64,000 bases of DNA from Rhizobium sp. Q54 (lineage in GTDB: Bacteria; Pseudomonadota; Alphaproteobacteria; UBA2966; CAIVPW01). Both the position numbers and the translations under genes were made by a program. Within the stretch, counting starts at the first letter, position 1; the number at the start of each line of letters is the position of its first letter. The notes under the pieces are model-generated. The model was not told the origin of the DNA and did no database searches. It saw only the letters and a list, made by a program, of their open reading frames with translations. This document shows positions 1 through 64,000 of the stretch, piece after piece. The stretch lies in NCBI GenBank assembly GCA_945904955.1, contig CAMDPO010000001.1, positions 92,293-156,292 on the forward strand, written 5' to 3'.

Positions 1-1107
1 GGCAAGCGTCTCCTCGACGGTACGAGCGATGTCGAGGAAGCCAATCTTGCCCGCCATGAACCCTTCAACCGCAACCTCGTTGGCGGCGTTAAGAATAGTA
101 GGTGTGCCCCCCCCGCTTTGCAAGGCTTGGCGGGCCAATCGGAGCGCCGGAAAGCGCGTCTCATCCGGGGGGTAGAAGGTGAGTTGCCCAAGCGCGGCGA
201 GGTCGAGCTGACGGGCGGGAAACGACAGTCGCCGGGGCCACGCGAGCGTGTACGCGATCGGCGTGCGCATGTCAGGCGCGCCCAGCTGCGCGAGCACCGA
301 ACCGTCGACGTACGCGACCAGGCTGTGGACGACCGACTGCGGATGCAGCACCACCTCGATCTTCGGCTCCGGCATCCGGAATAGATGATGCGCCTCGATC
401 ACCTCGAGGCCCTTGTTCATCATGGTCGCCGAGTCGATTGAGATCTTGCGGCCCATGACCCAGTTCGGATGTGCGACCGCCTGGGCCGGCGTGACGATGG
501 CCATGCGTTCGATATCGAACTCGCGGAACGGACCACCCGAGGCGGTCAGGATGATGCGGTCAACGGCCTCGCGATTGTGAACCTCGAAGACCTGGAAGAT
601 GGCGTTGTGCTCGGAGTCGACGGGCAGCAGCGTCGCGCCGCTGGCAGCGACCTCGGCCATCACGACGGCGCCTGCGCACACCAGCACCTCTTTGTTGGCG
701 AGCGCGACGATGGCGCCGCGCCGAATCGCGGCGAGGGTCGGCGCCAGACCGGCCGACCCAACAATCGCCGCCATCACCCAGTCGGCAGGACGGGCGGCCG
801 CTTCGACAAGGGCACGAGCGCCGGCGCCAACCTCGATGCCCGTGCCGGCCAGCGCTTCCTTCAACTCGCCGAAGCAACGCTCCTCGGCGATGGCGACGAA
901 GCGCGGGCGCAGGAGTCGAGCCTGTTCAGCCAAGAGAGCGACGTTTCTGTTCGCGGTCAGCGCCTCGATATGGTAGCCGCCGCGCGCCAGCAGGCTGACC
1001 GTGCTGGTGCCGACCGATCCGGTCGAGCCGAGCACGGAAACGCTCCGCGGGCGGGGCGACGGTTGCGGCGCGTCGCCCTCCCCTGGCCGCAGGGCTGCTA
1101 CACCCAC
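1..1107 (-). CDS. dxr: 1-deoxy-D-xylulose 5-phosphate reductoisomerase (3' part outside window)
   Basis: Converts 1-deoxy-D-xylulose 5-phosphate to 2-C-methyl-D-erythritol 4-phosphate with NADPH, the committed step of the MEP isoprenoid pathway in the cytoplasm. The NADPH-binding start is clear ([16 protein letters not shown]), followed by the NKE motif in ALANKEVLV, the metal-binding [11 protein letters not shown] stretch, TASGGPF, and the [23 protein letters not shown] active-site region read in pieces. The frame is open through base 1, so the C-terminal domain is missing. I place the start at a GTG that overlaps the end of cdsA by 10 nt; a later GTG at 1035 would remove 24 residues that have no family match. 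It is the last visible gene of the rpsB-to-dxr operon and shares the isoprenoid theme with uppS two genes upstream. Confidence 0.95.
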
Positions 1108-1913
1108 AGGATCAACGCAATGGCGAGGAGCGGCAGTGTCGCGAGGGTGCTGTCGAGGCGGTCGATGATGCCCCCGTGGCCCGGGATCAGCGAGCCTGAG
1201 TCCTTCACGCCGAAGTGGCGCTTGACCTTGGATTTGCCGAGGTCCCCGATCTGACCGACCAAGGAGAGCAGCGCACCGGCGAGAGCGATCACCCACAGCG
1301 GCTGGAGATCGGCGAGTTGGCCGACGAGTAGTGCGGCAACCGTCGCCGCCGCGACGCCGCCCACGAGGCCGGCCCACGTCTTGCCCGGGCTGATCGACGG
1401 CGCGAGCTTAGGCCCACCTATTGTCTTGCCGGCGAAGTACGCACCGGTGTCGGTGGACCAGATGACGGCGAACAAGCCGAGGATGGCGAGACGGCCCCAT
1501 TCCTCGTCGCCGCGAATCCACACCGCGCAGATGCCGGGAATGGAGATGTAGAGCAATCCGCCCACGAGCCAACGCGGGTCGCGGCCGCGGCCGCGCGCCA
1601 AGATCATGGTGAGCACCGCACCCGCCAGCACCAACATCACCGCAGGCACCACACGATCGGTGTGGGTGGCGACGCACGCGCCGGCAATGGCGGCTGCGTG
1701 CATGGTGCCGAACGGACCGTACGCCGGACCGCCGCACAGGCGATCCCATTCGTAGGCCATGAGCATGCCGAGCGCCGCGATGAGGAGCGTAAATACCCAG
1801 CCCCCGATGACGGCGCCGGCGATGGCGATGACGGCGAGGACTACGCCCGAAACCAGCCGCGCCCCGAGCGTATCGGGGCGCGCTCCCAACACCTCCGGAG
1901 GCGCGCTAGCCAT
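1098..1913 (-). CDS. cdsA: Phosphatidate cytidylyltransferase (CDP-diacylglycerol synthase)
   Basis: Makes CDP-diacylglycerol from phosphatidate and CTP, the branch point for phospholipid synthesis in the inner membrane. The 271-residue protein is strongly hydrophobic, with about seven or eight membrane segments. The family signature sits near the C-terminus: [13 protein letters not shown], then [12 protein letters not shown]. The open frame extends further upstream, but that part only shadows uppS; the ATG at 1913 gives the normal N-terminus ([13 protein letters not shown]) and overlaps the uppS stop by 8 nt, which suggests translational coupling. The order uppS-cdsA-dxr is conserved in many proteobacteria. 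Confidence 0.95.
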
Positions 1914-2643
1914 GGGTCGCCCCGAAGCGGCGATCGCGGCGGTGGAACTCCCGAATCGCCTGATCGAGGCTCTCGCGGCTGAAATCCGGCCAGCAGGTGT
2001 CCAGGAAGACGAGCTCGGAATAGGCCGCCTGCCAGAGCAGAAAATTCGACAGCCGCTGCTCGCCACTGGTGCGGATGAGCAGGTCGGGATTGGGGATGTC
2101 CGCCGTCGACAAGCGCGCGGCAAACATGGCTTCGTCGATGTCGGCAGGGCGCAGCGCGCCCTTCGCGACGTCCTCGGCGAGCAAACGCGCCGCCTGGACG
2201 ATCTCTTCGTGGCTACCGTAGTTGAGGGCAACGACGAGGGTGAGGCCGCTGTTGGCGTGGGTGAGCGCCTCGGAGCGCTCGATCTCGGTGATGATGTCGG
2301 GCGCCAACCGCTCCCGCGAGCCGATGAAACGCAAGCGCACACCTTGCTCGGCGAGCGAACCGATCTCGCGCCGCAGGTAGAAGCGCAGCAGCGACATGAG
2401 GTCATCGACCTCGGCGACTGGGCGCTTCCAGTTTTCGGAAGAGAAAGCGTAGAGCGTTAGATACTTGACGCCGAGCTCGCCGCAGCTGCGTACCGCGATG
2501 CGCGCCGCCTCGGCGCCGCGCTGGTGTCCCGCGACGCGCGGCAATCCGCGGGCCTTCGCCCAGCGTCCGTTGCCATCCATGATGATGGCAATGTGCGCCG
2601 GCGCTTGCGGCGCGGCGGCACTGCTGGTGGCGGCCTGCGTCAT
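1906..2643 (-). CDS. uppS: Undecaprenyl diphosphate synthase (cis-prenyltransferase)
   Basis: Condenses isopentenyl diphosphate units onto farnesyl diphosphate to make the C55 lipid carrier for peptidoglycan and O-antigen. The 245-residue protein shows all family blocks: the P-loop IIMDGNGRWAKARG with the catalytic Asp, the LTLYAFSSENWKRP block, and the C-terminal DLLIRTSGEQRLSNFLLWQ block with the Arg pair that binds the diphosphate. The Ala/Thr-rich first 15 residues are an ordinary extension. It starts 7 nt after frr and overlaps cdsA at its end. Confidence 0.96.
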   Translation of the reverse strand: MTQAATSSAAAPQAPAHIAIIMDGNGRWAKARGLPRVAGHQRGAEAARIAVRSCGELGVKYLTLYAFSSENWKRPVAEVDDLMSLLRFYLRREIGSLAEQGVRLRFIGSRERLAPDIITEIERSEALTHANSGLTLVVALNYGSHEEIVQAARLLAEDVAKGALRPADIDEAMFAARLSTADIPNPDLLIRTSGEQRLSNFLLWQAAYSELVFLDTCWPDFSRESLDQAIREFHRRDRRFGATHG

Positions 2644-2650
2644 CGCCGGC

Positions 2651-3217
2651 TCAGACCTGCATGATCTCGCGCTCCTTGATGGCGAGCGCTTCGTCGAGGC
2701 GGGAGATGGTGGTGTCGGTTTCCTTTTGCACCTGGTCCGAGAACTTGCGGTGCTCGTCCTGGGAAATCGTGTGCGCCTTCTCGAGGACCTTCAGCTTTTC
2801 CATGCCGTCGCGGCGCACGTTGCGCACAGCGATGCGGTGCTGCTCGGTGTACTTGTGCGCGGTCTTGGAGAGGTCGCGGCGGCGCTCTTCCGTAAGATCG
2901 GGAAGAGGAATGCGCAGGTTCTGGCCGTCCACCACCGGGTTGAGGCCGAGCTCCGCGCCGCGAATCGCCTTCTCGACGGCGCTGACGTTGGAGCGGTCCC
3001 ACACCTGCACCGACAACATACGCGCATCGGTCACCGAGATATTGGCGACGCTCTTGAGTTGCACGGTGTTGCCGTAGGCCGTGACCATGATCGGGTCCAA
3101 GAGGCTCGCGGACGCACGTCCGGTGCGCAGGCCGCCGAAGTCCTTCTTCAGATCGTCTACCGCCGCATTCATGCGGCGCTTGATGTCCTCAAAGTCGAAA
3201 CTGCCTGCCATGATCAT
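2651..3217 (-). CDS. frr: Ribosome recycling factor
   Basis: Splits post-termination ribosomes together with EF-G. The 188-residue protein has the usual length and the conserved features [15 protein letters not shown] near the N-terminus, [14 protein letters not shown] in domain II and LTEERRRDL at the return to the helical bundle. Its ATG overlaps the pyrH stop (ATGA). A second ATG two codons later (MAGSFDFED) is an equally good start, giving 186 residues. Confidence 0.96.
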
Positions 3218-3984
3218 GCCCCCCGCACGTTGCTGGCCTCGGTAATCGTCGTCGAGCGGCCTCGGCCCGCGACTACTTCGGCGAATGAGCCTGGTTCGTG
3301 AATCGAGAACACCAGGATCGGAATGCGATTCTCCCGCGCCAAGGACACGGCCGAAGCGTCCATGACCTTGAGGTCCTTGGACAAGACTTCCATGTAGTCG
3401 AGGGTATCATATCGGCGCGCCGCCTTGTCCTTGCGCGGATCGGCGGAGTAGACACCATCCACCTGCGTGCCCTTGAGCAGCGCGTCGCAGTTCATCTCCG
3501 TTGCACGCAGCGCGGCCGCGGAGTCGGTCGTAAAGAACGGACTGCCGGTGCCGCCGGCGAAGACCACGACGCAGCCCTTCTCGAGATGACGCAACGCCCG
3601 GCGCCGGATGTACGGCTCGCACACCGTCGCCATCGGAATTGCCGACAGCACGCGCGTCGGCACGCCCATCGTCTCGAGGGTGCTTTGCATGGCGAGGGCG
3701 TTGATCACCGTCGCCAGCATGCCCATGTAGTCGGCGCTGGCGCGTTCCATGCCGGCACCTTCGGCGGCCGCTGACCCGCGCACGATGTTGCCGCCACCCA
3801 CGACGACACTGACGCGCACTCCGCCGCCATGCACGGTCTTGATGTCGTTGGCGATGCGCCGGACGATCGTGTAGTCGATGCCCTGCCCGTTCTGTCCGGC
3901 GAGTGCTTCGCCGGACAGCTTCAGGAGGACGCGCTTGTAGCGCGGCGCGGGCGCATTCGGATCAGCTTTCGCACCACTCGGCAT
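3214..3984 (-). CDS. pyrH: UMP kinase
   Basis: Phosphorylates UMP to UDP for RNA, DNA and nucleotide-sugar synthesis; bacterial PyrH belongs to the amino-acid-kinase fold and is allosterically controlled by GTP and UTP. Visible motifs are [13 protein letters not shown] at the N-terminus, [11 protein letters not shown] for phosphate binding, [19 protein letters not shown] and the [13 protein letters not shown] stretch. The 256-residue length is slightly long because of a 15-residue polar leader before the first strand. It lies 19 nt after tsf and overlaps frr by 4 nt, the standard tsf-pyrH-frr arrangement. Confidence 0.96.
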
Positions 3985-4003
3985 GACGCGCTCGCGCCGG
4001 CGA

Positions 4004-4930
4004 CTAGTGCTTGGTCGCCGCGGCGACCTCGGCGGCGAAGTCTTCCTGCTTCTTCTCGATGCCCTCGCCCAAGGCGTAACGCACGAAGCCGGTCACCTTG
4101 ACAGGAGCACCGGCCGCCTTGGCGGCATCCTCGATTACCTTGCTGATCTTCGTCTCGTTGTCCATGACGGACAGCTGCTCGAGCAGCACGACCTCGCCAT
4201 AGAACTTGCGGATGCGGCCCTCGACCATCTTGGCGACAATCTCGGGCGGCTTGCCGGAAGCCTTGGCCTGTTCCTCGAACACCGCCTTCTCGCGCTGCAC
4301 GACGGCCTTGTCGAGCGTCTCCGGCGTCAATGCTTGCGGGTTGGCGGCGGCGATGTGCATGGCGATTTGCTTGCCGACGGCGGTGAGCTTGCTCGCGTCG
4401 GCGGTCGACTCGAGTCCCACTAGCACGGCGATCTTGCCGAGGTCCGGCGCGATCGCATTGTGGACGTAGGACACGACGACGCCTTGCTTGACGCTGAGGC
4501 CCGCGGAGCGGCGGAACTGGATGTTCTCGCCGATGGTGGCGACCGCCTCGACGACACGCTCTTTCACGGTCTGCGGCGAGCCCAGCGCCTTGGCCGACTC
4601 GGTCTTGGCGAAGTCGCCGTTGTTGGCGAGCGCTACGCCGGCAACCGCCTTCACCAGGTCCTGGAACTTGTCGTTGCGCGCCACGAAGTCGGTTTCCGAG
4701 TTCACCTCAACGACGGCGCCCTGGTTGCCCTTGGTGGCGACGGCGACGAGGCCGTCGGCGGCAATGCGGCCGGCCTTCTTGGCGGCAGCAGCAAGGCCCT
4801 TGCTACGCAGCCAGTCGGTCGCCTTCTCCATGTCGCCGTTGGCTTCGACGAGAGCGCGCTTGGCGTCCATCATGCCCGCGCCGGTGCGCTCGCGCAGTTC
4901 CTTGACCTTGGCGGCGGAAATGTCGCTCAC
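4004..4930 (-). CDS. tsf: Translation elongation factor Ts
   Basis: Nucleotide exchange factor that releases GDP from EF-Tu. The N-terminal UBA-like module ([22 protein letters not shown]) and the EF-Tu contact motif TDFVARND are clear, followed by the two-subdomain core. Length (308 residues) matches alphaproteobacterial homologues. The start codon is GTG, preceded by a good ribosome-binding site (AAAGGA, 6 nt away). It sits 53 nt after rpsB and 19 nt before pyrH. Confidence 0.97.
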
Positions 4931-4983
4931 GGTGTGTCCTTTCTCATCGCAGTTGGAGGCGCGGGGAGGTGCGCGGAAGCGGG

Positions 4984-5826
4984 TTAGGCCTCGGGCTTCG
5001 CCTCAGCGGCTACTGCAGGTTCTTGCTTGCGGCCGCGACGCTGCGGACGGCGACGGCTGTTGTCCTCGCGCTGCTCGCCACCTTCGGCGCCACCGGGAAT
5101 CTCGGCAACTTCGCCAAGGTCGCCGGACGCGGCCATCTCGGTGCGAATGCCGTCGAGGACCGCCTGAGCGACCAGTTCGACGTACAGGTTGATGGCGCGC
5201 GAGGCGTCGTCGTTGCCCGGAATCGGGAACGCGATGCCGGAGGGATCTGAGTTCGAATCGAGGATGGCGACCACCGGGATGCCCAAGCGGCGCGCTTCCT
5301 CGATGGCGATCTCTTCCTTGTTCGTGTCGATCACGAACAGGATGTTGGGCAGGCCGCCCATGTCCTTGATGCCGCCGAGCGAGCGCTCCAGCTTATCGCG
5401 CTCGCGCTCGAGCTGCAGGCGTTCCTTCTTGGTGAGGCCGTCCTGGTCGCCCTGCTCCGCCTTGGCGTCGAGCGCCTTCAGGCGGGCGATCGAGACCGAG
5501 ATGGTCTTCCAGTTGGTGAGCATGCCGCCCAGCCAACGGTGATGGACGAAATGCTGACCGGCGCGACGAGCGGCGTCGGCGATCGGCTCGGCGGCCTGGC
5601 GCTTGGTGCCGACGAACAGCACGCGGCCGCCAGCGGCAGCGGTGTCTCGGATCGCCTCGAGCGCGCGGTGCAACATCGGCACCGTCTGCTGCAGGTCGAT
5701 GATGTGAATGCCGTTGCGGGCTCCGTACAGGAACGGCGCCATCTTCGGATTCCAGCGATAGGTGCGGTGGCCGAAATGAACGCCCGCTTCCAACAGCTGG
5801 CGCATCGTGAAATCTGGCAAAGCCAT
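4984..5826 (-). CDS. rpsB: 30S ribosomal protein S2
   Basis: Small-subunit ribosomal protein that joins late and supports S1 binding. The N-terminus [19 protein letters not shown], the [12 protein letters not shown] block and the [10 protein letters not shown] block are diagnostic. I chose the ATG at 5826 rather than the longer open frame, because the extra upstream residues have no S2 counterpart. The 280-residue product is longer than E. coli S2 (241) through a C-terminal tail rich in Arg, Gln, Ala and Glu, which is common in alphaproteobacteria. First gene of the rpsB-tsf-pyrH-frr-uppS-cdsA-dxr unit, with its own promoter and a leader of roughly 160 nt. Confidence 0.96.
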
Positions 5827-5991
5827 TGTGCTTGCTCCGGTTATGCCTCCGCAGGAGATGGTCCAGAGGCCGGCGGACGAACCCGGGGCCTCGGACACCG
5901 GAAACGGCGACCTCAGGGGTGCCGAAGCAACCTTGGGGCGACCGCGATCCTGCGTGCGGGTTATGAACGACGGTATGGCCGTCCGGGCGGG

Positions 5992-6021
5992 TTAATAGCC
6001 TTTGGGCGGCCTCGGAGGCAA
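5992..6021 (-). promoter_or_regulatory. Putative housekeeping promoter of the rpsB operon
   Basis: On the minus strand a -35 box TTGCCT (6016-6021) is followed after 18 nt by a -10 box TATTAA (5992-5997). This lies just beyond the dnaE stop codon and gives a leader of roughly 160 nt before rpsB. A small hairpin with arms GACGG/CCGTC can form near the start of that leader. Long S2 leaders often carry autoregulation in other bacteria; I see no specific known motif here. Confidence 0.5.
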
Positions 6022-6059
6022 GCGTGGCCTGGCTTTAACCCCCAGAAATCCTGCCAACC

Positions 6060-9509
<3,450 letters not shown>

Positions 9510-9624
9510 TGGATCGGGCGATGATTCCACGGCCTACGTAGGGCAGCGAGCGAACTTTTCCAGAACAGGCCCCACAAGTTGTGGGCTAGTCAGGGGATAG
9601 ACACTGTATTTCGTATCGTGACGC

Positions 9625-10347
9625 CTACTGCTCGACCAAGGCCCCATCCTGGATGGTCAGGATCCGGTCCATACGGGAGGCGAGTTCGAGGTTGTGGGTG
9701 GCGATCAGCGCGGCGACCCGATCGGCCCGCACGAGGTTCAGCATCGCGGCAAAGACCTGCTCGGAGGTCCGATGATCGAGATTGCCGGTAGGCTCGTCGC
9801 CGAGCAGCAACGACGCGCCGTTGGCTACCGCGCGCGCGATGGCAACGCGCTGGCGCTCCCCGCCGGACAACTCGCCCGGACGATGCTGCAGGCGCGCCGC
9901 GAGGCCGAGCCGGCCCAGCAGCTCCGCGGCGTGCCCTTCCGAGACGTCCTTCGCCTTGCCGGCAATTCGCTGCGGCAACGCAACGTTCTCGATCGCTGAG
10001 AACTCGGGCAGCAGATAGTGGAACTGATAGATGAAGCCGACGTGATCGCGGCGTGTCCGCGTCCGTTCGGCATCGCCCATGTTGGTGCACTGCTTGCCGG
10101 CGATCCACACCGCGCCCGTGTCGGCGCGGTCGAGCAGACCCGCGATCTGCAGGAGCGTCGTCTTGCCGGAGCCGGATGGGCCGACCAGCGCGACAATCTC
10201 TCCCGGCTGCACGTTGAGCGAGACGTCCTTCAGGATTTCGAGGCGCGCGGAGCCTTCGCGATAGGATTTGTTGATTCGCTCGAGCGTGACCGCGGCGGAT
10301 GCCGGGCCGGCCGCCGGACGCTCGCGCTGAGTTGCCGCCTCACTCAC
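9625..10347 (-). CDS. lolD: Lipoprotein-releasing ABC transporter ATP-binding protein
   Basis: ATPase of the LolCDE complex, which pulls outer-membrane lipoproteins out of the inner membrane and hands them to LolA. Walker A (VGPSGSGKTT), the LSGGERQRVAIARA signature, and Walker B with the LolD/MacB-type LLGDEPTGNLD are present. 240 residues is the normal length. The GTG start overlaps the lolC stop by 8 nt, consistent with coupled translation of ATPase and permease. Confidence 0.95.
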   Translation of the reverse strand: MSEAATQRERPAAGPASAAVTLERINKSYREGSARLEILKDVSLNVQPGEIVALVGPSGSGKTTLLQIAGLLDRADTGAVWIAGKQCTNMGDAERTRTRRDHVGFIYQFHYLLPEFSAIENVALPQRIAGKAKDVSEGHAAELLGRLGLAARLQHRPGELSGGERQRVAIARAVANGASLLLGDEPTGNLDHRTSEQVFAAMLNLVRADRVAALIATHNLELASRMDRILTIQDGALVEQ

Positions 10348-11581
10348 TGCGCAGCACTTCGACGGGGTCGGTGCGCGCTGCGCGCCAGGACGGATAGAGC
10401 GTTGCGAAGAACGAAAGCACCAGCGCCATCCCCGTCACCAGGAAGACCTCGGACGGGTCGACCTTGGCGGGCAGGGTCGAGAGGAAATAGATCTCGGCAG
10501 CGAACAGCTGCGCGCCCGTCAGGCCCTCGATCCATTGGCGCAGGGTTTCAATGTTGAGCGCGAAGGTCAGGCCCAGCACGAATCCCGCCAAGGTGCCGAT
10601 CACACCGACCGACGCCCCCGCCAGGAAGAAGACGCGCATGATCATGCCACGCGAGGCACCCATGGTGCGCATGATGGCGATGGCGCCGCGCTTCTCCTTG
10701 ACCAACATGATGAGGCCCGAGATCACGTTGAGGGCCGCAACCAGGATGATCATGGTGAGGATGAGGAACATCACGTTCCTCTCGACCTCGAGCGCGTTGA
10801 AGAACTGCGTGTTCGAGTCACGCCAGTCGAACACGCGCAGGCTGGGCGCCGCGCGCATGATGCTGAGCCGCACTGCGTCGGGCTGCTCGGGGTCGGTGAC
10901 CATCGCCTCGATGGCGGTGACGCGCTCCGGCAATCGGAAGAATGTCTGTGCCGACTCCAGGGGCAGGAACGCCAACGCCGAGTCGTACTCGTACATGCCG
11001 ATGTCGAACGTCGCGGCGATCTTGTAGCCCTTCATGCGGGGCACATTGCCCATCGGCGTCGGCGTCGTCTCCGGCGCCACGAACGTGATCGTGTCGCCCA
11101 CTCGCACTCCAAGATTGCGCGCCAGGCGATCGCCCAGCACGACGGAGTCGCCCACGCCGAAGCCGTCGAGGGTCCCCGCGACGATGCCGGCCCCGACCAA
11201 GGGCATCTGGCGCAGGTCGTCGCCGCGCACGCCGCGCACCAGCGCACCGCCGGCGGTGCCGTTGGTCGACATCACCATCACCTGGCCCTCGACCACCGGC
11301 AACGCGTGCACGACACCCGGGATGGCCCGGATGCGCGCAATCTCTTCATCGAAATTGGGAATCGAACCTGTGGCGGCCCGTACGATGACGTGGCCGCCGA
11401 TGCCGAGGATGCGCTCGACGAGTTCGGCACGGAACCCGTTCATCACGGACATGACGATGATGAGGGTAGCGACGCCGAGGGCGATGCCGATCAGCGATAG
11501 CCAGGCGATCACCGAGATGAAGCCTTCGCGCCGAGCCCGCAGGTAGCGGCCGGCTATGCCCCATTCCAGCGCGTTGAACAT
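10340..11581 (-). CDS. lolC: Lipoprotein-releasing ABC transporter permease (LolC/LolE)
   Basis: Integral membrane subunit of the lipoprotein export machine. One N-terminal membrane helix (VIAWLSLIGIALGVATLIIVMSV read in pieces), a large periplasmic MacB-like domain of about 200 residues, and three C-terminal membrane helices give the type VII ABC-permease layout. VMNGFRAELVERILG after helix 1 is typical. Alphaproteobacteria usually have one LolC/E-type permease acting as a homodimer, and only one is seen here. A TATATA box lies 13 nt before the ATG, so the leader would be only a few nucleotides; the start has no proper Shine-Dalgarno spacing. It is divergent from proS. Confidence 0.93.
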   Translation of the reverse strand: MFNALEWGIAGRYLRARREGFISVIAWLSLIGIALGVATLIIVMSVMNGFRAELVERILGIGGHVIVRAATGSIPNFDEEIARIRAIPGVVHALPVVEGQVMVMSTNGTAGGALVRGVRGDDLRQMPLVGAGIVAGTLDGFGVGDSVVLGDRLARNLGVRVGDTITFVAPETTPTPMGNVPRMKGYKIAATFDIGMYEYDSALAFLPLESAQTFFRLPERVTAIEAMVTDPEQPDAVRLSIMRAAPSLRVFDWRDSNTQFFNALEVERNVMFLILTMIILVAALNVISGLIMLVKEKRGAIAIMRTMGASRGMIMRVFFLAGASVGVIGTLAGFVLGLTFALNIETLRQWIEGLTGAQLFAAEIYFLSTLPAKVDPSEVFLVTGMALVLSFFATLYPSWRAARTDPVEVLRSE

Positions 11582-11697
11582 CCTTCGCCTCGCCTATATA
11601 CCCACCCGACCGGCGGCCGGTGCCCAACGTATACGTGGCGGTGGCGAACCGCCATCAGGTCAGCCGACCCCGGTATCGACCAAGAGGTAAGAAGCCC

Positions 11698-13239
11698 ATG
11701 CCCAACGCGCTTCCCATCACGCGACGCGAGAATTTCGCGGACTGGTACCAGGCCGTGGTGAAGCTCGCCGACCTCGCCGAGACCTCACCGGTGCGCGGCT
11801 GCATGGTCATCAAGCCGTGGGGCTGGGGCATCTGGGAGCGCATCCAGCAGCAGCTCGATGCCCGGTTCAAGGCGACCGGCCACGAAAACTGCTACTTCCC
11901 CCTGTTCATTCCGATGAGCTTCATCGCCAAGGAAGCGGAGCACGTCGAGGGATTCGCCAAGGAGATGGCGGTGGTCACACACCATCGCTTGAAGTACATC
12001 GACGGCAAGCTGCAGCCCGACCCCGACGCCAAGCTCGAGGAGCCGCTGATCGTCCGGCCGACGTCGGAGACCATCATCGGCGACGCGTTCAGCCGCTGGA
12101 TTCAGAGCTATCGCGATCTGCCACTGTTGATCAACCAGTGGGCCAACGTAGTGCGATGGGAGATGCGGCCGCGCCTGTTCCTGCGCACGACCGAGTTCCT
12201 TTGGCAGGAGGGACATACCGCGCACGCCGACCACGACGACGCCATGCGCGAGACGCGCCAGATGCTCGAGGTCTACCGGACGTTCGCCGAGGATGTGCTG
12301 GCAATGCCGGTGGTTGCCGGCGAAAAGTCGGAGAACGAACGGTTCCCCGGCGCCGACAACACGTACTCCATCGAAGCGATGATGCAGGACGGCAAGGCGC
12401 TACAGGCCGGCACGTCCCACTACCTGGGCACGCACTTCGCCGAGGCACAGAACATCAAGTACCAGACGGCGACGGGCGAGACAGCGTTTTGCCACACTAC
12501 CAGCTGGGGCGTCTCCACGCGCCTGATCGGCGGCGTGATCATGACCCATGGCGACGACGACGGCCTGCGCCTGCCGCCCGCCATCGCGCCCCATCAGATC
12601 GTCATCCTGCCGGTGCTGCGCGATCGGCCAGACGACGCCGATGCGATGAGCTTCTCGGAGGACCTCGCGCGGGCGCTCAGTATGCAAGGCGCGCTGGGTG
12701 CGCCGGTGCGCGCCTTGGTTGACAAGAAGGCCGGCCGCGCGGTCGACAAGCGCTGGAATTGGGTGCGGCGCGGTGCGCCGATCATCCTCGAAATCGGCAG
12801 CCGGGATGCGGCCGCCAACCGCGTGACGTACCTGCGCCGTGACCAGATGTACGACGGAACGCCAGCCAGCAAGGCGAAGATGCAATCCGAGGACGTCGAG
12901 CCGTTCGTCAAGGGCATCGGCGCACTCCTGGAGAGCATCCAGAAGTCGCTGTTCACGGAGGCCCAGACGCGCATGCGCGGCGCCATCCGCAACGACCTGA
13001 AGACGTGGAAGGACATCACCGCGTACTTCGGCAAGGACGACGACGGCGAGTTCAAGGGCTGGGTGCTGGCGCCGTGGTCGAAGCCGACCGGCGACGCGCT
13101 GGAGAAGGTCACCGCCCAGCTCAAGGAGCAGCAGCTCACCGTTCGCAACGCGCCGCTGCATCAAGCGGCGTCGCGCGGACCCTGCGTCTTCACCGGCGCG
13201 CCCGGTGTCGAGGAAGTGCTGATCTCGCGCGCCTACTAG
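11698..13239 (+). CDS. proS: Prolyl-tRNA synthetase, archaeal/eukaryotic type
   Basis: Charges tRNA-Pro with proline. The 513-residue protein clearly belongs to the archaeal/eukaryotic class (type 3): motif 1 region GCMVIKPWGWGIWERIQ, ENCYFPLFIP, RPTSETII, the motif 2 loop NQWANVVRWEMRPRLFLRT, FLWQEGHTAHA, ALQAGTSHYLG, and a C-terminal domain ending in the family's terminal tyrosine (SRAY). The zinc-site cysteines of many members are reduced to a single Cys near the end (GPCVFTG). The ATG at 11698 follows a good ribosome-binding site (AGAGGT); the longer frame upstream has no family match. It points opposite to both neighbours and ends 4 nt into the next convergent gene. Alphaproteobacteria usually carry the short bacterial type here. 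Confidence 0.95.
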   Translation: MPNALPITRRENFADWYQAVVKLADLAETSPVRGCMVIKPWGWGIWERIQQQLDARFKATGHENCYFPLFIPMSFIAKEAEHVEGFAKEMAVVTHHRLKYIDGKLQPDPDAKLEEPLIVRPTSETIIGDAFSRWIQSYRDLPLLINQWANVVRWEMRPRLFLRTTEFLWQEGHTAHADHDDAMRETRQMLEVYRTFAEDVLAMPVVAGEKSENERFPGADNTYSIEAMMQDGKALQAGTSHYLGTHFAEAQNIKYQTATGETAFCHTTSWGVSTRLIGGVIMTHGDDDGLRLPPAIAPHQIVILPVLRDRPDDADAMSFSEDLARALSMQGALGAPVRALVDKKAGRAVDKRWNWVRRGAPIILEIGSRDAAANRVTYLRRDQMYDGTPASKAKMQSEDVEPFVKGIGALLESIQKSLFTEAQTRMRGAIRNDLKTWKDITAYFGKDDDGEFKGWVLAPWSKPTGDALEKVTAQLKEQQLTVRNAPLHQAASRGPCVFTGAPGVEEVLISRAY

Positions 13240-13706
13240 CGCGGCGGAGGCGTATTCGCGAGCAGCTGCCGGCAGGCGGCGAGAAGGTCCGCGTCGGCGG
13301 TTGGCCCCAGTGGCTGACCGTTGAACGTGGTGTGGCCGTCGCTCAGGCGGATGCGTAGCTCGCCGACGTTGGCGCGCAGCTGCTCGAGCCCGCGCGGCGG
13401 TACGCGCCCCAAGAATGTGAACACGTCCGGCGTCACCGGCAGCACGAGTTCATCGGGCAAGGTGAGCCGCGGCGCTCCGCCAAGGTCGGCGGGAGCGACC
13501 GGATTGCCGCGCACATCGATGCCGGGGACATAGTCGGCGCCCGCCACAGTGCGTCCCGCCGGCGGCGCCGCGGCGCGGTCGGCGGTCGCAACGATGCTGC
13601 GGCACGTGGCAAAGGGATCGGCTTGAGCGACCGCCACCCCTGCCGGCATCAGGACGGCGAGGCCTGCGGCTGCGGCGTACCTACGAACGGAAGTCGATCC
13701 ACGCAT
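13236..13706 (-). CDS. Predicted exported protein of unknown function
   Basis: I do not recognise this 156-residue protein. It starts with a basic stretch and a hydrophobic core ending in VAVAQA, a likely Sec signal peptide, followed by a mature part of about 125 residues with a central LPDELVLPVTPDVF segment and two cysteines (ATCRS, LAACRQ) that could pair in the periplasm. It overlaps the DUF1467 gene by 26 nt and shares 4 nt with the convergent proS. Its position at the end of the nuo-birA-coaX-rnj-DUF1467 series suggests cotranscription. No function can be assigned. Confidence 0.7.
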   Translation of the reverse strand: MRGSTSVRRYAAAAGLAVLMPAGVAVAQADPFATCRSIVATADRAAAPPAGRTVAGADYVPGIDVRGNPVAPADLGGAPRLTLPDELVLPVTPDVFTFLGRVPPRGLEQLRANVGELRIRLSDGHTTFNGQPLGPTADADLLAACRQLLANTPPPR

Positions 13707-13914
13707 AGTGGAACGAGGCCCACAGCAAGGTCGTGACGATCAGGGCCAAGATAGTCGCGGCGCCGGCCTTGCGCCACATGTAGGCCAGCTGTGGGGCGCC
13801 GGCGTCGTGGCCGGGTTCCGGCTTCTCTTCCCGCTTGACTCCGAACGGCAGCGTCACGAACAGCACGATGAACCACACGACGAAGTAGATCGCGAGGTAG
13901 CTGAACCAGGGCAT
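13681..13914 (-). CDS. DUF1467 family membrane protein
   Basis: A 77-residue protein with two membrane helices (residues about 5-25 and 52-70) separated by a short loop that holds the LPFGVKREEKPEPGHD sequence typical of DUF1467. The family is almost confined to alphaproteobacteria and its role is unknown. In this lineage it lies between the RNase J gene and proS, as here. Its ATG shares one base with the rnj stop (TGATG), which favours coupled translation. Confidence 0.88.
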   Translation of the reverse strand: MPWFSYLAIYFVVWFIVLFVTLPFGVKREEKPEPGHDAGAPQLAYMWRKAGAATILALIVTTLLWASFHYAWIDFRS

Positions 13915-15611
13915 CAGTCCCCTCCTGCGCGCCGCGCGCCCGCGCGCGGCTCCGCCGCGACACGAGCGTCGCTCCCGACGCGGACGATCTCGACGTCGAT
14001 CGCCGGGCGCTGGTTGGTAAACGCGCGCAACTCGCCACGCAATGCCTGGCGAACGGCGAGGTCGATTTCCGGATCGACACGGCGGCGGACGCGCGGCAGG
14101 TCGCGCACGCGCTCCTCGGCGACGCGGCGTATCTTGTCTTCGGCGCCGTCGGGCAAATCGATGCCGCGCAACAACAGGCGTGCCGGGGCAGCCGGCTCGC
14201 CATCGGCGTCCAGCACCAAAATCACAGTCGCCGCACCGTTGAACATCATGCGCCGGCGCGCCTGGATGGCGATGGCGTCAAGCGGGATCGGGCCGCTGCC
14301 GCTCACCGCCAGGCGTCCGGTGTCGATGCGCTCGACGACCTCGGCGCCGTTGGCCGTGAAGCGCAGCATGTCGCCGTCACTGATGACCAGGGCGTCGACG
14401 CCCTCGCTGCGGGCGAGCTCGGCGTGGCCCTCCAGCATCGGGTGCGCGCCGTGCACCGGCACCACGACCTTGGGCCGCAGCCACGCGATCATTTGCTTGA
14501 GCTCGTCGCGGTTGGGGTGACCCGACACGTGGACCTTGTGGTCGCGCTCTGTGACGACTTTGACGCCCGAGCGCACCAGCGCGTTGACGATGCGCGCGAT
14601 GGGCCGTTCGTTGCCGGGAATGACCTTGGATGAGAAGATGACGGTGTCGCCGCGGCCGAAACGAATGTTGCGGTGCTCGCCGGTCGCGATGCGGCTGAGC
14701 GCGGCACGCGGTTCGCCCTGACAACCGGTGACGACATAGAGCAGATGCTCGCGCGGAATCCGCTCTGCTTCGTCCTCCTCGAGGATGGGAGGCAGGTTGC
14801 GCAGGTAGCCGCACTCGCGCGCCGCGGTGACCGTGCGCCAAAGCGATCGGCCAACCATGGCGACGACGCGATCGTTGGCGGCGGCCGCCTCGCAGATCGT
14901 CTCGATGCGCGCCGCGTTGGACGCGAACAGGCCGACGGCGACGGCGCCCTTGGCGTCGGCAATGAGCTGGCGCAGGGGTGCGCGCAGGGACCCTTCGGAG
15001 CCCGAATGGCCGTTGGACAGGGCGTTGGTCGAGTCGCCCATGAGAGCGAGCACGCCGGCGTCGCCCAGCGCGCGCAGCGCTGCTTCGTCGGTCAGCTTGC
15101 CGACGCCCGGCTCAGGATCGATCTTCCAGTCGCCCGAATGCACGACGGTGCCGGCCGGCGTGCGGATGGCGATGGAGTGCGCTTCTAGGATCGAGTGGGT
15201 GACGCCGATGTAGCTAACCGTGAAGTCACCGATCGTCGCGCTGCCGCCGACCGGGACGACGCGCAGCGGAACCTGGCCGAGCAGGCCACCCTCCTCCAGC
15301 TTGCTGCGCAGGATCGCCGCGGCAAAGGGCGTCGCGTAGACCGGACAACGCAGTTGCGGCCACAGGTATTGGACCGCGCCGAGGTGGTCCTCGTGGGCGT
15401 GCGTCAGGACAATCGCCAGCAGCTTGTCGCGCTGGGCGGTGATGAAGGCCGGGTCCGGCACCAGGATATCGACGCCCGGCTGAGTATCGTCGGCGAACGC
15501 CAGACCGCAGTCGAGCATGATCCACTTGTCGCCATAGCCGTATAGCGCAAGGTTGCCGCCGAACTCGCCGACTCCACCGAGCGGCACGAAACGCAGTTGG
15601 TTCTGAGTCAT
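13914..15611 (-). CDS. rnj: Ribonuclease J-type metallo-beta-lactamase nuclease
   Basis: Predicted RNase with 5'-exonuclease and endonuclease activity in RNA processing and decay. The metallo-beta-lactamase core has the metal motif THAHEDHLGA, a later HSGDWKID, and the beta-CASP/RMMBL part has VSGHPNRDELKQM and the VPVHGAHPMLEGHAELA block. 565 residues matches RNase J. The ATG at 15611 shares its A with the coaX stop; the open frame upstream of it only shadows coaX. Alphaproteobacterial homologues mature rRNA 5' ends, so a role in rRNA processing is likely but inferred. Confidence 0.92.
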   Translation of the reverse strand: MTQNQLRFVPLGGVGEFGGNLALYGYGDKWIMLDCGLAFADDTQPGVDILVPDPAFITAQRDKLLAIVLTHAHEDHLGAVQYLWPQLRCPVYATPFAAAILRSKLEEGGLLGQVPLRVVPVGGSATIGDFTVSYIGVTHSILEAHSIAIRTPAGTVVHSGDWKIDPEPGVGKLTDEAALRALGDAGVLALMGDSTNALSNGHSGSEGSLRAPLRQLIADAKGAVAVGLFASNAARIETICEAAAANDRVVAMVGRSLWRTVTAARECGYLRNLPPILEEDEAERIPREHLLYVVTGCQGEPRAALSRIATGEHRNIRFGRGDTVIFSSKVIPGNERPIARIVNALVRSGVKVVTERDHKVHVSGHPNRDELKQMIAWLRPKVVVPVHGAHPMLEGHAELARSEGVDALVISDGDMLRFTANGAEVVERIDTGRLAVSGSGPIPLDAIAIQARRRMMFNGAATVILVLDADGEPAAPARLLLRGIDLPDGAEDKIRRVAEERVRDLPRVRRRVDPEIDLAVRQALRGELRAFTNQRPAIDVEIVRVGSDARVAAEPRAGARRAGGD

Positions 15612-16399
15612 CAGGTCTTCGATGCCGCCCGTGCGTTGCGGCGAAAGATTTCTACGAGGCCACGCAGGGTCAGGTCGGGATCGACGTGGTCCACGACCTT
15701 CGTACCATGCGCGAACAGCGGCGCGAGGCCTCCCGTCGCCACTACCTTGATCTTGGAGGTGAGCCCAAGCTCGGCCTTGATCCGGGCGGTCAGCCCTTCG
15801 ATCAGGCCGATGTAGCCCCAATAGATGCCGGAATTCATGGCCGAGACGGTGTCGAGGCCGATGGTGCGCTTGGGCTCCTCGATCGTGATACGCGGCAGCT
15901 TGGCAGCGGCCGCGTGCAGTGCCTCCAGGGTCAAGTTGACGCCGGGCGCGATGGCGCCGCCGCAGTAGTTGCCGTTCTCGTCGACGACGTTGAAGGTGGT
16001 CGCCGTGCCGAAATCAATGACGATCAAGGGCCCCTTGTAGGTGACGTGCGCCGCGATGGCATCGGCCAGCCGATCGGAGCCGATCTCGTCCTTGCGGTAC
16101 TTCACCTCGATGCCGAGGGCGATACCCTCTTCGCCGACCACCATCGGCCTGCAGCGGAACACCTTCTCGGAAAGGAGGCGCAGGTCGCGCAGCAGGCGCG
16201 GCACCACCGACGCGATCACGACATTCTTGATCGACGAGGGCGTCAGCCCCTCCAGGGTCAGCCACTGGGTCAGCAGGGCGGCGTACTCGTCCGCCGTGCG
16301 ATCCGTCCTAGTCGCGGCACGCCACTGGCAACGCTTGGTGTCACCCTCGAACAGGCCGAAGACGACGTTGGTGTTGCCGGCGTCAATGGTGAGCAGCAT
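15611..16399 (-). CDS. coaX: Type III pantothenate kinase
   Basis: Phosphorylates pantothenate, the first step of coenzyme A synthesis; the type III enzyme belongs to the ASKHA fold and is not inhibited by CoA. The N-terminal phosphate loop LLTIDAGNTNVVFGLF, the middle VIDFGTATTFNVVD block and GGAIAPGV are diagnostic. 262 residues is normal. The start overlaps birA by 17 nt. No other pantothenate kinase is visible in the window. Confidence 0.95.
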   Translation of the reverse strand: MLLTIDAGNTNVVFGLFEGDTKRCQWRAATRTDRTADEYAALLTQWLTLEGLTPSSIKNVVIASVVPRLLRDLRLLSEKVFRCRPMVVGEEGIALGIEVKYRKDEIGSDRLADAIAAHVTYKGPLIVIDFGTATTFNVVDENGNYCGGAIAPGVNLTLEALHAAAAKLPRITIEEPKRTIGLDTVSAMNSGIYWGYIGLIEGLTARIKAELGLTSKIKVVATGGLAPLFAHGTKVVDHVDPDLTLRGLVEIFRRNARAASKT

Positions 16400-17144
16400 G
16401 GGCCCCCTCGCCGGTCAGCACGAACACGTCGCCGGCGGCAAAGCGGCGCGTGCCGCCCTCGGTCGCCAGCAGCAAGACGCCGTCGTCATCCAAACCGGTG
16501 AACCGGCCCGGGATCGTTTCACGCGGCAGGCGCACCTCGATGGGCTCGCCGAGACCGACGGCGCGGCCGAGCCACGCTTCGCGCACGGGCGCAAACCCAT
16601 TCGCTTCCCAGCGGTTCACCCACGCGGCGAGATGGTCCAGGTAGCTCTCGAGGACTGCTTCGACGGTTGCCTCCGCCCCTTCGGCGGCGAGCGAGGTCGG
16701 ACGCAGGGCGCGGGTCTCATCGGCCGGGTGAGTCGCTACGTTGACCCCGGTGCCGAGCACCACGTGATCGGCGCCACCTTCGAGGAGGATTCCGGAAACC
16801 TTGCCGCCGTGCAGCAGCACATCGTTTGGCCACTTGAGGCGCACGCTAGCCGGCGCGGCCCAAGGCTCGAGGGCCTCGGCCAATGCGACAGCGGCGACGT
16901 AAGAGATTTGCGCCGCGGGGGCGCGTGAGGGTCGGAGCACGATAGAGCAATATAGGTTGCCGGGCGGCGAAACCCAAAGGCGGCCGCGGCGGCCGCGCCC
17001 CACGGTCTGGCGGCCGGCCCATACCACGGTGCCGGCGGCCGCGCCTTCGGCTGCGCGGCGCAATGCCTCGGCGTTGGTCGAGCCGACCTCGTCCAGGCGG
17101 ATCAGGGTGAAATTCGCCGGCAGTCGCACCGGCGCCGCTCTCAC
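16383..17144 (-). CDS. birA: Biotin-[acetyl-CoA carboxylase] ligase
   Basis: Attaches biotin to the carrier domain of acetyl-CoA carboxylase through biotinyl-AMP. The ligase signature GRQTVGRGRRGRLW (the GRGRRG loop binds the adenylate), YCSIVLRP, and LKWPNDVLLHGGKVSGIL are present, with a C-terminal SH3-like domain. There is no N-terminal helix-turn-helix, so it is the monofunctional form that does not act as a repressor. The GTG start overlaps the nuoN stop by 4 nt; birA following nuoN is usual in alphaproteobacteria. Confidence 0.94.
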   Translation of the reverse strand: MRAAPVRLPANFTLIRLDEVGSTNAEALRRAAEGAAAGTVVWAGRQTVGRGRRGRLWVSPPGNLYCSIVLRPSRAPAAQISYVAAVALAEALEPWAAPASVRLKWPNDVLLHGGKVSGILLEGGADHVVLGTGVNVATHPADETRALRPTSLAAEGAEATVEAVLESYLDHLAAWVNRWEANGFAPVREAWLGRAVGLGEPIEVRLPRETIPGRFTGLDDDGVLLLATEGGTRRFAAGDVFVLTGEGAHAAHH

Positions 17145-18583
17145 GGGAACAGCGCGAGCGAGGCGAGATGCGCCTCGGCCACGAAGGGCGCCGGAAACAG
17201 GAAGAACAACAGGGTGAAGATCGCGGTCACGGCGATGACCGCAATGGTCGCACCGGCCGGTTGCAGGAACGCTGGCGCCGGCTCATCGAAGTACATCACC
17301 TTGACGATGCGCAGGTAGTAGTACGACCCGACGACCGTCGCCAGCACGCCGATCACGGCGAGGAGATACAGACCCGCATCGACGGCGGCAAAGAACACGT
17401 AAAACTTGCCGAAGAATCCGGCGAGCGGCGGCACACCGGCCAGCGAGAACATGAAGATTGCCATGGCGGCGGCGAGGAACGGCCGCGTGCGCGCCATGCC
17501 GGCCAGGTCCTCGACGTTCTCGACCAGCTTTCCGTCGGTGCGCCGCATGCTGAGGATCACACCCCACGCCCCGAGGTTCATCGCTAGGTAAATGGTGAGA
17601 TACACCAGCGTGCCGCGCACGCCACCCGGCGAGTGCGCCGCAAGGCCCATCAGCGCGTAGCCGACGTGGCCGATGGAGCTGTAGGCCATCAGGCGCTTGA
17701 TGTTGGTCTGGCCGATGGCGGCGAACGCGCCGAGCACCATGGATGTCGCGGCGAGCAGCCCGATGATGCCGACCCAGTCGTCGGCAATACCGCCGAACGG
17801 ACCCAGCATGACACGCATGAACAAGGCGAGCGCCGCGACCTTGGGCGCCAGCGAGAAGAATGCGGTCACGGGAGTCGGCGCGCCCTCATAGACGTCCGGC
17901 GTCCACATGTGGAACGGCACGGCAGCGACCTTGAAGGCGAGGCCGGCGGTGACGAACGCGAGGCCGAAGAGCACGCCGATCGAACGCTCTTCTTGCGCCG
18001 CCAACGCTCCGGCGATGCCGGTGAAGCTGGTGCTGCCGGTGAAGCCGTACACCAGCGTGGCCCCGTACAAGAGGATGCCGGACGCGAGCGCGCCGAGGAC
18101 GAAGTACTTGAGGCCCGACTCCGTCGACTTCTCGGAGTCGCGGTTGAACGCCGCCAGCACGTACAAAGACAGGCTCTGCAGCTCGAGGCCGACGTACAAC
18201 GACAGCAGGTCGTTGGCGGCGATCATGATCATCATGCCGAGCGTGGCGAGCACGACCAGCACGGGGAATTCCGGCCGCTCCAAGCGCTCGCGCTCGAGGA
18301 ACTCGAGCGACAGCACCAGGGCAAGCGCCGAGCCGAGCAGCACCAGGACCTTGGCGAAGGCGGCGAAGCGATCGGCGACGAACAGGCCGGAGAACGTCAC
18401 TACCGAGGTGTCGGCATCGGACCAAACGAGCCAGATGGCGACGGCAAGGACGCCGACGGAGAGCCACACGACCATGCGCGTTGCGCGGTCGCCGCGCACC
18501 ACGCCGATCAGCAGCAGCGCCATGGCAGCAATCGCGAGCCAAAGCTCGGTGATCGCGGGGCTGATGTCCGGGAATTCGATCAT
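17141..18583 (-). CDS. nuoN: NADH-quinone oxidoreductase subunit N
   Basis: Antiporter-like proton-pumping membrane subunit of respiratory complex I. About 14 membrane helices are visible, with the LxLY(V)GLELQSLSLYVLAAF stretch carrying the conserved glutamate on helix 5 and the SSIGHVGYALMGL block on the discontinuous helix. I set the start at ATG 18583 (MIEFPDISP); the long open frame upstream is only the shadow of nuoM. 480 residues is normal. It is the last of the 14 nuo genes and overlaps birA. Confidence 0.95.
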   Translation of the reverse strand: MIEFPDISPAITELWLAIAAMALLLIGVVRGDRATRMVVWLSVGVLAVAIWLVWSDADTSVVTFSGLFVADRFAAFAKVLVLLGSALALVLSLEFLERERLERPEFPVLVVLATLGMMIMIAANDLLSLYVGLELQSLSLYVLAAFNRDSEKSTESGLKYFVLGALASGILLYGATLVYGFTGSTSFTGIAGALAAQEERSIGVLFGLAFVTAGLAFKVAAVPFHMWTPDVYEGAPTPVTAFFSLAPKVAALALFMRVMLGPFGGIADDWVGIIGLLAATSMVLGAFAAIGQTNIKRLMAYSSIGHVGYALMGLAAHSPGGVRGTLVYLTIYLAMNLGAWGVILSMRRTDGKLVENVEDLAGMARTRPFLAAAMAIFMFSLAGVPPLAGFFGKFYVFFAAVDAGLYLLAVIGVLATVVGSYYYLRIVKVMYFDEPAPAFLQPAGATIAVIAVTAIFTLLFFLFPAPFVAEAHLASLALFP

Positions 18584-18591
18584 GCCCCGCC

Positions 18592-20106
18592 CTACCGCGC
18601 CGCCGCGAAGTTCAGCGTGTTGCGCACGCCAGCGAGCGCCGCCTCGTGTTGCTCGATGAGGTTCTCGACCGGAGCATGGAACAGCTCCAGGAGCGGCACC
18701 GGCCACACTCCGAACAGGATGATCAGCGCCACGAGCGGCGCCAGGATGGCGACCTCGCGACGGTTGAGGTCGAGAATCTCCTTGAGATCGGCGCGTGTCA
18801 GCTCGCCGAACACGACGCGCCGATAGAGCCACAGCGCATAGGCGGCGCTGAGGATCACGCTGGTGGTGGCGAAGAATGCGACCCAGGTGTTGACCTGGAA
18901 CGCACCCACCAGCACCAGGAACTCGCCGACGAATCCACTCGTGCCGGGCAGGCCGACGTTGGCCACGGTGAACACCAGGAAGCAGAACGCGTAGAGCGGC
19001 ATCCGGTTGACCAGGCCGCCGTAGCGCGCGATCTCGCGCGTGTGCAGGCGGTCGTAGACGACGCCGACGCACAGAAAGAGCGCGGCTGAAACCAGGCCGT
19101 GGCTCAGCATGACCATGATCGCCCCTTCGACGCCGGCCGGCGTGAAGGTGAACAGGCCGATCGTCACGAAGCCCATGTGCGCGATCGACGAGTAGGCGAT
19201 CAACTTCTTCATGTCCTCCTGCATCAGCGCCACCAGCGACGTGTAGATGATGGCGATGATGCTGAGGGCGTAGACGAGCGGCGTGAAGGTGACCGTGGCA
19301 TCCGGCAGGATCGGGATCGAGATTCGCAGGAATCCGTAGCCGCCGATTTTCAGAAGCACCGCGGCCAGGATGACGGAGCCCGCCGTCGGCGCCTGGACGT
19401 GGGCGTCGGGCAGCCAGGTGTGCACCGGCCACATCGGGATCTTCACGGCGAAGGCGGCGAAGAACGCCAGCCACAACAGGCGTTGCCAGAACGGGTCGAT
19501 GCCGGCGCGCATCAGCTCGGGGATGTCCGTGGTGCCGAACTGGAAGTACAGCCACAGGATGCCGAGCAGCATCAGCACCGAGCCGAGCAGTGTGTAGAGA
19601 AAGAACTTGAAGGTCGCGTAGACGCGGTTGTCCGATCCCCAGATGCCGATGAGCAGGAACATCGGGATGAGGCCGCCCTCGAAGAACAGATAGAAGAGGA
19701 CGAAGTCGAGTGCCCCGAAGACGCCGATCATCAGCGTTTCCATGACCAGGAAGGCGATCATGTATTCGCGCACGCGGGTCTGGATGGACGTCCAGCTCGC
19801 CAGAATGCAGATCGGCATCAGGAACGTGGTGAGCAGGATGAACGGCAGCGACATGCCGTCGATGCCCATGTGGTAGTCGATGCCCTCGGCGATCCACCCC
19901 ACCCGCTCCTCGAACTGGAAGCCGGCCTCCTCGACGTCGAAGTTGATCCACAGCAACAGCGACAGGAAGAACGTGATGACGGTCGTCCACAGCGCGATGT
20001 TGCGCGCGTTGCGCGCCACCACGTCCCCTTCGCCGCGCACGACGAGGATGAACAGCGCGCCCACCAGCGGCAGGAACGTCAGCGTCGAGAGGATCGGCCA
20101 GTCCAT
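18592..20106 (-). CDS. nuoM: NADH-quinone oxidoreductase subunit M
   Basis: Second antiporter-like proton-pumping subunit of complex I, with about 14 membrane helices over 504 residues. Conserved features include [19 protein letters not shown], the [17 protein letters not shown] helix with its key glutamate, [17 protein letters not shown] and [10 protein letters not shown]. It follows nuoL with a 3-nt gap and precedes nuoN with an 8-nt gap, so it is translated from the same message. Confidence 0.96.
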
Positions 20107-20109
20107 TGC

Positions 20110-22041
20110 CTACATCCCCACGATGAACAGGTACCAGGTCACGAACGCCACCACGCCGATCAGCATGACAAAGGCGTAGTGGTAGACGTAGCCGGTCTGC
20201 AGGCGCGCGGCGCGCCGGGCGATGTCGAGCACGCGGGAGGCGACGCCGTTGGGGCCGTAGCCGTCAATGGTCGCCTCGTCGCCCTTCTTCCAGAAGAACG
20301 TGCCGATGGCGCGGGCTGAGCGAACGAACAGGATGTCGTAGAGCTCGTCCCAGTACCACTTGTTGAGGAAGAAGCGGTACAACTCGCGATGCTGCTCGGC
20401 GAGGCGGGCCGGCAGCTCGGGCCGCGCGATGTACATCCAGTACGCGGTGCCGATGCCGGTGACGGCAACCACGAGCGGCAGCAGCTTCACCCACAGCGGC
20501 GCGTGATGGGCTTCCTCGAGCGCCGTGTGGCTCGCCAGCACGAAGATCGAGTCGCCCCAGAAGCCGTGGTTGTCGCCGACGAACAACGGCGCGAACAGCA
20601 TGCCGGCGAACACCGCACCCGCCGCGAGGAATAGCAGCGGCACGATCATCACCGGCGGCGACTCGTGCACGTGGTGCAGGACTTCGTGGCTGGCGCGCGA
20701 GTGCCCGTGGAATGTCATGAACAGCAGGCGCCAGGAGTAGAACGCGGTCAGGCCGGCGGCCATGATGCCGAGAACGAATGCCAGCTGCCCGACGCCGCTG
20801 TGCGCCCCCCAGGCGGCTTCCAGCACGATGTCCTTGGAGTAGAAGCCGGCGAACAGCGGGATGCCGCCCAGCGCCAGGCTGCCGATCCACATCAACGCGT
20901 AGGTCATGGGGATCATGCGCCAGACGCCGCCCATGCGGCGCATGTCCTGCTCGCCCGAGAACGCGTGGATCACCGACCCCGCACCCAGGAACAAGAGCGC
21001 CTTGAAGAAGGCGTGCGTGAACAGGTGGAACACGCCGGCCTGATAGGCCGACACGCCACAGGCGAAGAACATGTAGCCGAGCTGGCTGCACGTCGAATAC
21101 GCGATGACGCGCTTGATGTCGTTCTGCACTAGGCCAATGGTCGCCGCCATGATCGCGGTAAGCGCGCCGACGATGGTGACGAGCATCAGAGTGAACTCGG
21201 CGTACTCGAACATCGGCGACAGGCGCGCGACCATGAACACCCCGGCGGTGACCATGGTTGCGGCGTGGATCAACGCCGATACCGGCGTCGGGCCTTCCAT
21301 GGCGTCGGGCAGCCAGGTGTGCAGGCCGATCTGGGCGGACTTGCCCATGGCGCCGATGAACAGAAGGATGGTGATGACCGTCAGAGTATCGAGGTGCGTG
21401 CCGAGGAACTCGATCTCGGTGTCGACGAAGCGCGGCACCGCCTCGAACACCGCATCGAACTCGACACTCTGGAAGACGAAGAATACCGCGCAGATACCCA
21501 GCGCGAAGCCGAAGTCACCGACGCGGTTGACGATGAACGCCTTGATGGCGGCCGCGTTGGCCGAGGGCTTGTGATACCAGAAGCCGATCAGCAGGTACGA
21601 GCACAGGCCAACGCCCTCCCAGCCGAAGAACATCTGGATGAAGTTGTCGGCGGTGACCAGCGCCAGCATGGCAAAGGTGAACAGCGACAAGTAGGCGAAG
21701 AACCGCGGCTGGTGCGGATCGTCGTGCATGTAGCCGATCGAGTACCAATGCACGACCGCCGACACACTGGTAACGACGACGAGCATCACCGCCGTGAGCT
21801 GGTCGACGCGCAGCGCCCAGCTGGCCTCCAGCTCGCCCGAGATAATCCACGGGAATAGCTCGACGATCTGGGTATTGCCCTGGATCGCGACGAACCAGAA
21901 AGCCGGCACCGACAACAGCGCCGACGCAGTGACGAGGCCGCACGTCACAATGTGCGAACCACGGTCGCCGAGCCAACGGCCAAACAGGCCGGCGAGGATG
22001 GCGCCGATCAGCGGCAGGAAAACGATCAGCCCGTACAGCAT
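20110..22041 (-). CDS. nuoL: NADH-quinone oxidoreductase subunit L
   Basis: The largest proton-pumping subunit of complex I, 643 residues with about 16 membrane helices including the long lateral helix near the C-terminus that clamps the membrane arm. Diagnostic stretches are FFGWEGVGLCSYLLIGFW, HTWLPDAMEGPTPVSALIHAATMV and YSTCSQLGYM. The gene starts 4 nt after nuoK. It looks complete. Confidence 0.96.
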   Translation of the reverse strand: MLYGLIVFLPLIGAILAGLFGRWLGDRGSHIVTCGLVTASALLSVPAFWFVAIQGNTQIVELFPWIISGELEASWALRVDQLTAVMLVVVTSVSAVVHWYSIGYMHDDPHQPRFFAYLSLFTFAMLALVTADNFIQMFFGWEGVGLCSYLLIGFWYHKPSANAAAIKAFIVNRVGDFGFALGICAVFFVFQSVEFDAVFEAVPRFVDTEIEFLGTHLDTLTVITILLFIGAMGKSAQIGLHTWLPDAMEGPTPVSALIHAATMVTAGVFMVARLSPMFEYAEFTLMLVTIVGALTAIMAATIGLVQNDIKRVIAYSTCSQLGYMFFACGVSAYQAGVFHLFTHAFFKALLFLGAGSVIHAFSGEQDMRRMGGVWRMIPMTYALMWIGSLALGGIPLFAGFYSKDIVLEAAWGAHSGVGQLAFVLGIMAAGLTAFYSWRLLFMTFHGHSRASHEVLHHVHESPPVMIVPLLFLAAGAVFAGMLFAPLFVGDNHGFWGDSIFVLASHTALEEAHHAPLWVKLLPLVVAVTGIGTAYWMYIARPELPARLAEQHRELYRFFLNKWYWDELYDILFVRSARAIGTFFWKKGDEATIDGYGPNGVASRVLDIARRAARLQTGYVYHYAFVMLIGVVAFVTWYLFIVGM

Positions 22042-22045
22042 GGCG

Positions 22046-22363
22046 TCAGCCCTTCATCAGGCTGATGTCCTCGACCGCAACCGTACCGCGGTTGCGGAAG
22101 TACACCACCAGGATGGCGAGGCCGATGGCCGCCTCGGCCGCCGCGACGGTCAGCACGAACATGGCGAACACCTGCCCCACCATGTCGCCGAGGTGAGCGG
22201 AGAACGCGACGAGGTTCAGGTTCACGGCCAGCAGCATCAGTTCGACCGACATCAGAATGACGATGACGTTCTTGCGGTTGAGGAAGATGCCGAGCACGCC
22301 GAGCGTGAACAGGATCGCCGCCACCGACAGGAAGTGCCCGAGCGGGATGGTGAGCGGCGCCAT
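22046..22363 (-). CDS. nuoK: NADH-quinone oxidoreductase subunit K
   Basis: Small membrane subunit of complex I, 105 residues with three helices. [20 protein letters not shown] contains the conserved glutamate that is part of the central proton path, and [19 protein letters not shown] carries the second one. The ATG at 22363 shares one base with the nuoJ stop (TGATG). The longer frame upstream is out of register with nuoJ and is not coding. Confidence 0.95.
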
Positions 22364-22986
22364 CAGAGACTCCCGCTGATGCCGGCGCCCGACACCACTT
22401 TCTTGAGTTCGACGGCATCGGCGCGTGTCCGCGCCACCTGGGCCCTGATGCTCTGGCGGCGTACGCCGGTACGCACGCGGAAGGTCAGCACGATGGCGCC
22501 GATCATGGCGACCAGCAGGATCATGCCCGACGCCTGGAACAGGTACATGTAGCGCGTGTAGAGCAGCTGCCCGAGCGCATGCGTGTTGCTCTGTTGCTCG
22601 ACGGGCGGCATCGGCGCGGCCAAGGTATCGACCTCCGGTGACACCACGAACGCGCCGACCACCAGCAACAGCTCCACCAGCAGGATCGCGCCCAGCATCG
22701 CACCGAGCGGCAGGTACTGCATGAAACCCTGGCGCAGACGCACGAAGTTGATGTCGAGCATCATGACGACGAACAGGAACAGCACCGCGACGGCGCCGAC
22801 GTAGACGATCACCAGGGTCATCGCCAGGAACTCGGCGCCCGCCAGCACGAACAGGCCGGCGGCGTTGAAGAACGACAGGATGAGGAACAGAACCGAGTGC
22901 ACGGGATTGCGCGCGGCAATCACCATGAACGCCGACCCGACCACGACCGCGGCGAACACGTAGAAGACGATGAACTGGATCAACAT
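22363..22986 (-). CDS. nuoJ: NADH-quinone oxidoreductase subunit J
   Basis: Membrane subunit of complex I with five helices over 207 residues. The segment [26 protein letters not shown] covers the helix with the pi-bulge that helps drive proton translocation, and is typical of NuoJ. It begins 18 nt after nuoI and is coupled to nuoK. The C-terminal 40 residues are polar and face the cytoplasm. Confidence 0.95.
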
Positions 22987-23004
22987 GCGATGATCGCCGG
23001 CGGC

Positions 23005-23493
23005 CTAGCGATACTTGGCGTCGGCGGCGAGGTTGGCAGCGATCTCGGCTTCCCACCGATCGCCGTTCGCCAGCAGCTTGTTCTTGTCGTAGTACAGCTC
23101 TTCCCGCGTCTCGGTGGCGAACTCGAAGTTCGGTCCTTCGACGATCGCATCGACCGGGCATGCCTCCTGGCACAGCCCGCAGTAGATGCACTTGGTCATG
23201 TCGATGTCGTAGCGCGTCGTGCGGCGGCTGCCGTCATCGCGCGGCTCGGACTCGATGGTGATGGCCAGCGCCGGACACACAGCCTCGCACAGCTTGCAGG
23301 CGATGCAGCGTTCCTCGCCATTCGGATAGCGGCGCAGGGCGTGCTCGCCGCGGAAGCGCGGACTGAGGGAGCCCTTCTCGTGCGGGTAGTTGAGCGTCTT
23401 GCGCTCCCGGAACATGTACCTGAACGTCAAAGCCATGCCGGAGAGCAGCTCCGTCAGGAACATCGAGCGGACGACGTTTACGAGTGCGCTCAT
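23005..23493 (-). CDS. nuoI: NADH-quinone oxidoreductase subunit I (2[4Fe-4S])
   Basis: Peripheral-arm subunit carrying clusters N6a and N6b. Two ferredoxin motifs are intact, [12 protein letters not shown] and [12 protein letters not shown], and the N-terminal amphipathic helix ([19 protein letters not shown]) docks to the membrane arm. The ATG at 23493 gives the normal 162 residues; the extra 16 codons upstream are not conserved. It starts 4 nt after nuoH. Confidence 0.97.
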
Positions 23494-23497
23494 TGCT

Positions 23498-24517
23498 CTA
23501 CCCTTCCGCGCCCGGCGCCCAGCCGAACGCCACCAATACACCCGCCGTCAGCACCACCCAAAACAGCGACAGCGGCAGGAAGACTTTCCAACCCAGTCGC
23601 ATCAGCTGGTCGTAGCGGTAACGCGGGAACGTCGCTCGCACCCACACGAACACGAACAGCAGCGCACTGATCTTGAGGACGAACCAGATCGGCCCGGGGA
23701 TCCAGTTGAGCGGCGCGATGTCGATGGGAGGCAGCCAGCCGCCGAGGAACAGGATGGTCGTCATCCCGCTCATCAGGATCATGTTGGCGTACTCGCCGAG
23801 GAAGAAGAGCCCGAACGTCATGGCCGAGTACTCGACCAGGTGGCCGGCGACGAGCTCAGACTCCGCTTCGGGCAGGTCGAACGGATGGCGGTTGGTCTCG
23901 GCCAGCGTCGAGATGAAGAACACCACCGCCATCGGCAGCAGCGGGAAGACGAACCAGACGGTCTCTTGCGCGCGCACGATGTCGCTGAGGTTCAACGAAC
24001 CGACGCACAGCAACACGCAGATGATGACGAAACCCATCGAGACTTCGTAGGACACCATCTGCGCCGCCGAACGCAGCGCGCCGAGGAATGCGTAGCGCGA
24101 GTTGGACGCCCACCCGGCGATGACGATGCCGTACACGCCGAGCGACGAGATCGCGAACAGGTAGAGGACGCCGACGTTGACGTTGGAGATCACCAAGCCG
24201 TCGCCGACCGGCATCACGGCCCAGGCAATCAGCGCCAGCATGAAGGTCAGCATCGGCGCCAGAAGGAAGAGGCCGGGGTTGGCCTTGGTCGGAATAATGG
24301 TTTCCTTCACCACCATCTTCAGCGCGTCGGCGAAAGGCTGCCACAGCCCCCACGGGCCAACCACGTTCGGGCCCATGCGCAGCTGCATCGCCGCCATGAC
24401 CTTGCGCTCGAACCACGTGAGGTAGGCGACGGACAGCAGCAACGGAATCAGCAGCGCGCCGATCTTCGCGGCGATCCACAGCCCCGGCAGCGCGTAGCCG
24501 TCCCAGAACTCAGCCAT
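23498..24517 (-). CDS. nuoH: NADH-quinone oxidoreductase subunit H
   Basis: Membrane subunit at the joint of the two arms of complex I that forms part of the quinone chamber and the E-channel. Eight helices over 339 residues; [31 protein letters not shown], and [19 protein letters not shown] are hallmark stretches, the last holding the acidic loop near the quinone site. The ATG at 24517 overlaps the nuoG stop by 8 nt. Confidence 0.97.
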
Positions 24518-26573
24518 GGGTGCCGGTCTTGCCCGCCGTGCTGCCGACGTACAGTGCACTGCAAGCCGCCATCGTCTCCGAGGCGCGGCAGATGGCGTTG
24601 GTCATATAGAAGTCATCGATCGGGCTGCGGAACGGCGCCTGGTCCATCCGGCCTTCGTGGCCGAAGCTGCTCCACGGTGCCCCGGGCGCAACACCGCGCT
24701 CCGCCAGATGCGGATGCGCGCGCTCGATGCGCTGGCGCAATTCCGCCAGGTTATCGTACGGCAAGCGCGCACCGATCGCCTCGGATAGCGCACGGACGAT
24801 AGACCAGTCCTCGCGCGCCTCGCCGGGGGGGAACACGACCCGCTTGGTCTGCTGCACGCGGCCTTCCGTATTGACGTAGAGCGCCGACTTCTCGGTGTAG
24901 GCGGCACCCGGCAGGATGACGTCGGCGCGGTTGGCGCCCGCGTCGCCGTGGTGGCCCTGATAGATAACGAACGCGGACCCAAGCCGGCGCACGTCGATCT
25001 CATCGGCGCCGAGCAGATAGACCACTTGGGTCTTGCCGGACGACGCGCCGTCGAGCATGCCGCTGACGTCGAGGCCGCCCTTGCCGGGCACGAAGCCGAT
25101 GTCGAGGCCACCGACACGTGCGGCCGCAATGTGCAGCACGTTGAATCCGTTCCATCCGTCGCGCACGAGGCGACACGTGACCGCGATGCGCCACGCCGCT
25201 GCGAGAATCGCCGATCCGTCCGCGCGCGCGAGCGCGCCCTGGCCCAGGATCATCATCGGCCGCTTGGCGGCGGAGAGGGTCTCGACAAACGGGTGACCGC
25301 CCGCAGCGATCGCCTCGAGCGTCTCCGGTCCGGCGCCCAGGGTCTCGACCGGGAAGGTCAGATCGAGGCGCGGCCCAATCGAGAAGACCCGGAAGCCGCC
25401 CCGCAGGTAGCGCTTGCGCAGGCGCGCGTTGACCAGGGCCGCTTCCCACCGCGGATTGGTGCCGATGAGAAGGCAAACGTCGGATTCTTCGATGCCGGCG
25501 ATGGTCGTATTAAACAGGTAGCCGGCGCGCACGCTCGGGTCGAGCTGCGCACCGTCCTGGCGGCAGTCGCGGTGCGGCGAGCCGAGTTGATCGAACAGAT
25601 CCTTGAGCGCCGTCATCGACTCGACGCAGGCCAAGTCTCCCGCGATCGCCGCGATCGAGCCGCCACCGGCGCCCGTGATCGCACCCGCGGTCGCGCTGAG
25701 TGCTTCTTTCCAGGTGGCTGGCGCGAGTTTGCCATTCTTGCGCACGTAGGGCTGATCGAGGCGCCCGCGGCGCAGGCCGTCGTAGGCAAAGCGGGTCTTG
25801 TCGGAGATCCACTCCTCGTTGATGTCCTCGTTCAGGCGCGGCAGCACGCGCATCACTTCGCGGCCGCGCGCGTTCACGTTGATGTTGGAGCCGAGCGCGT
25901 CGTGCACGTCGATGGTCTCGGTGCGCACCAGCTCCCAGGTGCGCGCGGTATACGCATACGGCTTGGAGTTCAGCGCACCGACCGGGCACAGGTCGATCAT
26001 GTTGCCCGACAGCTCAGAGGTCAGCGCCTTCTCGACGTAGGTGCCGATCTCCATGTGCTCGCCGCGGCCCATGGTGCCGAGTTCTTCGACGCCGGCGATA
26101 TCGGTGGCGAAGCGGATGCAGCGCGTGCAGTGGATGCAGCGCGTCATGTGCGTCTCGACCAGCGGGCCGAGGTCTTTGTCCGGAACTGCGCGCTTGTGCT
26201 CGGTGTAGCGGCTGCGGTCGAGGCCGTAGGCCATCGCCTGATCCTGCAAATCGCACTCGCCGCCCTGGTCGCAGATCGGGCAGTCGAGCGGATGGTTGAT
26301 GAGCAGGAACTCCATCACGCCGTTGCGCGCCTTCTTCACCTTCGCCGTGTTGGTGCGGATGACCATGCCTTCGTTGACCGGCATGGCGCAGCTGGCGATC
26401 GGCTTCGGCGACTTCTCCATCTCGACCAGGCACATGCGGCAATTGCCGGCGATCTGGAGGCGGTCGTGGTAGCAGAAACGCGGAATCTCGATGCCGATCT
26501 GCTCGCACGCCTGCAGCACCGTCTTGCCCGCGTCGACGGTGACCTCCGTGCCGTTGATGGTCAGTTTTGGCAT
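24510..26573 (-). CDS. nuoG: NADH-quinone oxidoreductase subunit G
   Basis: Largest peripheral subunit of complex I, 687 residues, which carries electrons from NuoF towards NuoB. The N-terminal [2Fe-2S] domain ([21 protein letters not shown]) is followed by the [19 protein letters not shown] cluster motif and [18 protein letters not shown], then a molybdopterin-oxidoreductase-like domain without cofactor. The layout is complete. It follows nuoF by 21 nt. Confidence 0.97.
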
Positions 26574-26594
26574 TGCGTCCTCCCCCGCTCCGCC

Positions 26595-27886
<1,292 letters not shown>

Positions 27887-27887
<1 letters not shown>

Positions 27888-28471
27888 CACGCGTCCTTCA
27901 AAGTCTTGGCGCCGGAAACCGGCGCGGACGTCTGACGCTTGACCTGCGGACCCGGCTTCGGCTGCTTGCCGGCGGCGAGGTCGTCGAGAATGCGTGTCAT
28001 CGAGGCGCCGTCGATGTCCTCGTAGAAGTCGTCGCCGATCCAGGCCACCGGCGCGTTGACGCACGCGGCGAGGCACTCGACCTCCGACAGGGTGAACTTG
28101 CCGTCGGGCGTGGTCTCGCCGACGTCGACACCGAGGCGCTTCTTGCAGGCATCGAGAACTTGATCCGAGCCGCGCAGCCAGCACGGCGTCGTCGTGCAGA
28201 CCTGCACGTGGTGACGGCCGATCGGGCGCAGGTTGTACATCGTGTAGAAGGTCGCCACCTCGTAGACGCGAATCGGCGCCAACCCAAGAAACGCCGCCAC
28301 ATGATCCATGGCGGCGCGCGGCAGCCAGCCGTCGTTCTGGCGCTGAGCGAGATCGAGAAGCGGCAGCAGCGCGCTCTGCTGCTTGCCCTGCGGGTACTTC
28401 GCGACAATTGCGTTGGCCTGCTCGACGTTGGCCGGGGTGAACGCGAACGGCGCGGCTGCGGGTGCGCTCAT
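27887..28471 (-). CDS. nuoE: NADH-quinone oxidoreductase subunit E
   Basis: Thioredoxin-like [2Fe-2S] protein (cluster N1a) that partners NuoF. The four cluster cysteines are in CTTTPC and, about 35 residues later, [16 protein letters not shown] and [11 protein letters not shown] are typical of the N-terminal helical part. 194 residues, with a Pro/Lys-rich C-terminal tail of about 30 residues that is common in alphaproteobacteria. Its start overlaps the nuoD stop by 4 nt. Confidence 0.96.
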
Positions 28472-29646
28472 CGATCGATCTCGCCGAACACGATATCGAG
28501 GGTGCCGATGATGGCGACGGCGTCGGCCAGCATGTGGCCTTTGCTCATGAACTCGAGCGCTTGCAGGTGCGGGAAGCCCGGCGCGCGAATCTTGCACCGG
28601 TACGGCTTGTTCTCGCCCTCCGACACCAGGTAGACGCCGAACTCGCCTTTTGGCGCCTCGACCGCGGCGTAGACCTCGCCGGCCGGCACGCGGTGGCCCT
28701 CGGTGAACAGCTTGAAGTGGTGAATGAGCGACTCCATGGTCGCTTTCATCTCGCCGCGCTTGGGCGGCACCACCTTGTTGTCGTCGGCGATCACCGGTCC
28801 CGACGGCATCTCGTTCAGGCACTGACGGATGATGCGCATGCTCTGGCGCATCTCTTCGATGCGGCATACGTAGCGGTCGTAGCAGTCGCCGTGCTTGCCG
28901 ATGGGAATGTCGAAGTCCATGCGGTCATAGACCTCGTACGGCTGCGACTTGCGCAGGTCCCACGCCACGCCCGAGCCGCGGATCATCACGCCGGTGAAAC
29001 CCCAGTCGAGGGCGTCCTTGGCGCTGATGACGCCGATGTCGACGTTGCGCTGCTTGAAGATGCGATTCTCGGTGAGCAGCCCCTCGATCTCGTCGATGAC
29101 CTTGGGGAACGCATCGATGAACTTGCCGATGTCCTCGGCGAGGCCATCGGGCATGTCCTGGTGCACGCCGCCGATGCGGAAGTAGTTTGCGTGCATTCGG
29201 GCGCCCGAGACGCGCTCGTAGAACTCCATGAGCTTCTCGCGCTCTTCGAAGCCCCACAGCGCCGGCGTGATGGCGCCGACGTCCATCGCCTGGGTCGTGA
29301 CGTTGAGTAGGTGGTTCAGGATGCGCGTGATCTCGCTGAACAGGACCCGGATGTACTGGCCGCGCAGCGGCACCTGCAGCCCAAGGAGCTTCTCCGCCGC
29401 CATGACGAAGGCGTGCTCCTGGCACATCATCGACACGTAATCGAGGCGATCGAAGTAGGGGATCGCCTGCATGTACGTCTTGTGCTCGATCAGCTTTTCG
29501 GTGCCGCGGTGCAGCAATCCGATGTGCGGATCGGCGCGCTCGACGATCTCGCCGTCGAGCTCCATCACCAGGCGCAGCACGCCGTGCGCAGCCGGATGCT
29601 GCGGCCCGAAGTTGATCGTGTAGTTGGCGATCTGGACTTCACCCAC
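28468..29646 (-). CDS. nuoD: NADH-quinone oxidoreductase subunit D (49 kDa)
   Basis: Hydrogenase-like subunit that forms the quinone-binding pocket with Nuo[17 protein letters not shown] with the catalytic His pair, [14 protein letters not shown], and the PGFPHLQAL stretch near the C-terminus are present. The start is a GTG at 29646, one base after the nuoC stop, giving 392 residues beginning MGEVQIANY; a longer reading upstream would overlap nuoC in another frame and is not conserved. Confidence 0.96.
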
Positions 29647-29647
29647 G

Positions 29648-30301
29648 TCAGTTCGCCTTCGGCGGCTGATTGCGCGGCTTGGGCAGATCGGCGTGCGGCG
29701 GCGCCTTCTCGTCACCCGGCAGGATGTATTGCGCACCCTCCCACGGGCTCATGAACTCGAAGGTGCGGAACTCCTGGGTCAGCGACACGGGCTCGTAGAC
29801 GACGCGTTTCTGCTCGGCGTCGTAGCGCACCTCGACGTAGCCCGTCAGCGGAAAGTCCTTCCGCATCGGGTGCCCCTCGAAGCCGTAGTCGGTGAGGATG
29901 CGGCGCAGGTCCGGGTGCCCCGAGAACAGGACACCGTAGAGATCCCATGCCTCGCGCTCGTACCAGCCGGCGGAGCGATAGACGTCCGTCACCGAGGGCA
30001 CCGGCGTCGTCTCATCCGTCATGATTTTGACGCGGATGCGCCAGTTCTTGGTCAGCGACAGCAGGTTGTAGACCACGTCGAAGCGCTGCGGCCGGGCCGG
30101 CCAGTCCACGCCGGCGATGTCGACGAGTTGCTGGAACTGGGTGCCCTCATCGTCGCGCAGGAACGTCAGCACGCGGACGATGTCCGCGGCGACGCAGGAC
30201 AGCGTCAACTGCCCGAATGCCAGATGCGCGCCCGCGACGACGTTCGGCAAATTTGCCGAAACGTGATCGGACAATTCGCGGAGGGCTGCGTCTCCACCCA
30301 T
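29648..30301 (-). CDS. nuoC: NADH-quinone oxidoreductase subunit C (30 kDa)
   Basis: Peripheral subunit that packs against NuoD. The 217-residue protein has the family block [23 protein letters not shown] followed by [19 protein letters not shown], which is the PROSITE complex I 30 kDa signature region. It is a separate gene rather than a NuoCD fusion, as usual in alphaproteobacteria. It starts 27 nt after nuoB. Confidence 0.96.
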
Positions 30302-30328
30302 CGCAGTCCAGTCCCAGCACCCGCCCCG

Positions 30329-30883
30329 TTAGCGGGCGATGGTGCCGGTCCTCCGGATCTTTTTCTGCAGCTGCAGGATGCCGTAGACGAGCGCCTCGGC
30401 GGTCGGCGGGCAGCCCGGCACGTAGATGTCGACCGGCACGATGCGGTCGCAGCCGCGCACCACCGAGTAGGAATAGTGATAGTAGCCGCCGCCGTTGGCG
30501 CAGCTGCCCATCGAGATGACCCAGCGCGGCTCGGCCATCTGATCGTAAACCTTGCGCAGCGCCGGCGCCATTTTGTTGGTCAGCGTCCCGGCGACGATCA
30601 TCAAGTCCGACTGGCGCGGGCTGGCACGCGGGATGATGCCGAAGCGCTCGAGGTCGTAGCGCGGCATCGACGCGTGCATCATCTCGACCGCGCAGCAGGC
30701 GAGACCGAAGGTCATCCACCACAGCGAGCCCGTGCGCGCCCAATTGACGACGTCGTCGACCTTGGTGACCAGGAAGCCACGATCGTTCAGGTCGGCGGCC
30801 ATCCCAGAGAACGCGTCGTCGCCCTGCGCCGTGCGCGGGGTGAGACCCTGGGGCTGGGCCACGGGGGCGATACTCACTCCCAT
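30329..30883 (-). CDS. nuoB: NADH-quinone oxidoreductase subunit B
   Basis: Carries cluster N2, which passes electrons to quinone. The four cysteines are visible in [18 protein letters not shown] and [11 protein letters not shown]. The ATG at 30883 lies inside the end of nuoA (10-nt overlap) and gives 184 residues starting [10 protein letters not shown]; an in-frame upstream start seven codons earlier is less likely. The N-terminal 40 residues are variable and probably extend into the cytoplasm. Confidence 0.97.
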
Positions 30884-31239
30884 TCGAGCGCGCCCTTCTT
30901 CCACTCGTAGACGAAGCCGACGGTCAGCACGCCGAGGAACGCCACCATCGACCAGAAGCCGAACATGCCGAGCTGGCCGAGAGTCACCGCCCAGGGGAAC
31001 AAGAAGGCGACTTCGATGTCGAAAATGATGAAGAGGATCGCCACCAGGTAGAAGCGCACGTCGAACTCATGACGCGCGTCCGAGAAGGTGTCGAAGCCGC
31101 ACTCATAGGGCGAAAGCTTCTCGGCGTCAGGCTTTTGACGGCCGGCGAACCACGAGGCGCCGATGAACGCCATGGCCAAACCTGCGGCGATGGCCATAAA
31201 GACCAAAATCGGCAGGTATTCCGCCAACAACGCCTGCAT
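30874..31239 (-). CDS. nuoA: NADH-quinone oxidoreductase subunit A
   Basis: Small membrane subunit near the quinone chamber, with three helices over 121 residues. [22 protein letters not shown] is the conserved loop, including the cysteine that becomes exposed when the mitochondrial enzyme deactivates, followed by [17 protein letters not shown]. The ATG at 31239 gives the usual N-terminus ([12 protein letters not shown]). First gene of the nuo operon, about 80 nt downstream of the predicted transcription start. Confidence 0.96.
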
Positions 31240-31323
31240 TTCCCGCGCCCGCCCGAGACAAAATTGCGCCGACGCCCCCGCCGGCGCAGCATCCTTCCCC
31301 AAATTCGTCAGGACGCACAACAA

Positions 31324-31351
31324 AGTATAGAGGCGTTTCGGGCTCCGGCAA
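31324..31351 (-). promoter_or_regulatory. Predicted promoter of the nuo operon
   Basis: On the minus strand a -35 box TTGCCG (31346-31351) is separated by 16 nt from a -10 box TATACT (31324-31329), about 85 nt upstream of nuoA. No other promoter of this quality is seen within the closely packed series down to 13.2 kb, so this may drive about 18 kb of message. Confidence 0.55.
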
Positions 31352-31365
31352 GAGAATGCCAGCCC

Positions 31366-31388
31366 AACTGCGGCTGAGCGCCGCAGTT
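31366..31388. repeat. Palindromic hairpin, copy 1 of a related pair
   Basis: A perfect 9-bp inverted repeat, AACTGCGGC / GCCGCAGTT with a 5-nt loop, immediately followed by GTAC. A second palindrome of the same design lies 12 nt further on. The pair sits between tRNA-Asp and the nuo promoter. No T-run follows on either strand, so a simple terminator is not the best reading. Confidence 0.6.
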
Positions 31389-31400
31389 GTACTTCCGACC

Positions 31401-31421
31401 GACCGCGGCGACGCCGCGGTC
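31401..31421. repeat. Palindromic hairpin, copy 2 of a related pair
   Basis: A perfect 9-bp inverted repeat, GACCGCGGC / GCCGCGGTC with a 3-nt loop, again immediately followed by GTAC. It shares the pattern NNCNGCGGC-loop-GCCGCNGNN-GTAC with the neighbouring hairpin, as REP-type intergenic repeats do. Confidence 0.6.
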
Positions 31422-31451
31422 GTACGTAGTGGAATGTGTTGGTGAGGATAC

Positions 31452-31528
31452 TGGCGGGAGCGACGGGGCTCGAACCCGCGACCTCCGGCGTGACAGGCCG
31501 GCGCTCTGACCAACTGAGCTACGCCCCC
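31452..31528 (-). tRNA. tRNA-Asp (GUC)
   Basis: A 77-nt cloverleaf with encoded CCA. The acceptor stem is GGGGGCG paired with CGCTCCC, the D arm contains AGCTCAGTTGGTCAGAGC, the anticodon loop reads CTGTCAC (anticodon GTC), and the T arm is CGGGTTCGAGCCCCG. It lies upstream of the nuo promoter on the same strand. Confidence 0.95.
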
Positions 31529-31638
31529 GTTGCCAGTGCCCCGGGGTGTAAAGGACGCCTCCCCCAGGGTCAAGCGGTGCGGACCCCTACCCCGGCTTGC
31601 GTCGCACCATGCCGCACGCCGCGCTATAAGCCTGACCA

Positions 31639-32274
31639 ATGACGGGATCCCTGTTTGCCGCGCTGGTGACGTTCCTGGTGGTCATCGACCCACCGGGCAT
31701 GGCGCCGGTGTTCGCTGCGCTTACCCAGCACCACGACCCGGCCGAACGGCGCCGCATCGCCTTGCGCGGCACGGTCATCGCCGGCGGGGTGTTGCTCGGC
31801 TTCGGCCTGGCCGGCGAGCCTGTCCTGCGCGCGCTCGGCATCACCCTGCCCGCCTTCCGCATCGCCGGCGGCGTGCTCCTCCTGCTGCTCGCCATCGACA
31901 TGGTGATGGCGCGCCAGTCCGGATTGCGCAGCACGACCGCTCCCGAAAACGCCGAGACCGGCATCCGCGAGGATGTCTCCGTGTTCCCCCTCGCCATTCC
32001 GCTGATCGCCGGACCCGGCGCGATGACCTCGATGGTGCTGCACGTCAGTGCTGCGAACGGCGACCTGCTGTTGCAGGCGGGGATTCTTGGCCTGATGGTG
32101 CTGGTGCTGGTGGCGACCTTCGCGTGCTTCCTGGTCGCGACCCGCATCATGAAGGTGCTCGGCGTGACCGGCGTCAACGTGGTGAGCCGCGTCATGGGCA
32201 TCCTGCTCGCCGCCATGGCGATCCAGTTCCTCGTCGACGGCATCGTCGCAGCGTGGCCGGCGCTCGCCGGCTAG
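31639..32274 (+). CDS. marC: MarC family (UPF0056) integral membrane protein
   Basis: A 211-residue protein with six predicted membrane helices. It matches the MarC/UPF0056 family: VTFLVVIDPPGMAPVFAALT at the N-terminus, FRIAGGVLLLLLAIDM, and PLAIPLIAGPGAMTS in the middle. The family was once linked to multiple antibiotic resistance in E. coli but that link was not upheld, so the function remains unclear. The gene has no evident ribosome-binding site; a TATAAG box ends 8 nt before the ATG, so a very short or absent leader is possible. It converges on the metallophosphoesterase remnant. Confidence 0.9.
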   Translation: MTGSLFAALVTFLVVIDPPGMAPVFAALTQHHDPAERRRIALRGTVIAGGVLLGFGLAGEPVLRALGITLPAFRIAGGVLLLLLAIDMVMARQSGLRSTTAPENAETGIREDVSVFPLAIPLIAGPGAMTSMVLHVSAANGDLLLQAGILGLMVLVLVATFACFLVATRIMKVLGVTGVNVVSRVMGILLAAMAIQFLVDGIVAAWPALAG

Positions 32275-32550
32275 AGACCGAGGCGCTTCAGCGTTGCGTG
32301 CAGGCGTGCCGCGCGGGTGACCCGGCCGATCGCGTTGCGGGCGCCCGCGGGTAAGAACCAGTAGCGCGGCGCCAATCCGGCGCGGCGCGTCTTGGCCCGG
32401 GTTCGCGAGCGATCGTAGGCGACGCGCTGCACCGCCGGCGTCCGCCGTTCGGTGTCGAAGATCGCCGTCGCCCGCTGCTCGGCGTTGCGCGGCCCGCCCA
32501 CGGTGCCAGGATTGCAAACGCGCGCGCCGGACGGGTGGGCCTGCAGCGCG
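32271..32550 (-). pseudogene. Remnant of a metallophosphoesterase (C-terminal third only)
   Basis: The minus-strand frame ending at 32271 contains GARVCNPGTVGGPRN, then a strand-like ATAIFDTE and VQRVAYDRSRTRAKTRRAGLA, which is the C-terminal layout of YfcE-like calcineurin-fold phosphoesterases (normally NPGSVGxPRD followed by a barrel strand and the helix with RAAGLP). The metal-binding parts that should precede it (GDxHG, GDxVD, GNHE and GHTH) are absent upstream: the frame continues to 32747 but with low-complexity Arg/Ser/Ala content. I read this as a truncated, inactive gene fragment. A short functional protein cannot be excluded. Confidence 0.6.
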
Positions 32551-32834
32551 GCGAACGACAACCGCCGACGCAAGCTAGGGGACGCACGCCTGAATGAAGC
32601 TAACCCCGAACTCGCTGAGAAGATCGCGGCGCGGCGAGTCTTCAAAGTCAGGCCATCCTCGACAGCGCGCGCCGAACTCTTGGCGACAATTTCGTGACTC
32701 AATAGTTTCGCCTTGTTGATCGCCGGTTTCCCGTTGGCCCCTCCCAAAGAACCCCGGCTAACCCGGTTGTTACCCCACGGGCTTACTGCAGAGCCCAGGC
32801 TAGTACGGTGAACGGCGCCACGCTCCAGGGAAGC
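32551..32834. other. Gene-free stretch between the phosphoesterase remnant and tRNA-Val
   Basis: No coding frame with recognisable features lies here. The sequence is less GC-rich than its neighbours around 32680-32770. On the plus strand a short AANDN-coding stretch resembles the tmRNA tag start, but no tmRNA secondary-structure elements surround it. This is probably decayed coding DNA of the phosphoesterase and its upstream region. Confidence 0.4.
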
Positions 32835-32909
32835 TGGTGGGCGATGAGGGTTTCGAACCCCCGACCCTCTCGGTGTAAACGAGATGCTCTACCGCTGAGC
32901 TAATCGCCC
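32835..32909 (-). tRNA. tRNA-Val (UAC)
   Basis: A 75-nt cloverleaf with encoded CCA. The acceptor stem is GGGCGAT paired with ATCGCCC, the D arm contains AGCTCAGCGGTAGAGC, the anticodon loop is TTTACAC (anticodon TAC), and the T arm is GGGGGTTCGAAACCCTC. It lies downstream of the hupB terminator on the same strand. Confidence 0.95.
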
Positions 32910-32992
32910 GAGAAACCCTTAACACGGGCTGCAAGTCTGGGCACCCTGCCCGGTGGCCTATCCAGCCCGGACTGTCGCGCGTTCCGGACAGC

Positions 32993-33033
32993 CAAAAAGC
33001 AATCCGGCCGCCCGTTTGACCGGGCGGCCGGAT
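32993..33033 (-). terminator. Rho-independent terminator of hupB
   Basis: A perfect 13-bp stem (ATCCGGCCGCCCG with its complement, loop of 6 nt) is followed on the minus strand by TGCTTTTTGG. It begins about 40 nt after the hupB stop codon and is the strongest terminator in the window. Confidence 0.9.
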
Positions 33034-33070
33034 GCTTAAAACTGATCCGCTGGGCGACGAAAGCGTTCGG

Positions 33071-33343
33071 TTAGTTAACCGCGTCCTTGAGGGCTTTGCC
33101 GGCCTTGAACTTCGGCTGCTTCGTCGCGGGAATGGAAATCTTCTCGCCGGTACGAGGATTGCGGCCCTCGGAGGCGGCGCGCTTCGCGACGGTGAACGTG
33201 CCGAACCCCACCAGCCGGACCTCGTTCCCCTTGGACAGCGACTTGGTGATGGAGTCGAAAACGCTTTCGACAGCCTTGGCGGCATCCGTTTTAGAAAGGT
33301 TCGTCGTACGCGCAACGTCTGCCACAAGATCGTTCTTGTTCAC
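33071..33343 (-). CDS. hupB: DNA-binding protein HU-beta
   Basis: A 90-residue nucleoid protein that bends and compacts DNA. The helical N-terminal dimerisation part is followed by VRLVGFGTFTVAKRAASEGRNPRTGE, the HU/IHF signature with the beta-arm, and the KFKAGKALKDAVN C-terminus. The start is GTG at 33343, preceded by AGGGGG at good spacing; a longer frame upstream lacks homology. The order lon-hupB is widely conserved in proteobacteria. A strong terminator follows. Confidence 0.96.
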   Translation of the reverse strand: MNKNDLVADVARTTNLSKTDAAKAVESVFDSITKSLSKGNEVRLVGFGTFTVAKRAASEGRNPRTGEKISIPATKQPKFKAGKALKDAVN

Positions 33344-33443
33344 GATTGAGCCCCCTCTGCGCTGAGCAGGATAGATGTTGTCAAAATGATCCAGGATCGG
33401 ACGGCGGCGCAAAGTCTAGTGCGGCTTATCCGCGGCCGTCAAA

Positions 33444-33481
33444 GGGAAAAGGGGCGGGTTTCTGCACAAAACCCGCCCCTT
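33444..33481 (-). terminator. Rho-independent terminator of lon
   Basis: On the minus strand the 13-bp stem AAGGGGCGGGTTT / AAACCCGCCCCTT with a 7-nt loop ends in a TTTTCCC tract, about 65 nt after the lon stop codon. It separates lon from hupB, so hupB must have its own promoter in the roughly 100 nt that remain. Confidence 0.85.
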
Positions 33482-33545
33482 GTCTCGTTTCCGCACCCCT
33501 GTGGCGGGGCGGCATCAATGTGTGGCGCGACGGTGTCGCGCGCCC

Positions 33546-35957
<2,412 letters not shown>

Positions 35958-36258
35958 GGCGCCTCTCACTAGCGCTCCACAGGCGTGGAGCTGGGGATGC
36001 AGGGACGCGACGGGCGGTTGCGCCACTCGAGACGCTTCCGCGGCACCTCGTCAGGGTGCCTGTTGCCACAACAAGTGGCAAGGGAACTCCTGGGAATCAA
36101 GGAGAGTTGTCACAATGGACAGGTACTCTGTGGGCGCCGCGTCACACTCCTCGGCGTGGCGCGGCTCGCCATGGTGAACGGACGCTTCGTCCCCACAAAC
36201 GACAAAACCGAGGCGTTGCCTCGGCTTTGCGATTTGATCTCGATTTGGTGCCCGCAGG
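35958..36258 (-). promoter_or_regulatory. lon upstream region with two leader hairpins
   Basis: About 300 bp without a gene between clpX and lon. Two perfect inverted repeats could form in the lon leader: TTGCCAC/GTGGCAA with a 5-nt loop (36063-36081) and GGCACC/GGTGCC with a 7-nt loop (36042-36060), only 3 nt apart on the two-hairpin scale. A CTTGAT upstream of them resembles the -35 of alphaproteobacterial heat-shock promoters, but I cannot find a convincing matching -10. The far end holds the clpX terminator. Confidence 0.4.
36203..36225 (-). terminator. Putative terminator of clpX
   Basis: On the minus strand a 7-bp GC-rich stem GCCGAGGC-type (arms GCCTCGG/CCGAGGC in plus-strand order, 3-nt loop) is followed by TTTTGTCGTTT. 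It lies about 35 nt after the clpX stop and is consistent with separate transcription of lon. Confidence 0.7.
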
Positions 36259-37515
<1,257 letters not shown>

Positions 37516-37530
37516 GGGAGCCTGCACGGA

Positions 37531-37550
37531 CCGGATATTTGTGTATCCGG
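37531..37550 (-). repeat. Inverted repeat just upstream of clpX
   Basis: CCGGATA / TATCCGG arms of 7 bp with a 6-nt loop, ending 15 nt before the clpX ATG. It could be an operator or an mRNA hairpin that affects ribosome access, since it covers the space just upstream of the ribosome-binding region. Confidence 0.5.
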
Positions 37551-37720
37551 CCTTCCCTACTCCTAGATGTTATCCGCGGAGCATCCTGACTACAAACCCC
37601 GTTGGCAATCCCCAACTGAGCCGATCAGGCAACACATCCGGCTTTATCAGGTGCCGAACGTACCGCGGGTATGGTGAAGAAAACGTTAATTGCGGTGTTC
37701 AGCCGTCGCTACACCCACGC

Positions 37721-38380
37721 TTATTCACCCTTGACCCGTATCTTCTCGACATTCTTGGTGTCGTCCTCGGGCCTCGGGCGGTGCGCCTGGATCTCGTCGA
37801 TGATGCCGAACTCCTTGGCCGCTTCCGCCGTCATGAATGTGTCTCGGTCGAGGCTCTTTTCAATGCGTTCGAGCGTCTGACCGGTGTGCTTGGCATAGAT
37901 GCGGTTGAGACGCTCGCGCAGAGACAGGATTTCGCGCGCCTGGATCTCGATGTCGGAGGCCTGGCCCGAATAGCCGCCGGAGGGCTGGTGCACCATGATG
38001 CGCGCGTTGGGCAGTGCAAAGCGTAGGCCCGCGGCGCCGGCCGCCAGTAGCAGCGAGCCCATCGAGGCCGCCTGGCCGAAGCACAGGGTGGAAATCTTCG
38101 GCCGGATGTATTGCATCGTGTCGTAGATCGCCAAGCCGGACGAGACGATGCCGCCCGGCGAGTTGATGTACATCGCGATGTCCTTTTGCGGGTTTTCCGC
38201 TTCCAGGAACAGGAGCTGGGCGTTCACCAGGCTCGACGTCACGTCGTCGATCGGGCCCGAGATGAAGATGATCCGCTCCTTGAGGAGCCGCGAATAGATG
38301 TCATACGCGCGCTCGCCACGGTTGGTCTGCTCGACCACCATGGGCACCAGGTTCTGCATGCGCGTCAGATGATCGGTCAT
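37721..38380 (-). CDS. clpP: ATP-dependent Clp protease proteolytic subunit
   Basis: Serine protease that forms the 14-mer chamber used by ClpX and ClpA. The catalytic serine lies in [14 protein letters not shown], the histidine in [14 protein letters not shown], and the aspartate in the ERDTF-like [34 protein letters not shown] is the usual N-terminal stretch. 219 residues, complete. It lies 35 nt after tig, a conserved pairing. Confidence 0.97.
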
Positions 38381-38415
38381 GGGTTCGCCCGCTCCTGCCT
38401 TCGCTCGTCGCGCAA

Positions 38416-39828
38416 CTATTCGTCCTTCTTCGCCTTGGCCTTCTTCTTGGCCTTGCCCTCGCCGCCCTTGTCGCCCTCGCCCTTTTCGGCGCTGGCGGGC
38501 TCCGCCTCGTCCTCGTTCTCGTCCATCAGCTGCTCGGGCGTCACGGTCTTCGTGGTGACCTTGGCCATCTCGACGATGAAGTCGATGACCTTGTCCTCGA
38601 GGATCGGACCGCGCAGCTGATCGACGGCCTGGGGATTGTTGCGGAAGTAGCCGTAGATGGACTTCTCCTGCCCCGGGAAGCGAGACGCCTGCTGGGTGAT
38701 GGCGCGCTCGATCTCCTCGGACGACACAGCGATATTGTTGCGCCGGCCCACTTCGGCGAGCACCAGACCGAGACGCACGCGCCGCGTGGCGAGCGTGCGG
38801 TATTGCTCCTTGAGCTCGTCCTCGGACTTGCCCTCGTCGCCCGGCTCGTTCTCGCCGCGCTTCCGCGCCGCGTCGATCTCCGCCCAGATGACGTTGAACT
38901 CGGCCTCGACGAGGCCCGGTGGAACTTCGAAGCCATGCATGTTGGACATCTGGTCCAGCACGCGACGCTTCAGGCGCCGGCGCGAGACGACGCCCAGGTC
39001 CTTCTCGAGCTGGCCCTTAACCGCCGCTTTGACGCCATCGAGGTTCTCGAGCCCCAGCGCCTTGGCGAGATCGTCGTCGACCTTCGCCTCCTCGGGGTGC
39101 TTGATCTCCTTCACGGTCGTGTCGAACAGCCCCTCGCGGCCGGCGAGGAAGCGCACGCCGTAGTCCGACGGGAAGGTCGCTTTGATCTTCACGTTGCCGC
39201 CGACTGCGGCGCCGATCAGCTGGTCCTCGAAGCCCGGAATGAATTGTCCGGTGCCGAGCTCGACGCGCGCGCCCTCGGCCTTGCCGCCCTCGAACTCGAC
39301 GCCGTCGACCGTGCCGACGAAATCGATGGTGAGCAGGTCGCCCTTCTCCGCCTTGTGACCCTCCGACGCCGGCCCGAACTTGCGCTGGGCCTGGGCGAGA
39401 CGGCTGACCGCCTCGTCAACTTGGCTTTCGGACGGCTCGGCGACGAGCTTCTCGATCTCGAGCTTCTTGAAATCGCCCGGATCGAACTCCGGCATGATCT
39501 CGAACGCGAGCGTGTACTCGAGATCCTTGCCCTCGCTGAATTCCTTGATCTCGACGCGCGGCTGGGTGGCGAGGCGGAGCGAGCGCTCTGCGATCGCCGC
39601 CTGGCTCGACGTGGAGACCGTCTCCTCGAGCACTTCGCCGAGCAGCGCCTTGCCGAACCGCTGCTTGAGCAGGGTCTTCGGCACCTTGCCGGGGCGGAAG
39701 CCGGGCATCTGCGCCTGCTGGCTCATGCGATCGAGCCGCGCAGTCATGCGGTCGCTCAGGTCGCGCGCCTCGACGACGATCTTGAATTCGCGCCGAAGGC
39801 CTTCGGCGTTGGTCTCAGTTACCTGCAT
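38416..39828 (-). CDS. tig: Trigger factor
   Basis: Ribosome-bound chaperone and prolyl isomerase that meets nascent chains. The N-terminal ribosome-binding domain has the [19 protein letters not shown] signature, the FKBP-type domain lies at about residues 155-245 ([19 protein letters not shown]), and the C-terminal helical cradle ends in an acidic then Lys-rich tail. 470 residues, somewhat longer than E. coli (432) mainly through that tail. It heads the tig-clpP series. Confidence 0.96.
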
Positions 39829-39888
39829 CCGGGGTGCTCGGGTTCAATTCGGTGGTTGGAGCCAAAGTTCGCTTCGCATCGCTTTGCT

Positions 39889-39973
39889 TGGTGCGGCTGG
39901 AGGGACTCGAACCCCCATGCCCGGAGGCACATGCTCCTAAGGCATGCGTGTCTGCCAATTCCACCACAGCCGC
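39889..39973 (-). tRNA. tRNA-Leu (UAG)
   Basis: An 85-nt class II tRNA with a long variable arm and encoded CCA. The acceptor stem is GCGGCTG with CAGCCGC, the anticodon loop is CTTAGGA (anticodon TAG), and the T arm is GGGGGTTCGAGTCCCTC. It lies 60 nt upstream of tig on the same strand. Confidence 0.95.
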
Positions 39974-40111
39974 GTCCAGCTTGCACTCCGGCAGGCGTCG
40001 GCCGGAGTCGTGACGGCAGCCCAGCCCGGGAGAACGAAGGGCGCCTTATTACCACAGATGACGGGTTATCACAGGGCTTCTGCGCCCGGCCACTGGCCGT
40101 TCGGCCGGGGC

Positions 40112-42049
40112 TTACTTCCGCTGGTAGCAGACCTCGGTCTTCAGATCGGCGGGGTCATCGCTCCAATGGCCGTAGACCTCCCAGTTCAAGCCGGTGATGG
40201 CGTGACCCTGGCGCTTGCACCAGGCATGCAGCGCCGCGTGCGCGGCCGGCAGCCCGGCATACGCGCCCCAGTGGGAGGCGACGACGGCCGGCCCGGCCGG
40301 CGTCTCGACGCCGCGAATTGCCCCGCGGCCGGTGAAGGGCGCGGCGACCTCCACCCCTGCCTCCATCGAAAATTCAGGAACCGGACCCGATAGATACAAG
40401 ATGACATTCACACCAAGGTTAGGCACGGATTCGCGCCGCACCACCTCGTAGACCTGATCGAACAGCGGCGGAATTTTCTTCGGCAGATCGGCCTTCGCCG
40501 CCCTGCCCGCCACCGCCATCAGGTGACGCGCCGCAAGGTCGCGCACCTCGATCCGCGGCGGCAGAGGCGCTACCGCCGGGGTCGCCTGGCGCGGAACGCT
40601 GGCCAGCACGCGCGGCACCACCCGGTGCAGATCGGACGCAATCAGCCCAGGCCCGACCCGTTGCGCCGCCTCGCCGTGCAGCCAGACGGCCGCGGCCGCC
40701 GCTTCGAACGCCCCCATGCCTTGGGCGCGCAGGCCGGCGATGAAGCCCGCGAGCACATCGCCCGATCCCGCCGTCGCCGAGGTCGGCGGCGCATTGGTGT
40801 TGATCACGGCACGGCCACTCGGGTGTGCCACGGCTGTGTCGGCACCCTTGAGCACCACGATCGCGTCCGACTCTGCCGCCGCAGCCCGGGCGCGCGCCAG
40901 CCGCGTGCCGAGCTTCGCCGCCTCCGGAAACAGACGCGCGAACTCGCCGTCGTGCGGCGTGATCACCGTGCCCGGGCGCAGGGCCTGCAGCAATTGGTCG
41001 CGCCGGTCGGCAAACGATGTCAGCGCATCGGCATCGAGCACGCACTTCGCGCCGGTCCGCAACGCGGCCAGCACGGCGTCGGCCGTGCGCGCGCCGACAC
41101 CGTTGCCGGGGCCAATCAGCGCGACGTTGCGGCGCCGCTCCCCCAGCAGGCGCGCGACGTCGTCTGCGGAATCCAAACGCGCGAGCAGGATCTCGGTGAC
41201 ATGTGCCGCCAGCACGGGGAGCGAGTCGGGCGGCCCGCCGATGGTCACCAGCCCCGCCCCAACGCGCAGCGCGCCCTCGGCGGCAAGGCGGGCGGCACCC
41301 GTATCCAGAGGGCCACCGCTCACCACCAGGGCGTGACCACGCCCATACTTATGAGTCTCCGCTGCCGGCTCGGGCAGCGACCAAAGACCGGGCCCGTTCT
41401 CCCAGGTGTCGACGCCGAGCTGGCCCACGACCGAAGCCGGCGTGCCGATGTCGGCGACTACAACTTCACCGCAGAATTTTCTTCCTGGATAAATGAGATG
41501 GGCGGGTTTCTTGCGAAAGAAGGTTACCGTTAGATCGGCTCTCGCGCTGAGGCCAAGCGGCACGCCGGTATCGCCCGCGAGCCCACTCGGCACATCGACC
41601 GCAACACACGCCAGGTGCTGCTCGGCGATTGCCCTGACGGTGGCCTCGGCCGCTCCCTCGAGCGGTCGCGATAGCCCGGCCCCGAACAGCGCATCGACCG
41701 CCAGCTCGGCCCCCGCGAGACATTGCGGCGAAACCGTCTCGCTCGCGGCGCCCCACTTCGCCCGCATCTCCGCAGCAACGCCCGCAGATTCGCCGAGCTC
41801 CGCGACACGCACGGACCAGCCAGCCTCTCGCAACAATCGCGCCGCGACGAAGCCATCGCCGCCGTTGTTGCCCGGACCGCAGAGCACGATCACCGGCCGT
41901 GGCGTGTAGCGCTGGAGAATGGCGTCGGCGACCGCGCGCCCGGCCGCCTCCATCAGCGCCTCGATCGACACGCCCGCCGCAACGGCGAGGCGATCCGCCT
42001 CGCCATGCTGGGCGACGGTGAGGACTTCGGGACCGAGAGACAACGGCAT
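40112..42049 (-). CDS. nnr: NAD(P)H-hydrate epimerase/dehydratase fused to a GyrI-like domain
   Basis: Repairs damaged NADH and NADPH. Residues 1-215 form the epimerase (CGPGNNGGDGFVAARLL, VDVPSGL), residues 225-485 the ADP/ATP-dependent dehydratase of the ribokinase-like fold (ITPHDGEFARLFP, NAPPTSATAGSGDVLAGF). A normal bifunctional Nnr would end near residue 485. Here the same frame runs on for 160 residues, and about 498-643 reads as a complete GyrI-like/AraC effector-binding domain: a strand-rich PRIEVRDL start, SHWGAYAGLPAAHAALHAW and the closing WEVYGHWSDDPADLKTEV, whose invariant Glu is typical of the ligand pocket. No stop or new ribosome-binding site separates the parts. The fusion is unusual; the added domain may bind a small molecule or act as an independent enzyme. 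Confidence 0.93.
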   Translation of the reverse strand: MPLSLGPEVLTVAQHGEADRLAVAAGVSIEALMEAAGRAVADAILQRYTPRPVIVLCGPGNNGGDGFVAARLLREAGWSVRVAELGESAGVAAEMRAKWGAASETVSPQCLAGAELAVDALFGAGLSRPLEGAAEATVRAIAEQHLACVAVDVPSGLAGDTGVPLGLSARADLTVTFFRKKPAHLIYPGRKFCGEVVVADIGTPASVVGQLGVDTWENGPGLWSLPEPAAETHKYGRGHALVVSGGPLDTGAARLAAEGALRVGAGLVTIGGPPDSLPVLAAHVTEILLARLDSADDVARLLGERRRNVALIGPGNGVGARTADAVLAALRTGAKCVLDADALTSFADRRDQLLQALRPGTVITPHDGEFARLFPEAAKLGTRLARARAAAAESDAIVVLKGADTAVAHPSGRAVINTNAPPTSATAGSGDVLAGFIAGLRAQGMGAFEAAAAAVWLHGEAAQRVGPGLIASDLHRVVPRVLASVPRQATPAVAPLPPRIEVRDLAARHLMAVAGRAAKADLPKKIPPLFDQVYEVVRRESVPNLGVNVILYLSGPVPEFSMEAGVEVAAPFTGRGAIRGVETPAGPAVVASHWGAYAGLPAAHAALHAWCKRQGHAITGLNWEVYGHWSDDPADLKTEVCYQRK

Positions 42050-42066
42050 CGCGGCCGCAGACTACC

Positions 42067-43098
42067 CTACGAGCGTTCCTCGTTGCTGCTGACCGCCGAC
42101 GTGACATCGGAGCCCAGCCGGGCGATGGACGCTTTGTCCTGCTCCAGGAACGGCATCGGCCGGCACGCCGCCATCGTCACGATGCCGAGCCGCGCCATGC
42201 GCATGCCGCTCAGCACGCCTTCGCCTACCCGCGCCGACAGCAGCCCGGCCAGCCGCGCGCCGACATGGCTGAGCAGCGCGTCGGCAACGAAGTCGGCCGC
42301 GCCCTGGGTCGCTGCGGTGTACAGGATGCGCCGCACCAGGCCGGCGCGGGCGAAGAATCCCGGCCGGAAGCCGTACACGGCCGCCACCTCGCGCACCATG
42401 CGCAGGCCGCGCCAAATGATGATGCCGGCGTCGAGCACGCCGAACGGGCTCATGGTGACGCCGAGTCCCGCGTCGCGGGCGGCGCGCGAGACGCACTGGT
42501 ACGCCTGCCGGTCGAGCGGCCGCACGATACCGTCGGCGAGCAGTTCCAGCACCTGGCGGTCGGAGTGGGCCGTCGTCGCCGCGCGCCGGAAGTGCTCGAT
42601 CGCGTCGCCAAGGTCGCGCCGCTCCCGCAACGGCGCAATGATGCGCGCCGACAAGGCCAGGGCGCGCCCATGGCCGTTGGCAGCCAGCACCTCGGTAGCC
42701 TCGATCGACAGCGCCTCGACCTCGCGCAGCTTGCGCATCTCGCGGCTGAACCCGAACACCTCGCGCAGCAGCAGGAATCCGCCACTGGCTACCGCGATGC
42801 CGAGGGCGACCGCCAGCGTCGTCCCCACCGCGACGTTCTGCAGCAGCACGCCGGCGACGAAGTCCCACAGCTGGTAGCCGATGGCGCCGAGCGCGAACGC
42901 CACCGCGCTCGTTCCGAACACCTTGGCGAGCACGCGCCGCGGTCGCAACGCGGGCATCGGCAGCGCGACAACAGCCGGCGCAGGGCGCGTCTCCGTCGCG
43001 ACGAGCTCTACCGGCGCGGCGCGCGGAGCTCCTCCGTCGATGCCGGCACGCCGCACGGCGTCCGGCGACACTTCGAAAGGCGAACGCGTCTCGCTCAT
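42067..43098 (-). CDS. ycjF: YcjF-like (DUF697/UPF0283) membrane protein
   Basis: A 343-residue membrane protein of the UPF0283 family: a Pro/Ala-rich cytoplasmic start, two close membrane helices (residues about 60-105), and a C-terminal DUF697-type part (GVLDAGIIIWRGLRMVREVAAVYGFRPG, then the GARLAGLLSARVGEGVLSGMRMARLG stretch) that in this family carries further hydrophobic helices. Its ATG overlaps the ycjX stop (ATGA). The YcjX-YcjF pair is conserved in proteobacteria and is stress-linked in E. coli, but its exact job is unknown. Confidence 0.88.
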   Translation of the reverse strand: MSETRSPFEVSPDAVRRAGIDGGAPRAAPVELVATETRPAPAVVALPMPALRPRRVLAKVFGTSAVAFALGAIGYQLWDFVAGVLLQNVAVGTTLAVALGIAVASGGFLLLREVFGFSREMRKLREVEALSIEATEVLAANGHGRALALSARIIAPLRERRDLGDAIEHFRRAATTAHSDRQVLELLADGIVRPLDRQAYQCVSRAARDAGLGVTMSPFGVLDAGIIIWRGLRMVREVAAVYGFRPGFFARAGLVRRILYTAATQGAADFVADALLSHVGARLAGLLSARVGEGVLSGMRMARLGIVTMAACRPMPFLEQDKASIARLGSDVTSAVSSNEERS

Positions 43099-44501
43099 CG
43101 CAGGTGATTACCAACCAGCCCCTGCATCGCCTCGTCGAGGCCGATGTGGGGGATGCCGCGCGCCCCGCTGACGTGCACGGGCAGGAAATCCAGGAAGCGG
43201 AAGCGCCCTTCCCTCCAGTCCTGCGGCCCAGGGAAGTGCGCGGGAATCTCGCCGGGAAACAGCGCCGTCTCGGCGTCGCGTCCGGCCGGCATGCCGCGCA
43301 CCAGGCTAAGGGTCTGGCCCTGCACTTCGCCGACCACGTCCTCTGTGCACCGCACCGACGAGATCGCCAGCGCCTCGGTTCCGACGCCACGGAACCGGAT
43401 GCGGTTCGCCTCGCGCGCCACGACTTCCTCGAGCAGGCGTCGCAGGTTCGGGTGCTGGTTGCTCGACACGTGGTCGGCCTTGGTCGCCGCGAACAGCACG
43501 CGCTCGGTCAGCGCGCCTTCGAGCCAGGCGCGGAAGCCGGAGCGGCTGTAGTCGAAGCTCTGCAGAATCGCCGCGATGGCCGCGCGCATGTCGTCGAACG
43601 CCGCCTGCCCGGCCTTCAGCGCGCCGAGCACGTCGACGAGGACGATCTGCGCATCGAAGTAGCGGAAATGGTCGCGATAGAACGGCGCCACGATGCGCTC
43701 CCGGTAGGCGTCGTAGCGCGCCGCCATCGCCGCGAAATTCGAGCCGGCCGGCGGCGGCGCGCCGTCGCGCGGCGGCGGCAGCGGCGACAGCTCGAGCAAT
43801 GGACTGTCCGGGCTGAACTCGCCCGGCCGGAGAAGGCGCGCCGGCTGGTGCAGAGTCAGCCCCACTTCGGGAGCGGCGCACCGGCGCAACGCCTCGGCAT
43901 ACAGGGTCGCGGCACGCTTGAGCGCGACGGGATCGGCGCTCGCCTGCGCATCGATGGCGTCGACCGCGGCCTGCCACTCGCGAACGTGGCGTGCGCGTGG
44001 CTCGCGCGCCGCCAGCGCCATCGTTTCGGCCGACCACGTTGCAAAATCCTTGGCCAGCAATGGCAGATCCAGCAGCCATTCGCCCGGATAGTCGACGAGG
44101 TCGATGTTGAGGGTGCGCACCCGCCGTCCGCGCAGCACGTTCAGCGTGCGCCGCGAGCGGTAGCGCACTGCGATGCGCAATCCGCACAAGCGATCGGTCG
44201 CTGCAGGCCAGCCGTGCGCACCGTGCGCCGTACCGCCGCCGACGATGGCGGCAAGGGAGTGCTCGAACGGGAACATCGGCACGCCCGGCAGCGGGAACAC
44301 CTCTGCCGCGATGAGGTCTCCCCGCGCCGCCACCTTGAGGAACGGCAGCAGGTCTGGCCACTGCCCCGCGCTCATCAGGTTGTGCACGAACGACGTCGTG
44401 AACACGGTCTTGCCGCAGCGGCGCAGTCCCGTGACGGCGACGCGCACGGTATTGCGCTCGGCGAGGCGGCGCAGGATGGCCTGCGGGGTAGGACGCGGCA
44501 T
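43095..44501 (-). CDS. ycjX: YcjX-like P-loop GTPase (DUF463)
   Basis: A 468-residue nucleotide-binding protein of the DUF463 family. The P-loop is VTGLRRCGKTVFTTS near residue 25; a DLVDYPGEWLLDLPLL segment near residue 170 takes the place of the G3 region, and FAATKADHVSS near residue 340 is the G4 motif (TKAD) expected of a GTPase. ATG 44501 is chosen because the upstream frame has no homology. It is translated with ycjF and lies head-to-head with amtB-glnK, sharing 285 bp of control region. Confidence 0.9.
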   Translation of the reverse strand: MPRPTPQAILRRLAERNTVRVAVTGLRRCGKTVFTTSFVHNLMSAGQWPDLLPFLKVAARGDLIAAEVFPLPGVPMFPFEHSLAAIVGGGTAHGAHGWPAATDRLCGLRIAVRYRSRRTLNVLRGRRVRTLNIDLVDYPGEWLLDLPLLAKDFATWSAETMALAAREPRARHVREWQAAVDAIDAQASADPVALKRAATLYAEALRRCAAPEVGLTLHQPARLLRPGEFSPDSPLLELSPLPPPRDGAPPPAGSNFAAMAARYDAYRERIVAPFYRDHFRYFDAQIVLVDVLGALKAGQAAFDDMRAAIAAILQSFDYSRSGFRAWLEGALTERVLFAATKADHVSSNQHPNLRRLLEEVVAREANRIRFRGVGTEALAISSVRCTEDVVGEVQGQTLSLVRGMPAGRDAETALFPGEIPAHFPGPQDWREGRFRFLDFLPVHVSGARGIPHIGLDEAMQGLVGNHLR

Positions 44502-44709
44502 GAAATCTCCGAAGGGCGCCCAGGGGGCGTGGCGCCATTGGGACCCCAAGGCGCGCCGCTCATGTAAGGACACACCTGACCAAATACTACGGCTGGTCGC
44601 GGCACTTGGCTCAATGCCCAAAAAACAGGCAGCCGTTACACAGTTGCCTAACCTCTAGACGCTCGCGGACCGCCATGGTTAAGTTGATGCACGTGCGGGA
44701 GCCTCAGGG

Positions 44710-44724
44710 GGGCAGTTTCCGTGC
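44710..44724 (+). promoter_or_regulatory. Candidate sigma-54 promoter of amtB-glnK
   Basis: GGGCAGTTTCCGTGC keeps the GG and GC elements at the required 12-nt phase and matches TGGCA..., although the CG after CA is missing. It would put the transcript start about 50 nt before the amtB ATG. A TGCACGTGC sequence lies about 20 nt upstream, resembling half an NtrC site. Plausible because ammonium transport is NtrC-controlled in many proteobacteria. Confidence 0.35.
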
Positions 44725-44786
44725 GTCTTGGCGACTTGCGTTGGCGCGCGTGCCCCTCTGGCCGAAACCGGCCGTGGGGAGATCGC

Positions 44787-46094
<1,308 letters not shown>

Positions 46095-46099
46095 GGTAA

Positions 46100-46480
<381 letters not shown>

Positions 46481-46488
46481 CCGCCGTC

Positions 46489-46505
46489 TGCCCCTTGAAG
46501 GGGCA
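46489..46505 (+). other. Small hairpin after glnK
   Basis: TGCCCC / GGGGCA with a 5-nt loop starts 8 nt after the glnK stop. No T-run follows, so it is at best a weak terminator or 3' stabiliser. Confidence 0.35.
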
Positions 46506-46590
46506 ACCGGCCGCACTACATTACGAAGCACCCCCCCCTTGGGCAACCGCCGCGTCGGTTCCTCTCGCTACTCGCACTAGGTCTAGGACC

Positions 46591-46630
46591 CGCGCAATCC
46601 CGCGTAATCCCGCGTAATCCCGCGTATTTT
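46591..46630. repeat. Tandem 10-bp repeat (CGCGTAATCC type)
   Basis: Four direct units of exactly 10 bp: CGCGCAATCC, CGCGTAATCC twice, then a degenerate CGCGTATTTT, followed by a palindromic ACGCGT. It lies between glnK and the tail-fibre-like gene, about 70 bp before that gene's promoter. The 10-bp period equals about one helical turn, so repeats would face the same side of the DNA. Confidence 0.75.
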
Positions 46631-46678
46631 ACGCGTCTCAGCGGCCGCGCGGCGCCATCCGACTAGATACAATTCGTG

Positions 46679-46709
46679 TTGACTTTCGGGGCCCGATGTA
46701 ATACATTAC
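46679..46709 (+). promoter_or_regulatory. Promoter and operator-like palindrome of the tail-fibre-like gene
   Basis: A -35 box TTGACT (46679-46684), 17-nt spacer, and -10 box TACATT (46702-46707). The -10 lies inside a perfect palindrome GTAAT-AC-ATTAC (46698-46709), a natural place for a repressor. The half TACATTACG also occurs alone at 46517-46525. Confidence 0.5.
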
Positions 46710-46743
46710 GTGTCGTTCCCTCCCTGAAGGACGACATACCCCC

Positions 46744-49077
46744 ATGACCACCTACTCCATCGACCAGAACCTTACGACGACGAGCGCGCCCACGTTCAAC
46801 GGCCTCGAGCTGGGCAACACGCTCGTCATGGACGGCGCCGCGATCAACGAAGCCGAGGAGATCGAGGTCAACGCCACTGCCGAAACGACGATCGGCAACG
46901 TCGACTCCAACAACGTCCGCATCGCCGGTTCCGAGACCATCACCGCGTTCGACGCCGCCGACGCAGGCATCGTGCGCCGCGTCCGCTTCACCGGTGTCTG
47001 CACCCTCACCCACAACCCGACGTCCCTGGTGCTGCCGGGCGGCGCCAACATCACCACCGCCGTCGGCGACTGCATGATCGCCGAGAGCTACGGCCTCGGT
47101 AACTGGAAGGTCCTCTTCTACCAAAAAGCCTCCGGCCTCGTGCCCGGCCTCGGCACCATGGCTACCCAGAACGCCAACAACGTCGCCATCACCGGCGGCA
47201 GCATCACCGGCATCACCGATCTGACGGTCGCGGATGGCGGCACCGGCGCGAGCACCGCCGCCGGCGCGCGAACGAACTTGGGCGTCGGCACTGGTGACAG
47301 CCCGGAATTCACCGCCGTGAATATTGGCCATGCGAGCGACACTACCGTCGCGCGCGCCTCGGCGGGCGACATCAGCGTCGAAGGCAACATCGTCTACCGC
47401 GCCGGCGGCACCGACGTCCCCGTCGCCGACGGCGGCACCGGCGCGAGTACTGCGGCAGGCGCTCGTTCCAACTTGGGCTTGGCGATCGGCACCGACGTGC
47501 AGCCGTACGACGCGGATCTCGCGGCCCTGGCGGCATTGACGCCTACCGATAACAACATCATCGTCGGCAACGGCTCCGCGTGGGTTGCGGAGAGCGGTGA
47601 CACGGCACGCACGAGCGTCGGCGTCGGATCGGCCGACAACGTACAGCACGCGACGCTGGCACTCGGCGGCGCCCGCACCGAGGGCGTGGTGCAGATCAAC
47701 CCTGGTGCGGCTGGCTCCGTCACCGCCCCGATCAATGGCGACGAGCTCGTCGTCGAAGGGTCCGGTACGACCGGCATATCGATTCTGATGCCGGACGCGA
47801 ACTCCGGATTTGTCTTCTTCGGGTCGCCATCGGACAACGACTACGCCTATGTCGCCGCCGGGTACGACGCGGGCACACCTCACCTCGGACTGAGCACCAA
47901 CCGCGCCGGGGGCAAGCTGACGTTCGAGGTCGAGGTCGGCAGCGGCCGCGGAGAGTGGAGCGATGCGGGCCTCGCCATGTACGCCTCCGGCGTCACGCCG
48001 CAGCACGACGGCACGCTGCACGTGATGGAGGGTAACGCCGGAACCGTCACCGTGAACAGCCAGGTGAACACCATCGTTGCGGAAAGCAACGGCAACGGGG
48101 GCATCACCATCGTCACGCCTGACGCCAACGGCGGGTACCTCGACTTCACGTCGCCCTCTACCACAGCCACGCAGGGCGGCCGGGTCGAATGGAACTACAA
48201 CAACGGTGCGCTTGGTCTCTCCACCAACAAGTCGGGCGGAAAGCTACAGTTCCTCGTCGATAGCCAGAGCCTGCGCGGCGAGTGGAACACCACGGGCCTG
48301 ACGGTTCTTGCATCTGGCGCCACTACGCAGCATGACGCTCCCCTTCACGTCCTGGCCGGCAGCGCCGGCTCGGTATCTGCGGTCGGCAGCGGCGCAGCGG
48401 TCTTCGAGAGCAACAGCAATTGCCACATTCACTTGCTGTCCCCCGACGCCAACAGCAGCACGATCTATTTCGGGTCTCCCTCCGACAACGACTACGGCTC
48501 CATCACCGGCAGCTACAATTCGGGGACGGAGCAGATCCAAATCTCTTCGGCGAACCTCGGATCGTTGATCGTGCGAGGCGGCAATGGAGATGACGGCGTT
48601 CTCATCATCAATGGCGCGGCAAGCACACCTAGAGGTGCGGAAATTTCTTTCACAAATGCTTCGCCGAACAACACAACGCAGTTCTTCCTGCGTTGCGTCG
48701 ATAGCGGCCCAAGCAACCGTTGCTACATCATGTCCAACGGCAACCTGCAAAACGCCAACAACAGCTATGGGGCTATCTCGGACGAACGTTTGAAGCGTGA
48801 TGTTCGCGTCGCGAGCTCGCAGTGGGGCGACGTGAAGGCACTCGCGGGACTGGTAAAGAAGTTCCGCTTTAGTGCCGATGTGGCCACCAACGGCAACGCT
48901 CCACTGTTGCTTGGCTGGATCGCCCAGGACGTCCAAAAGGTAAGCCCCGGTCTCGTTGCCGAAGGCCCGGATGGCATGTTCGGCGTCCAATACAGCATCG
49001 CCTACATGAAGGCCTTCAAGGCCCTCGGCGAGGCGATGGAGCGCATCGAGCGGCTCGAAGCCAAATTCGCCGCGTAA
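46744..49077 (+). CDS. Phage-tail-fibre-like protein with S74 self-cleaving chaperone domain
   Basis: A 777-residue protein built like a trimeric tail fibre. The first 160 residues are beta-rich; two near-identical VADGGTGASTAAGARxNLG segments (about 162-180 and 228-246) are typical of fibre shafts. Three repeats of about 109 residues follow (about 317-422, 424-531, 533-611), each with a GxAGxV start, PDANxG, an SPS motif, LSTNxxGGKL, GEW and QHD. Residues about 679-777 form the peptidase S74 intramolecular chaperone domain: SDERLKRDV with the catalytic Ser and Lys, then LLGWIAQDVQKVSPGLV and a terminal coiled coil (EAMERIERLEAKF). Such domains trimerise the fibre and cleave themselves off. 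No phage structural genes, signal peptide or secretion genes lie nearby, so its role is open. Confidence 0.85.
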   Translation: MTTYSIDQNLTTTSAPTFNGLELGNTLVMDGAAINEAEEIEVNATAETTIGNVDSNNVRIAGSETITAFDAADAGIVRRVRFTGVCTLTHNPTSLVLPGGANITTAVGDCMIAESYGLGNWKVLFYQKASGLVPGLGTMATQNANNVAITGGSITGITDLTVADGGTGASTAAGARTNLGVGTGDSPEFTAVNIGHASDTTVARASAGDISVEGNIVYRAGGTDVPVADGGTGASTAAGARSNLGLAIGTDVQPYDADLAALAALTPTDNNIIVGNGSAWVAESGDTARTSVGVGSADNVQHATLALGGARTEGVVQINPGAAGSVTAPINGDELVVEGSGTTGISILMPDANSGFVFFGSPSDNDYAYVAAGYDAGTPHLGLSTNRAGGKLTFEVEVGSGRGEWSDAGLAMYASGVTPQHDGTLHVMEGNAGTVTVNSQVNTIVAESNGNGGITIVTPDANGGYLDFTSPSTTATQGGRVEWNYNNGALGLSTNKSGGKLQFLVDSQSLRGEWNTTGLTVLASGATTQHDAPLHVLAGSAGSVSAVGSGAAVFESNSNCHIHLLSPDANSSTIYFGSPSDNDYGSITGSYNSGTEQIQISSANLGSLIVRGGNGDDGVLIINGAASTPRGAEISFTNASPNNTTQFFLRCVDSGPSNRCYIMSNGNLQNANNSYGAISDERLKRDVRVASSQWGDVKALAGLVKKFRFSADVATNGNAPLLLGWIAQDVQKVSPGLVAEGPDGMFGVQYSIAYMKAFKALGEAMERIERLEAKFAA
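47692..48576 (+). repeat. Three internal protein repeats of about 109 residues
   Basis: Repeat starts fall at about residues 317, 424 and 533, each opening with a GxAGxV turn and ending in QHD (the third is degenerate after SPSDNDYG). The copies share motif order but not DNA identity, so the duplication is old and not an assembly artefact. Confidence 0.7.
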
Positions 49078-49090
49078 ACTGACGGCGATC

Positions 49091-49131
49091 GGCCGCGTCC
49101 GGAACCAACCGGGCGCGGCCACCGTCGTTTT
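49091..49131 (+). terminator. Rho-independent terminator of the tail-fibre-like gene
   Basis: GGCCGCGTCCGG pairs with CCGGGCGCGGCC (12 bp, one G-T wobble, 6-nt loop), an outer GACGG/CCGTC can extend the stem, and GTTTT follows. It begins 14 nt after the stop codon, so the gene is a self-contained transcription unit. Confidence 0.75.
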
Positions 49132-49145
49132 GGTAGGTTGGCCCC

Positions 49146-50420
49146 ATGCACGTCCTCGTCCTCGGCGCCGGAGTCGTCGGCATCACCACCGCGTACGCGC
49201 TGGCGGAAGCCGGTGCGCGCGTCACGGTCATCGACCGGCGCTCAGGTCCGGCGCAGGAGACGAGTGCCGCCAACGGCGGACATCTTTCGGCGAGCCAGGC
49301 GCGGCCGTGGGCCACCCCCGCGGTACCGCGCCAGCTCGTAAAGTGGCTCGGTCGCCCCGACGCGCCGTTGCGGCTGCCGTTGGCGCGCTGGGATCCGGAA
49401 CTGTGGCGATGGGGCATGCGCTATTTGCGCAACTGCACGCCGGCGCGATACCGCGCCAATGCCCAATCCTTGCTTAGTCTCGCGCAGCTCAGCAGCGACG
49501 CGCTGGAGGACATTGTCGCGTCATCCGGCGTCGAGTTCGATCACCACACCGGTGGGCTGCTCCATCTGAATCGATCCGCGAAGTCTCTCGATCGCGCCCA
49601 GCGCGACACCGAGCGTTTGCTTGTCGGTGCCGACCTGCTCACCGCCGAGGAATGCGCCCGCATCGAGCCGGCGCTGGCCAGCGCGGGCGCGCGCGGTCTC
49701 ATCGCCGGCGGGCTGCTGTATCGCGACGCCTCCACAGGCGATGCCGCCAAGTTCACCGCCGCGCTCGCGGCCGCCAGCGCGCACCGACAGGTCGCGTTCC
49801 GCTACGACACGGAGGTCGATCGCATCGAGGTCGCCAGCCGCACCGCCACGGGCGTACACACTGCGGCCGGACTGGAGGCGGCCGACGCGATCGTCGTCGC
49901 GCTCGGCATGGGCAGCCGCGCCCTGCTCGCGCCCCTCGGCATCGACCTGCCGCTCTATCCGGTGAAAGGCTACTCGATCACCCTGCCCGCCTCGCCTGCT
50001 GAGCCGCGCCTGCCACGCATCGGCATCATCGACGATGATCGCAAGGTCGTGTTCGCGCGCTTCGGCACGACGCTGCGCGGCGCGGGGACTGCCGAGTTCG
50101 CCGGCTTCGACACGCGCATCGACGATCGCCGCGTGCGCCCCATTCTCGCTGCGGCCCAGGAGCTGTTTCCGGGTCCGTTCGATGGAGCCACCGCGGCGGA
50201 TGCCAACGCGTGGACGGGCCTGCGTCCCATGACTCCCGACGGTCCGCCCATTCTTGGCGCGGCGCCAGGCGTCGCCGGCCTCTTCCTCAACACCGGGCAC
50301 GGCCCCCTCGGATGGACTCTGGCCGCAGGCTCCGCGCGCATTCTGGCCGATCTCGTCCACGAGCGGACGCCGCCGCTCGATCCCGCGCCCTATTCCGTCG
50401 CCCGTTTCCATGCACAATGA
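49146..50420 (+). CDS. FAD-dependent D-amino-acid dehydrogenase (DadA-like)
   Basis: A 424-residue flavoenzyme of the DAO family. It opens with the dinucleotide-binding fold VLVLGAGVVGITTAYALAEAG followed by a VIDRR acidic strand end, then ETSAANGGHLSASQARPW (the FAD-contacting segment seen in DadA), a substrate domain, and the C-terminal WTGLRPMTPDGPPILG and LFLNTGHGPLGWTLAAGSA flavin signature. It probably oxidises D-amino acids to 2-oxo acids and ammonia and feeds electrons to the respiratory chain. The neighbouring nitrogen genes fit but do not prove a role in nitrogen supply. Confidence 0.88.
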   Translation: MHVLVLGAGVVGITTAYALAEAGARVTVIDRRSGPAQETSAANGGHLSASQARPWATPAVPRQLVKWLGRPDAPLRLPLARWDPELWRWGMRYLRNCTPARYRANAQSLLSLAQLSSDALEDIVASSGVEFDHHTGGLLHLNRSAKSLDRAQRDTERLLVGADLLTAEECARIEPALASAGARGLIAGGLLYRDASTGDAAKFTAALAAASAHRQVAFRYDTEVDRIEVASRTATGVHTAAGLEAADAIVVALGMGSRALLAPLGIDLPLYPVKGYSITLPASPAEPRLPRIGIIDDDRKVVFARFGTTLRGAGTAEFAGFDTRIDDRRVRPILAAAQELFPGPFDGATAADANAWTGLRPMTPDGPPILGAAPGVAGLFLNTGHGPLGWTLAAGSARILADLVHERTPPLDPAPYSVARFHAQ

Positions 50421-50424
50421 CGGC

Positions 50425-50649
50425 ATGCGAGTCGCCGTTCCGGCCCTGCTGGCAGCAGTCGTGTTGTTCCTGAGTGCGTGCGATGCGCCGGGCCTCCGGT
50501 TGCGCGATCGCTACCAAGGTCAATCCCTGGTCGAGCCGAACCTCGCCCTGGCGCCGGTCGAATACGACGGCCTCGGCAACCCGATCGTGCGGCCCCGCCT
50601 GCCGTCGCTCGAATGGCCGACCTATCGCCCGCCGCTACCGCCCAACTAG
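50425..50649 (+). CDS. Small predicted lipoprotein
   Basis: A 74-residue protein with a lipoprotein signal peptide: a short positive start, hydrophobic core and lipobox LSAC at about residues 16-19. The mature part is Pro-rich and has no recognised domain. It starts 4 nt after the dadA-like stop, so translational coupling is likely; an ATG five codons upstream (50410) is possible. Its end converges on and overlaps the acyl-AMP ligase end by 15 nt. Function unknown. Confidence 0.65.
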   Translation: MRVAVPALLAAVVLFLSACDAPGLRLRDRYQGQSLVEPNLALAPVEYDGLGNPIVRPRLPSLEWPTYRPPLPPN

Positions 50650-52467
50650 CCGTCGCAACCGCGCCGTCGCATCGGCGCCGACGAAACTCAGCCATAGGCG
50701 CAGCATCTGCACCCAGGGCGCCGGACGTCCCTGCCGGTGCTCCCCGCGCTCGTACACCGCGCGCGTATCGGCGCGGCGGATCTTGCCGCTCGACGTCTTC
50801 AGCACGACGTGTGGCGGGGTCAGAACGATTTCGTCGGGCGCCTCGCCGGTTGCCTGCTGCACGGCGCGGCGTACTTCATCCGCGAGGCGCGAGAGCGTTG
50901 CCGCATCCGTGACGCGGGTCTCCGCCAGCACGATCAACCGCTCGGTGCCCGACAGGCCCTGCAAGCCGAATGCCGCCACGCACCCCTTGCGCACGCCGCG
51001 CACCTCGGCCGCGGCGGCCTCGATCTCGGGCGCGTGCAGGTTGCGGCCGGCGCGGACGATGATGTCCTTGTCGCGGCCCGCAATGAAGATCTCCGCATCG
51101 GCGAGGTAGCCGCGGTCGCCTGTGCGCAACCAGGTGCCGTCGAACAAGGCGGCCGTCGCCGCCGGGTTGCGGTAGTAGCCCTGGGTTGCCGAGGGCCCGC
51201 GGAACTGGATGGAGCCGGCCTGGCGCTCCGGCACCGGCTTGCCGGCGGCATCGACCACGCGCAGCTCGTGCGCCGGCAAGGCGATGCCGCACGCGACGAA
51301 CTCCAGCGCGGTAGTGTCATCGGCCGGAGCCGGTTCTGCTACTCCCGTCTCGGTGAACCGGACGCGGCGAATACGATCGATGCGTGGCACACGCGCGACG
51401 GCGGGGAATGCAAGACCAACGGAGTTCTCGGCGAGGCCGTACACCGGCCGCTGGGCGGTTGGGGCGAGTCCGTAGCGGCCGAAGCGCTCCTGGAAACCGC
51501 GCAGGGTGCTCGGCAGCACCGCCTCCGCGCCGTTGGCGAGCACACGCACGGAAGAAAGGTCGAGGCCTTCGAGATCGGCGTCCTTGATGCGCGTCCGGCA
51601 CAGCTCATAGGCGAAGTTGGGCGCCGCCGAGATCGTGCCGCGATGTTCGTGCAACGCCCACAGCCAGCGTTCGGGTCGCGTCAGGAAGCGCAGCGGCGAC
51701 AGCTTGACCAGCTTGACGCCGTGATAGAGCGAGCCGAGCCACGCGCCGATCAGTCCCATGTCGTGATAGAGCGGCAACCAGCTGACGAACGTGTCCGTCT
51801 CTCCGGACAATCCGCACGGCAGCGCGAGCGCGCGCACATTGGCGAGGAGGTTGGCGTGAGTCAGCATCACGCCCTTCGGGTTGCCCGTGCTGCCCGACGT
51901 GTACTGCAAGAACGCGAGGCTCGCGCCGTTCACCGCAACCGGCGTGAAGCGGGCACCGTCACGCAGCGCCGCGACGGACAGCACGTCGCGCAGCGCGCGT
52001 GCCTTGGCGCGCAGGAAGCGCGCCGGGCCCTGCGCCTCCGGCACCGTGACGAGCAGCACCGCCTCGGCGTTGTCGAGGATCACGGCCTGGCGCCGCAGGA
52101 ACTGCTCGAGTTGCTGGCGGCGCACCGGCGGATAGATCGGCACCGGCACGCAGCCGGCCAAAAGGATGCCGAAAAACGCAAAGAAGAAGTCGAGCGAAGT
52201 CGGCAGCATGATCACCACCTTCTGTCCGGGCTGCGCGCCGCGCGCTTGCAACCCGGCTGCGACCTCCTCCGCCGCGCGCAGAAGGCCGGCATAGGTCAGC
52301 GGTTGGACGTCGTCGTCGCCGGCGAGAAGGCGCAGATGCTCCCGCTCGCCGTGGGCCTCGGCATGCCAGCGCAGAACATCGACGAGCGTCTCGGCCGACG
52401 GCGGCACCAGGCCACCGTTCGGCGTGGGCACGCGCGAGCCGGGCGCGCCGCCCGGCCGGCTACTCAT
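50635..52467 (-). CDS. Fatty-acyl-AMP ligase (FAAL)-like protein
   Basis: Member of the adenylate-forming family, 610 residues. Visible motifs are LQYTSGSTGNPKGVM (P-loop A3), VSWLPLYHDMGLIGAWL, YGLAEN (A5), RTGDRGYL (A7), the hinge AGRDKDIIVRAGRN and the C-terminal lysine region KTSSGKIRRADTR (A10). The stretch between YGLAE and the next conserved block is longer than in acyl-CoA ligases, which suggests FAAL activity: loading fatty acids as acyl-AMP onto an acyl carrier protein. No carrier protein gene is nearby. The ATG at 52467 is used; the upstream frame has no homology. A second, decayed relative follows upstream. Confidence 0.86.
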   Translation of the reverse strand: MSSRPGGAPGSRVPTPNGGLVPPSAETLVDVLRWHAEAHGEREHLRLLAGDDDVQPLTYAGLLRAAEEVAAGLQARGAQPGQKVVIMLPTSLDFFFAFFGILLAGCVPVPIYPPVRRQQLEQFLRRQAVILDNAEAVLLVTVPEAQGPARFLRAKARALRDVLSVAALRDGARFTPVAVNGASLAFLQYTSGSTGNPKGVMLTHANLLANVRALALPCGLSGETDTFVSWLPLYHDMGLIGAWLGSLYHGVKLVKLSPLRFLTRPERWLWALHEHRGTISAAPNFAYELCRTRIKDADLEGLDLSSVRVLANGAEAVLPSTLRGFQERFGRYGLAPTAQRPVYGLAENSVGLAFPAVARVPRIDRIRRVRFTETGVAEPAPADDTTALEFVACGIALPAHELRVVDAAGKPVPERQAGSIQFRGPSATQGYYRNPAATAALFDGTWLRTGDRGYLADAEIFIAGRDKDIIVRAGRNLHAPEIEAAAAEVRGVRKGCVAAFGLQGLSGTERLIVLAETRVTDAATLSRLADEVRRAVQQATGEAPDEIVLTPPHVVLKTSSGKIRRADTRAVYERGEHRQGRPAPWVQMLRLWLSFVGADATARLRRLVGR

Positions 52468-52492
52468 GGACAATGCAGGGGGAGCCGGCGAG

Positions 52493-54541
<2,049 letters not shown>

Positions 54542-54554
54542 AGCCGCGCAAAAC

Positions 54555-54633
54555 TGGGGCGAGTGACGGGATTCGAACCCGCGACACCCGGATCCACAAT
54601 CCGGTGCTCTAGACCAGCTGAGCTACACTCGCC
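54555..54633 (-). tRNA. tRNA-His (GUG)
   Basis: A cloverleaf with the extra 5' G of tRNA-His (G-1 opposite C73) and encoded CCA. The acceptor stem is GCGAGTG with CACTCGC, the anticodon loop is TTGTGGA (anticodon GTG), and the T arm is CGCGGGTTCGAATCCCG. Its 3' end faces the truncated ligase gene only about 14 nt away. Confidence 0.95.
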
Positions 54634-54671
54634 GTAAGGTCGGGGTCATGTATCCCCCGCCCGTGGGGCGG

Positions 54672-54929
54672 TCAAGGCCGAGCGCTTGCGGGCGCCTGCC
54701 GCCGCCGCCACGATTGGGCGGTGATGATGAACCAGATCACCGAAGTGCTGCCCGTGGCGACCGCCGCCCAGATTAGAGGAATGGTGGCGAAGGTCGCGGC
54801 CACGACGCCGGCCAGGACCGCGGTGACGAGCGCCGTGCTGACCTCCGGCTTCTCCTTGCCGAACACCGTCGGCAGGAGGGCCAAGGCGAAGCCCCATTGG
54901 CAGATCGCAATCACCCAGTCTTGCCACAT
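54672..54929 (-). CDS. Small integral membrane protein of unknown function
   Basis: An 85-residue protein with three predicted membrane helices (about residues 4-20, 33-52 and 56-72) and a basic C-terminal tail. The start WVIAICQWGFALALLPTVFG followed by a short polar KEKPEVST turn is a recurrent form among small bacterial membrane proteins without a known role. It lies 12 nt downstream of the methyltransferase-like gene on the same strand. Confidence 0.65.
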   Translation of the reverse strand: MWQDWVIAICQWGFALALLPTVFGKEKPEVSTALVTAVLAGVVAATFATIPLIWAAVATGSTSVIWFIITAQSWRRRQAPASARP

Positions 54930-54941
54930 CCCTCAATCTTC

Positions 54942-55433
54942 CTAAAACCACCGCCGCACGCGCGCCGCGTACGCCGAGTACTCCCCCGGAAAACGCGCGG
55001 CAAGATACGCTTCTTCGCGCGCAACGATGGTGCGCTGTAGCACCGCCCACGCGAGCAACGCGCTGGCCGCCACCCACATTGAGTTGGACCACAACCCGGC
55101 GCCCAGCAGCACCGTCAGCATGCCGAGGTAGATGGGATTGCGACTCAGGCGGTAGATGCCGCCGTCAGCCAGTGCGTGGACGCTCCGGCGCGGGTCGGGG
55201 CTCGTGCCCACGCGGTGCAACGCGACGACGGCGAGTCCGATCAGCGCGAGGCCAGCTGCGATCAGCGCCGCGCCGAGCCAAGTCGCGGCCACGCCGACCG
55301 CGAACGAGGTCGGGCGGAAATACTCCACGGCCGCCGCCGCAGCGCCGATCAGCGCGACCGTGACCGGGGGCGGCAGGCGCATACCCACCGCCTCGCCTGG
55401 CCGATCGCCTGGGTGGGACTCGCGCTGGCTCAT
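54942..55433 (-). CDS. Isoprenylcysteine methyltransferase-like (ICMT/PEMT) membrane protein
   Basis: A 163-residue membrane protein with four predicted helices. The C-terminal half carries the ICMT/PEMT-type SAM-binding features YRLSRNPIYLGM and REEAYLAARFPGEYSAYAARVRRWF. Bacterial members methylate lipids or small hydrophobic substrates, and the true substrate here is unknown. The ATG at 55433 is chosen (GCGAGG lies upstream); 55382 is a possible shorter start. It is divergent from glnB. Confidence 0.82.
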   Translation of the reverse strand: MSQRESHPGDRPGEAVGMRLPPPVTVALIGAAAAAVEYFRPTSFAVGVAATWLGAALIAAGLALIGLAVVALHRVGTSPDPRRSVHALADGGIYRLSRNPIYLGMLTVLLGAGLWSNSMWVAASALLAWAVLQRTIVAREEAYLAARFPGEYSAYAARVRRWF

Positions 55434-55448
55434 TCGTAGCCTCGCTAG

Positions 55449-56057
<609 letters not shown>

Positions 56058-56124
56058 CGGGCGGGTCTTCGCGGCGCTGGCCAAGATTTCGAGGCGAAAT
56101 TCTGAGGAGGAGAGAGCTAAGTCC

Positions 56125-57537
56125 ATGGCTACCGGGAAAGACGTTCTGAAGACGATCGCGGACAACAAGGTCGAGTACGTCGACCTCCGCTTCACCGACA
56201 CCAAGGGCAAGGAACAGCATGTCTCGGTGCCGTCCTTCGCGTTCGACGACAGCAAGTTCACGTCTGGCCACGCCTTCGACGGCTCGTCGGTTGCCGGCTG
56301 GAAGGGCATCGAGGCCTCCGACATGCTGCTCATGCCGGACCCGAGCACCGCGGTCATGGACCCGTTCCGCGCCGTCCCGACCCTGAACATCACATGCGAC
56401 GTGCTGGAGCCGTCTACCGGCCAAGCCTATGAGCGCGATCCGCGCTCGCTCGCCAAGCGCTGCGAGGCCTACGTGAAGTCGTCCGGTCTTGGCGACGCCA
56501 TCTACTTTGGCCCCGAGCCCGAGTTCTTCATTTTCGATAGCGTCACCTGGTCTGTCGACATGTCCGGCTCCTCGGTGAAGATCAACTCCGAGGAAGCGGC
56601 GTGGTCGACCAACCTCGACTACCCGAAGGGCAACCTCGCCCACCGTCCCGCGGTGAAGGGCGGCTATTTCCCGGTGCCGCCGGTCGACAGCCTGCAGGAC
56701 ATCCGCTCCGAGATGTGCACGGTCCTCACCCAGATGGGCGTGCCGGTCGAGGTGCATCACCACGAGGTGGCGGGCGCCGGCCAGTGCGAGATCGGCACCA
56801 AGTTCGGCCCGCTCACCCAGCGCGCCGACTGGACCCAGATCCTCAAGTACGTCGTCACCAGCGTGGCCGCGAAGCACGGCAAGACGGCGACCTTCATGCC
56901 GAAGCCGATCGTCGGTGACAACGGCTCGGGCATGCATTGCCACCAGTCGATCTGGAAGGGCGGCAAGAACCTGTTCGCCGGCGAAGGCTACGCCGGCATG
57001 TCGGAGTTCGCGCTGTTCTACATCGGCGGCATCATCAAGCACGCCAAGGCGCTCAACGCGATCACCAACCCGGGCACCAACAGCTACAAGCGCCTGGTGC
57101 CGGGCTTCGAAGCGCCGGTCAAGCTTGCCTACTCGGCGCGCAACCGCTCCGCTTCGATCCGCATTCCGTACGTCGATAACCCGAAGGGCCGCCGCATCGA
57201 GGTCCGTTTCCCCGACCCGACCGCCAACGTCTATCTCGCGTTCGCGGCGATGGCGATGGCCGGCATCGACGGCGTCCTGAACAAGATCCATCCGGGCGCC
57301 CCGGCCGACAAGAACCTGTACGACCTGCCGCCCGAGGAAGACGCGAAGATTCCGACCGTCTGCTCGTCGCTCGACCAGGCACTGTCCGAGTTGGACAAGG
57401 ACCGTGGCTTCTTGACGAAGGGCGGCGTGTTCTCAAACGACCTCATCGACGCCTATATCGAACTCAAGGAGCAGGAGGTCACGCGCTTCCGCATGACCAC
57501 GCACCCGGTCGAGTTCGACATGTACTACTCGATGTAG
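56125..57537 (+). CDS. glnA: Glutamine synthetase type I
   Basis: Makes glutamine from glutamate, ammonia and ATP; forms dodecamers in the cytoplasm. The N-terminal beta-grasp part with [17 protein letters not shown], the ATP-binding [16 protein letters not shown] block and the NLYDLPPE segment with the adenylylation tyrosine (near Tyr397 of the E. coli enzyme) are intact, so activity is likely switched by GlnE. 470 residues. A strong GAGGAGGAG ribosome-binding region precedes the ATG, and a terminator follows. Confidence 0.98.
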
Positions 57538-57560
57538 TTCGCGACACTTCTGCGAACCGA

Positions 57561-57587
57561 AACGGGGGCCTCACGGCCCCCGTTTTT
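57561..57587 (+). terminator. Rho-independent terminator of glnA
   Basis: AACGGGGGCC / GGCCCCCGTT with a 4-nt loop, followed by TTTTTGTT. Because the stem ends in AA/TT on both sides, it may also stop transcription arriving from the RDD genes on the other strand. Confidence 0.88.
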
Positions 57588-57588
57588 G

Positions 57589-58074
57589 TTAGTGGGTGTC
57601 CGGCGGCGCTGGGCGCGAAGGCGCGCCGACGACTGGTCTCAGCTCTTTGAGTACAACCGTCGAAGCGATCAGGTCGTGCATACCCTGGCGCCGCTGGGTG
57701 AATGCGATCATCAGGTAGCCGACGAACAGCACCAAGGCCGACAGGATCTTCGAGAAGTAGCGCGCTGTGGCGCGCAGGAAGGTCAGCCGTCTCCCCTCCA
57801 TATCGACAACGATCAGTCCGCACGCGCGCTTGCCCAGGGTGCCGCGCATCGACGAAGACTCCAGGCCGGCGAAGTAGAGCCATTGCGGCGCCAGCCCCAC
57901 CAGTCCCTGGCCGCGGTAGTCCATGAACAACGGATTGAGCCCGTTGCCGATGACGATGCCCAGGATCGAACCGCAGATCGCCAGGACGATCGCGTCGATC
58001 ACAAACGCCAAGAACCGCCACCCGGGGCCGGCGTACTCCAGATCGGGCAGATTTGCGCCTGCGTCGATGTTCAT
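57589..58074 (-). CDS. RDD family membrane protein
   Basis: A 161-residue membrane protein with three or four helices. The RDD features are RFLAFVIDAIVL in helix 1 and the GKRACGLIVV ... LTFLRATARYFSKILS segment leading into the last helix, followed by RRQGMHDLIASTVVL. RDD proteins act in membrane transport or assembly in a few cases, but the function here is unknown. It follows a second RDD gene by 10 nt, and the pair was probably made by duplication. Confidence 0.85.
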   Translation of the reverse strand: MNIDAGANLPDLEYAGPGWRFLAFVIDAIVLAICGSILGIVIGNGLNPLFMDYRGQGLVGLAPQWLYFAGLESSSMRGTLGKRACGLIVVDMEGRRLTFLRATARYFSKILSALVLFVGYLMIAFTQRRQGMHDLIASTVVLKELRPVVGAPSRPAPPDTH

Positions 58075-58084
58075 GCCTTCCCTC

Positions 58085-58561
58085 CTACGGTCGCGAGGGC
58101 GACGGTGTGCCGAGCTTGGTCGCCTGCGTCACCCGCCCGCGCAGGACAAGCGTCCGCGCTAGGATGTCATGCAGGCCTTGCTTGCGGCTGTGAGACGCGA
58201 TCATCGCAAAGCCCAAGAAGAGCAGAACCGCGGAGAGCCCTTTCCCCGCGTAGCGCGCGCACGCGCGCATCACGGAAATGCGGCGGCCGTCCAAGCCGGT
58301 GACGCGCATCCCGAGTAGCCACTTTCCCGGAGTCGCCTGCATCGCAGAGGACTCGAACACACTGAAATAGGCCGAGTCGAACAGGAGGCTCACGCCGGTG
58401 GCGACGACGCCGGCAAAGTCTGAGCCGCCAGGCTCCAGCGCCCTGCCGATGCCCATGCCAACCGGCAGCATCACCGTCACCTCGATGACTACATCCACCA
58501 AATAGGCGGCTATGCGCCAGGTCAATCCGCCGAGCCCAGCAACCGGCGGCAGGGTGCTCAT
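58085..58561 (-). CDS. RDD family membrane protein
   Basis: A 158-residue relative of the preceding RDD protein: WRIAAYLVDVVIEVTVML in helix 1, GKWLLGMRVTGLDGRRISVMRACARYAGKGLS before the last helix, and RKQGLHDILARTLVLRG at the end. The arrangement is the same but identity is moderate. Its ATG overlaps the end of the upstream hydrolase gene by 4 nt, so the three genes form one unit. Confidence 0.85.
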   Translation of the reverse strand: MSTLPPVAGLGGLTWRIAAYLVDVVIEVTVMLPVGMGIGRALEPGGSDFAGVVATGVSLLFDSAYFSVFESSAMQATPGKWLLGMRVTGLDGRRISVMRACARYAGKGLSAVLLFLGFAMIASHSRKQGLHDILARTLVLRGRVTQATKLGTPSPSRP

Positions 58562-60051
58562 GGATTGCGAAAGGAGATGCGCGGCAACGTCAGGCGATCG
58601 ACGGCGAGGTTCTCGCTCCGTAAGAAGGCAACAATCAGCTCACCGATGCGCGGCGACGACAAAAGGAGATCGTCATCATGGGCGGCGCCTTCGATCACGA
58701 GGTGCGTGGCGTTGAGGAATCCCGCCATCACCTCCTCGGCATTTTCGAGAGGCGTGCGCACATCGAGGGTCCCACTGATGAACAGCGTGAAGACATCCGA
58801 TTCGACCGGCTCGCGGAAATCCGGCCCGAGCACCGGCGCCGACCAGGCAGAGCACGCCGCGCGCAACGGCGCATTGGCGAAGTCCCGCAGGAGCGCCGTC
58901 TCGGCCTCACGCTCGATCTGATCGAGGCGGGCCGGCTCGACACCGGCCGTGCAGTCCATCGCGACGCTCATGAGCGAGGCCGAGTTGTTCTGGCGGCCGC
59001 TGAGCGCCAGCCGGGCCAGCTCGCGAAAGTCTCCCTGCTGCATCAACCCGACCCAACGCGGCAGCGAAGCTATGCGATCACGCTCCCCCATGAGCGAATA
59101 GAGCCAGCTCTCAACGTCGAGGCGGCCCAGAACGATCTCGACCGGCTCCGGCGTGTTCAACAATACGCTGACCGGACCCGCTTCGACCTCCGCGAGCAGC
59201 GCCGTGACGTCGCCGCGGAAGTCCGTCGTACCGCCGCCCGCGTTGATCGCCGCCGCGATGCGATCGAAGGCGACGTCGATGCGCGACGGCAGCTTGTAGA
59301 CCTGATGGGGTGCCTCGGTGCCGGCCAGCACCGCGCTCGCCACCCGGTCCGGGAACAGCCGCATGTATTCGAGAGCCAGCTGCGTGCCGTAGCTGATCGC
59401 GACGAGGTTCACGCGATCGACGCCGAGGGCGATGCGCAGGTCGTCGATGTCGAGCGCGCTCTCCCGGGTGTTGAACGCGCCAAAATCGGCCTCGCCGGCA
59501 AACTCGCGCATGCAATCGCGGATGTGTGCGGCAATGACGGGAGTACGCGCGGCGAGCGTTGCTTCCCGGTCCGCCGGGAACGAGTAGCGGCCTGAGCACT
59601 CCAGGGTCGGGGGTGAGAAACGCGTGCCGCGCTGGTCAAGGACGACGACGTCGCCGGCCTGACGCAGCCGCATGAGAAAATCGTAGAGGTCGCCCGCCGC
59701 CGAAAGAGTCGCGGCAGCACCGGGGCCGCCGGCCAGGTAGATCGTGGTGGTGCCGGGGTCGTTGGTCGATGCGGCGAAGCGCAGGAAGTGCAGATCGACT
59801 GTCGGGCCACTGCTGCGCTCGCGGTTCTGCGGCACCACGAGGCGGCCCTCTTCGGCGCGCGTCGTCGCCGGAAACAGGTAGTAGTCGCCGGTGGCGAAGA
59901 GCACGGGGGTCAGGCTGAGGTCGCCGGCCGTCACCGTCGGACCCAAATGACGCGCAATGGGGCTGGCGAGTTGGCGCTGCGCACCGACCCACCCTACGGC
60001 CGCGGCGATCGCCACCACGGCACCCGCTGTCACCCACACTCCGCTGCGCAC
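58558..60051 (-). CDS. Anchored or exported alpha/beta hydrolase (tripeptidyl-aminopeptidase-like)
   Basis: A 497-residue serine hydrolase of the S33/TAP-like group. An N-terminal hydrophobic segment (VTAGAVVAIAAAVGWVGA) is a signal peptide or anchor. The oxyanion motif is YLAGGPGAAA, VVVLDQRGTRFS follows, the nucleophile is in VAISYGTQLALEY, and the C-terminal TAP-like part holds ISGTLDVRTPLENAEEV with the acid and EGAAHDDD with the histidine. It probably cleaves peptides or esters in the periplasm. I use a GTG start at 60051 after GAGGGAGC; the longer frame upstream runs into the parE promoter. Confidence 0.83.
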   Translation of the reverse strand: MRSGVWVTAGAVVAIAAAVGWVGAQRQLASPIARHLGPTVTAGDLSLTPVLFATGDYYLFPATTRAEEGRLVVPQNRERSSGPTVDLHFLRFAASTNDPGTTTIYLAGGPGAAATLSAAGDLYDFLMRLRQAGDVVVLDQRGTRFSPPTLECSGRYSFPADREATLAARTPVIAAHIRDCMREFAGEADFGAFNTRESALDIDDLRIALGVDRVNLVAISYGTQLALEYMRLFPDRVASAVLAGTEAPHQVYKLPSRIDVAFDRIAAAINAGGGTTDFRGDVTALLAEVEAGPVSVLLNTPEPVEIVLGRLDVESWLYSLMGERDRIASLPRWVGLMQQGDFRELARLALSGRQNNSASLMSVAMDCTAGVEPARLDQIEREAETALLRDFANAPLRAACSAWSAPVLGPDFREPVESDVFTLFISGTLDVRTPLENAEEVMAGFLNATHLVIEGAAHDDDLLLSSPRIGELIVAFLRSENLAVDRLTLPRISFRNP

Positions 60052-60117
60052 GTTCGGCGGGCTCCCTCTACTCTCGGGCGATATGGTCGGCGGCGACGTT
60101 CCGACTACTATATATGG

Positions 60118-60146
60118 TTGGTAGCCTAGGTGACCCCCCCTATACT
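60118..60146 (+). promoter_or_regulatory. parE promoter, almost leaderless
   Basis: -35 box TTGGTA (60118-60123), 17-nt spacer, -10 box TATACT (60141-60146). The parE ATG lies only 9 nt after the -10, so the transcript would begin 2-4 nt before the start codon, and there is no Shine-Dalgarno sequence. Confidence 0.6.
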
Positions 60147-60155
60147 GCGCGCCCG

Positions 60156-62135
60156 ATGAGTGACCTGTTTTCTTCGCCCAAGGGCGGCAAGGGCGCCGTC
60201 GACAAGTACACCGCACGCGACATCGAGGTCCTGGAGGGTCTCGAGCCTGTGCGGCGCCGCCCCGGCATGTACATCGGCGGCATCGACGAGAACGGCCTGC
60301 ACCACCTCGCCGCCGAGATCCTCGACAACTCCATGGACGAGGCGGTCGCCGGATTTGCGAGCCGTATCGAGATGAGCCTGGGCGCCGACGGCTCGCTCAC
60401 CATTGACGACAATGGCCGCGGCATCCCCGTCGACAAGCATCCGAAGTTCAAGACGCGTTCGGCGCTGGAGGTGATTCTCACCACCCTGCACTCGGGCGCC
60501 AAGTTCAGCGACAAGGTCTATCACACCGCCGGCGGCCTGCACGGCGTCGGCGCGTCGGTGGTGAACGCCCTTTCTTCGCAGCTCGACATAGAGGTGGCGC
60601 GCGATGGCCGCCTGTGGACACAGACGTTCGAGCGCGGTGTACCGAAGGGCAAGCTCAAGGATGCGGGCACGGTCCGCAACCGGCGCGGCACCAAGATCAC
60701 GTTCTGGCCGGACGCCAAGATTTTCGGCGAGGACGCGCACTTCCGCCCTGCCCGACTCTACAAGATGGCGCGCTCCAAGGCGTACCTGTACCGCGGCGTC
60801 GAGATTCGCTGGAGCTGCGATCCCAAGTTGCTCGGCAAAGATGCTGCCGTGCCCGAATCGGAGACCCTGCACTTCCCCGGCGGCCTCGCTGACTTCCTGG
60901 CGGCCGAGCTCGACCAGCAAGCCACTGCGACCCCGGCGCCGTTCGCCGCGCGCGTGGCGATGCCGAGCGGCAAGGGCGAGATCGAGTGGGCCGTGGCATG
61001 GCCGACCGAAGGCGAAGCAGGACTGATGTCCTCCTATTGCAACACCGTGCCGACGCCGGGCGGCGGCACCCACGTGCAGGGCCTGCGCGCGGCCCTGGCG
61101 AAGGGGTTGCGGGCCTACGGCGATCTAGTCGGCAATCGCCGCGTTGCCCAGGTGACGCCGGAAGACGTTGTCGACTCGTCGTCCGCCGTGCTGTCGGTCT
61201 TCATTCCGGAGCCGCTTTTCCACGGCCAGACCAAGGACAAGCTCGGCAACCCCGAGGCCGCCAAGCTAGTCGAGCAGGTCGTACGCGATCACTTCGACCA
61301 CTGGCTGTCGGGGGCACCCGACATGGCCAACGGCCTGCTCGAGTTCGTGATCCAGCGCGCCGAGGAGCGCCTGGCGCGCCGCGCTGACAAGGACGTCGCG
61401 CGCAAGACCGCGACCCGCAAGCTGCGCTTGCCCGGCAAGCTCGCCGACTGCTCGCGCACCGGCGCCAACGGCACCGAGCTCCTTCTGGTCGAGGGCGACT
61501 CGGCCGGTGGCACCGCCAAGCAGGCGCGCAGCCGCGAGACCCAGGCCGTCCTGCCTCTGCGCGGCAAGATCCTCAACGTCGCCTCCGCCGCCACCGGCAA
61601 GATGCAAGCAAACCAAGAGATCTCGGACCTGCTGCTGGCGCTCGGCTGCCAGACCGGCGAGCGCTTCCGCGAGGCCGAGTTGCGCTACGAGAAGGTCATC
61701 ATCATGACCGACGCCGACGTGGACGGCGCCCACATCGCCTCGCTGCTCATGACGTTCTTCTATCGCCAGCTGCCCGGCCTGATCAGCAGCGGCCACCTGT
61801 ACCTAGCGTTGCCGCCGCTCTACCGCCTGACGCACGGCGCCACCACGATCTACGCCCGCGACGACGCCCACAAGGAGCAGCTCCTCAAGACGACCTTCGC
61901 CGGCAAGGGCAAGGTGGACATCAGCCGATTCAAGGGATTGGGCGAAATGCCCGCCTCCCAGCTAAAGTCCACGACGATGGACCCGGCGCAACGGACCTTG
62001 CTGCGCGTCGTCGTCGCCGACGACCGCGCCCGCGAGACCGACGACCTCGTCGAGCGCCTGATGGGAAGGAAACCCGAGTTGCGCCTCGAGTTCATCCAGC
62101 AGCACGCGCCTGAGGTGGAGGAGCTGGATGTTTAA
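60156..62135 (+). CDS. parE: DNA topoisomerase IV subunit B
   Basis: ATPase and TOPRIM subunit of the decatenase that separates daughter chromosomes. The GHKL ATPase part has [27 protein letters not shown] and the [18 protein letters not shown] lid region; the TOPRIM domain has [22 protein letters not shown] and [15 protein letters not shown]. At 659 residues and with the [16 protein letters not shown] start, it matches ParE rather than the longer GyrB. The ATG at 60156 is the only start that gives the normal N-terminus. Confidence 0.95.
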
Positions 62136-63036
62136 CGCTGCAGCCGACGAGCAGACCTCGGTTGCCGATCACCTGCAGGACTTGCTCTCCGACCACAGCC
62201 ACGACATCCGCACGGGCGCCAAGGCGTTGCTCGGGCTCGCTGCCCAGGTCAACACCACGGACGACGCGGCGCGCTTCGCCTCGGTCGTCTCCCATGTAGT
62301 CGGCGAGGAGTCCGGCAACTGGGACTTGGCCCGCAACCTCATCAACTCGCTCGAGGCGCGCTTCCGTCAAAGCGTCGGCGTCCAGGGCAACCTCGCGGTT
62401 GCGTGCTACCTGTCGAGCCATTGGGTCGCCGGACTCGAGGCGGAAAGCCGTGCCATGGCAGCGGCGCGGGAAAGCGCCCTGTCGGTATGCGTGTGGGTCC
62501 GCCTCTCGGCGGCGCATGCGTTCCAGGGTCAGCAGGATTGGCAGTCGTGTTTTGCTTTGCTCGGCCCGGTGCTTGACCTTGCCCAGGGTGTACAGGCCGG
62601 CTCGCGCCACGACAGCGCCATCGCCTCGATTGCCAACAACCTCGCCACCGATCTCCTCGATTTCGAGCAGCGCACCGCCCCGCACGACGACGCGCTCGAG
62701 CGCGCCACGCTCCTCAGTCACCGTTTCTGGGAGAGCGCCGGCAGCTGGATCCACCACGAGCGCGCCGAGTACCTGCTGGCGCTCACCTACAACGCCCTGC
62801 ACCGCTTCGACGAGGCGCGCCGGGCCGCAACGCGCGCCCTGGCGATCATCGACTCCCATGGCGACGAGCCGGTCGACCGCGCCTTCATCAACATCGAACT
62901 GGCGCTCGCCTGCCGCGAACTCAAGCGCACGGAAGACTTCGAGCGCGCCCGCAAGAACGCGTCCGACATCGCCGGGACCTTCGAGGACCCAGGCCTGCAG
63001 CAGTGGTTCCAGTCCAAGTACGCCCGCGTCGCCTAA
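62128..63036 (+). CDS. Helical-repeat (TPR-like) protein of unknown function
   Basis: I do not recognise this 302-residue protein. It is almost wholly alpha-helical and Ala/Leu/Glu/Arg-rich, soluble, without a signal peptide. Pairs of helices such as FDEARRAATRALAIIDSHG and FINIELALACRELKRTEDFERARKNASDI look like tetratricopeptide-type repeats in the second half; the first half is less regular. The start codon overlaps the parE stop by 8 nt (ATGTTTAA), so the two are probably translated together. Confidence 0.75.
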   Translation: MFNAAADEQTSVADHLQDLLSDHSHDIRTGAKALLGLAAQVNTTDDAARFASVVSHVVGEESGNWDLARNLINSLEARFRQSVGVQGNLAVACYLSSHWVAGLEAESRAMAAARESALSVCVWVRLSAAHAFQGQQDWQSCFALLGPVLDLAQGVQAGSRHDSAIASIANNLATDLLDFEQRTAPHDDALERATLLSHRFWESAGSWIHHERAEYLLALTYNALHRFDEARRAATRALAIIDSHGDEPVDRAFINIELALACRELKRTEDFERARKNASDIAGTFEDPGLQQWFQSKYARVA

Positions 63037-63042
63037 GCGGCG

Positions 63043-63741
63043 CTAGGCCAACCACTCCTGCATGGCGGCGGTCACCGCCTTCGGATTCTCCAGCGGGGCG
63101 AAGTGCCCGGCGTCGGGAATGACGACCAGCTTGGCGTCCGGAATCGCCTCAGCCATCTCCTCGGCGCGATCCTTCGGCGTGATCTGATCGTCGCTCCCTA
63201 CGATCACCGTGGTCGGAATGCCGATGGTGGCGAGGTCGGCGCGGCTATCCGGCCGGGCGAGGATCGCCAGCTGCTGGCGCACGAAACCGTCGACCCCGAC
63301 CGCATTGGCCATTTCGGCAACGATCCCCGCCAGATGCGGGTCGTCCTTGTTGCGTGGCGCCAGGAACCCGGGCCGCAGCAGCGGGAGGACCGCCGCGACG
63401 CCTTCCCGAGTCGCCAGCTCGATCAGCATATGCCGCCGCGCGGACTGATCGGCCGTGTCCGGCCGTGCGGTCGTATCTAGCAGGCAGAGGCGGTCCACCC
63501 GTAGGGGCGCCCGGCGCAGGATCTCGAAGGCTACGTAGCCGCCCATGGACAGCCCGGCGAGGGCAAAGCGTTCTGGCGCGCTACGCAGGACCCTTTCCGC
63601 CAGCCCACCCAGGGTGTCAGCGTTGGCGCTATCAGCGACCGCAACGGGCCGCCCGCGCCCTAGGACTGCGGCCTGGTCGGCCCACAATCGGGCGGTATTG
63701 AGCAGGCCCGGTATCAGAATCAGTGGCAAACCGGCATTCAC
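63043..63741 (-). CDS. Alpha/beta hydrolase
   Basis: A 232-residue alpha/beta hydrolase. LILIPGLLNTARLW gives the oxyanion region, GLSMGGYVAFEILRRAP the nucleophile elbow, VGSDDQITP the acid and DAGHFAPLENP the histidine, all as in small esterases and carboxylesterases of the BioH/PcaD type. The start is GTG. It ends 6 bp from the convergent TPR-like gene. Substrate unknown. Confidence 0.85.
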   Translation of the reverse strand: MNAGLPLILIPGLLNTARLWADQAAVLGRGRPVAVADSANADTLGGLAERVLRSAPERFALAGLSMGGYVAFEILRRAPLRVDRLCLLDTTARPDTADQSARRHMLIELATREGVAAVLPLLRPGFLAPRNKDDPHLAGIVAEMANAVGVDGFVRQQLAILARPDSRADLATIGIPTTVIVGSDDQITPKDRAEEMAEAIPDAKLVVIPDAGHFAPLENPKAVTAAMQEWLA

Positions 63742-63888
63742 GCCTTATATTGTGCCCGAATTCGTGCGGCTCTTGTCCGCACATGCGAGCCGCAAGCGCG
63801 AGTGCGCGCGAGCGTAGGTGCTACCCCGCTCGGGACAGGTCCGAACGTGAGTGCCCGCTGGCGTGCTTCGGCGCAGTAATTAGGTGTA

Positions 63889-64000
63889 ATGAATTTTTCC
63901 GACTTGGGCTTAAGCCCTGAGGTCCTGCGAGCCGTAGAGGAAGCAGGCTACTCCCAGCCAACGCCAATCCAAGAGCGGGCGATCCCGATCGTCCTGCAAG
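63889..64000 (+). CDS. DEAD-box RNA helicase (N-terminal part; continues outside window)
   Basis: Only 37 codons are in the window. [20 protein letters not shown] then [17 protein letters not shown] is the DEAD-box Q-motif, which contacts the adenine of ATP and has the RhlE-type spacing. A TTAGGTG sequence lies just before the ATG. The rest of the gene is beyond the right edge. Confidence 0.85.

Follow-up and report, generated by a model that had tools for sequence, protein, structure and literature searches.

A lone phage-type tail-fibre gene with a Peptidase_S74 domain inserted between glnK and dadA of Rhizobium sp. Q54

The main finding of this work is that a gene for a 777-residue fibre-like protein in Rhizobium sp. 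Q54 is an insertion of about 2.45 kb between glnK and dadA, and that the gene is, as judged by modules homologous to those of tailed-phage fibres, of phage type. In our view, it is probably a captured, moron-like single phage fibre gene that sits as an autonomous unit between the two host genes, most likely as incidental cargo. The observations behind this reading are the insertion itself, an intact frame, the phage-type modules, an N-terminus that does not resemble a signal, and searches in which no tested particle gene exceeded its cut-off. All coordinates refer to the window, the whole 64,000-nucleotide stretch of DNA that was analysed, and the locus is laid out as follows.

46142 to 46480, plus strand: glnK (P-II nitrogen regulator), left flank; Pfam P-II match with E 1.7e-34
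46649 to 49111, plus strand: insertion, approximate extent relative to the empty site of relative G004, from blastn blocks and a pairwise alignment of the junctions
46744 to 49077, plus strand: fibre gene; ATG start, 777 aa, no internal stop
49146 to 50420, plus strand: dadA, coding for D-amino acid dehydrogenase, on the right flank; scores 452.8 bits with NCBIfam NF001933 (cut-off 383)

The first-pass annotation had called for a homologue search for conserved neighbours. In all seven relatives examined at the site (G001-G004 from the same genus and G005-G007 from the same family, with the contig of G006 ending inside dadA), glnK and dadA are directly adjacent without an insert, roughly 30-254 bp apart, as against 2.67 kb here. 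The blastn match to the nearest relative, G004, ends at 46648 and restarts at 49112, with about 70 bp of other sequence replaced. The simplest account is a gain in this lineage after its split from the relatives. No target-site duplication was recognised by eye at the junctions, and no second genome with the same insertion was found among the seven relatives compared at the site or the 96 related genomes searched for relatives of the protein. Whole-protein relatives were present in two of these 96, the genome under study included; the other belongs to G014, a genome of the same order, and shares 47% identity over residues 594-776. Beside this relative, G014 carries a duplicated fibre 3′ end and a small ORF. 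The first-pass annotation had named homologues always confined to intact prophages, or a frame broken in sister strains, as findings that would speak against it; the gene lies in no recognisable prophage and its frame is unbroken, but the only relative within the order, that of G014, lies at a contig end. Elsewhere in the window, a deletion likewise sets another gene, near 53.55 kb, apart from its relatives.

The protein is built from the following modules.

46861 to 47133, plus strand: N-terminal beta domain (residues 40-130); module present in 54 viral loci, AlphaFold2 pLDDT 95-98
47689 to 48009, plus strand: shaft repeat 1 (residues 316-422); shares 45% identity with repeat 2 and occurs also in viral loci L208-L211
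48016 to 48342, plus strand: shaft repeat 2 (residues 425-533); 45% identical to repeat 1, E 2.5e-23
48343 to 48525, plus strand: shaft repeat 3, partial (residues 534-594); 39% over 64 columns, E 7e-8
48778 to 48957, plus strand: Peptidase_S74 intramolecular chaperone/protease domain (residues 679-738), from the Pfam profile and the motif SDERLK

The fibre-like protein of 777 residues described in the first-pass annotation stands: the plus-strand ORF at 46744-49077 is intact over 777 codons and ends in a Peptidase_S74 domain, which is the single domain found by Pfam, and PHROGs places the protein in tail fibre families (best E 1.1e-14). Both the ORF with its S74 domain and the shaft repeats are more than chance; in 50 shuffles of the fibre protein, the repeat query reached at most 26.2 bits. 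Of the three 109-residue repeats originally proposed, two are full-length, but the third is alike over about 61 residues only (534-594, 39%). The claim of a complete S74 domain is well borne out, with the PF13884 profile matched over positions 1-57 of 58 at 26.6 bits (cut-off 22) and the Ser and Lys of SDERLK (residues 679-684, 48778-48795) forming the SDxxxK dyad S679/K684. A 14-row alignment with viral relatives shows no variation at the S, D and K of this motif. Searched against solved structures, the profile of that alignment matches 6f45 (long tail fibre distal subunit), 7dc3 (myelin regulatory factor), 8jov (putative tail fibre) and 3gud (neck appendage protein); its match to the Bd2133 chain (8ond) covers a 30-position stretch of shaft before the S74 domain and none of the S74 domain itself. 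Because the AlphaFold2 monomer model of the S74 part is poor (mean pLDDT 60.5), the S74 assignment rests on sequence. Residues 41-130 were modelled far better (pLDDT 95-98), and fold searches with this N-terminal domain gave middling matches to a tailspike depolymerase, a phage capsid spike, tailspike TSP4, baseplate chains, StcE and T4 gp9, as well as to a chaperone-substrate complex (6o38), all below the tool's clear level (Z 4.3-7.7; Foldseek E no better than 0.013). T4 gp9 (1qex) and the T4 baseplate chain 5iv5_AC both scored Z 4.3. With matches this far below the clear level we assign the domain no function on their basis, and it may still anchor the fibre to a tail.

Relatives of these modules were found in viral fibre genes, a result that, together with the site being empty in all seven relatives, supports the original suggestion of a cargo gene left by a phage. 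Searching viral contigs with the whole protein found 98 loci, of which 80 were kept, and most match only within residues 92-296; taken separately, the N-terminal domain was found in 54 loci, the shaft repeats in 4 and the C-terminus in 26. The best viral match of the C-terminus is 54% identical (L134-L137, over 115-122 residues), and the longest matches, to L211 and L208, run from residue 135 on through the linkers and shaft at 36-37% identity over about 450-480 residues. A 403-residue protein, L210, covers the linker, repeats and S74 domain in overlapping pieces. The contigs encoding the fibres L208, L210 and L211 also carry scaffolding, virion structural and portal genes, respectively, and by eye L208 and L211 start with a domain of about 50 residues that is absent from the 777-residue fibre. 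Among 50,697 phage records, 31 match the fibre protein and none does so over 80% of the query; the set yielded no donor phage carrying the entire gene. GTDB species genomes yielded three loci with a relative, namely a Flammeovirgaceae contig (L093) and two contigs from a single Defluviimonas, with matches within residues 135-357; a search of 61 genomes with the N-terminal module by itself matched only the genome under study and G018. We also considered a plasmid origin and rejected it, with two of 72,556 plasmid records matching, both in the N-terminal module only. A plasmid search with AmtB matched many different genera, at about 50% for the best.

Codon usage suggests that the gene is a mosaic, host-like at its 5′ end and atypical at its 3′ end. 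On a scale set by ten neighbouring host genes, which themselves span -0.17 to +0.15, the first 111 codons score +0.16 (glnA, +0.15), while the last two 111-codon stretches score -0.27 and -0.19, below all ten. Third-position GC is 0.93 at the 5′ end and lower, 0.67-0.73, towards the 3′ end; the S74 end may come from a lower-GC source. The foreignness of the 3′ end is suggestive only, because the whole-gene value of -0.067 lies inside the host range and stretches of 111 codons are noisier than whole genes in this comparison.

Several candidate control elements surround the coding sequence.

46495 to 46525, plus strand: host promoter-like site after glnK (TTGAAG...TACATTACG), also in the empty allele of G004
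46679 to 46710, plus strand: promoter-like site in front of the fibre gene (TTGACT-17-TACATTACG); the genome has seven sites of this kind
46698 to 46709, no strand assigned: palindrome GTAATACATTAC over the -10, with 5-bp arms
46712 to 46735, plus strand: leader hairpin predicted by RNA folding, its 3′ arm holding a possible ribosome-binding site, AAGGA (46727-46731)
49091 to 49120, plus strand: terminator-like hairpin of 12 bp without a clean T-run, from RNA folding; its right arm overlaps the right junction

The local promoter scan lists the pair TTGACT-17-TACATT at 46679-46707 as the sole sigma-70-type site in 45500-50000, and since shuffles give 0.5 such sites (sd 0.8), a single site is not above chance. 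Genome-wide, the pattern TTGA, 16-20, TACATTACG occurs at seven sites as against 0 for the reversed pattern. The fibre gene thus appears to have a host-class promoter, because the motif recurs across the genome and one of its sites, that after glnK, is also in G004; expression of the gene in its host from the predicted promoter would be plausible. The first-pass annotation had described a promoter with a palindrome over the -10, and both the pair and the palindrome are indeed present, but the site taken alone does not rise above the shuffles. The arms of the palindrome are only 5 bp long, and since its TACATTACG part recurs in the six other promoter-like sites, it is not peculiar to this gene; that it implies tight control is unproven. 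At two of the other sites (C16 and C48), a palindrome of the form TGTATC-N4-GATACA lies over the -10, unlike GTAAT-AC-ATTAC at the fibre gene, and the differing palindromes therefore do not establish a common regulator. A phage origin of the promoter was considered and set aside: the viral contig L088 has the same pattern, but its GC content is 46% and its site precedes a small gene, and we therefore treat the pattern as an ordinary strong promoter. Downstream of the promoter-like site, the predicted leader hairpin (-8.6 kcal/mol for 46712-46760) could restrain translation. As for the gene having its own terminator, a strong 12-bp hairpin is present in the predicted fold (49078-49140, -37.3 kcal/mol, z -4.5), but it was not listed by the terminator scan and no T-run directly follows the stem.

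The absence of phage around the gene, as originally claimed, was confirmed within the limits of our searches. Only the fibre itself, among 30 ORFs in 30001-64000, matches a viral set that comprises 1,664 ORFs and covers 158 loci, and its flanks are glnK and dadA; the lack of a viral-set neighbour is weak evidence, in the window included, given that the same set missed locus L224, which is phage by PHROGs. Where PHROGs matched any of the six genes flanking the fibre, it did so only with families of unknown function. Searches of the genome (2.38 Mb in 64 contigs, 94% complete) found no tail sheath (PF04984), HK97 capsid (PF05065) or GTA TIM barrel (PF13547), and the best matches to baseplate J (PF04865; 12.5 bits, cut-off 21.1) and Terminase_6N (PF03237; 12 bits with a stop inside, cut-off 22) fell short. 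These five Pfam families do not span every phage or particle type; among 14 control genomes, each family is matched over its cut-off in 1 to 6. A prophage or prophage remnant was accordingly rejected on the lack of a phage-like neighbour in 30001-64000 and of a match over the cut-off for four virion families.

A survey of S74 domains in the class provides a context for the N-terminus of the protein. The domain is present in 32 of 387 genomes of the class, and it occurs once in the genome under study. From 20 of the other 31 positive genomes, we picked one locus each by hand rather than at random. Nine of the 20 are phage or phage-like (L212, L213, L214, L215, L216, L220, L221, L224 and L227), as called by the viral ORF set with PHROGs added for L214, L216 and L224; ten have no phage-like neighbour (L217, L218, L219, L222, L223, L225, L226, L228, L229 and L230), and L231 is unplaced. 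For L223 and L225, the ORFs with a match do not include the S74 gene itself, and the contigs of L217 and L220 are shorter than 4.5 kb. At seven of the ten lone loci, the protein starts were inspected by eye, and six are signal- or pilin-like (L219, L222, L226, L228, L229 and L230) whereas L218 is not. By inspection, the fibre protein has no signal peptide: K and R are absent from residues 1-40, a hydrophobic core is missing, and hydropathy over 12 residues peaks at 1.11 in the first 60 windows. The gene is a third sort within the class: of phage type, with no phage found and no export signal.

Probably, the space between glnK and dadA received a single phage gene, for a tail fibre or receptor-binding protein, once this species had split from its relatives. 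The gene would now form an autonomous moron-like transcription unit, preceded by a promoter of host type and followed by a terminator-like hairpin. Expression, trimerisation, cleavage and any role of the product are what we infer. Three chains would trimerise with the help of the C-terminal S74 domain, which would then cut the chain at S679 to release about 99 residues and leave a stiff fibre made up of the beta domain, glycine-rich linkers and about 2.6 shaft repeats. Cutting of the chain by the Ser-Lys dyad is established for the S74 family, with PMC10769870 demonstrating it for Bd3182, and self-cleavage would be expected here too. The product should thus trimerise and self-cleave in the cytoplasm and, with neither an export signal nor virion genes found, would stay there until lysis. 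We regard the fibre as, most likely, incidental cargo of phage origin. Should it serve a purpose, the leading possibility is interference with incoming phages, either through receptor masking after lysis or by meddling with tail assembly, rather than adhesion.

Some features of the gene sit less comfortably with captured cargo. An intact frame behind a host-type promoter could mean selection for use, whole-gene codon usage falls within the host range, the five Pfam families leave some phage and particle types uncovered in a genome that is about 94% complete in 64 contigs, and the search turned up no whole-gene donor phage. An alternative is that the fibre has been kept as a blocker of phages that use the same receptor or as a poison of their tail assembly, as the stand-alone unit, host-class promoter and intact frame would allow. 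Precedents exist in the chimeric cryptic-prophage fibre StfE2, described in PMC12529663 as blocking T2 adsorption in E. coli, and in the Tai proteins, whose reported targets, in PMC11364771, are the central tail fibres of phages within the cell. Against this, PADLOC gave no match for the fibre and none that was convincing for four neighbours, and the Tai proteins are not described as S74 fibres in the passages devoted to them in PMC11364771; we consider an anti-phage fibre unlikely. A more specific version strikes us as quite unlikely: recruitment of the fibre, as a single gene under a host promoter, into a cytoplasmic anti-phage device. Its self-processed trimer would either be set free by lysis and cover the receptor on kin nearby, or combine with the fibres that an infecting phage makes, so that the progeny are spoiled or retargeted.

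The first-pass annotation had also raised a domesticated adhesin and a contractile-particle fibre, and neither fared well. A surface adhesin like the MAT fibres of Bdellovibrio would share an S74 domain with SDxxxK, and the C-terminal profile reaches 8ond, albeit in the shaft stretch and not in S74; MAT proteins are, according to PMC10769870, bacterial fibres of which 13 of 21 carry S74. The same source places a conserved beta domain of about 130 residues right after the signal peptide in 21 of 21 members, and the lack of a recognisable signal peptide here argues against a secreted adhesin of this kind, as does the comparison with the lone S74 proteins of the class, six of seven of which are export- or pilin-like at the start when this fibre is not. 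An adhesin is thus a decidedly improbable reading. Instead, the fibre could serve a particle with its remaining genes elsewhere in the genome, be it a gene transfer agent, a tailocin or a defective prophage, and real examples can be cited, such as Rcc00171, the tail fibre of RcGTA (as presented in PMC7296036 and PMC10218006), and genome G151 of the class, in which an S74 fibre adjoins tail proteins. However, none of the five families (HK97 capsid, Terminase_6N, tail sheath, baseplate J and GTA TIM barrel) has a match over its cut-off. This speaks against a prophage and against a tailocin or gene transfer agent, and the two contractile-tail families are without one in a genome that is 94% complete; we judge this very improbable. 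The least probable explanation of all is an assembly artefact in which a phage fragment or strain variant was joined into the contig. The assembly is a draft of 64 contigs, and the gene near 53.55 kb that departs from its relatives could be read in the same way, but both junctions run into syntenic host genes, so that two precise misjoins would be needed, and the promoter belongs to a genome-wide class and the 5′ codon usage is host-like.

Captured phage cargo, as we read the locus, can be set beside several known systems. Phage morons are autonomous single-gene inserts of phage genomes, and the fibre gene resembles them in having its own promoter-like site, one gene, a terminator-like hairpin and a position between genes that are adjacent in relatives; it differs in lying in a bacterial chromosome and in being a virion gene rather than an accessory one. 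A search of the open-access literature for exact phrases denoting a lone, orphan or domesticated tail fibre returned no match, and we make no claim of absence in print. The gene for Rcc00171 lies apart from the main RcGTA cluster and, like the fibre gene here, has no particle genes adjacent to it. The RcGTA particle genes are nonetheless in its genome, as described in PMC7296036, whereas here none of the five tested families is over its cut-off. Charybdis elements, considered and rejected as a parallel, are circles of about 4.6 kb with some ten genes in the description of PMC12324425, unlike a single fibre gene.

The closest likeness in the protein itself is to the S74 fibres and spikes of phages (PF13884), among which PMC10769870 counts the T5 L-shaped fibre and K1F endosialidase as intramolecular-chaperone proteins. 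The present fibre shares with this group the C-terminal S74 domain with SDxxxK, linkers and shaft repeats found in viral fibres, and profile matches to 6f45 and 3gud; in contrast to them, it has no virion genes adjacent or, by five families, over the cut-off in its genome, and no phage record matched more than 80% of it. The MAT superfamily of Bdellovibrio, as portrayed in PMC10769870, is likewise a case of bacterial genes for phage-fibre-like proteins with an S74 tip, but the fibre described here has no signal peptide, carries an N-terminal viral fibre module and arrived by a recent insertion, and there is one S74 gene in this genome as against 13 in the MAT set. StfE2, in the account of PMC12529663, is also a phage-type fibre gene in a host without a virion; it belongs to a cryptic prophage and is switched by inversion, whereas no prophage, and no recombinase beside the fibre, was recognised here. 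The locus offers a clean case in which one virion gene, not a prophage, has moved into a bacterial chromosome, with an empty site in seven relatives and a host-class promoter. If it is not expressed, the gene would be an example of phage gene debris; if it is, the fibre would test whether a lone self-maturing fibre acts outside a particle, as StfE2 does in E. coli.

The promoter-like TTGA...TACATTACG pattern, one copy of which lies just after glnK, is followed at several of its sites by a further motif and a hairpin:

46495-46635 in the window; also at loci L242, L243, L245 and L096: TTGA...TACATTACG, then CGCG(T/C)AATCCCGCG, then a hairpin

At four of the seven sites in the bacterium's own genome, the promoter-like sequence is followed ~40-140 bp downstream by CGCG(T/C)AATCCCGCG and a short hairpin, of which CGCGTATTTTACGCG is an example, and the same order recurs at a promoter-like site in G004, the nearest relative. 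One stem pair differs between the two genomes, being T-A in the window and C-G in G004. Rfam, searched at gathering thresholds, has no entry over the window's motif-hairpin stretch (46495-46635). The arrangement may be a small RNA; alternatively, it may represent a family of intergenic repeats.

Further along the window, a second fatty-acyl-AMP ligase-like gene (52493-54541) is split over two frames with a break near 53554. Relatives hold unbroken copies, and G004, G002 (same genus) and G007 (same family) carry ~155 bp at the break point that the window lacks. Either the sequence was genuinely deleted here or the assembly is faulty.

Parts of the window's S74 fibre also have relatives in other bacterial genomes. 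Its N-terminal module has a relative at L241 (G018:C7), and its linker part has one on a Flammeovirgaceae contig (L093). The module is also shared by an S74 fibre at L216 (G151:C9), beside which lie a phage tail protein and a phage protein that resembles glycoside hydrolases, in what is possibly a GTA-like or prophage cluster. In G014, a genome of the same order, locus L100 (contig C131) carries an S74 fibre 3' end in duplicate (12045-12412 and 13051-13448; 86-88% identical) close to plsY, followed by a small coiled-coil-like ORF, and is a possible array of fibre ends.

The fibre's shaft holds a repeat:

47689-48525 in the window, + strand; also at viral loci L208-L211: 109-residue shaft repeat, pattern GEWNTTGL..ASGVTPQHD..LHV

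A whole-protein search of solved structures (E up to 1) gave no match over this part; in the viral fibres of L208-L211, the repeat is a tandem module whose copy number varies.
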